DNA of 42,174 nucleotides from Candidatus Woesearchaeota archaeon (lineage in GTDB: Archaea > Nanobdellota > Nanobdellia > Woesearchaeales > UBA10216): positions 1 to 42,174 of the forward strand of contig JAGVYT010000044.1 in assembly GCA_018303115.1 (NCBI GenBank), given 5' to 3'. Under the pieces are notes generated by a model that did not search any database, had not been told where the DNA came from, and saw only the letters and a program-made list of their open reading frames with translations. Made by a program: the position numbers and the translations under genes. Positions 1-42,174 of the stretch are shown here, piece by piece. Each line of letters begins with the position of its first letter. Position 1 is the stretch's first letter.

Positions 1-181
1 GCTCAGAATCGTCAAAAATCAAAGATTTTTGAGCGTGCTCAGAAGCTTCGCTTCTGACATTTCCAGCTTGTGAAGTCGAAAGCAAGCGAAGCTTGCCATC
101 AGTCATAGACTAATGGAAATGCTCAGAAATAGCGCTTTCTGGCACTCAGAAACTGCTGTTTCTGATGATTCTGACATTTTA
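1..181. repeat. Family B stem-loop array, copy B1 (left end cut by window)
   Basis: A run of small inverted repeats separated by the words GCTCAGAA and TTCTGACAT. Visible hairpins: TCAAAAATC/GATTTTTGA (12-20/24-32), CAGAAGC/GCTTCTG (40-46/50-56), GCAAGC/GCTTGC near 82-96, CCATCAGTC/GACTAATGG near 97-117, CAGAAA/TTTCTG near 125-140 and CAGAAAC/GTTTCTG near 148-165. The whole is framed by GCTCAGAATC at the left and GATTCTGACAT at the right, so hairpins sit inside a larger palindrome. Positions 60-96 are the exact reverse complement of 22025-22061 in copy B3. There is no long open frame. It lies just past the stop codon of the minus-strand nucleotidyltransferase gene. Function unknown; a mobile REP/MITE-like element or a structured 3' region are both possible. 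Confidence 0.75.
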
Positions 182-183
182 AC

Positions 184-987
184 TTATTTCTTGTTGATAA
201 ACTTGTCCATCCTTGTCACAAAGGCCTGGGCTTCCTTGAGGTAGCTGTCGTAGTCCTTCCCAGGAATCTCCCGTATCTGCCTGTATAGCACCTGTTTCTG
301 GAGGTTATAGAACTTCCTCATAGTGTCTGAATACCTCTTTTCAATGCGCTTCTGCTTAACAAGCTTCTCGTCAAGAACATCTGCAACCTGTTCAGGGCTT
401 GGGGGAACCTCACCGACCTTCATCAGGGCGGCATGGGCGGCATCAACAACAGCCCAGTAAAGGTCAATAACAGCCTGCATGAGATGCCATTTTGAGTTGT
501 GAATTGTCCTGGGCGCCCTGGCAAAATATGACCACATAGACTCAGGGCTTGGCCTTATTCTTCCCCTGACAAGCAGGGAGTGCAATGGCTCAAAGAATCC
601 TGTATCGAGCAACGCAGCCCCGTCCCTCAGTATGTTCATCCCTATAGGGTCGCCGGCCCTTATGTACTCCCAAAAGGTTGTCAGCTTTATAGTGGTTACG
701 TGCAGCCTTGTTGAAACGTCTGAAATTATCTTCTCGATTATGAGGCGGTAGGTGGTTACAATCTCTTGGGTTAAATTAATCGTTACATCATCAAAAACTA
801 CCAATACGTCTATATCGCCTTTTTTAGCGCTTTTCTTCCTGGCAGCGCTTCCAAACAGGATTAGCGCCTTAATCATGTCCCCGAACTCTTCATGCACCTT
901 CTTGGCAAAATCATAGGCTAAAGAAAGCTCATCCTGGCTGTAACTTTTAATGTTAGGATTAGACCTCTTTTCAATTTTAAATTCCAT
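184..987 (-). CDS. MNT-HEPN type nucleotidyltransferase
   Basis: A 267-residue protein with an N-terminal polymerase-beta-like nucleotidyltransferase domain: GSAAR at residues 46-50 followed by the metal-binding pair D58/D60 in GDID. The C-terminal half (about 150-265) is helical and resembles the HEPN domains that often partner minimal nucleotidyltransferases, here apparently fused in one chain. Families of this type adenylylate proteins or tRNA, and in toxin-antitoxin pairs the MNT part neutralises the HEPN part; the substrate here cannot be read from sequence. I do not see a clear HEPN RNase motif (Rx4-6H), so an RNase activity is doubtful. A TATA-like tattttaaat-type box lies about 35-42 nt upstream of the start and AGAGG sits directly before the ATG. 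The stop abuts repeat array B1. Confidence 0.75.
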   Translation of the reverse strand: MEFKIEKRSNPNIKSYSQDELSLAYDFAKKVHEEFGDMIKALILFGSAARKKSAKKGDIDVLVVFDDVTINLTQEIVTTYRLIIEKIISDVSTRLHVTTIKLTTFWEYIRAGDPIGMNILRDGAALLDTGFFEPLHSLLVRGRIRPSPESMWSYFARAPRTIHNSKWHLMQAVIDLYWAVVDAAHAALMKVGEVPPSPEQVADVLDEKLVKQKRIEKRYSDTMRKFYNLQKQVLYRQIREIPGKDYDSYLKEAQAFVTRMDKFINKK

Positions 988-1044
988 TTTCCTCTTTTCC
1001 CTGCACCAATATTGTGCTTTGTATTTAAAAAGCTATCGTTGATT

Positions 1045-1186
1045 GGATAAAGTCAAGTTAAGTGCCAAAAGCTTTCTTTCTTCTGCTCGTCCTGTTTTCC
1101 CCTCATCCTAACACAGATAAGGAGGAGGAAAACAGGGGAATGCGCAGCCTAAGGATAAGCTGATGACATAGACTTTCATCAGAGCC
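1045..1186. repeat. Family A nested palindrome, copy A1
   Basis: Intergenic element. Left end GGATAAAGTCAAGTTAAG, right end GACTTTCATCAGAGCC. The tip hairpin pairs CCTGTTTTCC (1091-1100) with GGAAAACAGG (1127-1136), with further C/T-rich against G/A-rich pairing inside. The right half is nearly identical to the right half of copy A8a (38871-38937), but the left end matches other copies (27374, 26430) and does not pair with the right end, so A1 looks like a recombinant of two copies. No flanking direct repeat seen. Confidence 0.7.
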
Positions 1187-1234
1187 AGCTAAACTGCAAA
1201 TAATTTAAAAGGGAGGTGTGTTAGCCAATTAACT

Positions 1235-2323
1235 ATGTATTCAGCAATTAACAGTGGTTACGGCAATTCCAGCGGTTATGGCAGCTCTAACCTGGAAAAC
1301 ATCGTGGCGCAGTATTCTGTAGAAATGCCAAACGAACGAGTGCAAACGTATGTCAAACAAAGCAGTTATGGCACTTACAAAACCATTGCGGAAGAGCAGC
1401 CGGCCTTTTTCCTGAACCCCCGCCGGCCCAACACCCCCTTTATTAGCCATGCGGCTGAAATAGCAGAGCCGATAAAACAGGCGTTCCTCTTAACAACCGG
1501 CGGGACGCTTCCCGAAATCATAACAATAACCGTCGCGGCGAGGGAGGAGCTGCTTAAGAGAAACATCGCCTTCATCAACACATCTGTCGTCGGGATTTCA
1601 ATAGGCGAAACAAGTGAAATATTCGCTGTAGCCGGCAGCATGGACGAGGTTATGCTCACAGTCGGCCACGAGCTGGGCCACGTAATAAGAGAGCGCGCCA
1701 AAACTTCCCAGGAAGAGGAGGCCAAGGCATTTGCCTTTGAGGCGGCATGGGCAAAGGCAATCCTTGAAAATGACGTTGCCGGGCTTGGCGCATCCATAAA
1801 CGCAGCTGCATTTTCCCCGGCAAGGAACGGGCTGCACGACATCGCGTTTAATTTTGTGAAAAATAATGTTGGAGCTACTGAACCATTGCAGTTATTTAAC
1901 AATATTAGCAGTGGTGAAATAAACGTTCAGCAAATCCTTGAAGGGACGCAGTTACAGCAGACTGCCACGTTGATAAGGAGCCCCCTATACTCACTGCCCT
2001 CACTGCCGCAGCAAAGCAAGACAAGGCTTTACGGCGGCTACCAGAACAAAAGCAGGGTGCAGAACCTGCCGCCCCCTCACAATTTCTTCTGGGCTGACCT
2101 TGGCAGGGGCGTATACGGCATGTACGTTCCAATGACCCAGGTTGAGACAATAAACGAACAACTGCTCCGCAAGGACATAGCGCAGCTCCACAAAACACTA
2201 GGGCACGAATACAGCCTTCACCATGTAATGGGCCTGCCTGACGGATACGTTGCAGAGGCCCTGGAAGAGGCAATGTTCTGGACAGCAGAAGACAATGACA
2301 GATACGCCACAAAAAAGGAGTGA
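1235..2323 (+). CDS. HELGH-containing putative zinc metallopeptidase
   Basis: A 362-residue protein. HELGH at residues 145-149 is the zincin motif; an acidic/Ala-rich helix follows (E160-E162, then AKAFAFEAAW), similar in layout to the IrrE/ImmA (COG2856) family, where a Glu in the next helix is the third zinc ligand. The first 50 residues are Gly/Ser/Asn/Tyr-rich and probably disordered, and no signal peptide is visible, so it is likely cytoplasmic. The C-terminal 200 residues match nothing I recognise. Start choice: a TATA-like ATTTAAAA at about 1202-1210 sits 25-33 nt before this ATG, which fits leaderless transcription; a GGAGGTG lies about 17 nt upstream, too far for usual initiation. 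No adjacent regulator of the ImmR type is present. Confidence 0.65.
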   Translation: MYSAINSGYGNSSGYGSSNLENIVAQYSVEMPNERVQTYVKQSSYGTYKTIAEEQPAFFLNPRRPNTPFISHAAEIAEPIKQAFLLTTGGTLPEIITITVAAREELLKRNIAFINTSVVGISIGETSEIFAVAGSMDEVMLTVGHELGHVIRERAKTSQEEEAKAFAFEAAWAKAILENDVAGLGASINAAAFSPARNGLHDIAFNFVKNNVGATEPLQLFNNISSGEINVQQILEGTQLQQTATLIRSPLYSLPSLPQQSKTRLYGGYQNKSRVQNLPPPHNFFWADLGRGVYGMYVPMTQVETINEQLLRKDIAQLHKTLGHEYSLHHVMGLPDGYVAEALEEAMFWTAEDNDRYATKKE

Positions 2324-2395
2324 GTTACCCCGATGCTATTTTGTTCTCCAGTCTTTTCCCAAAGATTTAATAATAAACGCCAATCTACGCCTGCC

Positions 2396-3070
2396 ATGAT
2401 AAAAGCAGTGGTCTTTGATTTGGATAATACGCTGATAGACTTCATGAGGATGAAGAGGACTTCCATAGACGCTGCCCTGAACGCCATGCTTGGCTCTGGT
2501 CTGGAGATGGAGAAGGAAAAGGCTTCAAAAAAGCTTTACGACTTATACTCAAAGCACGGCATCGAGCATCAAAAAATATTCCAGAAGTTCCTTAAGAAAG
2601 TAACCGGAGAGATAGACTACAGAATACTTGCAGCAGGCGTTGTTGCTTACAGGAAAGCGCAAGTTGGAGTTTTGCAGCCGTACGCAATGGTCATGCCAAC
2701 CCTGATTAAGCTGCGCGAGAAAGGGCTCAAGCTGGCGATAGTTTCTGACGCCCCGAGGTTCAACGCATGGATAAGGCTGGTTGAGATGCACATACACGAT
2801 TTCTTTGACGTCGTTGTAACGTTTGAAGACACGAAAAAGAGAAAGCCGGACAAGGCACCGTTTGAGGTTGCGCTGAATAAACTTAAGCTCAAGCCAGGGG
2901 AGTGCCTGATGGTAGGGGACTGGCCTGAACGCGACATCAAAGGCGCAAAAGAGCTTGGTATGAAAACAGCCTTTGCCAAATACGGCGCAATAAAAGAAGT
3001 GACAATAAAAGCAGACTACGAACTGAACAAGATAGAAGACGTTCTCAGGATAGTCGAGGATGAAAAATGA
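2396..3070 (+). CDS. HAD-superfamily hydrolase (phosphatase)
   Basis: Soluble 224-residue HAD hydrolase. All four motifs are present: FDLDNTLI with nucleophile D8 and acid D10, VSDAP (motif II), the Lys-containing KKRKPDKAPF (motif III) and GDWPERDIKGA (motif IV). The helical cap between motifs I and II is of subfamily I type. This group dephosphorylates small phosphometabolites; the substrate is unknown. The open frame runs 21 codons further upstream (ATG at 2333), but TTTAATAAT at 2366-2374 lies 22-30 nt before the ATG at 2396, and family members begin directly with MIKAVxFDLD, so I take 2396 as the start of a leaderless message. The ATGA overlap at its 3' end joins it to the S-layer stub. 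Confidence 0.85.
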   Translation: MIKAVVFDLDNTLIDFMRMKRTSIDAALNAMLGSGLEMEKEKASKKLYDLYSKHGIEHQKIFQKFLKKVTGEIDYRILAAGVVAYRKAQVGVLQPYAMVMPTLIKLREKGLKLAIVSDAPRFNAWIRLVEMHIHDFFDVVVTFEDTKKRKPDKAPFEVALNKLKLKPGECLMVGDWPERDIKGAKELGMKTAFAKYGAIKEVTIKADYELNKIEDVLRIVEDEK

Positions 3071-3207
3071 AACTTTTGCTAATATTGATCATGTTTGTAT
3101 TCGCTGCAACAGCAGTAACAGCAGACCTGTCAGAATATCCTTCTCCTTTCATAAAAAACTTGGAATTCGACTGGCGAAAATATTACTTTACCCTGACTTA
3201 CTTTTGA
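3067..3207 (+). pseudogene. N-terminal stub of an S-layer-type surface protein
   Basis: A 46-codon frame that overlaps the HAD gene stop as ATGA. It encodes a clean signal peptide (Lys, then a hydrophobic run and VTA at residues 17-19) followed by DLSEYPSPFIKN. The start DLSxYPxPF right after the signal peptide is characteristic of the archaeal S-layer protein family of DPANN and Methanococcales type, which are normally 400-700 residues. Here the frame leaves the family consensus after about residue 36 and stops. No downstream frame restores it, so this is a truncated remnant; expression as a short secreted peptide cannot be excluded. Confidence 0.5.
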
Positions 3208-3211
3208 TACC

Positions 3212-3520
3212 TTAACGTCTAAGAATTGATTTTCTAGGGGGAGTATCCCAAAAAAGACCAAATAAGGGGTCATATCTGTTTCCATATGGAACGTCTAACG
3301 ATATACTTGATGTACCTTCTTCCACTTTCACATCTATACCACCTATCTTTTCGCTCATTCCCCTATCAGAAACGTCATGAATCTCATAATAATGTGCTTC
3401 CATTGGAACAATGGGCTGAGCAATGCCAAACCCGCGTGCTATTATTCCGCCCAATAAATAATATAACTGCCTCTTTGATACCATATTCAGGTAGTCCTTT
3501 CTTCTCTCGAGCATTACCAT
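3212..3520 (-). CDS. Hypothetical protein
   Basis: A 102-residue protein that I do not recognise, with a hydrophobic stretch (YLLGGIIARGFGIAQP) and an acidic beta-like C-terminal half, no clear motif. A strong TTTATATTT box on the minus strand (about 3543-3551) lies 23-31 nt before the ATG at 3520, which supports a real, leaderless gene with this start; internal Met codons at 3514 and 3481 are alternatives. It is convergent with the broken S-layer stub, so it may have been brought in by the event that truncated that gene. Confidence 0.5.
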   Translation of the reverse strand: MVMLERRKDYLNMVSKRQLYYLLGGIIARGFGIAQPIVPMEAHYYEIHDVSDRGMSEKIGGIDVKVEEGTSSISLDVPYGNRYDPLFGLFWDTPPRKSILRR

Positions 3521-3569
3521 GATTCTTAGTTCACATCACTCAAATATAAATCTTTTGTTTTATTTATAG

Positions 3570-3690
3570 GGAGTTGACGAAATTAACTTCAATCAAGTTG
3601 AGTTCAGCATCAACAACAAATGCAATCCCAAAAAGTTCCAGTATTTACCAAACTTGATATAACTAAGCGAACCGATTCTGAAGGGCAGCT
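3570..3690 (+). other. Possible degenerate coding remnant
   Basis: Between the hypothetical gene and msrA, the frame from 3570 reads VDEINFNQVEFSINNKC and about 12 more residues before a stop, with no start codon. The composition looks protein-like rather than random, but it is short and unrecognised. Nothing else is seen in this gap. Confidence 0.2.
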
Positions 3691-3696
3691 GATTGA

Positions 3697-4164
3697 TTAG
3701 CACGTGTTCAATCCCCGCTTTTCCAAATACCTCTGATGATACTCCTCAGCCATGTAGAAGGTTGGCGCTTTCCTAATCTCCGTTACAATCTTCCTGCCTT
3801 TGTACATGCCCTGCAGCTTTTTCATTGAAGCAACAGCAGCAGCTTTCTGCTTTTCATTATGACAGAAAATAACCGAGCGGTACTGGCTTCCTACGTCAAG
3901 ACCTTGCCTGTTCAGCTGCGTCGGCTCATGGTTTTCCCAAAAGACTTCAAGCAGCTGTTCATAAGAAACCTTTACGGGGTCAAACTCAATCTGCACAGCC
4001 TCAGCATGCCCTGTTTTGTCCGAGCAAACGTCCTTATACGTTGGATTCTTAAGGCTGCCTCCCATGTAGCCAACAGCAGTGCCAACAATGCCTTTTACCT
4101 TCCTGAAAGCGGCTTCCACTCCCCAAAAGCAGCCTGCAGCAAACGTGGCCTTCTCGGTTTTCAT
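3697..4164 (-). CDS. msrA: Peptide methionine sulfoxide reductase A
   Basis: MsrA reduces methionine-S-sulfoxide in proteins and free Met, regenerated by thioredoxin-like donors. The 155-residue protein has the catalytic GCFWG signature with C12 and the downstream [12 protein letters not shown] and YQRYLxKRG family motifs at normal length. The final residue is Cys155, which could be the resolving cysteine. TTTAAAG on the minus strand about 24-30 nt before the ATG indicates a leaderless message. It is transcribed divergently from eno across a roughly 100-bp shared promoter region. Confidence 0.93.
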
Positions 4165-4233
4165 GAAAGAATAAAAGCAAACCGGCCTTTAAAAAAGTTT
4201 ATTATTCGGTTTTTAAGTTTTATGGTGTAAAAA

Positions 4234-4241
4234 TTTATAAA
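4234..4241 (+). promoter_or_regulatory. TATA box of the eno-gpmA operon
   Basis: TTTATAAA ends 22 nt and begins 30 nt before the eno ATG, the spacing expected if transcription starts at the ATG. Confidence 0.7.
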
Positions 4242-4263
4242 CCCCTTTTCCTTATTTTTCATT

Positions 4264-5529
4264 ATGTCCTTTAAGGTGAAAGGGGTGGTTGCCCGCGAGG
4301 TGCTTGATTCGAGGGGCAATCCTACCGTGGAGTGTGATGTCTTTACGAGTTCTGGTTTTGGCAGGGCTGCGGTTCCTTCCGGGGCTTCCACAGGCAAGTT
4401 TGAAGCGGTTGAGCTTCGTGATGGAGGAAAAAGGTATAATGGCATGGGGGTAAGGAGCGCTGTTAAAAACGTAAATGACGTGATTGCTAAGAAGATTGTT
4501 GGCAGGGATTGCTGTAACCAGGAAGAGATAGATAACTTAATGATAGAGTTTGACGGCACTGAAAACAAGTCTTTATTGGGCGCTAATGCCGTTCTTGCTG
4601 TGAGCCTTGCTGTTGCGAGGGCAGCTGCTTCTTCGTCGAAAAAGCCGCTTTACCGTTACCTAACTGGTATTACTAAAAACAGAAAACTCCTGCTTCCGAT
4701 TCCTTTCAGCAATGTCATAAATGGCGGCAGGCATGCCGGGGGCAGCCTGAAACTTCAGGAGTTCATGCTTGTTCCTGAAAAGTTCAGTTCCTTTGCTGAA
4801 GCCACTGCTGCGGTGGCAGAAACATACCATGAGCTGAAAAAGATAATTGCGCGAAAATACGGAAAGCAATCAACTAACGTAGGCGATGAGGGCGGCTTTG
4901 CGCCAAGCCTTAAGTCTGCCGAAGAGGCCCTTGAGCTTCTTGAATCAGCAGTTTCCATTTCCGGCTATGAAAAGAAGATTTCCTTTGCAATTGATGCAGC
5001 CGCTTCAGAGTTTTATAATAATGGAAAAGATGTTTACGAGCTGGAAAAAGCTTACGGCAGCAGCGAACTAATTGACTATTACCTGGAACTGATAAAAAAT
5101 CACAATATCATCTCCTTGGAAGACCCTTTCCATCAGGAGGACTTCGAGTCTTTTGCTGAAATTACAGAGCGCTCCAGTATTCAGGTAGTCGGGGATGATT
5201 TGCTGGCGACAAATCCTGAAAGAATAAAAACCGGTGTTGAAAAGAAGTCTTGTAATGCGCTTTTGCTTAAAGTAAATCAGATAGGAACTTTGACGGAAGC
5301 TGTAACTGCAGCCAAAATCGCGATGCAAAGCAAGTGGAATGTAATGGTCAGCCACCGGAGCGGGGAGACAGAGGATTCTTTTATTGCGGATTTGACGGTT
5401 GCGCTCGGCTGTGGCCTGATAAAGACAGGGGCTACTGCTCGCGGAGAACGCACTGCAAAGTATAACCAGCTGCTGAGGATAGAGGGGCAGCTTGGGAAAA
5501 AGGCTGCTTACAGGAGGAATGTGATGTAA
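4264..5529 (+). CDS. eno: Enolase
   Basis: Cytosolic enolase, converting 2-phosphoglycerate to phosphoenolpyruvate; full length at 421 residues. Visible signatures: EVLDSRGNPTVE, SGASTG loop, GDEGGFAP, metal ligands in SLEDP and GDDLLATN, the catalytic Lys in LLLKVNQIGT, and the VSHRSGETED signature. It is leaderless by its TATA spacing. The gpmA start codon follows directly after its stop, so the two consecutive enzymes of lower glycolysis are co-transcribed. Together with ppsA downstream this gives a 3-phosphoglycerate to pyruvate segment usable in the gluconeogenic direction. Confidence 0.97.
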   Translation: MSFKVKGVVAREVLDSRGNPTVECDVFTSSGFGRAAVPSGASTGKFEAVELRDGGKRYNGMGVRSAVKNVNDVIAKKIVGRDCCNQEEIDNLMIEFDGTENKSLLGANAVLAVSLAVARAAASSSKKPLYRYLTGITKNRKLLLPIPFSNVINGGRHAGGSLKLQEFMLVPEKFSSFAEATAAVAETYHELKKIIARKYGKQSTNVGDEGGFAPSLKSAEEALELLESAVSISGYEKKISFAIDAAASEFYNNGKDVYELEKAYGSSELIDYYLELIKNHNIISLEDPFHQEDFESFAEITERSSIQVVGDDLLATNPERIKTGVEKKSCNALLLKVNQIGTLTEAVTAAKIAMQSKWNVMVSHRSGETEDSFIADLTVALGCGLIKTGATARGERTAKYNQLLRIEGQLGKKAAYRRNVM

Positions 5530-6297
5530 ATGATTAAGCTGGTGCTTGTAAGGCATGGTGAAAGCGCTTGGAACAGGAAAAACCTCTTTACCGGTTGGAC
5601 TGATGTGGGCTTGACGAAAAAGGGCGTTGCCGAGGCACGCCAGGCGGGGAGGCTTCTCAAAAAGAAAGGCTATGCCTTTGATATTGCATTCACTAACCTT
5701 CATAAGCGCACTTTAAGGACGCTGAATATAATTCTTAAAGAGCTGGGCCTTACGGAGATTCCTGTTTACAAGTCGTGGCGCCTGAACGAGCGCCATTACG
5801 GGGCATTGGTGGGCCTGAACAAGGCGGCTACGGCAAGGAAATTCGGGGAAAGGCAGGTTCTGTTGTGGAGGAGGAGCTATTCCTTGAGGCCTCCGGCGCT
5901 TAAGAAAACAGATAGGCGCTACCTTTCCCTCATTGCAGCCTACAAAAACCTCGACAAGCGGGACATTCCCCTTACCGAGTCGCTGAAAGACACTGTCCGC
6001 CGCTTCCTTCCTTACTGGAAAAATACGATAGCGCCAAAAGCCAGGAAAGGCGACAGGGCTCTTATTGTGGCAAGCCACAACAGTTTGCGCGCCCTGGTGA
6101 AATATTTGGATAGGATACCTGACAAGGACATCCCTGAATTCACGATTCCGACAGGCGTTCCCCTTGTTTACGAATTTGACCGCAAGCTAAAGCCAATCAG
6201 GCATTATTACTTGGGTAACCTAAAAGAAATAGCTAAAAAGATTAAATCAGTAGCAGCTCAGGGCAAGGCGAAAAGTAGTCTGAACAGAAAGTATTAA
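5530..6297 (+). CDS. gpmA: 2,3-bisphosphoglycerate-dependent phosphoglycerate mutase
   Basis: Interconverts 3- and 2-phosphoglycerate through a phosphohistidine. LVRHGESAWN holds the nucleophile H9, NLFTGWTDVGLTKKG and LNERHYGALVGLNK are dPGM-specific, and length (255) is normal. This bacterial-type cofactor-dependent enzyme is uncommon in archaea, which mostly use the ApgM/iPGM type; transfer from bacteria is a reasonable inference. Oddity: the second catalytic-His motif, usually AAHGNSLRAL, reads ASHNSLRAL, one residue shorter, without the Gly after His. The DNA at 6070-6095 reads cleanly in frame, so this is not an obvious sequencing slip. Immediately follows eno, same operon. Confidence 0.92.
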   Translation: MIKLVLVRHGESAWNRKNLFTGWTDVGLTKKGVAEARQAGRLLKKKGYAFDIAFTNLHKRTLRTLNIILKELGLTEIPVYKSWRLNERHYGALVGLNKAATARKFGERQVLLWRRSYSLRPPALKKTDRRYLSLIAAYKNLDKRDIPLTESLKDTVRRFLPYWKNTIAPKARKGDRALIVASHNSLRALVKYLDRIPDKDIPEFTIPTGVPLVYEFDRKLKPIRHYYLGNLKEIAKKIKSVAAQGKAKSSLNRKY

Positions 6298-6322
6298 ATA
6301 TGCTTTTCCTGATAAGAACAGC

Positions 6323-7303
6323 ATGGTGAAGCATGATTTTCTGATTATTGGCGCTGCTCTTGTCGACTTAATTGCGACAACCACGCCGATGAAGAGGGTT
6401 GTCCTGCCCGGGAAGTATGTTGAGCACCGCATATACCTTTCACTTGCTTCAAAGACCAGTCTTAAAAGCGTGGAGCTCAGCCCTGGCGGTTCTGCTTTGA
6501 ATGTCGCCGTTACTATGGATTGCATGGGCAGCAGAAACGCTTTTCTTACATGCATAGGGAAAAACGTTTTTGGGGATTTTCTCCTTAGAAAGCTCAAAAC
6601 AACAAAAATCAATGCTTCTTATGTAAAGCGTGTCGATACCAGGACTGGCATCGGGATAAACCTTATCTCAGGCGGGGAAAAGTCCTGCCTTGTTTACCAT
6701 GGTGCGGTTGACATGCTTGGCCCTGATGACCTGAGCCCGGCTATGGTGAAAAACTCGAGGCACATCCTGCTTACGTCTATAACTTCGAGGAAGAACTACG
6801 CCCTGTTCCTCAAAATCCTTAAACTGGCAAAAAAATATGGCGTTCCTGTTATTTTTGCGCCCAGCATAACAATGCTGAAAGCGTTTAAGCGCGATTTGCA
6901 GAATCTGAACTATCCTTTTGACGCAATTATTCTTAATTATGAGGAAGGCAGTTTCCTTACGCATAAAAAAGGAGTGAAGCAAATTCTGAAATCTCTGCCT
7001 GCAAGGGTTGCCGTAGTTACAAAGGACAGGGAAGGCGCTTACGCAAAAGAAGGCAGCACTTTCCTGTCTGTGAACAGCCTGCCTGTCAAGATAAAAAACA
7101 CCACAGGAGCCGGAGACGTATTTTGCGGCGCTTTTGTTAACACTTATTACAAAACTGGGGCAATTAAAGAAGCGCTAAAAATAGCTACCTGTGTCGCTTC
7201 AATGAAGCTGTCAAAAATGGAGGCTGAGGTGCAGTGCTTCCCTCCGCAAGTAATTAAATTTTTAAAAGTCTATGAAAAGAAGTTGCGTGTGAGGGCAATT
7301 TAA
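6323..7303 (+). CDS. PfkB-family carbohydrate kinase
   Basis: Ribokinase/PfkB-fold ATP-dependent kinase of 326 residues. GGSALNVA at 55-62 is the N-terminal substrate-binding motif; NTTGAGD at 259-265 with catalytic base D265 is the C-terminal signature. The substrate is not deducible: ribokinase, fructokinase, nucleoside kinase and 6-phosphofructokinase activities all occur in the family. TATTAAATA about 22-31 nt before the ATG marks its own leaderless promoter. The next gene begins at the base after its stop, so kinase and dehydrogenase are co-transcribed. Confidence 0.85.
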   Translation: MVKHDFLIIGAALVDLIATTTPMKRVVLPGKYVEHRIYLSLASKTSLKSVELSPGGSALNVAVTMDCMGSRNAFLTCIGKNVFGDFLLRKLKTTKINASYVKRVDTRTGIGINLISGGEKSCLVYHGAVDMLGPDDLSPAMVKNSRHILLTSITSRKNYALFLKILKLAKKYGVPVIFAPSITMLKAFKRDLQNLNYPFDAIILNYEEGSFLTHKKGVKQILKSLPARVAVVTKDREGAYAKEGSTFLSVNSLPVKIKNTTGAGDVFCGAFVNTYYKTGAIKEALKIATCVASMKLSKMEAEVQCFPPQVIKFLKVYEKKLRVRAI

Positions 7304-8302
7304 ATGGCAAGCCTCGCTTTTTTTGAACTTGAAAACTGGGAAGAAAAAATCGTAAAACAAAGGCTGGCCGGCCATAAGCTTCAGTTCTTCAGCAGGCCTT
7401 TGTCAAAATCAAATGTCAATAAAGTCAGGAATGTTAATGGCATTGCCGTCTTCATCTATTCAAAAGTAACAGAGGCGTTGCTGCAGAAGCTTCCCAAGCT
7501 TAAGTTCATTGCAACTATGTCAACAGGTTTTGACCATGTTGACTTGGCAGCCTGCAGAAAGCGCGGCATAATCGTTTCAAATGTCCCCTATTATGGTGAA
7601 AACACAGTCGCAGAGCACACATTTGCCTTGATACTCGCCTTTTCCAGGAAGCTTATAGAGTCGGCTGAACGCACCAGGCGCGGCAACTTCTCTCCGCATG
7701 GCCTTTGCGGTTTTGACATTAAAGGAAAGACCATTGGAGTCATAGGAACAGGCCATATCGGGATGCATGTTCTTCGCATGGCCAGGGGATTTGAGATGAG
7801 AATGCTGGCTTATGATGTTAAAAAAGACGTAGCCGGTTCTAAGAGGCTCGGCTTCAAATATGTGAGCCTTGATACGCTCCTTAAAAAATCAGATTTTGTA
7901 ACCTTGCACTGCCCTTACAACAAGCAAACACATCATATGATAAACAACAATAATATCAGGAAGATGAAGAAAGATGCTTATCTGATAAATACGGCAAGGG
8001 GCGGCTTGGTTGAGACAGAAGCCCTGCTTAATGCGCTTAACTCAGGCAGGCTGGCAGGGGCTGGCATTGACGTGCTTGAGGAAGAGTCTGCTATTAAGGA
8101 GGAAAAGCAACTGCTGGCAAAGCGCTTTATCCCGAATCTCAGGACCGTGTTGGAAAACCACATCTTGCTGGGCAATGAAAACGTCATCATCACGCCTCAC
8201 AATGCGTTCAACAGCATTGAAGCCCTTAATAGGATTCTTAACACAACCATTGACAACGTTAGCGCATATCTGAGAAAAAAGCCGGTTAATATTGTTAAAT
8301 AG
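7304..8302 (+). CDS. D-isomer 2-hydroxyacid dehydrogenase, D-lactate dehydrogenase-like
   Basis: NAD-dependent oxidoreductase of 332 residues. GTGHIG (148-153) is the Rossmann loop, D171 at the end of the second strand favours NAD over NADP, and the catalytic set is R232 (TARGG), a Glu in DVLEEE near 259-261 and H299 (ITPHNAFNS). The PHNAFNS form and N-terminal region resemble fermentative D-lactate dehydrogenases more than PGDH or glyoxylate reductase. A role in regenerating NAD+ from pyruvate fits the glycolytic neighbours, by inference. It shares an operon with the PfkB kinase and ends exactly where convergent ppsA ends. Confidence 0.85.
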   Translation: MASLAFFELENWEEKIVKQRLAGHKLQFFSRPLSKSNVNKVRNVNGIAVFIYSKVTEALLQKLPKLKFIATMSTGFDHVDLAACRKRGIIVSNVPYYGENTVAEHTFALILAFSRKLIESAERTRRGNFSPHGLCGFDIKGKTIGVIGTGHIGMHVLRMARGFEMRMLAYDVKKDVAGSKRLGFKYVSLDTLLKKSDFVTLHCPYNKQTHHMINNNNIRKMKKDAYLINTARGGLVETEALLNALNSGRLAGAGIDVLEEESAIKEEKQLLAKRFIPNLRTVLENHILLGNENVIITPHNAFNSIEALNRILNTTIDNVSAYLRKKPVNIVK

Positions 8303-10705
8303 CTACCTTTTCTTTTCTTTTTTTGCAACCACTAAAAGTGTTTTGACTACCGCATCCGGCGCCAGTGATATGCTGTCAATCCCGCATTCAACGAGAAATT
8401 CTGCAAATTCAGGATAGGTGCTTGGGGCCTCGCCGCAAATGCCTATTTTTCTTTTTGCTTTCTTCGCAGCCTTTATCACGTGGGCCGCCATCCACTTCAC
8501 GGCGTCATCTCTTTCGTCAAAAATGTGCGCTACAAGCTCTGAGTCGCGGTCAACCCCCAGCGTCATCTGTGTCAAGTCATTGCTTCCTATGCTGAAGCCG
8601 TCAAATATCTTTGCGAACTTCTCCGCGAGCACGACGTTTGCAGGGATTTCGCACATGACGTATAGTTCCAGCCCGTTCTTTCCCTGAACAAGGCCGTTCT
8701 TCTTCATCTCCGCAATAACTTTCTTTCCTTCCTCAACACTCCTGCACATTGGAATCATGATTTTGACGTTGTTTAATCCCATTTCTTCCCTTACTTTAAG
8801 AAGGGCTTTGCATTCAAGGGAAAAGGCCTCCTCGTATTTATCATCATAGTATCTTGAAGCTCCTCTCCACCCCAGCATTGGATTGTCTTCTTCCGGCTCA
8901 AACTCCTTCCCCCCTATTAAGTTGGCATATTCATTGCTCTTGAAGTCAGAAAGCCTTACTATAACCTCTCTGGGATAAAACGCTGCAGATATGGTAGCTA
9001 CGCCCTCTGCAAGCTTCTGTACGAAATACTCTTTTTTATCCTTATAGTTGTAAGTCAGCTCCGCTATCTTCTTTTTTGCTTTCTTATCTTTTAGCGTGTT
9101 AAACTTTATTAACGCCAATGGGTGGACTCCTATGTAACTGTTTATTATGAACTCCTCCCTTGCTAAGCCAACGCCAGAAACTGGCAGGGCGCTCTCTGAA
9201 AATGCTTCTGACGGGCTGCCTATGTTAACCATTATCTTTGTTCTTGTTTTTGGAAGCTGTTTAAGGTTAAAACTTTTGATTTCAAATCTAAGCTTCCCGT
9301 CATACACGTATCCCTGCTCTCCTTCTGCGCAGCTGACAGTAACATCCTCGCCGTTCTTTAAAACCTTTGTAGCGTTATTTGTTCCAACAACACAGGTTAC
9401 CCCAAGCTCCCTGCTTACAATAGCTGCATGGCAGCTCTTTCCTCCCCGGTTTGTTACTATTGCAGAAGCCATTTTCATCACCGGAACCCAGTCAGGGTCT
9501 GTCATCTGTGTTACCAGAACTTCTCCTGGCTTGAACTCCTTTATGTGTTTTACAGACTCAATGATGTGAACTTTTCCGGAGCTTATTTTGCTGCCGACAC
9601 TGCTCCCTGTTACAAGGGCATGCCCTTTCTCCTTAAGCACATACCTCTCAAGCTTTGTTACGTCCTTTCTTGACTGGACGGTTTCAGGCCTTGCCTGCAC
9701 TATGAAAAGCTTCCCGCTAATTCCGTCTTTTGCCCACTCTACATCCATGGGCATATACCTGCGGTGCTTGGCGCTGTAGTGGTCTTCTATCATCTTTCCC
9801 CATCTTGCGAGAAGCATTATTTCATGGTCGTTAAGAACAAATTTCCTTCTTTCGCTTTCGCTTGTCGAAACATTCCTTGTTTTATTGCCTGAATAAACCA
9901 TTTTCATTGTTTTGCTGCCGACTTTCTTGCTGATTATTGAGTTATACTTTAAGTCAAGTGTTTCCTTAAAGACGTAATATTCATCAGGGTTAATGCGTCC
10001 TTTTACAATGTTCTCCCCCAAGCCAAAGCCGGCATCTATAAGTATGACCTTGTTAAACCCGCTTTCAGTGTCTATGGTGAACATTACCCCTGAGCCTGCC
10101 CTGTCAGACCTCACCATCTTCTGAATGCCTATGGAAAGCGCAACCTTGAAATGGTTAAAGCCCCGTTCCTGCCTGTAAGCTATTGCCCTGTTTGTGAATA
10201 ATGAGGCAATGCATTTTTTGCAGGATTCCAATAAGCTCTTCTCGCCCCTTACGTTAAGGTAAGACTCCTGCTGTCCTGCAAAGCTCGCATTTGGCAGGTC
10301 CTCTGCAGTTGCAGAGCTTCTTACCGCAACGTCAGCATCCTTCATCCCATATTTCCTGCCCAGAATCGCATAGTGCCTGAGGATTTCACTTCCCATCTTT
10401 TCAGGAAATTTTGAATTGATTATCAGCCTTCTTATGCGGCTCCCTGCATCTGACAGCTGCCCGTAATTCCTGACGTCCAATCCCTTTAGAATCTTTCTCA
10501 CTTCCTTTTTAATGCCTGCCTCTTCCATGAATTTCCTGTAAGCGAATGCGGTGGTTGCAAACCCGTCAGGTATCCTAACCCCCTTTTTTGTGAGCTCGCG
10601 GTGCATCTCTCCAAGCGAGGCGTTTTTCCCGCCAACAAGCGGCACATCATCTATGCCGGTCTCGTCAAACCAGAGAACTAATGCCCTCTTCCTGCTCTTG
10701 GCCAC
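8303..10705 (-). CDS. ppsA: Phosphoenolpyruvate synthase
   Basis: Converts pyruvate, ATP and water to PEP, AMP and phosphate. Domains in order: ATP-grasp-like PPDK N-terminal domain (GGKNASLGEM; RSSATAEDLPNASFAGQQE near 129-147), swivelling phosphohistidine domain with the catalytic His in GGKSCHAAIVSRELG (about H426), and C-terminal PEP-binding barrel ending with GICGEAPS. About 800 residues with the start chosen here. An ATG in frame at 10780 would add 25 residues of Ala/Thr/Asn-rich sequence unlike the family; the GTG at 10705 sits 22-30 nt from a minus-strand TTTTTAAAC box (10727-10735) and gives the usual MAKSRKRALVLWFDE start, so GTG is preferred. Confidence 0.93.
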   Translation of the reverse strand: MAKSRKRALVLWFDETGIDDVPLVGGKNASLGEMHRELTKKGVRIPDGFATTAFAYRKFMEEAGIKKEVRKILKGLDVRNYGQLSDAGSRIRRLIINSKFPEKMGSEILRHYAILGRKYGMKDADVAVRSSATAEDLPNASFAGQQESYLNVRGEKSLLESCKKCIASLFTNRAIAYRQERGFNHFKVALSIGIQKMVRSDRAGSGVMFTIDTESGFNKVILIDAGFGLGENIVKGRINPDEYYVFKETLDLKYNSIISKKVGSKTMKMVYSGNKTRNVSTSESERRKFVLNDHEIMLLARWGKMIEDHYSAKHRRYMPMDVEWAKDGISGKLFIVQARPETVQSRKDVTKLERYVLKEKGHALVTGSSVGSKISSGKVHIIESVKHIKEFKPGEVLVTQMTDPDWVPVMKMASAIVTNRGGKSCHAAIVSRELGVTCVVGTNNATKVLKNGEDVTVSCAEGEQGYVYDGKLRFEIKSFNLKQLPKTRTKIMVNIGSPSEAFSESALPVSGVGLAREEFIINSYIGVHPLALIKFNTLKDKKAKKKIAELTYNYKDKKEYFVQKLAEGVATISAAFYPREVIVRLSDFKSNEYANLIGGKEFEPEEDNPMLGWRGASRYYDDKYEEAFSLECKALLKVREEMGLNNVKIMIPMCRSVEEGKKVIAEMKKNGLVQGKNGLELYVMCEIPANVVLAEKFAKIFDGFSIGSNDLTQMTLGVDRDSELVAHIFDERDDAVKWMAAHVIKAAKKAKRKIGICGEAPSTYPEFAEFLVECGIDSISLAPDAVVKTLLVVAKKEKKR

Positions 10706-10726
10706 GGATTGCTTCTGGGAATTTGT

Positions 10727-10735
10727 GTTTAAAAA
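10727..10735 (-). promoter_or_regulatory. TATA box of ppsA
   Basis: TTTTTAAAC read on the minus strand, 22-30 nt before the proposed GTG start at 10705. It lies inside the longer open frame, which is the argument for the shorter protein. Confidence 0.55.
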
Positions 10736-10852
10736 GTTTATTGCGTGAGGGGCAGTGGCCGTTGGAGCAAACAACTGCATTGATTAGACATCACTTTCCT
10801 TTGAGTCATTCTACAAAGCCCTTCATACTGCACATAATGCATCTTCAAGAGC

Positions 10853-11746
10853 TCAGAAACACTCACCGGTTCCCTGTAACATTTCGTACCGCCCATTACC
10901 CTGCCAATCCCCTATGCCCGGCATATCCCCCAACGTAACCAGCATCCCTATATCCCTCATACCTCTTAACCATCCCTGCTCTAACTCACCAGTTAGTGGC
11001 ACTCCGCTTTCAAGCTGCTGCCACCTCGACGAATTTTTAGAACTAACTATCTTCTCAATTGAAGTAAGGGTACGGGACACTCCGATACCAAGCGTGCCAT
11101 GCCTTTCATCTTGCGTACCTTCATTTGGCGTATAAAACGCATTTATGAACAGTCTGATTATTTCTGAATAATACATAAACATGTCCTTGTAAGCACCAAA
11201 GGAATCCATCTGGCGAATAAACTTGGCAGAATAGTCTTTTAGTGCTAAGAACTTTTCCCAATTGCCGCCTCTGGTTGCAAGTTCAAGCATTGTCTCAAAA
11301 TCCCCAGCCTCAACTGGCAGTTCGAATCTAGGATGCAAACCATAGTCTGCCTCTTCTTCTGTGGGCACCGAAATACTAGCAAAAGGGCTTCCAAATTGCC
11401 CGTAGGTCATATCTACGCTAGCCATTCCAAATTTAGTTTTTAGCTTGGCCCACGCATGCGGATATTCGACGCTTTCGTCCCCACAAGTTAGGTCTATGCT
11501 AACCATTCCGTCAGGAGTTTTTAGTCTGATACACCCACACTGGCGTTTGTCGCCAATGGTTCTGTAAACCCCCCTTACATGGAAACTAGCAATCCCCGAT
11601 TCTGCAGCTGCCGAAGCCAAAGCCATTGATACGATGCCACAGTATGGGTAACACAGCAGGTTAGAAACCTTTTTGTAGCCTGCAGAACCGGTAATAGGCA
11701 TTAAAAGCATTTGTCGGTCAACCTCCAACGGATATCTGGCAGCCAT
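10853..11746 (-). CDS. Putative papain/transglutaminase-like cysteine peptidase-fold protein
   Basis: A 297-residue protein that I cannot assign to a named family. Three elements in the right order suggest a papain-like/transglutaminase-like triad: C36 at a helix start (YPYCGIVSMALASAAAES), H97 in PHAWAKL and D112 in VDMTYGQFG. The DxTxGQF form is seen in uncharacterised archaeal and bacterial transglutaminase-like proteins, so this is motif inference rather than a match. No signal peptide or membrane segment. The C-terminal 150 residues are helical. A minus-strand TTTTTATAAT box lies about 34-43 nt upstream of the ATG. Stands alone between ppsA and repeat A2. Confidence 0.5.
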   Translation of the reverse strand: MAARYPLEVDRQMLLMPITGSAGYKKVSNLLCYPYCGIVSMALASAAAESGIASFHVRGVYRTIGDKRQCGCIRLKTPDGMVSIDLTCGDESVEYPHAWAKLKTKFGMASVDMTYGQFGSPFASISVPTEEEADYGLHPRFELPVEAGDFETMLELATRGGNWEKFLALKDYSAKFIRQMDSFGAYKDMFMYYSEIIRLFINAFYTPNEGTQDERHGTLGIGVSRTLTSIEKIVSSKNSSRWQQLESGVPLTGELEQGWLRGMRDIGMLVTLGDMPGIGDWQGNGRYEMLQGTGECF

Positions 11747-11804
11747 TCAACTGCATTTACAGGCAGGCGTAGTGAAAATATTATAAAAACTTTTTCATCT
11801 CGAG

Positions 11805-11992
11805 GGTGGTGTCCTAAATCCTGTTCGTGTAGCTACTGCATACCCTCAAACCTGTTCCCCAAAACTTCTATGACCACTCTATAGCTCACTTAGCCTCCTC
11901 CTTATCTAGTTAGGAGGGGACTAAGTGAGCGTAGCAATACACATACGGCAGAGCAGGGAGAACATGTAAGAAAGCTCTTTTAGGACAAAGCC
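11805..11992. repeat. Family A nested palindrome, copy A2
   Basis: About 188 bp filling most of the gap before hppA. Ends are inverted repeats: GGTGGTGTCCTAAA at left against GGCTTTGTCCTAAA read from the right (11 of 14). The tip hairpin pairs GCTCACTTAG (11884-11893) with CTAAGTGAGC (11921-11930), with CCTCCT/AGGAGG inside. Homologous to copy A8b (38947-39114) along its left third and right end, but A8b lacks the central 51 nt that carries this hairpin. No coding frame; no clear target duplication. Confidence 0.7.
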
Positions 11993-12054
11993 AAAATGAG
12001 AGAAACCTTTAAATAATTGCCTTTTATCGTAATTTTTTCTGGGGTGGCTGAAGT

Positions 12055-14061
12055 ATGGCTTTTGTTTTGGATAGGGCGTCAATTCTTTTTGCTCTGTCTG
12101 TTTTTGGGGCTGTCATAGGGCTTCTGTTCGCGTTTCTCTCCGCCGCAAGCGTCCTTAAGCGCGATTCAGGGAGTGAGGCGATGCGGAAGGTTTCTGCAGC
12201 GATAAAGGAGGGCGCGGTTGCTTATCTTAACAGGCAGTATAGGACAATAGCGGTAATTACGGTAATACTTGCTATATTAATAGCTGTTGTGCTGAAGTCT
12301 TACGCCATGGCGGTTACTTTCGTGCTTGGCGCCTTGCTTTCCTCTGTCACAGGGTATGTTGGAATGATGGTTAGCGTTCGCGCAAATGTCAGGACTGCGC
12401 AGGCAGCAACGAAGGGTTTGAAAGAGGCGTTTTCCGTTGCCTTTACAGGGGGGGCTGTTACTGGGTTTGCTGTTGCAGGGCTTGGCTTGCTTGGCGTGAC
12501 AGTGCTATACCTGATTTTCAGGGATCCCAATATACTAATCGGCTTTGGTTTTGGCGCAAGCCTGATAAGCCTGTTTGCAAGGGTCGGCGGGGGCATTTAT
12601 ACAAAGGGCGCTGACGTGGGCGCTGACCTGGTTGGCAAGGTTGAAAAGGGCATTCCTGAGGATGACCCGAGGAACCCGGCAGTCATTGCGGATAACGTTG
12701 GCGATAATGTTGGCGACTGCGCAGGCATGGCTGCAGACCTTTTTGAATCTTATACTGTAACCATGATTGCCGGCATGCTGCTCGCATGGGCTGCGTTCGG
12801 TAAAAGCTCTAATGAGCTTATCCTTCCGCTCTTGCTTGGTTCAATTGCCCTGATAGCTTCTGTTATTGGAAGCGCTTTCGTAAGGGCAGACTCTCCTGCA
12901 AAAATCTGGTCTGCACTTAACAGGGGCATTTACGTCAGCGCAGCCATATCCGCTATTGGCTTTTTCATTGTTAATTATGCGCTCTTTGAGCATTACCGTT
13001 ATTTCATATCTTCCATCATTGGGCTTGCGGTTACAGTCATCATTGGGCAGGTTACAGAGTATTACACGTCTACAGGGCACAGCCCTGTGAAGCAGATTGC
13101 GGATTCTGCAAGGACAGGCCCCGCCACCACAATAATCATGGGGCTTGCCAAGGGAATGGAATCAACTCTGGTTCCTGTCATGGCAATAGTTCTGGGCGCT
13201 TTCCTGGCGTTCACTTTTGGCGGTGGCTTCTACGGCGTTGCTATAGCTGCAACGGCAATGCTTGCAATGACTGCAATTATTGTTGCAGTTGACGCTTACG
13301 GTCCAATAACTGACAATGCCGGGGGCATTGCTGAAATGAGTAAAATGCCCAAGTCTGTTCGCGCGATAACTGACCCATTGGACGCTGTGGGCAACACTAC
13401 AAAGGCGGTTACAAAGGGGTTTGCTATCGGCTCTGCCGGTCTTGCGGCGCTTTCCCTTTTTGCCGCTTACAAGGATATCACGCACATAGATGTCATTAAC
13501 ATCTATGATGCTAGCGTTGTTGCCGGACTCTTCATTGGGGGCTTGCTTCCTTTCGTTTTCTCGGCCTTGACGATGAAGGCTGTTGGAAATGCAGCTTTCA
13601 GGATGGTTGAAGAGGTAAGGCGGCAGTTCAGGCAGATTAAGGGGCTTATGCAGGGAAAGGCGCAGCCGGATTATGCGAGATGCGTTGACATAAGCACAAA
13701 AGCAGCCATTAAGGAGCTTGTGCTTCCCGGAATCGTTGCGGTTGCATCGCCTTTGCTTGTCGGTTTCATACTGGGCCCTGAGGCTCTTGGGGGGCTGTTG
13801 GCAGGGGCGATAGTTTCAGGACTGCTCCTCGCTATAACAATGACTACAAGCGGAGCCGCATGGGATAATGCAAAGAAGTATATAGAGTCAGGCAATCTGG
13901 GCGGAAAAGGCAGCGATGCCCACAAGGCAGCTGTTGTCGGCGACACTGTAGGCGACCCTTTTAAGGACACCTCAGGGCCAGCGCTCAACCCCCTGATAAA
14001 GGTCTTGAACACGATAGCGCTGCTTGCGGCGCCTTTAATAATGGCTTACCATCTCCTTTAG
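12055..14061 (+). CDS. hppA: Membrane-bound proton-translocating pyrophosphatase, K+-independent type
   Basis: Integral membrane ion pump (about 16 helices, 668 residues) that couples PPi hydrolysis to H+ export. Substrate-site motifs are intact: DVGADLVGK (187-195) and DNVGDNVGD (213-221), with DNAGGIAEM and the final [14 protein letters not shown]. The subtype-determining position in [10 protein letters not shown] is Lys (K450), the hallmark of the K+-independent class, where K+-dependent enzymes have Ala. Pumping is probably H+ rather than Na+. TTTAAATAA at about 12008-12016 and GGGGTGG just before the ATG imply a short leader with a Shine-Dalgarno site, unlike most genes here. Confidence 0.96.
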
Positions 14062-14097
14062 AAAAACAATTTAAACCTCATCTGAAACCTTCGTATT

Positions 14098-14763
14098 ATG
14101 AAAGTTTCTGAACTGGAAGGAAAGATACCGCAGCAGCTGTATGATGTCATCTATTCTAACATGAGTGAGCTCAGGCCTGCACAGGCCAAATCAATCAAGG
14201 CAGGGCTGTTGGAAGGGGCAAGCCTTCTGGTCTGCACCCCCACCGCTTCAGGAAAAACGTTAATTGCAGAATTGGCAGCTTTGTCAGCAATACTTAACGG
14301 CAAGGGCAAGGCAGTTTACATTGTCCCTCTGAAAGCTTTGGCTTCTGAAAAATACAACGACTTCAAAAAGCGATACGGCAGCTTGATTAAAACAGCCCTG
14401 TCAATTGGAGATATTGACTCTTCTGACAGCTACCTTGCAAATTATGATTTGATAGTGTGCACTGCTGAAAAGCTTGACTCTCTGCTGCGCCACCATTCGC
14501 CCTGGCTCGGCTCTGTTAAGGTTTTAATAGTGGATGAAATCCATTTGCTTAACGACCCAAAGCGCGGCCCTACTTTGGAGCTTCTTATCACCATTCTGAA
14601 ACAGGTTCTAAAAAACATGCAGTTAATTGCCTTGTCAGCCACAATCGGAAACGCTGAGGAGCTGGCAGAGTGGCTTCAGGCAAAGCTGATTACCGATTCC
14701 TGGAGGCCTGTAAAGCTCCACCAGGGCATTTACCTAAATGATAGAATAGAATTTAAGAAATAA
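14098..14763 (+). pseudogene. Truncated Ski2/Hel308-like DEAD-box helicase (RecA1 domain only)
   Basis: The 221-residue frame has the first RecA-like lobe of a Hel308-type superfamily 2 helicase: Q-motif region LRPAQAKSI, Walker A TPTASGKT (47-54), motif Ia VPLKALASEK, DEIH (146-149) and SAT (180-182). It ends a few residues past the beginning of the lobe linker. Hel308 proteins are about 700 residues; motifs IV-VI, the winged helix and ratchet domains are missing, and no continuation exists in any frame downstream because a minus-strand gene occupies that DNA. TTTAAACC about 22-30 nt upstream suggests it is still transcribed. Without the second lobe, helicase activity is not expected; a regulatory or split-gene role is possible. 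Confidence 0.7.
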
Positions 14764-14766
14764 TCT

Positions 14767-15144
14767 TCACAAAGAGGCTTCTCTCACTAGCATTGCTCCG
14801 CTTATAATCGCCCATATCCACCCTGCCAGCATCATAGCCCCTCCGGAAATTGCTAAAAACGCCAAGATAATTCCCGATATTGATGAAACAGCCATGGTAA
14901 GAACTGCCATTAATGTAGCAAAAATGCCTATCAGGAAACCGCCAACAAATATGACTAGCTGCAGTATCCCCTGTTTTGTTTTGCCTCCAAGGCTTGTCCC
15001 GAGGCCTGGCAGAAGGAATGCGTTTATTATCAAGGAAGCAACAGCAAGTGCCATGCTGGGCTTTTTGCCTTCAGCTTTCACAGAAGCTATTTTAGCCGCT
15101 TTTTTCACATCTGCTACATCTGCTTTGGCTGTTTTCTTTTTCAT
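14767..15144 (-). CDS. Small membrane protein, TM2-like
   Basis: About 125 residues: a Lys/Ala-rich cytoplasmic N-terminus (about 30 residues), then three to four hydrophobic segments. FLLPGLGTSLGGKTKQGILQLV resembles the TM2-domain hairpin (G-x-G... KxxGIxQL), a widespread membrane module of unknown function. The frame opens at 15162, but the minus-strand TTTTAAAT box is only about 6 nt from that ATG and about 24 nt from the second ATG at 15144, so 15144 is the likely leaderless start. Convergent with the truncated helicase. Confidence 0.6.
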   Translation of the reverse strand: MKKKTAKADVADVKKAAKIASVKAEGKKPSMALAVASLIINAFLLPGLGTSLGGKTKQGILQLVIFVGGFLIGIFATLMAVLTMAVSSISGIILAFLAISGGAMMLAGWIWAIISGAMLVREASL

Positions 15145-15217
15145 TATTTGATACAAGTGCATAACGCCATTTAAAAATTTTCTGCATCTATCTGCATCTA
15201 TAATCTATATAGCAAGG

Positions 15218-15226
15218 TTTAAATAT
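15218..15226 (+). promoter_or_regulatory. TATA box of the 24-residue membrane peptide
   Basis: TTTAAATAT located 23-31 nt before the ATG at 15249; upstream is a tandem TCTGCATCTA duplication (15181-15200). Confidence 0.6.
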
Positions 15227-15248
15227 TAATTCCCGTAGTCTGACAATT

Positions 15249-15323
15249 ATGGCAAATGCGGCTAAATCTGGTATTTCGCTGATTTTGGTAATTATTTTGC
15301 TGCTTGTCATCATTATTCGCTAA
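15249..15323 (+). CDS. 24-residue single-span membrane peptide
   Basis: A complete tiny gene: ATG, an N-terminal MANAAKSG, then 15 consecutive hydrophobic residues and a terminal Arg. It has its own TATA box at leaderless spacing and an 11-bp hairpin (15331-15365) just after the stop, so promoter, frame and 3' structure agree. Such one-helix peptides typically sit in the membrane as regulators or subunit stabilisers; no specific role can be given. Confidence 0.5.
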   Translation: MANAAKSGISLILVIILLLVIIIR

Positions 15324-15330
15324 ATTTTCT

Positions 15331-15365
15331 CAAGACGCCTTCTGAAATTCTGAAAAGGTGTCTTG
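15331..15365 (+). terminator. Stem-loop after the small membrane peptide gene
   Basis: CAAGACGCCTT (15331-15341) pairs with AAGGTGTCTTG (15355-15365), with one G-T pair and a 13-nt loop. No T-run follows, so it may be an mRNA 3' end structure rather than a terminator proper. Confidence 0.4.
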
Positions 15366-15387
15366 GCAGGAACCATAAAAAACCAAA

Positions 15388-15903
15388 ATGACAACACACC
15401 AAGGCCAGGTAAGGGCTTTTTACACTACGCCTGATGCTCCCATTGGGCCGCGTGGGGTAAGGGGGCAGTATCATGTTGCGGCTTTAGGAGAGCTGCCTGA
15501 GACAGTCATTTCTTTACCCCAAATTGCGGTTTTATACGTGCTTCCGGCAAATAGCCCTCATGCAATCAGGGTTGTAAGAAACATCACCCCTATTCCTGGA
15601 AAAAGGCTTGACCCAAACAATATTGACCATGTTGTTCTAAAGCTTAATGGCAGTGATTTGCGGTTCTATAATGGAGGTCGTAAATTTTCTAGTTTAGATT
15701 CTGCTGCCATGTATGCCGGCAATGCGCTGGTTAGCCCTTCTGAGCAGGCTGTTCTTGTGGCAGTTTCCCCTAAAACGCAAAAATCTTCGCCTTTTGCTTG
15801 CTCATTTGAAGCTTATTTAACTCAATATCTTGACAGGGTTACAAAGACTGGAAAGAAAAGACGTGGCAACAGTCTGAAATCGAAACATAAACAGAGAGGC
15901 TAA
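15388..15903 (+). CDS. Hypothetical protein
   Basis: A 171-residue protein with a mixed beta-rich body and a strongly basic tail (GKKRRGNSLKSKHKQRG), which would suit nucleic-acid or ribosome binding. I recognise no family. Its last 4 nt overlap the 3' end of the convergent ftsY. ATAAAAAA lies only about 10-15 nt upstream of the ATG, so the promoter is unclear; it could be read through from the upstream peptide gene. Confidence 0.5.
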   Translation: MTTHQGQVRAFYTTPDAPIGPRGVRGQYHVAALGELPETVISLPQIAVLYVLPANSPHAIRVVRNITPIPGKRLDPNNIDHVVLKLNGSDLRFYNGGRKFSSLDSAAMYAGNALVSPSEQAVLVAVSPKTQKSSPFACSFEAYLTQYLDRVTKTGKKRRGNSLKSKHKQRG

Positions 15904-17183
15904 ACAGCCAGCCCAAGAGATTCCACAACTATCTCTGGTTTGAATTCTGTTAAATCGCCGTAATCCTGCCCTGTTCCCAAATAAACAATTGGCTTTTTTG
16001 TAACATAGCTTACGGAAATTGCCGCCCCGCCTTTCTCGTCAACGTCAGCCTTTGACAGTATTATGCAGTCTATGCCAATCGTTTCGTTAAACCTTTTTGC
16101 CTGTTCCACGCAGTCATTTCCCGTAATTGATTCCCCAACAAATATCTTCATGTCTGGCTTGGCTACTTTTACAACTTTTTTCATTTCCTCCATGAGGTTT
16201 TTGTTGCTGTGCTGCCTTCCAGCAGTGTCTATAAGAACAGCTCCGATGTTTTTTGCTTGTGCATATTTTATTGCGTCAAATGCAACTGCTGCCGGGTCTG
16301 CCCCGTAGTCGTGCTTTATCAGCTTCACCCCGAGCTTATCCGAGTGTTCCTGAAGCTGCTGTATTGCGGCTGCCCTGAAGGTGTCCGAGGCTGCTATGAC
16401 GCATTTTACCGCTTTGTTCTGAAAGGCCTTTGCTAATTTTGCTATTGTTGTGGTTTTTCCCGAGCCGTTTATTCCTACAAACATAATCACATAAGGCTTG
16501 CCCTCTTTCGCTTTGTTTACCAAGTCGATTTTTTCAACTTCAAAAAGGCTTTCAATGCTTCTTTTTAGGCTTTTAATTACTATCCCGCGAACCTTTCCCC
16601 GCTGGAGCGGCGTGTTGACAAGCTTTTCCTTAAGGTCTTCCCTTATTTTGTCAACAACTTCCATTGCAACGTTGTTCTCGAGAAGCACAACCTCCATTCC
16701 CTCAAATAAGGTGTCGAATTTTTCACTGGAGAGCTTGGTTGTTGTCACAACCCCTGCAAGTTTTCCAAGAAGCCCCTTATCTCCGCTTTTTTTCTTAAGG
16801 GCAGAGGACACCTTTCCAAATAGCCCCCTGCTTTCTTTTTTCTCTTTGTCCTCAGCTTCTATTTCAAAACTTTTCTGCCTTAAATCTTTTCTCACATCTT
16901 CCATTGCAGACTCGATTCCGGGCTTTTCCTCTTTAGCTTCCCTTGTTTCTTTGCTCGGCACCTTCACAATCTGGCCTATCGCAGAGTCTGCTTTTTCTTC
17001 TTCAGCCTTTTCGGCAAGCTCATGGCTTTCGCTTTTCTTAGCCTGTTCTTTCAGAATCGCAAGTTTTTCTTTTGCCTTTTGTTCTTTCAGCTGTTTCTCT
17101 ACGGCTTTTCTGATTTCTTCCTCCGTCTTTTGCGAGAAATTGTTAATTACGCCTTTCAGCTTCTTCTTTAAAAATTTGAACAT
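15900..17183 (-). CDS. ftsY: Signal recognition particle receptor FtsY
   Basis: GTPase that docks SRP-ribosome complexes at the membrane. Residues 1-135 are a long charged, Lys/Glu-rich A domain, typical of membrane-interacting FtsY N-termini. The N domain is helical (about 140-220) and the G domain carries GINGSGKTTT (237-246), the DTFRAAAIQQL SRP-type insertion, DTAGRQ and LSKADVDEKGGA. Total length 427 is long for archaea because of the A domain. It follows pfdA by one base, keeping the common archaeal order prefoldin alpha-ftsY, so it is in that operon. Confidence 0.95.
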   Translation of the reverse strand: MFKFLKKKLKGVINNFSQKTEEEIRKAVEKQLKEQKAKEKLAILKEQAKKSESHELAEKAEEEKADSAIGQIVKVPSKETREAKEEKPGIESAMEDVRKDLRQKSFEIEAEDKEKKESRGLFGKVSSALKKKSGDKGLLGKLAGVVTTTKLSSEKFDTLFEGMEVVLLENNVAMEVVDKIREDLKEKLVNTPLQRGKVRGIVIKSLKRSIESLFEVEKIDLVNKAKEGKPYVIMFVGINGSGKTTTIAKLAKAFQNKAVKCVIAASDTFRAAAIQQLQEHSDKLGVKLIKHDYGADPAAVAFDAIKYAQAKNIGAVLIDTAGRQHSNKNLMEEMKKVVKVAKPDMKIFVGESITGNDCVEQAKRFNETIGIDCIILSKADVDEKGGAAISVSYVTKKPIVYLGTGQDYGDLTEFKPEIVVESLGLAV

Positions 17184-17184
17184 T

Positions 17185-17595
17185 TTACTCTCTCTCTTTT
17201 ACCATTTTGTCAAGCTCTTGCTCAAGCCCCTTCATTGATTCAGCCAGTTTTTTGACCTCAAGGGTGAGTTCTCTGGCATACTGGTTTATCTCATCCCGCC
17301 TTTCCTGCAGCATCTTTCCGGCTTTTTCAATTGTTTTCTTGACGCAAACACCTGCCCCCACATTGACGATGACATGGCTGTCGCTCTTTAGCTCTGCCTT
17401 CAGAAAAATTCCTTCCGCTATGGGAGTTAGCATTTCAGAGCTTTTCTTGCCTTTCAGCTCGTCAAAGCTTTGTATGTTTGCCTCTATTTCCTGGCTTTTT
17501 GTTTCAAGCGCCTGCATTTGCATCTGCATACGCTTCAGTTGCTCTGCAGCCATTTGCAGCTCCAGATACTTCTGCCTTATCTCTTCATCCGCCAT
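17185..17595 (-). CDS. pfdA: Prefoldin subunit alpha
   Basis: Component of the hexameric prefoldin holdase that passes unfolded proteins to the thermosome. The 136 residues show the family plan: N-terminal coiled coil (about 1-45), central beta hairpins (GIFLKAELKSDSHVIVNVGAGVCVKKT) and C-terminal coiled coil. First gene of the pfdA-ftsY operon; a minus-strand TTTTTAAATG box (about 30 nt upstream) and GAGGG before the ATG imply a short leader. Confidence 0.93.
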   Translation of the reverse strand: MADEEIRQKYLELQMAAEQLKRMQMQMQALETKSQEIEANIQSFDELKGKKSSEMLTPIAEGIFLKAELKSDSHVIVNVGAGVCVKKTIEKAGKMLQERRDEINQYARELTLEVKKLAESMKGLEQELDKMVKERE

Positions 17596-17632
17596 AACCC
17601 TCTAGAATTCCAAGTCATTTAAAAAGCTTTGG

Positions 17633-18583
17633 CTAATGGCTGTTTGCCCTGTGCACATAAAGTGATTTACCTGCAGCAAGCCTTTTTATTACGTCGCTGA
17701 TTATTTGAGCAGTGCTTAATACCTTTACCTTGCCGAACCTTTTTTCTTTTGGCAGCGGAATGGTGTCTGTCACAATAATCTCCTCAATATCCTTTAACGA
17801 TTTAAGCCTTGAAGTTGCCGGATTTGTAAACAACGGGTGCGTGCATGCCACCCATATTTTTTCTGCTTTGTGGTTCTTGACAGCCTGCACTGCCTCTACA
17901 ATGCTTGAACCAGTGTCTATAAAGTCGTCAATGATTACGGCGTTCATTCCATCCACTTTTCCTACCACGTTCATTGCCGTAGCCCTTGTGAAGTCTTCAC
18001 GATACTTGTCGATGATGGCTATGCGATTGGCTTTCATGGCATTAGCCAAATCACGGGCCCTCTTGACGCCACCCGCGTCCGGCGAAACAACAACTGAGTT
18101 CTTTATGCCCTTTTTCCTGAAGTAATCTGCTATCATGTTTAGTGCTGTCAGGTTTTCAACAGGGATGTCAAAGAAGCCTTCTATCTGCGCTGCATGCAAG
18201 TCAAACGTCACAACCCTTCTGACCCCCAGCGTCTCTAGCATTCTGGCAACCAGCTTTGATGAGATTGGTTCTCGCCCTGTTTTTTTCTTGTCCTGCTTTG
18301 AATATCCAAAGTATGGCATTATTGCTGTTATGAAGCCGCAGGAGGCCCTTTTCAAGGCATCTACCATGATAAGCAATTCCATTAAATTGTCATTGACCGG
18401 AGGGCATGTTGACTGTATTATGAATATGTCCTGTTTTCTCACAGACTCTCTGATAGAAACTCTTACCTCGCCATTAGGAAACCTTCCGATATCTGCATTA
18501 ACCAGTTTAATGTGAAGCAGCTTAGCAACATCTTCAGCAAGCTTTCTGTTGGAATTGCCAGCTATGAGCTTTACGCCTTTCAT
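17633..18583 (-). CDS. prs: Ribose-phosphate pyrophosphokinase
   Basis: Makes PRPP from ribose 5-phosphate and ATP, feeding nucleotide and NAD synthesis. Length 316 is normal. Signatures: RFPNGEVRV, DLHAAQIEGFFDIPV (metal/ATP binding), SPDAGGVKRA and the PRPP loop VIIDDFIDTGSS. It resembles class I enzymes. The last 12 residues (SLYVHRANSH) extend beyond most homologues. A TTTAAATATT box lies about 40 nt upstream with GGGGTTG near the ATG, so a leadered mRNA is likely. It is upstream of pfdA in the same direction, 37 nt away. Confidence 0.95.
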   Translation of the reverse strand: MKGVKLIAGNSNRKLAEDVAKLLHIKLVNADIGRFPNGEVRVSIRESVRKQDIFIIQSTCPPVNDNLMELLIMVDALKRASCGFITAIMPYFGYSKQDKKKTGREPISSKLVARMLETLGVRRVVTFDLHAAQIEGFFDIPVENLTALNMIADYFRKKGIKNSVVVSPDAGGVKRARDLANAMKANRIAIIDKYREDFTRATAMNVVGKVDGMNAVIIDDFIDTGSSIVEAVQAVKNHKAEKIWVACTHPLFTNPATSRLKSLKDIEEIIVTDTIPLPKEKRFGKVKVLSTAQIISDVIKRLAAGKSLYVHRANSH

Positions 18584-18666
18584 TGTTCAACCCCAAAGAA
18601 TACTAAGCCAAACATATAGCTAATATTTAAACATAGCGGTAAAACGTCGGTGTAGTAAGTAAGCCA

Positions 18667-18803
18667 GCGTTTCTGAGGCTCAGAAACCTATGGCATCAGA
18701 AGCTAATGGTTCTGATGGTGCTCAGGAACTTATTCCTGACACAACAGAAACGCTTAAGCGTTTCCGAGTGCTCAGAAGCTTTGCTTCTGACATTTCTGAC
18801 ATT
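18667..18803. repeat. Family B stem-loop array, copy B2
   Basis: Five hairpins in a row: GTTTCTGA/TCAGAAAC (18669-18687), ATCAGAA/TTCTGAT (18695-18716), CAGGAA/TTCCTG (18723-18738), the perfect 18-bp palindrome GAAACGCTTAAGCGTTTC (18747-18764) and CAGAAGC/GCTTCTG (18773-18789), joined by GCTCAGAA and TTCTGACATT words. First and fourth hairpins share GCGTTTC, framing the array. It occupies the gap between the prs promoter and the broken Doc gene. No coding frame. Confidence 0.75.
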
Positions 18804-18853
18804 GGCCCTGGTGTTCTTGGCAATTTCTGCGGAGAGCGGATATAAAAGGGTTG

Positions 18854-18937
18854 TCAAAGGTTGTATGCCTCTCTTAGAAATTCTCTGTATTCTTTCAGAA
18901 CAGTCTTAAAGCTAATCAGGAATTTGCTTTTCTGCGC
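18854..18937 (-). pseudogene. Short frame after the Doc remnant
   Basis: Directly after the Doc stop, a different frame reads AQKSKFLISFKTVLKEYREF and a few more residues to a stop. There is no start codon. It may be a frameshifted tail of the Doc gene or the remnant of a following small gene. Confidence 0.25.
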
Positions 18938-18938
18938 T

Positions 18939-19195
18939 TTAACGTTGGAATTCACGAATTTCATCACCTTTCAACCAGTTCTTAATTTCTTCATAACTGT
19001 AATAATTTTCTCTTATACCTTGCATTATCTTGGGATTGCTTGATTTATTAACTTTTGTTTTTTCGCCATTGTAAATGAGGAAATTTTCAACAACTGCAAA
19101 CGCCGTTCTTCTGTTTCCGCTGGCAAAGGGGTGAGTTTGGACAAGCCCTTTAAGCAGGGCAAGTGCTTTGTCGTATAAGTCTCCTTTTGCACAAC
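18939..19195 (-). pseudogene. doc: Broken Fic/Doc (death-on-curing) toxin, C-terminal part
   Basis: About 80 codons without a usable start: a stop lies just upstream in the same frame near 19209, and the only internal Met is past the active site. The retained part includes the Fic/Doc active-site motif HPFASGNRRTAF, where His is the catalytic base for AMP/phosphate transfer, followed by VVENFLIYNG. A complete Doc has about 60-70 more residues at the N-terminus; these are missing and the DNA there belongs to the wHTH gene. This is therefore a decayed toxin of a toxin-antitoxin locus. Confidence 0.65.
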
Positions 19196-19206
19196 TTACA
19201 CATTAC

Positions 19207-19449
19207 TTATTCATCTTCAATTATTCTTGTGATTTCTTCAATTCTTTCTGGATTCAAACTTACCTGCAAGCCGTATGAGGTTGGTTTTGGAATTACAAAA
19301 CCTTCTTTGATTAATTCTTTCACCGCTTCCTTAGCTTCTCCAACTATGTGCTTGGGTATGCCTTTGGTGAGGTTCTCTACAGCAGTATGCTTGCCTCCGA
19401 TTATTCGGTGCCTGAATAGTTTTCTGAGAATTATCTTTTTTATGTCCAT
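19207..19449 (-). CDS. Small putative winged-helix DNA-binding protein
   Basis: An 80-residue basic protein; helices with IPKHIVGEAKEAVKELIKEGFVIPKPTSYG followed by QVSLNP read like a winged-helix recognition region and wing. Similar short conserved proteins occur in DPANN genomes, function unknown. It ends immediately before the broken Doc gene, on the same strand, so it may have been its partner, or it may be an independent regulator that replaced the Doc 5' end. An ATAAATATC box about 24-32 nt upstream of the ATG supports expression. Confidence 0.55.
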   Translation of the reverse strand: MDIKKIILRKLFRHRIIGGKHTAVENLTKGIPKHIVGEAKEAVKELIKEGFVIPKPTSYGLQVSLNPERIEEITRIIEDE

Positions 19450-19550
19450 TTCGTCTTCTATGCGCTTCTGATATTTATGCCTTTATTCACTATACTGAAT
19501 GTTTAAATATAGAAAAATATATAAACAAGTTATTCTAACTGGATACTACA

Positions 19551-19880
19551 ATGGAAGAAAAACCCTCATTCAGGCTTGTATTTGGAGACTCCCCGATAAT
19601 CAAAGTTATAGACTTTTTTCTGGAGAACAGGGAGTTTGATTACAGCTTAACGGATATTGCAAAAAATGCAGATATTGGCTGGAGTACTCTGCACGGCTTT
19701 TGGAAGGATATTGTAAAGCTTGGCGTTGTTACGAAAACAAGGAAAATTGGACGCGCAGAGCTCTATAAATTGAATATGGACAGCCTGCTTGTGAAGCAGT
19801 TAATTGCCCTGGATAACAGCATTTCAAAAAAGTTGCTGCAGGAAGAGATGGAAAGGCAGAAGCTTGAGCTTTCTGCATAG
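19551..19880 (+). CDS. Winged helix-turn-helix transcriptional regulator
   Basis: A 109-residue regulator: FRLVFGDSPIIKVIDFFLENREFDYSLTDIAKNADI forms helices 1-2, GWSTLHGFWKDIVKLGVV the recognition helix, and KTRKIGRAELYKLN the wing. This MarR/ArsR-like layout is common among small DPANN/Euryarchaeal regulators of unknown ligand. No Cys or His metal site. ATATATAAA at 19516-19525 lies about 26-35 nt before the ATG. Divergent from the small wHTH gene at 19449, so both could share control of the gap. Confidence 0.7.
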   Translation: MEEKPSFRLVFGDSPIIKVIDFFLENREFDYSLTDIAKNADIGWSTLHGFWKDIVKLGVVTKTRKIGRAELYKLNMDSLLVKQLIALDNSISKKLLQEEMERQKLELSA

Positions 19881-20013
19881 CTAAACTGTTGCCCGCTAAT
19901 GTTGTTGTAGGTGCAGACGCACCTTCAGGTGATTCACTTGCTGCTACCACGATAGCATAAACAACTACTACTGCAACCACTACTACAACTTTTTTTAGGT
20001 TTGCCGTTAGCAC
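19881..20013 (-). other. Possible secreted/membrane-anchored peptide remnant (GTG start)
   Basis: From a GTG at 20013 the minus strand reads MLTANLKK, about 20 Val/Ala-rich membrane-spanning residues, then an Ala/Ser/Thr linker (SESPEGASAPTTTLAGNS). The frame continues to 19729 but there it is antisense to the wHTH gene and looks random. A TTATATAAAC box sits 18-27 nt upstream. This is probably the 5' end of a membrane-anchored protein gene whose body was lost. Confidence 0.35.
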
Positions 20014-20030
20014 ATACTTTTTATGGAAAG

Positions 20031-20040
20031 GTTTATATAA
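20031..20040. promoter_or_regulatory. Shared, nearly symmetric TATA element
   Basis: GTTTATATAA reads as TTTATATAA on the plus strand (44 nt before the ATG at 20084) and TTATATAAAC on the minus strand (18 nt before the GTG at 20013), so one element could serve both directions. Confidence 0.4.
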
Positions 20041-20083
20041 CTAATTTACCTGACCTATTCCTATTACTAATGGGGTGGTGGCT

Positions 20084-20188
20084 ATGTTTGAGTTTCTGAA
20101 AAGAAGGGGCAGGTTTGATAAGATAGACATATCCGTGCTTGAAGAGGACGGCCTGCAAAAGGCGTTTGAAAGGGCAAGGCATAAGTAA
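20084..20188 (+). CDS. 34-residue basic peptide
   Basis: A complete short frame beginning MFEFLKRRGRFDKID and ending ERARHK. It is preceded by GGGGTGGTGG four nt before the ATG, the same kind of ribosome site seen ahead of hppA, and by a TATA element about 45 nt upstream. Amphipathic, charged, no membrane segment. Unrecognised; short but well supported by signals. Confidence 0.45.
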   Translation: MFEFLKRRGRFDKIDISVLEEDGLQKAFERARHK

Positions 20189-20303
20189 ATGCTTAAACGA
20201 TTGTTTCTGCTTAGGGTTAGCAATAATCGCTGCAGTGGCTTATTGAACACGCTTCCTTGTGGCAGCACAAATCAGAGTCTTGACAGCCGGCTGCGTCGCC
20301 ATT

Positions 20304-20618
20304 TCATTCTTTGATTTCCTTTATTGCACCTGATTTTATTGCTGCAATAAAGGTTTTCTTGTGCTCTTTGCGCAAACCGTGCCACATTAAACCGTGAATA
20401 ATCGCAGCAACGCCGTCGGCATCCAACTCGCCATCCCGAATAATCCTCAGCAAACGATTCCAATGTTTGGCTTCCAAACGGATATTGTGTCTGTAGCCGT
20501 CTCCAATCTCGACACAGAAGCCAGAGTCTTTTAAGTATCTCACCGCATAGCTTCCATATGTATCACTGCTTTCTTTTCCTTTCTCCAAATCGTACTCAAA
20601 TATAGTTTCCGGTCCCAT
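20304..20618 (-). CDS. Hypothetical protein
   Basis: A 104-residue mixed alpha/beta protein with His/Trp-rich segments (EAKHWNRLLRIIRDGELDADGVAAIIHGLMWHGL). No family recognised. A TTTATAAACC box lies about 24-33 nt before the ATG, so it is a real leaderless gene. It stands alone, facing the 34-residue peptide gene. Confidence 0.55.
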   Translation of the reverse strand: MGPETIFEYDLEKGKESSDTYGSYAVRYLKDSGFCVEIGDGYRHNIRLEAKHWNRLLRIIRDGELDADGVAAIIHGLMWHGLRKEHKKTFIAAIKSGAIKEIKE

Positions 20619-20789
20619 GAGCTATAAAGTATAGAGAAAGGTTTATAAAGATTGCCTGAGTGCTAGTCAATGAGTCGAAATGTCAAACAGTGATTGTCGG
20701 CATTGCAAGAGAATTTAATTCTAATATAGTTAGCAATATGTTGAGTGGTCGCCTTCACCTTCATTGTTAGAGGCATCAACTTCTTTTAT

Positions 20790-20861
20790 GGCTGTAGTGG
20801 TGCAACGGCAGCACGTAATCCTGTGGCGGTTATGGACCGGGTTCGACTCCCGGCTACGGCC
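20790..20861 (+). tRNA. tRNA-His (GTG)
   Basis: Cloverleaf by eye: acceptor GCTGTAG (20791-20797) with CTACGGC (20854-20860); D stem GTGC/GCAC (20800-20803/20811-20814); anticodon stem TAATC/GGTTA with loop CTGTGGC giving anticodon GTG; T stem CCGGG/CCCGG around TTCGACT. G at 20790 faces C73 at 20861, so the G-1 identity element for HisRS is encoded in the genome. CCA is not encoded and there is no intron. hisS lies 1.3 kb downstream. Confidence 0.95.
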
Positions 20862-20968
20862 CTCTTAACAGCCCATAGCCATAGCTGTTAGTTTCTGCTG
20901 CTGCGATTAAAAGTCGCGGTAGCTTCATGATGTTATTATAAAATATTGCAGCAAAAGCTGCGGAGATA

Positions 20969-21712
20969 ATGAAAATGGAAAATGGAGGGTTTAAACTTGC
21001 AATTCCCACGACAGGCCGGTTAGCCCAGGAAGCTCTTGAGTGGCTTGCCAGTCTGGGAGTGCTGGAAACGTTGTGGGTAACTTCAGTAGTGAAAACCATA
21101 AATGATTTCAAAAAACTTCCAGAGGAAAAAACTGCAAGAGATGCTGTAAAGCGAATATGGGAAGAAGGGCTTGAAGGTGTAACGCTAAAGTATGATTTGA
21201 GAAGTGGGTGGAGGGCTGCGTTTTCTGCAAAGGATGCTGAGATGAGAGGCAATCCAGTTACGGTTTATGGAAGCGAGTCTCCATCAATTAATGGCATACT
21301 GCAAGGATTGGGTGATGTGGCAGTAATAGGTTACGATGAGCTTGTCGCTGCAATGGTTCGCTATCTTTACCCAGGTATGAATGTGCCCGAATGGGACAAA
21401 CTGAATAGTCGGATAGTTCCAAAATCAACTGATGTTCATGTTATAGGTTCAACGAGGATAAGGGACTATGCAGGACTCTTTCTGATGGTGGGTGAATCAG
21501 TGGATGTAAACGCAGATTATTTGCTAGGCATCCGGTCAGGCAGAACACCTGTATACGTTAAAGGGCAGAACGAAGGTTTACTTTATTATCTTCTGGGTAA
21601 TGATGTTGATGGAAGAGCAACTGAACATGTTGAGCAAGCGGCAAGGGACGATAAGACTTTTTGCTTTGATTTAGTCAGGTCTGGCAGCACTGTAGAGAGA
21701 GAGAGCGACTAA
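20969..21712 (+). CDS. Divergent HisG-like (ATP phosphoribosyltransferase-fold) protein
   Basis: A 247-residue protein. The N-terminus FKLAIPTTGRLAQEALEWL matches the HisG opening (LAIPKGRL), GLGDVAVIGYDEL fits its second motif (GxxDxGxxGxD), and CFDLVRSGSTV near the C-terminus fits the phosphate-loop signature DLVxSGxTL. An insertion of about 50 residues separates the first two motifs, and the usual hinge is poorly conserved. No other histidine-biosynthesis gene is present, so the true substrate is uncertain. ATTATAAAATA about 23-34 nt before the ATG gives a leaderless start. It sits between tRNA-His and hisS. Confidence 0.5.
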   Translation: MKMENGGFKLAIPTTGRLAQEALEWLASLGVLETLWVTSVVKTINDFKKLPEEKTARDAVKRIWEEGLEGVTLKYDLRSGWRAAFSAKDAEMRGNPVTVYGSESPSINGILQGLGDVAVIGYDELVAAMVRYLYPGMNVPEWDKLNSRIVPKSTDVHVIGSTRIRDYAGLFLMVGESVDVNADYLLGIRSGRTPVYVKGQNEGLLYYLLGNDVDGRATEHVEQAARDDKTFCFDLVRSGSTVERESD

Positions 21713-21741
21713 AACTGGTAGGCAACCCGTTATTAGTTACT

Positions 21742-21912
21742 ATGTCTGTAATAGCTGTAGACCTTGCTAAGTACAGTGCCAATCCAGACCTTCAGCAGGT
21801 TGTCAATAATCTCAACCCGGGTGAAGCATCAGAAGATTATGGCGAAGGCATCCCAAGATGGGAAACTGGATTGAGAGAGAAATTAGGCCATTCATGGTTA
21901 AAAGTCGTATAG
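21742..21912 (+). CDS. 56-residue hypothetical protein
   Basis: A short frame 29 nt after the HisG-like gene, with no separate TATA box, so probably co-transcribed. The product begins MSVIAVDLAKYSANPDLQQV and is acidic in the middle. Unrecognised. It ends right before repeat B3. Confidence 0.4.
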   Translation: MSVIAVDLAKYSANPDLQQVVNNLNPGEASEDYGEGIPRWETGLREKLGHSWLKVV

Positions 21913-21926
21913 CTTTTTCTGGTCTA

Positions 21927-21989
21927 AAGAACCACCAGTCAAAGACTGGTGGGATTTACTTGTAATATTTGCATAGACTGGTGGTTCTT
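21927..21989 (+). repeat. Alternative (mutually exclusive) hairpin
   Basis: The arm AAGAACCACCAGTC (21927-21940) can pair 9 bp with GACTGGTGG (21944-21952) or 14 bp with GACTGGTGGTTCTT (21976-21989). The pairings exclude each other. It lies after the HisG-like operon and before the hisS promoter; it may be part of repeat B3 or a 3' regulatory structure. Confidence 0.6.
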
Positions 21990-21990
21990 A

Positions 21991-22072
21991 GTGCTCAGAA
22001 TTTTCCATCAGTCTATTATTGATAGCAAGCTTCGCTTGCTTTCGACTTCACAAGCTGGAAAATTCTGACATT
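21991..22072. repeat. Family B stem-loop, copy B3
   Basis: Outer stem CAGAATTTTCCA (21996-22007) / TGGAAAATTCTG (22056-22067), inner stem AGCAAGC/GCTTGCT (22024-22030/22034-22040), framed by GTGCTCAGAA and TTCTGACATT. Positions 22025-22061 equal the reverse complement of 60-96 in copy B1 without mismatch. Confidence 0.75.
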
Positions 22073-22127
22073 TTATTATACGCATGGAAAAGCTTATTAA
22101 ATGCAATTAATAGAGACTGAATAGAGA

Positions 22128-23405
22128 ATGTGCAATATGGAACTCAATAACGCCCGCGGAACAAGGGACATCTCAGGGGAGGATGCCATCCTGAGGGAAA
22201 GGGTAGTTGACACTCTGAAGGGCGTGTTTGAGCTTTACGGCTACAACCCGCTTGAGACGCCAATGCTTGAGAGGTATGAGACGCTTTCTTCAAAGTATGC
22301 GGGAGGGGAGGAAATACTGAAGGAGGTGTTCAGGCTTCGCGACCAGGGAAACCGCGAGCTTGCCCTGAGGTATGACCTGACTGTGCCCCTTGCAAGGTTC
22401 ATAGCCTCCAATCAGAATTTAAAGATGCCGTTCAAGAGGTATGCCCTAGGCAGTGTATTCAGGGACGGGCCGCTTAAGGCAGGAAGATACCGCGAGTTCA
22501 CGCAATGCGATGCTGACGTTGTTGGAAGCAGCAACCTGGCATCAGATGCTGAGATGATAAGGATAGCGCTTGCAGTGTTTGAAAAACTGGGCCTGAATGT
22601 TATTGCGAAAGTAAATAACAGGAAGGTTCTTGACGCACTTCTGGAAAAAGCAGGAGTGAAGGAGGAAGATGTCGGGACTGTCATGCTCAGCATTGACAAG
22701 CTGGAAAAATTCGGGAAAGAGGCGGTTGAGAAAGAACTGGCAGGCAAGGGAATAAACGCTTCTGTTATTGAAAAATTAATGGTATACCTTTCAATTGAAG
22801 GAACAAATAAACAAAAAATCGGGAAATTAAAGGAAACAATCGGTGAAACCACCGGCTTGAATGAAATTGCAGAGGTTCTTAAAGCATCTGGCAGTAAAAA
22901 TGTTGAGTTTGACGTTTCGCTAGCGCGAGGCCTTGCCTATTACACAGGCACTGTATTTGAGGTGTTTCTTAAGGGGTCGGAAATCAAGTCTTCAGTTGCA
23001 GCAGGCGGAAGATACGACAAAATGATTGGCAATTTTTTAAGTGAAACGCGCGATTACCCTGCTGTGGGCATATCTTTCGGCTTGGATGTTATTGCAGATT
23101 CAATAAAGCTGGAGAGCGAAGAGCGGGGTGCAAGGAGCGTTGTCAAGGCATTGGTTATTTCAATAGGCGAGGAGCGCATTGCCTCCGAAGTTGTTGAAAT
23201 GCTTAGAAACAACGCAGTAAACTGCGACACAGACTACACCGGAAAAGTCGGGAGGGCTATTGAGTATGCAGACAGTTACAAAATACCTTATGTTATTTTT
23301 GTGGGTGAGAAGGAAGTGAAAGCCAACAAGGTTAAAGTGAGAAATATGGTGAGCGGAGAGGAAAAAATGGTTTCTGTGAGCAGAGTAGCAGCTTCTGTTA
23401 AATAG
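22128..23405 (+). CDS. hisS: Histidyl-tRNA synthetase
   Basis: Class II synthetase of 425 residues charging tRNA-His. Motif 1 region near residue 45, motif 2 FKRYALGSVFRDGPLKAGRYREFTQCDAD, the His-specific LARGLAYYTGTVFEVF, motif 3 YPAVGISFGLD, and a C-terminal anticodon-binding domain. ATTAAAT about 26-33 nt before the ATG at 22128 supports this start; an in-frame ATG at 22137 is the alternative. It reads the same strand as tRNA-His and the HisG-like gene but has its own promoter. Confidence 0.95.
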   Translation: MCNMELNNARGTRDISGEDAILRERVVDTLKGVFELYGYNPLETPMLERYETLSSKYAGGEEILKEVFRLRDQGNRELALRYDLTVPLARFIASNQNLKMPFKRYALGSVFRDGPLKAGRYREFTQCDADVVGSSNLASDAEMIRIALAVFEKLGLNVIAKVNNRKVLDALLEKAGVKEEDVGTVMLSIDKLEKFGKEAVEKELAGKGINASVIEKLMVYLSIEGTNKQKIGKLKETIGETTGLNEIAEVLKASGSKNVEFDVSLARGLAYYTGTVFEVFLKGSEIKSSVAAGGRYDKMIGNFLSETRDYPAVGISFGLDVIADSIKLESEERGARSVVKALVISIGEERIASEVVEMLRNNAVNCDTDYTGKVGRAIEYADSYKIPYVIFVGEKEVKANKVKVRNMVSGEEKMVSVSRVAASVK

Positions 23406-23408
23406 TTT

Positions 23409-23544
23409 GGGGGTTAAGTCAACTGTCGCTTGTTTTCGTTGCTGTCTGCACTTTCCTTATTTCCTGCCCCCTTAACTTTGCGAAGGGAGGAGGAAATAAG
23501 CAGGAGTGTGGGAAGCATCAGGCATAGCATAAGTTAGCTTAACC
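23409..23544. repeat. Family A nested palindrome, copy A3
   Basis: Fills the gap between the convergent ends of hisS and map. Ends GGGGGTTAAGTCAACT and, read inward from the right, GGTTAAGCTAACTT. Tip hairpin CTTATTTCCT (23456-23465) with AGGAAATAAG (23491-23500), plus CCCCTT/AAGGG inside. The right terminus overlaps the last codon and stop codon of map. Confidence 0.7.
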
Positions 23545-24429
23545 AGTTTTAGTCAAAACCTCGCATCCGGAGTCTGTCACCAGGATTGTGTGTTCTGCTT
23601 GGCTTACAAGCCCGCGCGCCTTTTCCACGAGTGGGGGAAAGCCTTGGATTGAGTTAAGCTGCTGCAGCTGCCTCAATGCCAGTTCCACTTTTATTGCAGG
23701 AAATTTCTTCATCAGCCAGCGCTTAGCAAAAGGCATGTTTTGGTAAGTCTCGATTTGTTCCAATATCTTGCGGGCAGTCATGTCCCTTAGAGGCTTGTGG
23801 GAAATCTGCATGAAAACCTCTGCGTTCGTTCCCTCCACTATGATGCCCTCTCCTGTAGTCGCAAAAGGCTCTATGGCAATTATCTGGCCAGAGGCCAGTT
23901 CGGTGTGGTCGTTGTTGTTAAAATTGGGTATTGTGGGTTTTGTGTGCAGTTCAAACTGCGCAATGCCGTGGCCCGAAAGGTTCCTTATCGGAGAGAATCC
24001 TGCTGCTGTAATTTCTGAATGTATCGCTGCCCCTATCTCCGACAATTTAACACCGGGCTTAACTATTTTGATAGCTGCATTTAAAGCGTTTCTTGAGGCT
24101 TTAACCAACTCGGCATTGTTACCGGATAAGTCAACAGTAGCTGCCGTATCACCTGGAATCCCGTCAATATGAGCCCCTACATCCAGTTTTGCAACCTGGC
24201 GGTCCAGAATTGTGCTGTCTTCATTAGGGCAGCAGTAATGCGCAGCAACGTAATCCAGGGATATTTGTGCAGGGAAAGCCGGCTTTGCACCCAACTCAAC
24301 AATCTTGCTGTCAACAGCATCGCAAACCTCTATTACAGCAGCGCCTTTTTTGATTAGAGCGACTCCAAAGTCAAGCGCAGCTCCGGAGATGCTGCAGGCC
24401 TTCCTCCACTTTTCAGTCTCTTCTGCCAT
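23539..24429 (-). CDS. map: Methionine aminopeptidase, type II
   Basis: Removes initiator Met from nascent proteins. About 296 residues, with the pita-bread metal ligands visible: D in DVGAHIDG and DTAATVD, H in LSGHGI, and Glu in IAIEPFATT and the final HTILVT. The helical insertion near 200-260 makes it the archaeal/eukaryotic type II. The frame opens 4 codons upstream at a TTG (24441), but the minus-strand TTTATAAAA box at 24452-24460 is 23-31 nt from the ATG at 24429, so that start is used. The last Gly codon and TAA lie within the terminal repeat of element A3. Confidence 0.94.
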   Translation of the reverse strand: MAEETEKWRKACSISGAALDFGVALIKKGAAVIEVCDAVDSKIVELGAKPAFPAQISLDYVAAHYCCPNEDSTILDRQVAKLDVGAHIDGIPGDTAATVDLSGNNAELVKASRNALNAAIKIVKPGVKLSEIGAAIHSEITAAGFSPIRNLSGHGIAQFELHTKPTIPNFNNNDHTELASGQIIAIEPFATTGEGIIVEGTNAEVFMQISHKPLRDMTARKILEQIETYQNMPFAKRWLMKKFPAIKVELALRQLQQLNSIQGFPPLVEKARGLVSQAEHTILVTDSGCEVLTKTG

Positions 24430-24479
24430 AAAAGAATGCAACCATGATTGATTTATAAAATTGTTGGTAGAATAAACTT

Positions 24480-24665
24480 TTATTGCTTTTTTGACATCTC
24501 ACTATATCCGCACTTGCCGCAGCTAACCCTGTCCTTGTGGGCTGCCATGAAACAGCCTGGCCCGCATTTTGGGCATGAAGCGTTTTTTCTTGCAAGCTTG
24601 TCCTTTGAATCGTAAAGCTTCCACACCTGACTCGGCTTTTTTGGCTTCTTTTGTTTTTTTGCCAT
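24480..24665 (-). CDS. rps27ae: Ribosomal protein S27ae
   Basis: Small-subunit zinc-finger protein, 61 residues, full length for archaea. Four zinc ligands C31, C34, C49 and C52 in CPKC and CGKC. Basic N-terminus. Its ATG overlaps the last base of rps24e, so translation is probably coupled; last gene of the PIN-rpo7-spt4-rps24e-rps27ae run. Confidence 0.95.
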   Translation of the reverse strand: MAKKQKKPKKPSQVWKLYDSKDKLARKNASCPKCGPGCFMAAHKDRVSCGKCGYSEMSKKQ

Positions 24666-25045
24666 TATTTAGCAGCCTCTTTCTTTTCCTTAACCTGCCC
24701 CTCTTTTTTAGCCGGAGCTGCTGCATCGGCAGGTTTTTCTGCTTCCTCCTTCTTTTCTTTCCTTGGAGAATTGCGGTTTTTGACTTTTTTAGAAATGTAC
24801 TTTTCGAGGTCTTCTTTTGTCTCGTATATGTGTGCTGTAACCCTTGCTGCTTTCTGACCAAAATAATTTTTTATGGATATTATCGTTATTAAAGACGCGT
24901 CTGATTTCAAGGCATCTGCAATTTTTTTCTTAATTTCAATCCTGCTGGGGGTTGCGGATTCGAAAGAAACCACGCCTTGAAGCTCGGTTCTTGAAAGCAA
25001 CGGTTGTTCTGCCTTGTTAGAAATTTTTATCTCCAAGAAGCTCAC
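24665..25045 (-). CDS. rps24e: Ribosomal protein S24e
   Basis: Small-subunit protein. The globular part (1-95) carries ALKSDASLITIISIKNYFGQKAARVTAHIYETKEDLEK, the S24e signature. Residues 96-126 are a low-complexity Lys/Glu/Ala tail, longer than in many archaea. Overlaps spt4 by 4 nt at its start and rps27ae by 1 nt at its end. Confidence 0.94.
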   Translation of the reverse strand: MSFLEIKISNKAEQPLLSRTELQGVVSFESATPSRIEIKKKIADALKSDASLITIISIKNYFGQKAARVTAHIYETKEDLEKYISKKVKNRNSPRKEKKEEAEKPADAAAPAKKEGQVKEKKEAAK

Positions 25046-25224
25046 CTTACTTTTATGGCAAAATCGCCGTTTGCCTTGACAGCCATTTTTTTTGCGATTT
25101 GAGAATTTTCTACGTCAATAATAGTCACGCGGCCGTTCCAGCTCGTGCTAAAGTCGCTGTTTTTACAGATGGGGCATACGCCTGTTTCAACGAGTATTTT
25201 GCATTCTTTGCAAGCCCTTTTCAT
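25042..25224 (-). CDS. spt4: Transcription elongation factor Spt4 (RpoE2)
   Basis: A 60-residue zinc protein that partners Spt5/NusG on RNA polymerase. Zinc ligands C5, C8, C17 and C20, then SxSWNGRVTIIDVENSQIAKKM, the Spt4 core. Overlaps rpo7 by 4 nt (ATGA-type), so they are translationally coupled. Confidence 0.94.
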   Translation of the reverse strand: MKRACKECKILVETGVCPICKNSDFSTSWNGRVTIIDVENSQIAKKMAVKANGDFAIKVR

Positions 25225-25832
25225 GCGGCACCCCTGTTTTTTGATTTTTTAAATGCCTTAGCCTTCTTTTCCTCTTTCTTTTGGCCAGTAGCTTTTGGCT
25301 TTTCAGGCTCGTTCAGCCACTCCAGCTTTCCAAGCCCTGGCTGGCGCATAGTCAGCCCAAGCTTTGGGTTCGCAACGTCCTTGTAGCTTATTGCTATAAT
25401 CCTTGCCCTGCACACGTCATTAACCTTCAAAGAGCGGCCTGACTCTTTTCCGATAAGAACCTTGTCCTTGCTGAAACTAACGAAATCGTCCATTGTCTGC
25501 GAGATGTGAATCATGCCGTCAATTGCGCCAAGGTTCAGGAACGCCCCAAAGTCTGCTATGTCCCTCACCTTTCCGGCAACAATCTCCTGAAGTTCAGGCT
25601 TTAGCACCAGCAGTTCAAAATTGCACTTGTAAAAAGCAGCGCCGTCGCCGGGGATGATAACGCCTTCCTTCACATCCAGAAGCTTTGACACGCTTATAAC
25701 AATCCCCAACTCTTTTGAGATATACCCCTCAAACTGTTTCCCAAGCATTTCTATTATGGCATCATCCACGGGAAGGTTAAATATTGACGGCGGAACACGC
25801 ACGTGGTCTTCAACCTGAACGCGGTAAAACAT
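25221..25832 (-). CDS. rpo7: DNA-directed RNA polymerase subunit Rpo7 (RpoE1)
   Basis: Stalk subunit homologous to eukaryotic RPB7. N-terminal RNP-like tip domain (1-78, ending in GDGAAFYKCNFELLVLKP), then an S1 RNA-binding domain (VAGKVRDIADFGAFLNLGAIDGMIHISQ). The last 30 residues are a Lys-rich extension not found in most homologues. 203 residues. In the conserved run downstream of the PIN-domain gene. Confidence 0.95.
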   Translation of the reverse strand: MFYRVQVEDHVRVPPSIFNLPVDDAIIEMLGKQFEGYISKELGIVISVSKLLDVKEGVIIPGDGAAFYKCNFELLVLKPELQEIVAGKVRDIADFGAFLNLGAIDGMIHISQTMDDFVSFSKDKVLIGKESGRSLKVNDVCRARIIAISYKDVANPKLGLTMRQPGLGKLEWLNEPEKPKATGQKKEEKKAKAFKKSKNRGAA

Positions 25833-25835
25833 TTT

Positions 25836-26234
25836 TCACTCACAAATTTGCAGATATTGCTTTTGCCTCAAAATGATAAGGCCGCATTTTGCCTGCAGCG
25901 CCCTCTTCAACTCTCTATCCTGAGTCGCCACAAGGCTTTTTTTATCAGCAATATCCAGTATGGCGTCATCGGCCCTTTTAAATACTTTTCTATAATTTTT
26001 TAAGACCCTCACCCCGTATTTTCGCAATAGCTGCAGCGCCAATTTTGCAGCTTTCTTATCCCTGCCGCCGCTTCTTCCGCTCGCAATAATCTTCTTTAAT
26101 TCAGCTATTGTTTCGGCAACCACAACCAGTTCGTAATTAAAATCACAAACCCTCCTGATTTCCGAGAATATATCTACCCTAAACTGCGCAGGAATGAGCA
26201 AAAAGTTTGTATCCAGTATTATTTTCGTCTTCAT
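25836..26234 (-). CDS. PIN-domain endonuclease, archaeal Fcf1/Utp24-like
   Basis: A 132-residue PIN-domain protein with acidic residues D8 (ILDTNFLL), E in AETIAEL, D in RADDAILDIA and D in ATQDREL, the metal site of the fold. Its position directly before rpo7-spt4-rps24e-rps27ae is the widely conserved archaeal context of the Fcf1/Utp24-like rRNA-processing nuclease, so it is more likely a housekeeping nuclease than a VapC toxin; no antitoxin is adjacent. The minus-strand ATATTTAAAC box upstream is the promoter of the five-gene operon. Confidence 0.85.
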   Translation of the reverse strand: MKTKIILDTNFLLIPAQFRVDIFSEIRRVCDFNYELVVVAETIAELKKIIASGRSGGRDKKAAKLALQLLRKYGVRVLKNYRKVFKRADDAILDIADKKSLVATQDRELKRALQAKCGLIILRQKQYLQICE

Positions 26235-26270
26235 ACAATAAGGACGCCGCTGTTAGTTTAAATATGTTTG

Positions 26271-26278
26271 CCGCTTTC
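26271..26278. repeat. Flanking direct repeat CCGCTTTC of elements A4/A4b
   Basis: CCGCTTTC at 26271-26278 recurs at 26422-26429 between A4 and A4b, and as GCCCTTTC (6 of 8) at 26517-26524 after A4b. Interpreted as target-site duplications. Confidence 0.6.
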
Positions 26279-26421
26279 GGGCTCTGTTGAAAAAGTCAAT
26301 TTTGCCTGTTTTGCTGCTGTCGCTTCTTCCTCCAAAGTTCCTTCTCCCCTCTAACAAGTTAAGGGGAGAAGGAAAAAAGGCAAGGGCGAATAAGCAAACA
26401 GGCAAGACTTTCAACAATGCC
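26279..26421. repeat. Family A nested palindrome, copy A4 (with target duplication)
   Basis: 143 bp. Left end GGGCTCTGTTGAAAAAGTC and right end read inward GGCATTGTTGAAAGTC are inverted repeats, extended by TTGCCTGTTTGCT on both arms. The tip is an 11-bp stem CCTTCTCCCCT/AGGGGAGAAGG (26340-26350/26362-26372). Bounded by identical CCGCTTTC. The best preserved copy. Confidence 0.8.
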
Positions 26422-26429
26422 CCGCTTTC

Positions 26430-26516
26430 GGTAATTTCAAGTTAAGTGTGAAAGCTTACACGGCTTTGCATGCTTAGGCACGCTCAGCTGGGCAACACGC
26501 AGAAGTTGGCTTTACC
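26430..26516. repeat. Family A short derivative, copy A4b
   Basis: 87 bp directly after the second CCGCTTTC. Ends GGTAATTTCAAGTTAAGTG and, read inward from the right, GGTAAAGCCAACTTCTGCG. The central hairpin of the other copies is missing. Followed by GCCCTTTC. Confidence 0.6.
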
Positions 26517-26558
26517 GCCCTTTCCTGATGAAAAAAGCTCTATAAACTGACGCTGCAG

Positions 26559-27329
26559 CTAAACCTCAACGAACTGCAGGAGATTCCTGTCCTTTATCTC
26601 TTTCTTAACAGCTGTCTTGATGCCCTTTTGTTTCATAAGGGTGTTGAGAAACTTGGTTGCAGTTCGCTTCGTGAGGACCTTGTCAATTGCCGCAGCAAGC
26701 CTTTCTGGGCTTTTAAGGGTGGAGCTCCTTAAAAGCTCAATCATAAGCCCTTCATTAGCCCTCTTGCCGAAAAGCTTTTTTGCAACGTCCTGCGCAAACA
26801 AATCCTTTATGAACTGCTCTCGGGCAGCGTATGTCAGCGCCCTGTAATCATGGTCCTTACCTATTAATTTAGCTGTGTAGCTCGGGCTTGAAAGCAGCAC
26901 AAACTTGACCAGTTGCAGGGTTCTCATCGTGTTGTTGCTGTAGTATTGCTTGTCAAGCTGATTTACGAACTCAAAAAGCACCTTGTCAAAGCTTATCACG
27001 TTAACGCCTTCAAGCCTAATGCCGGGAATAGTTGTAATAAGGAACTTTTCATACTCTCTGTCTTCACCAATGTGCTCCTTTATCACCTGCCTTATTTTCC
27101 TGGTTACACCGCTGCTCTCAAACTTTCTCATCAAATCAGAAGACTTTGTGGCGATTGAGCCTGAAACGTAACAGGCAACTTCGACGTGGGCAATCTTCGG
27201 CTGCACGTCCTGTTTGATGGCAATCATGTCAATAACACGCTTGCCTGCATTAATGTCTTTGATAGTGAAGAAACCCTTCCTGTTCAGCCACAGCTCAACC
27301 ACTTCCTTCTCAGGACCCATAAAACCCAC
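26559..27329 (-). CDS. Hypothetical protein with a possible PD-(D/E)xK-like nuclease domain
   Basis: 256 residues. The first 55 (EKEVVELWLNRKGFFTIKD, IDMIAIK, HVEVACYV) have the order Glu-helix, Asp-strand, Glu-strand seen in restriction-endonuclease-fold proteins (RecB/Mrr-like), but the catalytic Lys of the ExK motif is not apparent, so activity is doubtful. The rest is helical. Recurs, as I recall, as a conserved hypothetical in DPANN. Start GTG at 27329 lies 24-32 nt from a minus-strand TTATAAATG box; ATG at 27320 is the alternative. Confidence 0.5.
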   Translation of the reverse strand: MGFMGPEKEVVELWLNRKGFFTIKDINAGKRVIDMIAIKQDVQPKIAHVEVACYVSGSIATKSSDLMRKFESSGVTRKIRQVIKEHIGEDREYEKFLITTIPGIRLEGVNVISFDKVLFEFVNQLDKQYYSNNTMRTLQLVKFVLLSSPSYTAKLIGKDHDYRALTYAAREQFIKDLFAQDVAKKLFGKRANEGLMIELLRSSTLKSPERLAAAIDKVLTKRTATKFLNTLMKQKGIKTAVKKEIKDRNLLQFVEV

Positions 27330-27373
27330 TAATAAACAAGGATATCAGGGGCATTTATAATAATTGCTGTGTT

Positions 27374-27560
27374 GTTAAGTCAAGTTGTTAAGTGCCCATC
27401 TTTGCCTTATGCTGGCTCTGCCCAAGCTCGCACTTGCGATGCATTAGCATCGCTCGCGTGCTTCCTTGGGTTAGCTTCTCTCCCCTTATTGAGTTAAGGG
27501 GAGAGAAGCTAAGTTCGTAGAACCAGAGCCAGCGGGTTGGTAGTTGGAATGTTGACTTTA
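27374..27560. repeat. Family A nested palindrome, copy A5
   Basis: Ends GTTAAGTCAAGTTG and GTTGACTTTA. Middle arms GCTGGCTCTG/CAGAGCCAGC (27411-27420/27524-27533); tip a perfect 17-bp stem TTAGCTTCTCTCCCCTT/AAGGGGAGAGAAGCTAA (27471-27487/27496-27512). An extra hairpin GCGATGC/GCATCGC (27436-27453) sits in the left arm only, so the copy carries an inserted stem-loop. Confidence 0.75.
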
Positions 27561-27584
27561 CATGTATGCATGTCGTGTGCAGTT

Positions 27585-28532
27585 TTAATTCTCAATATTC
27601 AGAAATCTGCCGGGAATCTCTTCCTGCATCATCAGGACGACCTTGGCTTCAGGCTGGCCGTCAAAGAATCTGTAATTGCAATGCCTGCCTATTCTTTCTG
27701 CAAATCTTTTGATTTCAGCATAAGAAGCAGCATTGCTTTTTTCAAGCCGCTCCCTGCTTGAGCCAAGCCATGAGTAGCTTTTGACCTCCAGAAACATTGG
27801 ATTGGCGCGCTTGATAAGCCTTGCAAACTTCTCAGCATACTCAGGCAGCATTGTTATACCTCTCATCAGCGTAAGCCTTATTGTTGTTCTTGTTTTCCCT
27901 TGTTTTCTGAGGATTTTAAGCACGTCAAGGCTTTTCATAAGCCTCTGCCAGCCGTCTCTGTGCATTGGTTTGCCAATCTGCTTAAACAATTTCTCATTCG
28001 GGGCTGACAAAGAAACATAGAGTTGTGTGGGAGGTGTTATCGTGGCAATAGCTTCTGGAAACTGGCCGTTGGTAACAAGAAATGTTGTATGGCCTTGTTT
28101 GTGAACTTCCCTAATAAACTCGCCAAGGCGGTGGTAAGCAGTACTTTCCCCATTCAGCGAGATTGCGAAGTGAATTGGCTTCCTGCTTTCCCCCCATTTT
28201 TTCAGGTTGACGTTCGGGTGGCCCCCAAACCCTGCGACAAGTGCTTTCTGCGCTTCAATAGCATTGTCAACAAGCTCTTTCGGATTGTCCAGTTTTCCAA
28301 AGGGCGAGTTGTTCCTCTTCCTCCAGCAGAAAATACAGTCAAGGTCGCAGAAGTTAACAGCAACAGACATCTGTATGCAGCGATGGCTCTGGATGCCGTA
28401 GAATCGCTGCTTGTAACAGCTCCCTCCAGATGCGATGCTTTTAGACGTATAAAGACAGGTTTTGCAGGCAGAATGCTCGCCTATAAACTTATAGCCTTGC
28501 TTCTGGAGAAGCCTTTTGTAAGCAGCATCCAT
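27585..28532 (-). CDS. taw1: Radical SAM tRNA 4-demethylwyosine synthase
   Basis: Taw1/TYW1 builds the tricyclic base at G37 of tRNA-Phe from N1-methylguanosine and pyruvate. About 315 residues. C62xxxC66xxC69 in CDLDCIFCWR ligates the SAM cluster, and C23, C26, C39 and C52 (SACKTC, GGSCYKQRFYGIQSHRC) correspond to the second cluster region, with the Taw1-typical SCYKxxFYGIxSHRCxQM. LNGEST and SAPNEK follow the radical SAM barrel. The frame opens at a TTG (28538), but GTATAAATT (28554-28562) is 22-30 nt before the ATG at 28532. Confidence 0.92.
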   Translation of the reverse strand: MDAAYKRLLQKQGYKFIGEHSACKTCLYTSKSIASGGSCYKQRFYGIQSHRCIQMSVAVNFCDLDCIFCWRKRNNSPFGKLDNPKELVDNAIEAQKALVAGFGGHPNVNLKKWGESRKPIHFAISLNGESTAYHRLGEFIREVHKQGHTTFLVTNGQFPEAIATITPPTQLYVSLSAPNEKLFKQIGKPMHRDGWQRLMKSLDVLKILRKQGKTRTTIRLTLMRGITMLPEYAEKFARLIKRANPMFLEVKSYSWLGSSRERLEKSNAASYAEIKRFAERIGRHCNYRFFDGQPEAKVVLMMQEEIPGRFLNIEN

Positions 28533-28649
28533 AAACAAAAATAACTGGCAAGCGTATAAATTATTTTTTATTGAAAACCGCTTTTAACCGAAAAGTATTA
28601 ATATAGGCAGCTTCAAAGAAGCTTCAACAGTTATTAAAAAAGGGGTTGT

Positions 28650-31600
28650 TTGTTGAAAACAAAGAATTTGCTGCTGTTTTCTGCACTTTTTTTCCTGTTG
28701 TCCTTGGCTTCCGCCCATGCAGCGGTTTACGCGCAGACGCAAACAGGAACCGTGACGATACCAGGCCAGCAGTACTTTAACATTTCAAACGGGACTGAAA
28801 GCGATGCAAGCGGGCACGTGTTTTACGACAACCGCTCAGGCATCACGTTAGACTTTGACACTTCAGGCATGTATGGCTTCTTCAATGCCACGACAAACAC
28901 CATAGACGGACTGGGCCCAAACCTGAACCTTAACAAAACATACAAGGTGCCTAACGCAAGCGACACCTCAACATGGGGGGATACCTTCTACGTGGACCAG
29001 ACCTTCCCGCTATACCAAGACGGCGACGGGCTGATGGTAAGGCTTGCAAACAACACATATGCAGCGTTTGTTGTCATGGAAATACAAATGGACGGCACGG
29101 CAGCTATGAACATAACAGTTGACTATTATTACAACGCAAACGGCTCAAACCTGTTCTCAGACAAGCCCACTACAGGATGCGGACAGCACCAAACCGAGCA
29201 GGCATGCTATGATTCTGCCAAGACAGGGGCGTCATGCTACTGGGACAGCTGGCTTAGCATGTGTAACGAGGCGGGCAGTTCTGGAGGCGGAGGCGCAGGA
29301 GGCCCAGTCAGCGGAGGAGCGGGATTTGTTGACTGCGCGAAGTTTGACAACAACCAGAAGGCATGCGGAAACATCACTGTTTGCAGCTATGCCAACAGCC
29401 TGTGCGACCCAACGCCTGGCGGGGGATTCAGCACGCAAGTAGGACTTAACTGCTCAGTTTTCAATAACCAGTCGCTGTGCGACAACCAGCCGCACTCAAA
29501 TCCATTGTGCTCATGGGATGGCGCATCATGCCTGACGAACAACACAAAAACTGCCAGTGATACGGTTCAACCAGTGTTTTCCACCTGCAACCTGGCACCA
29601 ACACAGGCAGAGTGCAATAATCTCACAACAGAAGCATACATGCCTTGCGAGTGGGACGTCTCAACAAGCAAGTGCTTCACTATTCTTAACTCAGTCTACG
29701 GCGGAGCTGCTTTCGGAGACATATTCGATATCACTACAAAATCTGCCTGCGAGGCAGTCGGAGGAACGTGGAAAACAGAAACTTATTCATATACCAACTC
29801 GTATGGTCAGGTCCAGACATCTACCGACAGCTGGTGTGAGCCCTCCTTTGCAGACTATTCAAAGGAAACCTGCGCTGACTCGTGCTGGGCATGCGAAAGA
29901 AAGCCTGACGGCACAAACTGGGGAACAGGGGCTTCTGCCGTTTCAGCTGCTAAGGAAGCGTGTTTGAACTCTTCAGTCGGCTATTGCGAATTTTACCAGG
30001 ATTCTTATGCAGTTAACGGGCTTGGATGGTGCGAGCCTTCCTCAAAAGTGAGCTTTGGATTCATGGACTGCTCATCAAACTGCTTCGGCTGCTTCAGCAA
30101 TGCAACATGCGCAGCAAGCGCTGCAACTTGCGTATGGACATCCGACCAGTTTGGCTTCGATATTGACGGAAACAGCTCGTTTGACAACCAGACAGACGGC
30201 TTCTGCGACCCGACAGCGCTTGCAGCCAAGAAGGATTGCAGCCAGAACTGCTTTGCCTGCTCTACAAACGCCTCCTGCGCAGGAAGTGCTGCAAATGTCA
30301 GCGAGGGCGGGTGCACGTGGAACAGCCAGAACTATTACTGCACAAACACGTCAGCCACTCCCCTTGAGATTTGTTTCCTGTCAGGAGATGAGGACGGAAA
30401 CGGGTTATATGATTGCGCTGACCCTGCCTGTGCGCAGGAACCTTCCTGCGGCTTCGGCTCAGGAGGCAACCAAAACCTTGGGATGGGCAACATAGACCCG
30501 TGGCTATGCATACAGCACGACAACGACGCGGCAGGATGCACCGGACAAACTGGACCTGCAGGAACGCCGCTTGCTAGCGAGAACATATGCTACTACCACC
30601 CGGCGCCAGACGGCTCAGGGAACTGGTGCGACCCTATATTTAACCAGGAAGCTTCTGGAGGGATGAATATGGACGCTCCTCCAGTAATAATTGGCATTGA
30701 CCAGCCAGGGGATGTTGCAGACCCATGGCTTGACATTGTCGGCTTTGGCTTACACGACTCTCCGGAATCGTTTGACATAGGAATTGCTGTATCAAACATG
30801 AGCAATTTCACCGGCTGCTACAAAAGCAACCCGAACACTTACAACTTCTCCGGCAGATATTACCGCTACATTGACGTTGACGGCAACACAACAAACAGCT
30901 GCAACCCCGACGATGACAGCACTATAAAGGGATTTGAATACAAGTTCATCCACACGGCAAACAATAACGAAAGCAACTCCTCAATATACCCGTTCTACAA
31001 CGCCACTTTTGACAACAAGCTCGCTTACAAGTGCGTCTCAGAAAACTGGGTTCCCTACTCGGCCAAGCTCAACTCAATGCCTGAAGGGTGCTCGTTTTCG
31101 GACGGAGCCCTGTTCAGCGGAGTGGACATACTTATAATCAAAAAGTCAGACATTGGCAGCCCGAAAGTGCCTGTAAGGATATACGTTGCAACGCACAACG
31201 GCAGCAATTCAACACTGGACAGCGCAGGACCAGCGTATTACACGCCAGGAAGCATTGACTTCAAATTCGAGGACTGCTCTGCCACAGGCCAGGACTTTGA
31301 CGGGGACGGCCTGAAGGCGGAGAACGACCCTGACTGCCAGAAGTTCATAAAGCTCGGCTACATCCCGTTTGAAGGCGGCCCGCAATGCAATGACGGCAAG
31401 GACAACGACGGCAACGGCCTTACAGACTGCAATGACTTCAGCTGCAAGTACGACCCCTACTCGGGCTGCGGGTTTGCGCTAACCTGTGACACGAACGACA
31501 AGAGCGCTCCAAGTGTAAAGTGGCACGAAGTAAACGCGCTGGTGGACTCTGCCCATGTAGCGTTTGACTCAAACGAGCCGGCAAACGGAACCCTGCTATT

Positions 31601-33077
31601 CTACAACCTCAGCAGCGCCTGCACCTCGCTCAACGCAACGCTGAGGGACACGGGACTCATGGACAGCTTTACAGACAACGACTACAAGATGTGGCATGAC
31701 ACGGAGATAGACGCAGGCAGCATCGGATTTAACCTGGACCCAGGCACCAATTACTTTTACAAATACAAGATGTGCGACCTGTGCGGAAACTGCATTGTAA
31801 GCCAGTGCGGCAACTTCACAACCGCATCCTCGTTCAAGAGCTTCATCTTCAAGCCAGTGCTTCCAGAAAACATTACGATGAGCATCCCGAACCTGAGCAT
31901 AATAAATAACACCTTCGCCTACGGAAAGAAGCTCAACCAGTCCCAGACAAAGAACCTCGAAATAACCGTTAACGATACCTTCCACGACTACGGCATAACA
32001 ATGCAGAACTGCACCGTGACAGAGGCGTTTGACGTGAATCTTTCCAACGCTTTCGTCTACAACGAGTCAACAAAAGCGACAGGCATGGATACCGACAAGT
32101 GGAACGAGGTATCGCAGGAGCTGGGGTGCAAAAACATAAAGGTAAAGATTCCAACCTCATCAACAGCCAACCAGCTGTGGCACTGCGATGACGATAATGT
32201 CAGCAACTGCTACCAGGTGGACAGCTCAGAACTGGTTACCTGCACATTTGACTCAATTTCTGCAGAATGCTCAATATCAGTTGCGCAGGGGCTTGGCTTC
32301 TCACTTTACGAGCCAAGGAGCTCAGGCGGCGGAGGCGGCACCTCATCATCATCAACCGGTGGCGGTGGAGGCGGAGGTGGAGGCGGAGGAACTGCTGCTG
32401 CAACAAGCACGCTTGCATCAAAAGTCTCAAAGGTTTGGGACGTGATTGCTGCAGACGAGTTGAAACTCCTTACCGTAAATAGCGAAAAGATAAGCGTCTC
32501 GCTTCTGACATTCTCACTCTCCAATGAAGTAACTAATGCAGAAGTGACTTTAGGCACTCTTACAGAGCTGCCCTCTGCCGTAAAGCCGACCGGGCTTCCG
32601 GTTTACCAAAACCTGCAAGTTATTCACGCAAAAATCCCAAGCAGTTACGTAGCGTCTGTGAGCGTAGAATTTGAGGTAACGCTTGACTGGCTCTCAACCA
32701 ATGACGTTGAAGCAAGCCAAATCGCACTTTACAGGTATGACGAGACAGCAGAAAAATGGGATGAGCTGGCGACTACGCACTTAAGAAGCGATGCTGAGAA
32801 AGCGTATTATTCGGCAAAATCGCCGGGGCTCAGCTACTTTGCCGTTGCAGCAAAAGCAAAGAAAGAGTCCCAGGCAGAGCCTGAAGTGACTGCTGCACCA
32901 ACAACCGGAGCTGTAGTTGAAGAGCCTCCAAAAGTGGTTGCAGAAGCGCCTCGGAAGCAGGGCCTGCCATCGTGGTGGGTATATGCTGCGCTGACAGCGG
33001 TTGTAATAATCGTGGCAGCAGCCATAGTGTCGTATGAAAAGAGGAAGCATTCAAAGCCAAAGAATCCTGAAATATAA
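28650..33077 (+). CDS. Giant Cys-rich secreted surface protein with PGF-pre-PGF domain
   Basis: 1475 residues. Signal peptide about 1-24; Asn-rich beta domain with many NxT/S sequons (25-170); about 176-1060 rich in Cys, with repeated C-x(5-7)-C-x(3-10)-CxWD modules and Asp-rich, Ca-binding-like loops (GDEDGNGLYDCADPAC near 580, DFDGDGLKAENDPDC near 880, DGKDNDGNGLTDCNDFSC near 912); Gly linker (1226-1250); a domain with ALYRYDETAEKWDEL and SPGLSYFAVAAK (1260-1400) matching PGF-pre-PGF; Pro/Glu stalk; one transmembrane helix (about 1442-1461) with a Lys/Arg tail. The start is TTG at 28650 or 28653; no ATG precedes the signal peptide. Likely anchored outside, disulfide-stabilised and glycosylated. 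Adhesin or S-layer accessory role is inference. Confidence 0.85.
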   Translation: MLKTKNLLLFSALFFLLSLASAHAAVYAQTQTGTVTIPGQQYFNISNGTESDASGHVFYDNRSGITLDFDTSGMYGFFNATTNTIDGLGPNLNLNKTYKVPNASDTSTWGDTFYVDQTFPLYQDGDGLMVRLANNTYAAFVVMEIQMDGTAAMNITVDYYYNANGSNLFSDKPTTGCGQHQTEQACYDSAKTGASCYWDSWLSMCNEAGSSGGGGAGGPVSGGAGFVDCAKFDNNQKACGNITVCSYANSLCDPTPGGGFSTQVGLNCSVFNNQSLCDNQPHSNPLCSWDGASCLTNNTKTASDTVQPVFSTCNLAPTQAECNNLTTEAYMPCEWDVSTSKCFTILNSVYGGAAFGDIFDITTKSACEAVGGTWKTETYSYTNSYGQVQTSTDSWCEPSFADYSKETCADSCWACERKPDGTNWGTGASAVSAAKEACLNSSVGYCEFYQDSYAVNGLGWCEPSSKVSFGFMDCSSNCFGCFSNATCAASAATCVWTSDQFGFDIDGNSSFDNQTDGFCDPTALAAKKDCSQNCFACSTNASCAGSAANVSEGGCTWNSQNYYCTNTSATPLEICFLSGDEDGNGLYDCADPACAQEPSCGFGSGGNQNLGMGNIDPWLCIQHDNDAAGCTGQTGPAGTPLASENICYYHPAPDGSGNWCDPIFNQEASGGMNMDAPPVIIGIDQPGDVADPWLDIVGFGLHDSPESFDIGIAVSNMSNFTGCYKSNPNTYNFSGRYYRYIDVDGNTTNSCNPDDDSTIKGFEYKFIHTANNNESNSSIYPFYNATFDNKLAYKCVSENWVPYSAKLNSMPEGCSFSDGALFSGVDILIIKKSDIGSPKVPVRIYVATHNGSNSTLDSAGPAYYTPGSIDFKFEDCSATGQDFDGDGLKAENDPDCQKFIKLGYIPFEGGPQCNDGKDNDGNGLTDCNDFSCKYDPYSGCGFALTCDTNDKSAPSVKWHEVNALVDSAHVAFDSNEPANGTLLFYNLSSACTSLNATLRDTGLMDSFTDNDYKMWHDTEIDAGSIGFNLDPGTNYFYKYKMCDLCGNCIVSQCGNFTTASSFKSFIFKPVLPENITMSIPNLSIINNTFAYGKKLNQSQTKNLEITVNDTFHDYGITMQNCTVTEAFDVNLSNAFVYNESTKATGMDTDKWNEVSQELGCKNIKVKIPTSSTANQLWHCDDDNVSNCYQVDSSELVTCTFDSISAECSISVAQGLGFSLYEPRSSGGGGGTSSSSTGGGGGGGGGGGTAAATSTLASKVSKVWDVIAADELKLLTVNSEKISVSLLTFSLSNEVTNAEVTLGTLTELPSAVKPTGLPVYQNLQVIHAKIPSSYVASVSVEFEVTLDWLSTNDVEASQIALYRYDETAEKWDELATTHLRSDAEKAYYSAKSPGLSYFAVAAKAKKESQAEPEVTAAPTTGAVVEEPPKVVAEAPRKQGLPSWWVYAALTAVVIIVAAAIVSYEKRKHSKPKNPEI

Positions 33078-33120
33078 GCTTTCTGAATATAGTGTCTTTA
33101 TGAATCTCTGCTAAATCTCT

Positions 33121-33189
33121 ATTGCCGCATCTGCTTAACTAATTTTCCCTCTTACTGACTAAGATGAGGAGGAGGGAAAATTGACATGC
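33121..33189. repeat. Family A palindrome, copy A6 (partial)
   Basis: Tip hairpin AATTTTCCCTC/GAGGGAAAATT (33141-33151/33172-33182) with the usual C/T against G/A arms, and an apparent right end TTGACATGCC. The left end is not recognisable; likely a decayed copy after the surface protein gene. Confidence 0.55.
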
Positions 33190-33270
33190 CAAAGAAGAAG
33201 GAACCAGGACGTTTTAATTGAAGCCCAATCGCAGCAAAAGTTTTTATATTCTCACGCCTTCAGCTTAAGC

Positions 33271-33759
33271 ATGGATGTCATGGCAACCATAAGAAAGATA
33301 CAATCTAAGGATAATTTTATGCGCTGGAAAGACGTGAACGAGGATGCCTGCCTCACAAGCGCGTTTTCCATGTATTCTGAAGGGGAAAAACGGGAGTGGC
33401 TCGCAAGCTACTACAACTGCAAAAGCGAAAAAATGACTACTTTCTCCCTGAACAATGAAAAGGGGCATGAAGAGGCGTTTAAGAAGGAAAAGGACATCCC
33501 AAAGCTAAAGCTGTTTGAAGTCAAGATTAATGATGACAAGGCTGTGGAGGCGGCAAACAAGATTCTGCATGCCAACTACCCGGGAGAAAAGGTGCAGCGC
33601 ACCATCATGGTGCTGCAAAAGCTTGAAACCGAGCCGCTGTGGAACGTAACGTTCATAACCGCAACACTAAAAGTCGTCAACATAAAGCTGTCAGCAATAA
33701 ACGCAAAAAAAATCTCGCACAGCATGTCAAACATTTCTGATTTCATGCAGAGAAAATAG
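33271..33759 (+). CDS. Hypothetical protein
   Basis: 162 residues with the start chosen here, unrecognised. The first part has MATIRKIQSKDNFMRWKDVN and a Cys/Trp-containing helix, the second a beta-rich stretch (QRTIMVLQKLETEPLWNVTFITATLKVVNIKLS). The open frame extends to 33181 through repeat A6, but TTTTTATATT (33241-33250) lies 21-30 nt before the ATG at 33271, so the upstream part is not coding. Its TAG stop directly abuts element A7. Confidence 0.55.
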   Translation: MDVMATIRKIQSKDNFMRWKDVNEDACLTSAFSMYSEGEKREWLASYYNCKSEKMTTFSLNNEKGHEEAFKKEKDIPKLKLFEVKINDDKAVEAANKILHANYPGEKVQRTIMVLQKLETEPLWNVTFITATLKVVNIKLSAINAKKISHSMSNISDFMQRK

Positions 33760-33891
33760 GGTGATGTAAAGTTATGTGAGGGCTGTTGTTCTTTCTGCCT
33801 CCTATTCTTTTCTCTCCCCTTAACTTGCGCAGGGGAGAAGAAAAGAAGCTAAGCAGCTTGGCACAGCAAACACGAAATAGTTTACTTTACC
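33760..33891. repeat. Family A nested palindrome, copy A7 (with flanking repeat)
   Basis: 132 bp. Ends GGTGATGTAAAGTTATGTG and, read inward, GGTAAAGTAAACTATTTCGTG. Tip stem TTCTTTTCTCTCCCCT/AGGGGAGAAGAAAAGAA (33805-33820/33831-33847). Flanked by AGAAAATAG (33751-33759) and AGCAAATAG (33892-33900), 8 of 9 identical. Confidence 0.75.
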
Positions 33892-33905
33892 AGCAAATAG
33901 AAAGA

Positions 33906-33914
33906 TTTATATAA
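33906..33914 (+). promoter_or_regulatory. TATA box of vapBC
   Basis: TTTATATAA, placing the expected transcription start near 33937, at the right edge of the operator palindrome. Confidence 0.65.
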
Positions 33915-33919
33915 GCAGC

Positions 33920-33937
33920 GTATTACATATGTAATAC
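33920..33937. promoter_or_regulatory. Candidate vapBC operator, perfect 18-bp palindrome
   Basis: GTATTACATATGTAATAC is fully self-complementary and lies between TATA box and start codon, where binding of the AbrB-type antitoxin would block initiation. Autoregulation is the rule for such loci; this site is inference. Confidence 0.6.
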
Positions 33938-33952
33938 CGAGATGTTATTAAA

Positions 33953-34159
33953 ATGCCAATTGCAAAAATAAGAAAGTCCGGAAACAGCACTGTTCTAGTA
34001 TTGCCTCCTGAAATTCTAAAAGAAAGAAACATACACATAGGAGAGAGTGTGGAATATCAGATATTTAAGACAGTGAACTTGAAAAAAATGTTCGGACAGG
34101 GCAAGAAATTAAAGCTTGACACACAAAAGATAAAGGATGAGTTAAGGAAGGAATGGTGA
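33953..34159 (+). CDS. vapB: AbrB/MazE-type antitoxin of the VapB kind
   Basis: 68 residues. MPIAKIRKSGNSTVLVLPPEIL is a SpoVT-AbrB swapped-hairpin DNA-binding domain (about 1-45); the basic C-terminal tail (46-68) would wrap the toxin. Overlaps the toxin start by 7 nt, the usual antitoxin-first order with translational coupling. It probably binds the palindrome at 33920-33937. Confidence 0.88.
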   Translation: MPIAKIRKSGNSTVLVLPPEILKERNIHIGESVEYQIFKTVNLKKMFGQGKKLKLDTQKIKDELRKEW

Positions 34160-34521
34160 TTTTTCTAGATACTTATGCGATTATAGAAATAGATTTGGGT
34201 AACCGCAATTACAAAGAATATGCTTTAGAATCGATAAAAACCATGACAACAGTTTTCAATCTAGTAGAAGCGTATTTTGTTTATTATAAGAGATTCGGAG
34301 AAAAAGAAGCCAATAGACTAAACCGAAATGTTAAACAGATAGTAATTCCGATAGATGACTCTATAATAAAAGGGGCAGTTAAATTCAAATTAACGCATTC
34401 TAAAAGAAGATTCAGTTTTGCAGATGCCATCGGCTATGTAACCGCCAGAAAATACAATGCCCAATTCTTGACAGGCGACTACATGTTTAAAGGCATGGAA
34501 GGCGTGGAATTTGTCAAATAA
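34153..34521 (+). CDS. vapC: PIN-domain toxin VapC
   Basis: Mg-dependent ribonuclease toxin, 122 residues. Acidic quartet intact: D6 (IFLDTYAI), E39 (NLVEAYF), D91 (FADAIGY) and D109 (LTGDYMF), so it is probably active; targets of VapC are usually tRNA or rRNA. Its AT-richer sequence and location next to element A7 suggest an acquired module. Confidence 0.9.
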   Translation: MVIFLDTYAIIEIDLGNRNYKEYALESIKTMTTVFNLVEAYFVYYKRFGEKEANRLNRNVKQIVIPIDDSIIKGAVKFKLTHSKRRFSFADAIGYVTARKYNAQFLTGDYMFKGMEGVEFVK

Positions 34522-34735
34522 AAGTTAAGCTAAAAGATACGATACATCTTTATTTAAGTCTTCAGGTAAGGACTGCAATCTTGCAATCACCCCGTCTATT
34601 CCCCTGAGAAGAAGCTTCATGTATGGATGCTAAAGTGGGTAAACAGTGATTATTTTCTCGCAGTAGTAACTCTTTGCAAACTATATTTTAGAGTTGCGGC
34701 TAATTTAAATACAAGTAAATCAAAAAATTAACGCG

Positions 34736-34828
34736 ATGATAAGCTACGCCACGGTAAGGAAGAACAAGACTCTTTCTCAGGTTATTGAAAAGGAAGAAAG
34801 CGAAGCTGAAGAAGAAAAGGCAGAGTAA
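34736..34828 (+). CDS. 30-residue acidic-tailed peptide
   Basis: A short complete frame: basic N-terminal part (MISYATVRKNKTLSQVIEKE) and a Glu/Lys tail. TAATTTAAATAC at 34701-34712 gives leaderless spacing (24-35 nt). Convergent with tmk. The rest of the gap from 34522 shows only a 31-codon minus-strand frame (34525-34620) without a promoter, which I do not call. Confidence 0.4.
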   Translation: MISYATVRKNKTLSQVIEKEESEAEEEKAE

Positions 34829-34865
34829 ACTGTTTTGTGTCTGCTGCGCTGATTGAGAAAAAGCA

Positions 34866-35585
34866 TTAAGTTCCGATAAACTTCTCGAGGATTTCCACTG
34901 CCTCGCGCTTTGTGTCCTCCTCTGACTTTGGCTCGTTGGTGTCAATATACTCAACTTTTGAGCCGTGCTGCTCAAACAATCTGCGAAGCCACTCTGAGGA
35001 ATAGCGCTCATCAAGCTTGCGCTGGAAAGCAAGGTTGTCAAAGATGGAGTAGTCCTTCTTTGTTCTCAGGCCAAGCCTCTTAACAACCGTGTCAGGGGAT
35101 ACTTTTGCAATCAGCAGCAGGGAAGGGGCGTTCTGAACGGCAAGCCTGTTGCCAGGAAGCTTAAGCAGCTCGCTGAGCTGGATGCGCTCCTGCACGGGCT
35201 GGTAAACAATCGAGCTTGTCAGCCCCCGCTCCTGGAAAATATACTTTCCAGCCTTCACAGCAGGAATAATAACTCGCCTATACAATATCTCGCGGTCAAG
35301 GGAAAAGGCCTGTGCAAGCGACCACGCAGAGTATCTTCTTTCGCTTGTGCGGACAAGCTCCTCCCTTATCGCCTTGCCAACATAGCAGAAAGTCGGCTCA
35401 CACGACAGTATCACCTCTGCTTTTTCAATCTCTTCAACTGAAGGAAAATCGTTTTTATCGCGGCAGTAATTCCTGATATCAAGGATGCTCATAGCCTTTC
35501 TCTCAGCCCATTCTGCCAAACCGTCAACAATAGTCCCCTTTCCAGAGCCGTCCAGCCCATCAACCATGACAAATTTGTGTTTCAT
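34866..35585 (-). CDS. tmk: Thymidylate kinase
   Basis: Phosphorylates dTMP to dTDP. P-loop GLDGSGKGT at 10-18, the DR[YE]-like region SLDREILY, and ERGLTSSIVYQ. At 239 residues it is longer than the typical 200-215, with the lid region extended around NRLAVQNAPSLLL. It overlaps the thyX-like gene by 4 nt, so synthesis and phosphorylation of dTMP appear coupled in one operon. Confidence 0.88.
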   Translation of the reverse strand: MKHKFVMVDGLDGSGKGTIVDGLAEWAERKAMSILDIRNYCRDKNDFPSVEEIEKAEVILSCEPTFCYVGKAIREELVRTSERRYSAWSLAQAFSLDREILYRRVIIPAVKAGKYIFQERGLTSSIVYQPVQERIQLSELLKLPGNRLAVQNAPSLLLIAKVSPDTVVKRLGLRTKKDYSIFDNLAFQRKLDERYSSEWLRRLFEQHGSKVEYIDTNEPKSEEDTKREAVEILEKFIGT

Positions 35586-37240
35586 ACGTTAATCTCCCTG
35601 CCTCCAAGCTTTGCTAGCTGCTTCTGAGTTTCAAGCTCGCCCCTTAAGCGGCCAAGCGAATCCCTCCTGTCCAGAAAAACGTAGCGCATGTAGTGAGCAA
35701 AAACCGGGTGCACTTTCCTAATCTGCTCAAACATATCCTGCGCAATGCGCCTGTAGGATGCGTGGCCCTGCGGCATGCTCCTTAATTCGATTAAATGAAA
35801 GGCTTCTCGCAGGTTAAGGACAAACAAGCACCTTATCCTGTAAGCAAAAGGCACTACATACTGGGCTTCATTAGGAAATTTTGGATATACTTTGTTGTAA
35901 AAATCAGCAGCTGCCTTCATGCACTCATGGAATTTTTCCTCAAAACCGGCTTCAGCCAGTTCAGGGGGTGTATCGTAGCCATTGACGACAGTAAGAGGCT
36001 GCGCAATTTGGGTCAGCATTCTGTGCCTCTGCAAATCACGGTAAGCGCCGTAATCGGAAAGTATGTCAAAAGTGTAATACGCCGTTTCAGCCGCCCTCAT
36101 AGGCTTCTCTCTTCTGTTGCTTCTTTTCCCAATGTAAGCGTCTATAACTTTCAGCCTTTCCTCTGAAGTCATTTTTCTAACTTTTTTCCTTATAAGCTTC
36201 ATCGGAAGGGTTGAAAAGGAATATAGTGCAGCAGCAACAACCTTTTCCTCTGCACTTTTATCATAGTCAACTAATGTCACTGTTCCTGATTTTTTATGGG
36301 CTTCATTTTCAAAAGTTACCGCGGCAAGGTTTTGCATGCCTTTCATGGTTTCAGTGTAGTATTCAGAAGGGGCAGAGCGCTTCACAAGGCTTGGAATCAC
36401 CTTGGAAAGCTCTTCGTGCATCAGTTTCCCTATGCTGCGCACTTCCTCAAGCTCGTCAGACATAAGTTTGGTGATGAGATATTCAAATCCCCTGCCGTTT
36501 GCAGTAATACCGACATTTGTAAGCGTGGAAGCAGGCATGTAATAGCGCAGAACATCCAGGGCCTTGGCCTTTACAGCAGCCTCGTATGCCTTTTTAGCGC
36601 GAGTTAGTTCTCTTTCGTCTGTTACGTCTGTTATTTTCTTTCCAAACAAGTCAAATTCCCCAATAGGCCAATGCTTTTTTACAAACTTCTTCATAGGTTC
36701 AATCTGCCCTTCATACGTGTTAAGCAGCAGCTCATTCACTTTTATATACCCGTCAGCAAATTCTGACTGCATAAGCCTTGGCTCGCGAAGAAACTTTGCC
36801 TTGTCATAAACAACATACCTTGTTGACTTCTCCAGAGGGGAAGTTAGGCGAGCACTCTCAAGGCGCTTTGTGGCAATGTTTGAGACGTCCTCGCAGGCGA
36901 CATGCGCCATCCCCAACTCCCCAACTGAATCATCGCCAAATCCGATAAGTATTCTTTGGAAAAAGTCGCGGGCATTGGCAAGCGCTGCAGCAAAGCCAAT
37001 GTCGCCGCCGCTTCCAAGGCTGTCAAGTATTTCCTGGAAGCCTGAATCAGGGTCTTTAACCAGCTTCAGAAAATTCCTTCTCAGGCTATCTGCGGAACGG
37101 CTGTATTTTGAGAAAAGAACGGCAACGACCTCCTCCGGAACGCGGCCTGTAAAAGCGTAAATTGGCCTGTCAACATTGGTAAAGTACGGCTCTAAAATCT
37201 TCCTTTCCTCCCCAGTGAATTCCTCAGCGATTATGCTCAC
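35582..37240 (-). CDS. Two-domain ThyX-like (FAD-dependent thymidylate synthase family) protein
   Basis: 552 residues, about twice a standard ThyX. The N-terminal half has FGDDSVGELGMAHVACEDVS and SARLTSPLEKSTRYV (129-143), the ThyX motif region but with the RHR replaced, then YYMPASTLTNVGITANGRGFEYLI. The C-terminal half has RHR at 405-407 (DLQRHRMLTQIAQPLTV) but lacks the usual SxR after it, then VVPFAYRIRCLFVLNLREAFHLIELR. So each half keeps part of the active site. Coupled to tmk, which supports a dTMP role: methylating dUMP with methylenetetrahydrofolate and FADH2. Alternatively a ThyX-derived protein with another activity. Confidence 0.8.
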   Translation of the reverse strand: MSIIAEEFTGEERKILEPYFTNVDRPIYAFTGRVPEEVVAVLFSKYSRSADSLRRNFLKLVKDPDSGFQEILDSLGSGGDIGFAAALANARDFFQRILIGFGDDSVGELGMAHVACEDVSNIATKRLESARLTSPLEKSTRYVVYDKAKFLREPRLMQSEFADGYIKVNELLLNTYEGQIEPMKKFVKKHWPIGEFDLFGKKITDVTDERELTRAKKAYEAAVKAKALDVLRYYMPASTLTNVGITANGRGFEYLITKLMSDELEEVRSIGKLMHEELSKVIPSLVKRSAPSEYYTETMKGMQNLAAVTFENEAHKKSGTVTLVDYDKSAEEKVVAAALYSFSTLPMKLIRKKVRKMTSEERLKVIDAYIGKRSNRREKPMRAAETAYYTFDILSDYGAYRDLQRHRMLTQIAQPLTVVNGYDTPPELAEAGFEEKFHECMKAAADFYNKVYPKFPNEAQYVVPFAYRIRCLFVLNLREAFHLIELRSMPQGHASYRRIAQDMFEQIRKVHPVFAHYMRYVFLDRRDSLGRLRGELETQKQLAKLGGREINV

Positions 37241-37965
37241 CTTATCGTTATTTTATTTCCCACGCTGCATCCAAGCGTCTCGGCAGCAGAGCCCTGCTTT
37301 ACTGACAGTTCCAGGGTGTTTTTGCTGCCTTCAATGACAAACAGCTCCACATCGACAGCCTCAGCATAAGTAGAGCGGAACTTTAAATTGTTTTTGAAAT
37401 TACTGCAGGAAACCTCATAGCTTCCTTTGCTTTCTGCTTGAGGAATGTTGGTGATTACGTTGCCATAATGGTCTATTAAAACAATTTCGCCGTTCCCGTC
37501 TACCGCAGCGATTTCTAATTTTTGCAGTTGTGACATTCCCACGCCAAGCTCTCCTATACTAACGCCGTTATCAAGCCTTGCAGCAGCAGGGGCAAAAACA
37601 TCCCTTCCGTGAAAGGTTTTTGAGCCTGAAGAAGTATCCAACTGGACTATGCACTCAATTTTATCAGAACTGGCAGCAGGGTACATTAAGCCGTTGTCAG
37701 GGCCAACGAAAAAATAGTTTGCAGTTTTTATAGCTACGGCTTTTCTGCTGCTGCCAACGCCGGGGTCAACAACACAGCAAAAGACAGTCCCTTTTGGAAA
37801 AAACGCGCAGTCTTTAAGAAGAATCCACGCACCGCTCCTGACATTATAATGCCCAATATGGTTGTATAAATCAATTATTTCTGCTGCAGGACTAATTGAC
37901 TTAATGAGCCCTTTCATAACCCCTAAACCATCGCCGTGCTCAAAGTCTGTAAGCAATGCTATCAT
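37237..37965 (-). CDS. SAM hydroxide adenosyltransferase / SAM hydrolase (DUF62 family)
   Basis: 242 residues; hydrolyses S-adenosylmethionine to adenosine and methionine in characterised archaeal homologues, related to fluorinase/chlorinase. LLTDFEHGDG with D7 and D12, VVDPGVGSSRKA, FVGPDNGL and FHGRDVFAPAAA define the family; the C-terminal beta domain contains IDHYGNVITNI. The frame opens at 37986, but a minus-strand CTTTATA box (37991-37998) is 26-33 nt from the ATG at 37965. Overlaps the thyX-like gene by 4 nt, so probably in its operon. Confidence 0.88.
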   Translation of the reverse strand: MIALLTDFEHGDGLGVMKGLIKSISPAAEIIDLYNHIGHYNVRSGAWILLKDCAFFPKGTVFCCVVDPGVGSSRKAVAIKTANYFFVGPDNGLMYPAASSDKIECIVQLDTSSGSKTFHGRDVFAPAAARLDNGVSIGELGVGMSQLQKLEIAAVDGNGEIVLIDHYGNVITNIPQAESKGSYEVSCSNFKNNLKFRSTYAEAVDVELFVIEGSKNTLELSVKQGSAAETLGCSVGNKITIR

Positions 37966-37998
37966 GAAGCAAAAAGGTTTTGGCAAACATTATAAAGT

Positions 37999-38748
37999 TT
38001 ATTCAAATGCCAGCAGGGCAACCATAACCATTATTCCAAGAATAAATGCCATCAGCTGAAGCAGAGACTTCTTTATCTGAATCTCTTTGTGCAGCTCCGG
38101 AATCAGGTCAGAGCCTGCAATGTAAATAAAACCGCCAACTGCTAACGGTATTAGGAAAGTAGTGATGTTTCCTATTTGAGTGCTCAAAAGCAGGGCTACT
38201 AAAGCACCTACAACCGCTGTAAGAGCTGTGATAAAGTTGAAAAACAATGCCTTGCCCTTCGTAAAGCCGCCGTGAAGCAGCACCCCAAAATCCCCGATTT
38301 CCTGCGGTATTTCGTGAACAAAAACTGCAATTGTTGTAGCTACCCCTACAGGCAGGCTCAATAGATAGCTAGCCCCTATTATCAGCCCGTCTATGAAATT
38401 ATGAAAAGCGTCTCCAACAAGGTTGGTAATTGCAAAAGAGTGTATTTGCTCCTTAGTGTGGGGGTAATGATAGTGGTGCCAGTGAACAACCTTCTCAAGA
38501 ATGAAAAAAACAACAACGCCCAATAGGATATACAATGATATCACAAGGCTAAAACCCAGCTCTTCAACAATCTGCGGAAGCAGGTGGATAAACGCGTCTC
38601 CAAACAAGGCGCCTGCGGAAAAGCTCACAAGGTAAAGGATGATTTTTTTGAGCTTTTCAGCTTTTATTGAAAGCGTCAGGATTCCTGCAAAAGAAATCAG
38701 GCTTACTATGAAAACACTCAGCAAGGAATAAACCCAAACATTCAGCAT
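37999..38748 (-). CDS. ZIP family metal transporter
   Basis: 249-residue membrane protein with seven to eight helices, importing Zn2+ or related divalent ions. HNFIDGLIIGAS and HEIPQEIGDFGVLLHGG carry the binuclear metal-site residues of TM4 and TM5. A His-rich loop (HWHHYHYPHTKEQ) lies between TM3 and TM4, as is common in ZIPs. A minus-strand TTTAAATAG box about 30 nt upstream supports the start. Confidence 0.93.
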   Translation of the reverse strand: MLNVWVYSLLSVFIVSLISFAGILTLSIKAEKLKKIILYLVSFSAGALFGDAFIHLLPQIVEELGFSLVISLYILLGVVVFFILEKVVHWHHYHYPHTKEQIHSFAITNLVGDAFHNFIDGLIIGASYLLSLPVGVATTIAVFVHEIPQEIGDFGVLLHGGFTKGKALFFNFITALTAVVGALVALLLSTQIGNITTFLIPLAVGGFIYIAGSDLIPELHKEIQIKKSLLQLMAFILGIMVMVALLAFE

Positions 38749-38794
38749 TCTTTATGTTTAGCCTATTATACTATTTAAAGGTAACTGCCTAACT

Positions 38795-38937
38795 GGGTTA
38801 GATGAAAAAGTCTATGCTGTTTCTCTGTCTTGGCTTGCTTAACCTGTTTTCACTCCTCCTGACAAAGATAAGGAGGAGTGAAAACAGAGGAATGCACAGC
38901 TAAGGATAAGCTGATGGCATAGACTTTCATCAGAGCC
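38795..38937. repeat. Family A nested palindrome, copy A8a
   Basis: Ends GGGTTAGATGAAAAAGTCTATGC and, read inward, GGCTCTGATGAAAGTCTATGCC. Tip a perfect 17-bp stem CTGTTTTCACTCCTCCT/AGGAGGAGTGAAAACAG (38844-38860/38871-38887) with a 10-nt loop. Right half nearly identical to A1. No flanking direct repeat. Confidence 0.8.
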
Positions 38938-38946
38938 TGTTGTTGC

Positions 38947-39114
38947 GGCATTGCCCCGAATCCTGTTCGTGTAGCTACTGAATACCATCAAACCTGTTCT
39001 CCAAAACTTCTATGAGCACTCTATGGCTCACATACGGCAGAGCAGGAGGGAGGAAGTAAAAAGGAAGGGGTAAACATGCGAGAAAGCAGTTTTGATGCTT
39101 AACTTGACATTACC
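38947..39114. repeat. Family A element, copy A8b (hairpin-less homologue of A2)
   Basis: Shares GAATCCTGTTCGTGTAGCTA, AACCTGTT.TCCAAAACTTCTATGA and ACATACGGCAGAGCAGG with A2, but the roughly 51-nt central hairpin of A2 is absent, leaving the left six bases of its stem (GCTCAC). Right end GACATTACCC reads inward as GGGTAATGTCAAGTTAAG, as in A1 and A4b. Confidence 0.65.
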
Positions 39115-39198
39115 CTGCCCAATAACCAACTAAAGCTTGCAGTTGTAATGTTTGTTTCTTGCGCAAACTATATAAAAACAGCAGAGAGCCTGAAGCAT

Positions 39199-39756
39199 AT
39201 GATACTGGGCCTCACAGGAACCAACGCCTCTGGAAAGAGCACGGTTGCAAAATATTTTGTAAAGAAAGGATTTGCATATTATTCGCTTTCTGACGAATTA
39301 AGAGCGCTTCTTAAGAAAAGGAAAATTCCTGCTACAAGGGAGAATCTGATAGAAGCAGGAAAACACTACAGGGAGAGGTATGGAAATGGTTATTTAGCCG
39401 CTGTTGTTGCCAAAAAAATCGGGAAAAAAAAAGCGGTAGTTGACAGCATCAGAAACCTTGGAGAGGTTGCTGAATTAAGAAAAATTAAAGGCTTTATTCT
39501 GATAGCAGTTGATGCGCCTGTCAAAATGCGCTTTGAACGCGCCAGAAAAAGGATGAGCAGGCGCGACCAGAAAACTTTTTTTGAATTTACAGCGAAAGAG
39601 AAGGAAGAGCTTCACGGGAAAGGCGCAGGGCAGCAGATTGCGGCGTGCATGAAAAAAGCGGACTTTAAGATAAACAACAACTTGAGCTTAGGAAATCTTT
39701 ATAAAAAAATGGAGGCTACGCTGAGGAAAATTGGCAAGAAAGCCAATCATGCTTGA
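39199..39756 (+). CDS. P-loop NMP kinase-like protein (dephospho-CoA kinase-like fold)
   Basis: 185 residues with the start chosen here. Walker A GTNASGKST at the N-terminus, FAYYSLSDELRALLKKR, a VVDSIRNLGEV strand and RFERARKRMSRRDQ lid match a P-loop kinase family related to dephospho-CoA kinase and to the kinase domain fused to dCMP deaminase in some bacteria. Location before dcd favours a (deoxy)nucleotide role; CoA synthesis is the alternative. CTATATAAAA at 39167-39176 is 23-32 nt before ATG 39199, so the open frame upstream to 39148 is not used. Confidence 0.7.
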   Translation: MILGLTGTNASGKSTVAKYFVKKGFAYYSLSDELRALLKKRKIPATRENLIEAGKHYRERYGNGYLAAVVAKKIGKKKAVVDSIRNLGEVAELRKIKGFILIAVDAPVKMRFERARKRMSRRDQKTFFEFTAKEKEELHGKGAGQQIAACMKKADFKINNNLSLGNLYKKMEATLRKIGKKANHA

Positions 39757-39778
39757 GCACATTCAGCACAAGGGAAAA

Positions 39779-40345
39779 ATGATTCTCAGCGATAAGAGCA
39801 TAAGAGAGGAAATTGCGAAAGGCAGCATAGTCATCACGCCTTACCACCCTGACTGCGTGCAGCCTTCCAGCATAGACGTGCATCTGGGCAACAGGTTTCT
39901 TATTTTCAACAGGGTGCAGCACGCAGTCATAAACCTGAAAGAAAAGCAGGATGGCCTGATGAAAATGGTTGAAGTGAAAGAAAACGAGCCGTTCATACTC
40001 CACCCTGGCGAGTTCGTTCTCGGAAGCACAGTGGAAAGCGTGAAGATGCCCCTTGACATTGCCGGAAGGATAGAGGGAAAAAGCTCGCTAGGAAGGCTCG
40101 GGCTGCTTATCCACTCAACCGCAGGATACATAGATGCCGGGTGGAAGGGAAGCCTCACACTGGAGCTAAGCAACGTCTCCCCCCTGCCTATAACCCTCTA
40201 TCCGAACATGAAGATAGGGCAGATTTCCTTCCAGAGAATGACCACGCAGGTTGAAAACCCTTACGGCTCAAAAAAGCTGGGAAGCAAATACCAGGGCCAG
40301 GAAGGGCCAGGGGAAAGCAAGTTTTACCAGAACTTTCACACTTGA
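39779..40345 (+). CDS. dcd: dCTP deaminase (possibly bifunctional DCD/DUT)
   Basis: Turns dCTP into dUTP, supplying dUMP for the thymidylate synthase. 188 residues from MILSDKSIREEI, the usual family start. GKSSLGRLGLLIHSTAGYIDAGWKG and LTLELSN contain the substrate loop and catalytic Glu; the TAGxIDAG form is that of archaeal bifunctional enzymes that also hydrolyse dUTP. An ATG at 39749, overlapping the kinase stop, is an alternative start. Operon with the kinase; the next gene overlaps its stop as TGATG. Confidence 0.9.
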   Translation: MILSDKSIREEIAKGSIVITPYHPDCVQPSSIDVHLGNRFLIFNRVQHAVINLKEKQDGLMKMVEVKENEPFILHPGEFVLGSTVESVKMPLDIAGRIEGKSSLGRLGLLIHSTAGYIDAGWKGSLTLELSNVSPLPITLYPNMKIGQISFQRMTTQVENPYGSKKLGSKYQGQEGPGESKFYQNFHT

Positions 40346-40869
40346 TGAACTTACTTCAAAGATTAACGGATGGAAGAAGCAGTGCAATTAAAACAGTAGA
40401 TGAACTTGTTAAAAGGCTAGTTGAAGAGAACTGGGAAAGTGCTAAGTTCTTGATGGATAAAAAGTCTTGTAGGCCTTTGCTTAGGTGGGATGGTCTGAAA
40501 AAGAGAAGACTTATGTTTGCTGTGGAAGTCGCGTTTACTGTAGAACATTCTAGCGGCGAGCAAATGCAAGTCCGTTATAACAGGGGCTTTGGCTACTTGG
40601 AAAGTGAAAATGCGTATGCTATCGTTCATAACCTTACGGACATGAACTCAGAGGAATGGGGCGGGTTATTTTATGCTCAATCAATTCTGGCCTTCTACGA
40701 ATTTGTAAATCAAGTTATGAGCAAAAAAGCTCAAGCGCTGCAAGCCTATGTTTTTATTGCCCGTGAACATGTACTGAATGCTGCAGAAAAAATCTCAGAC
40801 GCAAAAAGAATATGCCAACAATGCCAAGATAGAGGTTTTTACATACCACTAAACCAGCCCTTTAGCTAA
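40345..40869 (+). CDS. Hypothetical protein downstream of dcd
   Basis: 174 residues, unrecognised. Alpha/beta, with an FAVEVAFTVEHSSGEQMQVRYNRGFG hairpin region and a helical C-terminal half ending in CQQCQDRGFYIPL; the CxxC is single, so a full zinc ribbon is not formed. Its ATG overlaps the dcd stop, so it is translated from the kinase-dcd mRNA. Its 3' end overlaps the convergent helical-protein gene by 4 nt. Confidence 0.55.
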   Translation: MNLLQRLTDGRSSAIKTVDELVKRLVEENWESAKFLMDKKSCRPLLRWDGLKKRRLMFAVEVAFTVEHSSGEQMQVRYNRGFGYLESENAYAIVHNLTDMNSEEWGGLFYAQSILAFYEFVNQVMSKKAQALQAYVFIAREHVLNAAEKISDAKRICQQCQDRGFYIPLNQPFS

Positions 40870-41648
40870 AAATCACTTCCCTGCCTCGCATTCGCCAATT
40901 TTATGCACGAGTATAACAGCACTGCGCACGTAACCATTTTCATGTTTGCCTTGTATGCAGTCTCTACGCCCTGCTTTATTGTTCGCAGCTTTTGCCGTAT
41001 TTCTTCAGCTTCTGCAAGGCTTTCTGCAGGGATTCTGCACGTTATCTGGGCGAAATCTGCCTTCCCCAGCTCTTCCTCAAGCGTTACATGGAAGAAGTAT
41101 CCTTTGGACATGCTCTCTTCAAGGGAGTTCATTATGCTTGTGTGCGCCTCATAGATTATATCGATGTGCCTGAAATAGAAGTCCTTGTTTCGCAGTATCT
41201 TCTCAAAAAAGCCGCTCAATGCAGCGTTTGCTTTCTTTTTTTCTTCAGCGGTTTTAAGTGCGGGGATAGAATTAAGCAGTGGCGCTGAGTCGTTAATGAG
41301 CTGCGCTTGCATGGAGAGTATTTCCTTAAGGTATCTTATGTTGTTTGCCAGCGGCTCGGGAACCTGTTTCAGCATCTGGAGCGTCCTGAGAATGTTGATA
41401 GGCTCGTGAAGGCTGTCCTTTCTCAGCAGTATGCTGCTTAGCTGCTCGAGTGCAGGATTGGCTGCCTCAAGCGCCTGTTCTGCAGCTTCTATGTCCTGCT
41501 CAGATATGAGGCAGCTTGACAGGTATTCGTATATGCTTGTTGGGGAAACCGGAAGGTTCATTTTTGCCCTTATTTCCCTTACGAATTCTATGCTTTCTAT
41601 ATCTGCAAGCCGCATGTTCAGGTCTGAAAGCCTGTGCACGTAAAGCAT
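40866..41648 (-). CDS. Hypothetical all-helical protein
   Basis: 260 residues, predicted almost wholly helical with coiled-coil-like segments (DIEAAEQALEAANPALEQLSSIL, ESLAEAEEIRQKLRTIKQGVETAYKANMK). One hydrophobic stretch (MVTCAVLLYSCIKLA) near the C-terminus might be a membrane segment or a buried helix. It follows the zinc-ribbon gene by 11 nt, so the two are probably one operon. No family recognised. Confidence 0.6.
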   Translation of the reverse strand: MLYVHRLSDLNMRLADIESIEFVREIRAKMNLPVSPTSIYEYLSSCLISEQDIEAAEQALEAANPALEQLSSILLRKDSLHEPINILRTLQMLKQVPEPLANNIRYLKEILSMQAQLINDSAPLLNSIPALKTAEEKKKANAALSGFFEKILRNKDFYFRHIDIIYEAHTSIMNSLEESMSKGYFFHVTLEEELGKADFAQITCRIPAESLAEAEEIRQKLRTIKQGVETAYKANMKMVTCAVLLYSCIKLANARQGSDF

Positions 41649-41659
41649 CTTAGGCTCTT

Positions 41660-41947
41660 TTAGGGCAGCAGGCTATTTCGCATCCTCAACTCGTCTTTCC
41701 TGCCGCAGTATGGGCATCTCAGATTGTATGAAACCCCTGCCTTATCCATATCTGCCTTGAACTTGTAGTTGCAGTGAAGGCAAACAAGGGCTTCCTTTTG
41801 CATGGCTTTTTGCTGCTGTTCCTTTGCTTGGGAAGCCTTGGACTCTGCAGCTTTTACTGCCGGGACGCTCTTTACTGATGAAGCCCCTGTTTCAAACGGT
41901 GTTGCAATCGTGCATTGATCACACTTCCTTGTTTTAGAAAGCTGCAT
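41660..41947 (-). CDS. Zinc-ribbon protein
   Basis: 95 residues with three CxxC pairs: C9/C12 (KCDQC), VCLHC and RCPYC, separated by a 40-residue Ala/Lys/Gln-rich linker. The C-terminal two pairs make a classic zinc ribbon; the N-terminal pair may bind a second zinc with a partner. GGAGG eight nt before the ATG at 41947 fixes the start; an upstream in-frame Met at 41971 precedes the ribosome site. Unusually for this window it has a leadered mRNA. Function unknown. Confidence 0.65.
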   Translation of the reverse strand: MQLSKTRKCDQCTIATPFETGASSVKSVPAVKAAESKASQAKEQQQKAMQKEALVCLHCNYKFKADMDKAGVSYNLRCPYCGRKDELRMRNSLLP

Positions 41948-42088
41948 AGCTACGCCTCCTTCGCAAATCAAAAATATATTAATATACCTATTTGTATACT
42001 AATATATAAATTTATTCTTTTACTTATTTTTCAGACAAAACATAATTTAAAACATAATTTAAGAAAGATATGCAGAGTTATATTTGTG

Positions 42089-42174
42089 TCATTTCCTAGG
42101 CTTCTTCCAGTTGTAAGAACGCAGTCTCTTTGACTTGCCGTAGCCGCAACTGCTGCACGCCCTTTTAGAGAAAT
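42089..42174 (-). CDS. rpl37e: Ribosomal protein L37e, C-terminal part (cut by window end)
   Basis: The last 27 codons on the minus strand read FSKRACSSCGYGKSKRLRSY then NWKKPRK and a TGA. CxxCGxGKSKRxRxYNW is the C-terminal zinc ligand pair and tail of archaeal L37e, a large-subunit zinc-finger protein. The N-terminal half lies beyond the window. Confidence 0.85.
   Translation of the reverse strand, partial: FSKRACSSCGYGKSKRLRSYNWKKPRK

Follow-up and report, generated by a model that had tools for sequence, protein, structure and literature searches.

A palindromic element of Woesearchaeales best read as an archaeal variant of REP/BIME-like mobile repeats, with in-frame copies inside genes

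The window, a 42,174-nucleotide stretch of contig JAGVYT010000044.1 from a Candidatus Woesearchaeota archaeon (assembly GCA_018303115.1), carries arrays of small hairpins at three loci, 1-181, 18667-18803 and 21991-22072, to which a sequence-only reading had first drawn attention. The arrays are present at all three places as that reading described them, and as folded single strands of DNA they far exceed their shuffles in stability, with z-scores of -6.2 (1-181), -6.7 (18667-18803) and -6.9 (21918-22072) and 0 of 200 shuffles as stable. The description of some hairpins as lying within a larger palindrome was likewise borne out, at 1-178 and at 21993-22072. In the first of these, sequence and fold together indicate an expanded right-hand unit on the plus strand (1..178), in which the outer stem GCTCAGAATC (1-10) pairs with GATTCTGA (167-174), followed by the tail ACATT, and whose loop contains four or five smaller hairpins. 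The unit scan placed a unit hairpin on the minus strand at 11..34 (GCTCAAAAATCTTTGATTTTTGAC, as read on that strand) and, together with the pattern search, another on the plus strand at 37..59 (GCTCAGAAGCTTCGCTTCTGACA). Further along the plus strand lie a nested hairpin at 58..120 (CATTTCCA...TGGAAAT, containing GCAAGCGAAGCTTGC at 82-96; sequence and fold), a degenerate unit hairpin at 121..144 (GCTCAGAAATAGCGCTTTCTGGCA; sequence) and a unit-like hairpin at 145..165 (CTCAGAAACTGCTGTTTCTGA; sequence and fold). The core of the nested hairpin at 58..120 recurs on the opposite strand within 21993-22072. Since the contig starts at window position 1, and since contigs C4, C10 and C11 of the genome end or begin within copies of the 1-178 composite (C10 ends and C4 starts in one), the locus at 1-181 has been cut by an assembly break.

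The second locus is an array of five hairpins on the plus strand (18669-18687, 18694-18717, 18720-18741, 18747-18764 and 18770-18792) with a second tail, TTTCTGACATT, the whole spanning 18669..18803. Related arrays are found on contig C18 of the same genome and at two loci of a sister species (L100 and L104 in G002). Compared with the sister-species arrays, the left hairpin of the window array is apparently truncated, and the array at L100 has, by eye, a further unit, about 35 bp long. The third locus, 21924-22072, probably forms a single large dumbbell on the plus strand. Its right hairpin (21993..22072, GCTCAGAATTTTCC ... GGAAAATTCTGACATT) was located by the unit scan and the fold and has a 13 bp stem and an inner hairpin at 22025-22039. 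The left hairpin (21924..21991, CTAAAGAACCACC...GGTGGTTCTTAG; sequence and fold) reads as a degenerate TGTCA-hairpin-TGAG with an expanded loop, and it is assigned to the same dumbbell by analogy with copies in genomes G063 and G044, where its intact-ended counterparts read TGTCAAGAACCACC...GGTGGTTCTTGAG and where the G063 copy (L148) retains the TGTCA...TGAG ends. A layout like that of 21924-21991 is also seen in the hairpin AAACAACCGCCGGTC-AGA-GACCGGCGG...GTTGTTT, which follows the sole Y1 transposase gene of this genome (L094, G000:C23:1-700). Elsewhere in the window, a 221-residue frame at 14098-14763 resembles, judging from its translation, the N-terminal part only of a Ski2-like helicase and is possibly truncated.

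Copies from the same genome and its relatives follow a shared grammar, built on the hairpin GCTCA-(variable stem)-TGACA as its basic unit, and two such units are commonly joined tail to tail into a dumbbell, TGTCA-(stem 1)-TGAGC-AT-GCTCA-(stem 2)-TGACA. Most dumbbells measure 50-60 bp, the longer ones owing their size to expanded loops; these loops frequently house additional hairpins, and nested arrays result. CAGAA/TTCTG, which had been taken as the constant base of the hairpins, is merely the commonest stem base, and it is GCTCA and TGACA that are constant; the inner stem is free to vary. The stem starts as a rule with GAA or AAA, with AGAA, GGAA and AAACC also allowed, and in nearly all copies from this genome the inner bases are self-complementary while differing in sequence from copy to copy. 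In 166 hairpins, all drawn from strict dumbbells, in which the search pattern itself sets three base pairs (TCA/TGA), the pairs next to GCTCA and TGACA can be A-T or G-C. The first stem pair is A-T in 166 of 166, as the pattern dictates, and the second is G-C in 118 and A-T in 47. By the ninth pair the identity is free (C-G 80, G-C 40, T-A 20, A-T 7) and pairing is kept. Across these hairpins the outer stem pairs are 89-100% paired despite their differing sequences. In an alignment of 19 copies of 54 bases, 98.2% of cells are standard pairs and seven pairs have changed on both sides, giving a covariation score of 0.183 against 0.075 +/- 0.011 for shuffled alignments (a figure that is not to be read as a probability, because the copies are related); slid structures reach no more than 0.050. 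This covariation demonstrates that the hairpin has been kept. The dumbbell thus has fixed ends and a fixed centre, TGTCA, TGAGCATGCTCA and TGACA, common to many families, with covarying stems between them. Immobile palindromes, whose complementarity arises and is maintained through template switching at replication and whose copies spread by recombination only, would account for stems that pair so well while differing in sequence, yet this is the least probable of the explanations that we weighed, as it explains neither the fixed motifs shared across many families nor the clean insertion into unrelated genes described below.

The element is far more widespread than the three loci in the window. 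The genome that carries the window (0.99 Mb in 45 contigs, about 96% complete) was surveyed by pattern searches and by inspection of the stretches around matches; the pattern GCTCAGAA-N0-30-TTCTGACA has 26 matches there and its reverse none, and TTCTGACATT has 41 against 4 for the reversed control. The genome-wide search proposed in the sequence-only reading therefore returned many more copies, and the notion that only the three loci exist is refuted both by these 26 units and by the copies found across the order and in GTDB. Single units were matched in 27 of 98 related genomes and strict dumbbells in 26 of 353 genomes of the order, with up to 25 copies per genome; neither control pattern had a match. 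Copy number is patchy even within one genus, from 0 units in G001 and 15 in G002 to 26 in the present genome, G000. Among the 84,980 species genomes of GTDB r220, the strict dumbbell occurs in 85 stretches, where far fewer than one chance match would be expected from the specificity of the pattern. Eighty-four of these lie in archaeal MAGs that bear the label Woesearchaeota, Pacearchaeota, Nanoarchaeota, Nanoarchaeia or simply archaeon, and outside such MAGs the pattern was found in a single contig, binned as Nomurabacteria (LBZW01000015, L252), which is either misbinned or the product of transfer. No strict dumbbell was found in the viral contigs of IMG/VR. All carrier genomes are MAGs, many of them fragmented. 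In Rfam, searched with the window and 20 element loci, the element matches no family, and the cut-offs were passed by tRNAs and a single RT-16 RNA only; that RNA (RF03019, E 5e-13) lies at L136:2722-2890 in G131, about 1.1 kb from a dumbbell.

Copies are mostly intergenic and show no preferred gene orientation. Of 82 dumbbells, 34 have co-directional neighbouring genes, 16 divergent and 14 convergent ones, whereas 12 lie within called frames, some of them perhaps spurious; the intergenic DNA available at the same loci amounts to 19.7, 9.5 and 6.5 kb for the three orientations, respectively. These counts are what neutral insertion predicts and not what terminators would give. The left and right flanks of a given dumbbell show higher mutual complementarity than re-paired flanks do (-8.45 against -6.45 +/- 0.39 kcal/mol, 51 non-redundant dumbbells), and an outer stem in fixed register adjoining the dumbbell was looked for and not found. 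The complementarity of the flanks places many copies within other palindromes, which would explain the nesting.

In three pairs of genomes (G305/G306, G301/G302 and G341/G342) larger, multi-branched composites recur with the dumbbell in their middle, always at the same place, so that the mobile unit there may be the composite. In G305 and G306 this repeat is about 280 bp long (CACAAAAATGTCGCC...dumbbell...GACCGATTTTTATG; L161-L169) and shows compensatory differences between the two species. In G302 and G301 (L170-L172 and L153) the repeat around the dumbbell has a constant core, CCACGC...GCCGGCAAGAAG...GGCCGGTTTCCGCTT...GAGCGGTGG, and a variable outer stem, and has no match in Rfam. In G342 (L174-L179) the core reads GGCGCAAACGGGCGAAG...CTGAGCCCGAG, a hairpin and then CGGTTTGCC, again with variable outer stems.

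In six genes, recognized as long open frames in three genomes, the reading frame runs through a dumbbell without a break. Four belong to one genome, G067, and encode GatE (L127), GatA (L128), GatD (L230) and a DUF371 protein (L119); the others are a gene in G069 named from its sequence as PEP synthase (L143) and one for an unassigned protein in G348 (L160). The elements measure 54, 54, 54, 54, 57 and 108 bp, the longest in GatD and one of 54 bp in PEP synthase, and every length is divisible by three. One frame, SE...SEHAQ...D, is used in all six copies (in GatA and its kin the peptide is SEIQRISEHAQKPLVFD), although a second frame on the sense strand is open in four of the six. Such in-frame reading suggests that the genic copies are translated as part of the host protein, and the choice of a single frame could reflect selection for a soluble peptide, as far as six cases allow this to be judged. 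In a few copies (L262:5141 and L169:1502) an ATG formed by A and the TGTCA of the dumbbell itself opens the frame MSE...SEHAQ and is a putative start.

It could be argued that the peptide is never made, and that the interrupted genes carry intron-like RNA which is removed from the transcript. Archaea do have bulge-helix-bulge introns, and the interrupted genes are conserved and essential. However, removal would demand neither lengths divisible by three, nor open frames, nor the choice of one common frame among those available, and the bulge-helix-bulge motif was not seen by eye. We consider this explanation very improbable, only marginally less so than template switching.

In G263, which belongs to the same genus as G069, the PEP synthase gene lacks the insert and thus provides an empty site. 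The two alleles each have 23 nt between the conserved blocks GGATTTT and CAAAATACC, the 54-bp element aside, so the net gain is 54 bp exactly and no target sequence is duplicated, the position of the cut being accurate to within a base or two because the flanking 23 nt have diverged. This is the one empty site read at the DNA level; GatA and GatD were compared at codon resolution with distant homologues. GatA shows a gap of exactly 18 residues against the solved homologue 3h0l_A, and GatD has 36 extra residues against 1zq1_A, which corresponds to its 108-bp element. GatE is compatible with insertion, the alignment being blurred at that place. Copies have thus been inserted precisely, with a gain equal to the element and, at the single site read at the DNA level, without target-site duplication. 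The lack of duplication and the hairpin form fit the logic of HUH-Y1 enzymes, by analogy with IS200/IS605 and REP systems.

A link to Y1 or RAYT transposases had been proposed on the strength of the REP/BIME-like layout, and our searches do not uphold it. Y1_Tnp occurs in 10 of the 26 dumbbell carriers searched; among near-complete genomes, it is present in 1 of 11 carriers, compared with 10 of 27 relatives overall. In none of 27 Y1 loci scanned does the unit form REPtron-like ends of the Y1 gene, and ends shared between the element and a Y1 transposase gene, as expected of an IS200/IS605-derived MITE, were likewise found in none of the 27. The Y1 transposase gene of G078 (L201/L203, G078:C112:10655-11084) is itself apparently interrupted by a unit hairpin, which recalls the REPs found inside tnpA-REP genes. 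IS110 (1 of 33 genomes tested) and TnpB/Cas12f (full-score TnpB in 2 of 33) were considered as partners and rejected, since neither correlates with the dumbbell. Among recurrent neighbour proteins none of the transposase kind is evident, and the largest cluster consists of proteins fused to the dumbbell peptide. None of RAYT, Y1 or IS110 tracks the element, and these searches found no mobilising enzyme.

The suggested resemblance to REP/BIME elements is confirmed in architecture, in that the element has an asymmetric hairpin unit, inverted dimers, clusters and a patchy copy number. It was also suggested that a constant base with variable cores is unusual, but this does not hold for REPs: a survey of the GTAG and CGTC types from 2013 reports sub-families in which complementary residues of the stem take alternative forms (PMC3733652). 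With the GTAG REPs and their BIMEs and REPINs, which are mobilised by RAYT (TnpA-REP), the element shares the asymmetric unit, inverted pairs (here the dumbbell of 26/353 genomes), clusters, patchy high copy number and the supply of stop codons to neighbouring genes (PMC6006769, PMC3733652). Unlike them, it does not flank a RAYT gene; the GTAG/GGAG tetranucleotide is absent beside the hairpin, the constant flanks being GCTCA and TGACA. The CGTC REPs, which include Neisseria dRS3 and Rickettsia RPE-4/RPE-6, have tags that may read TGTC and that lie outside in head-head dimers, intragenic dimers encoding about 20-30 amino acids, some dimers inside larger palindromes and no dedicated transposase (PMC3733652). 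Our element is like them in carrying TGTC at both outer ends of the dumbbell (set by the strict pattern, and seen also around copies found with the single-unit pattern), and in its outside tags, alternative complementary stem residues, intragenic units, larger palindromes and lack of an associated transposase. CGTC REPs are reported from five bacterial phyla, with no archaea named, and their stems start A-T, T-A and end in a CCA-like tail (PMC3733652), whereas the second stem pair here is G-C or A-T, the tail is GAGC joined by AT, and the hosts are archaeal; stem length, loops and nesting are also more variable here. Because of the different second stem pair, tail and hosts, we do not file the element as a CGTC REP.

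Two further systems can be compared by description. The Rickettsia palindromic elements are bacterial palindromes of 105-146 bp that lie in frame in conserved genes and encode a recurrent peptide (Ogata et al., 2000, as summarized in PMC2229807 and PMC10969869); the six in-frame insertions in conserved genes and the recurrent peptide SE...SEHAQ...D are similar, and the 50-60 bp archaeal dumbbell differs. Palindromic repeats of Methanocaldococcus jannaschii, some of which lie within coding regions and leave them unbroken (Suyama et al., 2005, as summarized in PMC2229807), resemble ours as archaeal palindromes partly in frame within genes. In layout, the element is best read as closest to the bacterial CGTC-tagged REPs and to the in-frame Rickettsia elements.

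The hairpin arrays are real and extend well beyond the three loci, and they are best read as a variant, hosted by archaea, of mobile palindromes of the REP/BIME type, some of whose copies lie in frame within genes. That the arrays are copies of a non-autonomous mobile palindrome of this kind, belonging to Woesearchaeales and other Nanoarchaeia, we regard as probable. The element would move as folded single-stranded DNA, with a putative enzyme acting in trans that cuts and joins at the TGTCA/TGACA ends by HUH-Y1-like logic. Stems could vary freely, since recognition would require no more than the hairpin shape and the ends. The element may tend to enter existing hairpins, including those of its own kind, and repeated rounds of such entry could have built the nested arrays of the window. 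A bolder proposal, which we put forward tentatively and at much lower confidence, is that the dumbbells represent a class of DNA transposon specific to Nanoarchaeia, whose putative single-strand recombinase would read hairpin shape together with the TGTCA/TGACA ends, and which would also equip core proteins, among them the amidotransferase subunits GatD, GatE and GatA of one host, with a standard 18-residue hydrophilic peptide.

Two other explanations deserve to be weighed against a REP/BIME-like mobile palindrome. First, the element could be a classical MITE mobilised by a DDE transposase that recognizes TGTCA/TGACA as inverted ends. These ends are indeed short, starting TG and ending CA, and dispersed composites are repeated in G305 and G306. 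The net gain in PEP synthase equals the element with no duplication and the gaps in GatA and GatD match its length, which argues against such an enzyme; moreover, both halves of the dumbbell fold into hairpins, each with covariation in its own stem, a feature for which a DDE enzyme working on duplex DNA would have no need, and no transposase-type protein family stands out among the recurrent neighbours. We consider this origin unlikely. Second, the hairpins could be functional RNA elements under selection, such as bidirectional terminators or stabilisers of 3' ends, and not mobile DNA. RNA folds of the element are stable (z -6.1 for window 1-181), and some copies lie a few bases from a stop codon or supply one (169-178 in the window, near the stop at 184; L125; L024). 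Divergent sites, however, are as common as convergent ones, in line with the available intergenic DNA, no T-run follows the hairpin, copies lie within the genes for GatA, GatD, GatE, PEP synthase and DUF371, and one genus holds genomes with none and with 26 units. A primary role in RNA therefore seems slightly less plausible still than a DDE-mobilised MITE.

In summary, no earlier report of this element, or of REP-like repeats in DPANN archaea, was found in the literature searched on palindromic repeats of Woesearchaeota and DPANN, in which subscription journals were thinly covered. As an archaeal counterpart of the CGTC REPs, alike in layout and in the enzyme that is missing, the element offers an independent handle on the mobiliser. 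These repeats break MAG assemblies, and they could be of use in joining contigs and in telling strains apart. The copies in GatD, GatE, GatA, PEP synthase and DUF371 amount to natural experiments on the tolerance of core enzymes for inserted peptides.
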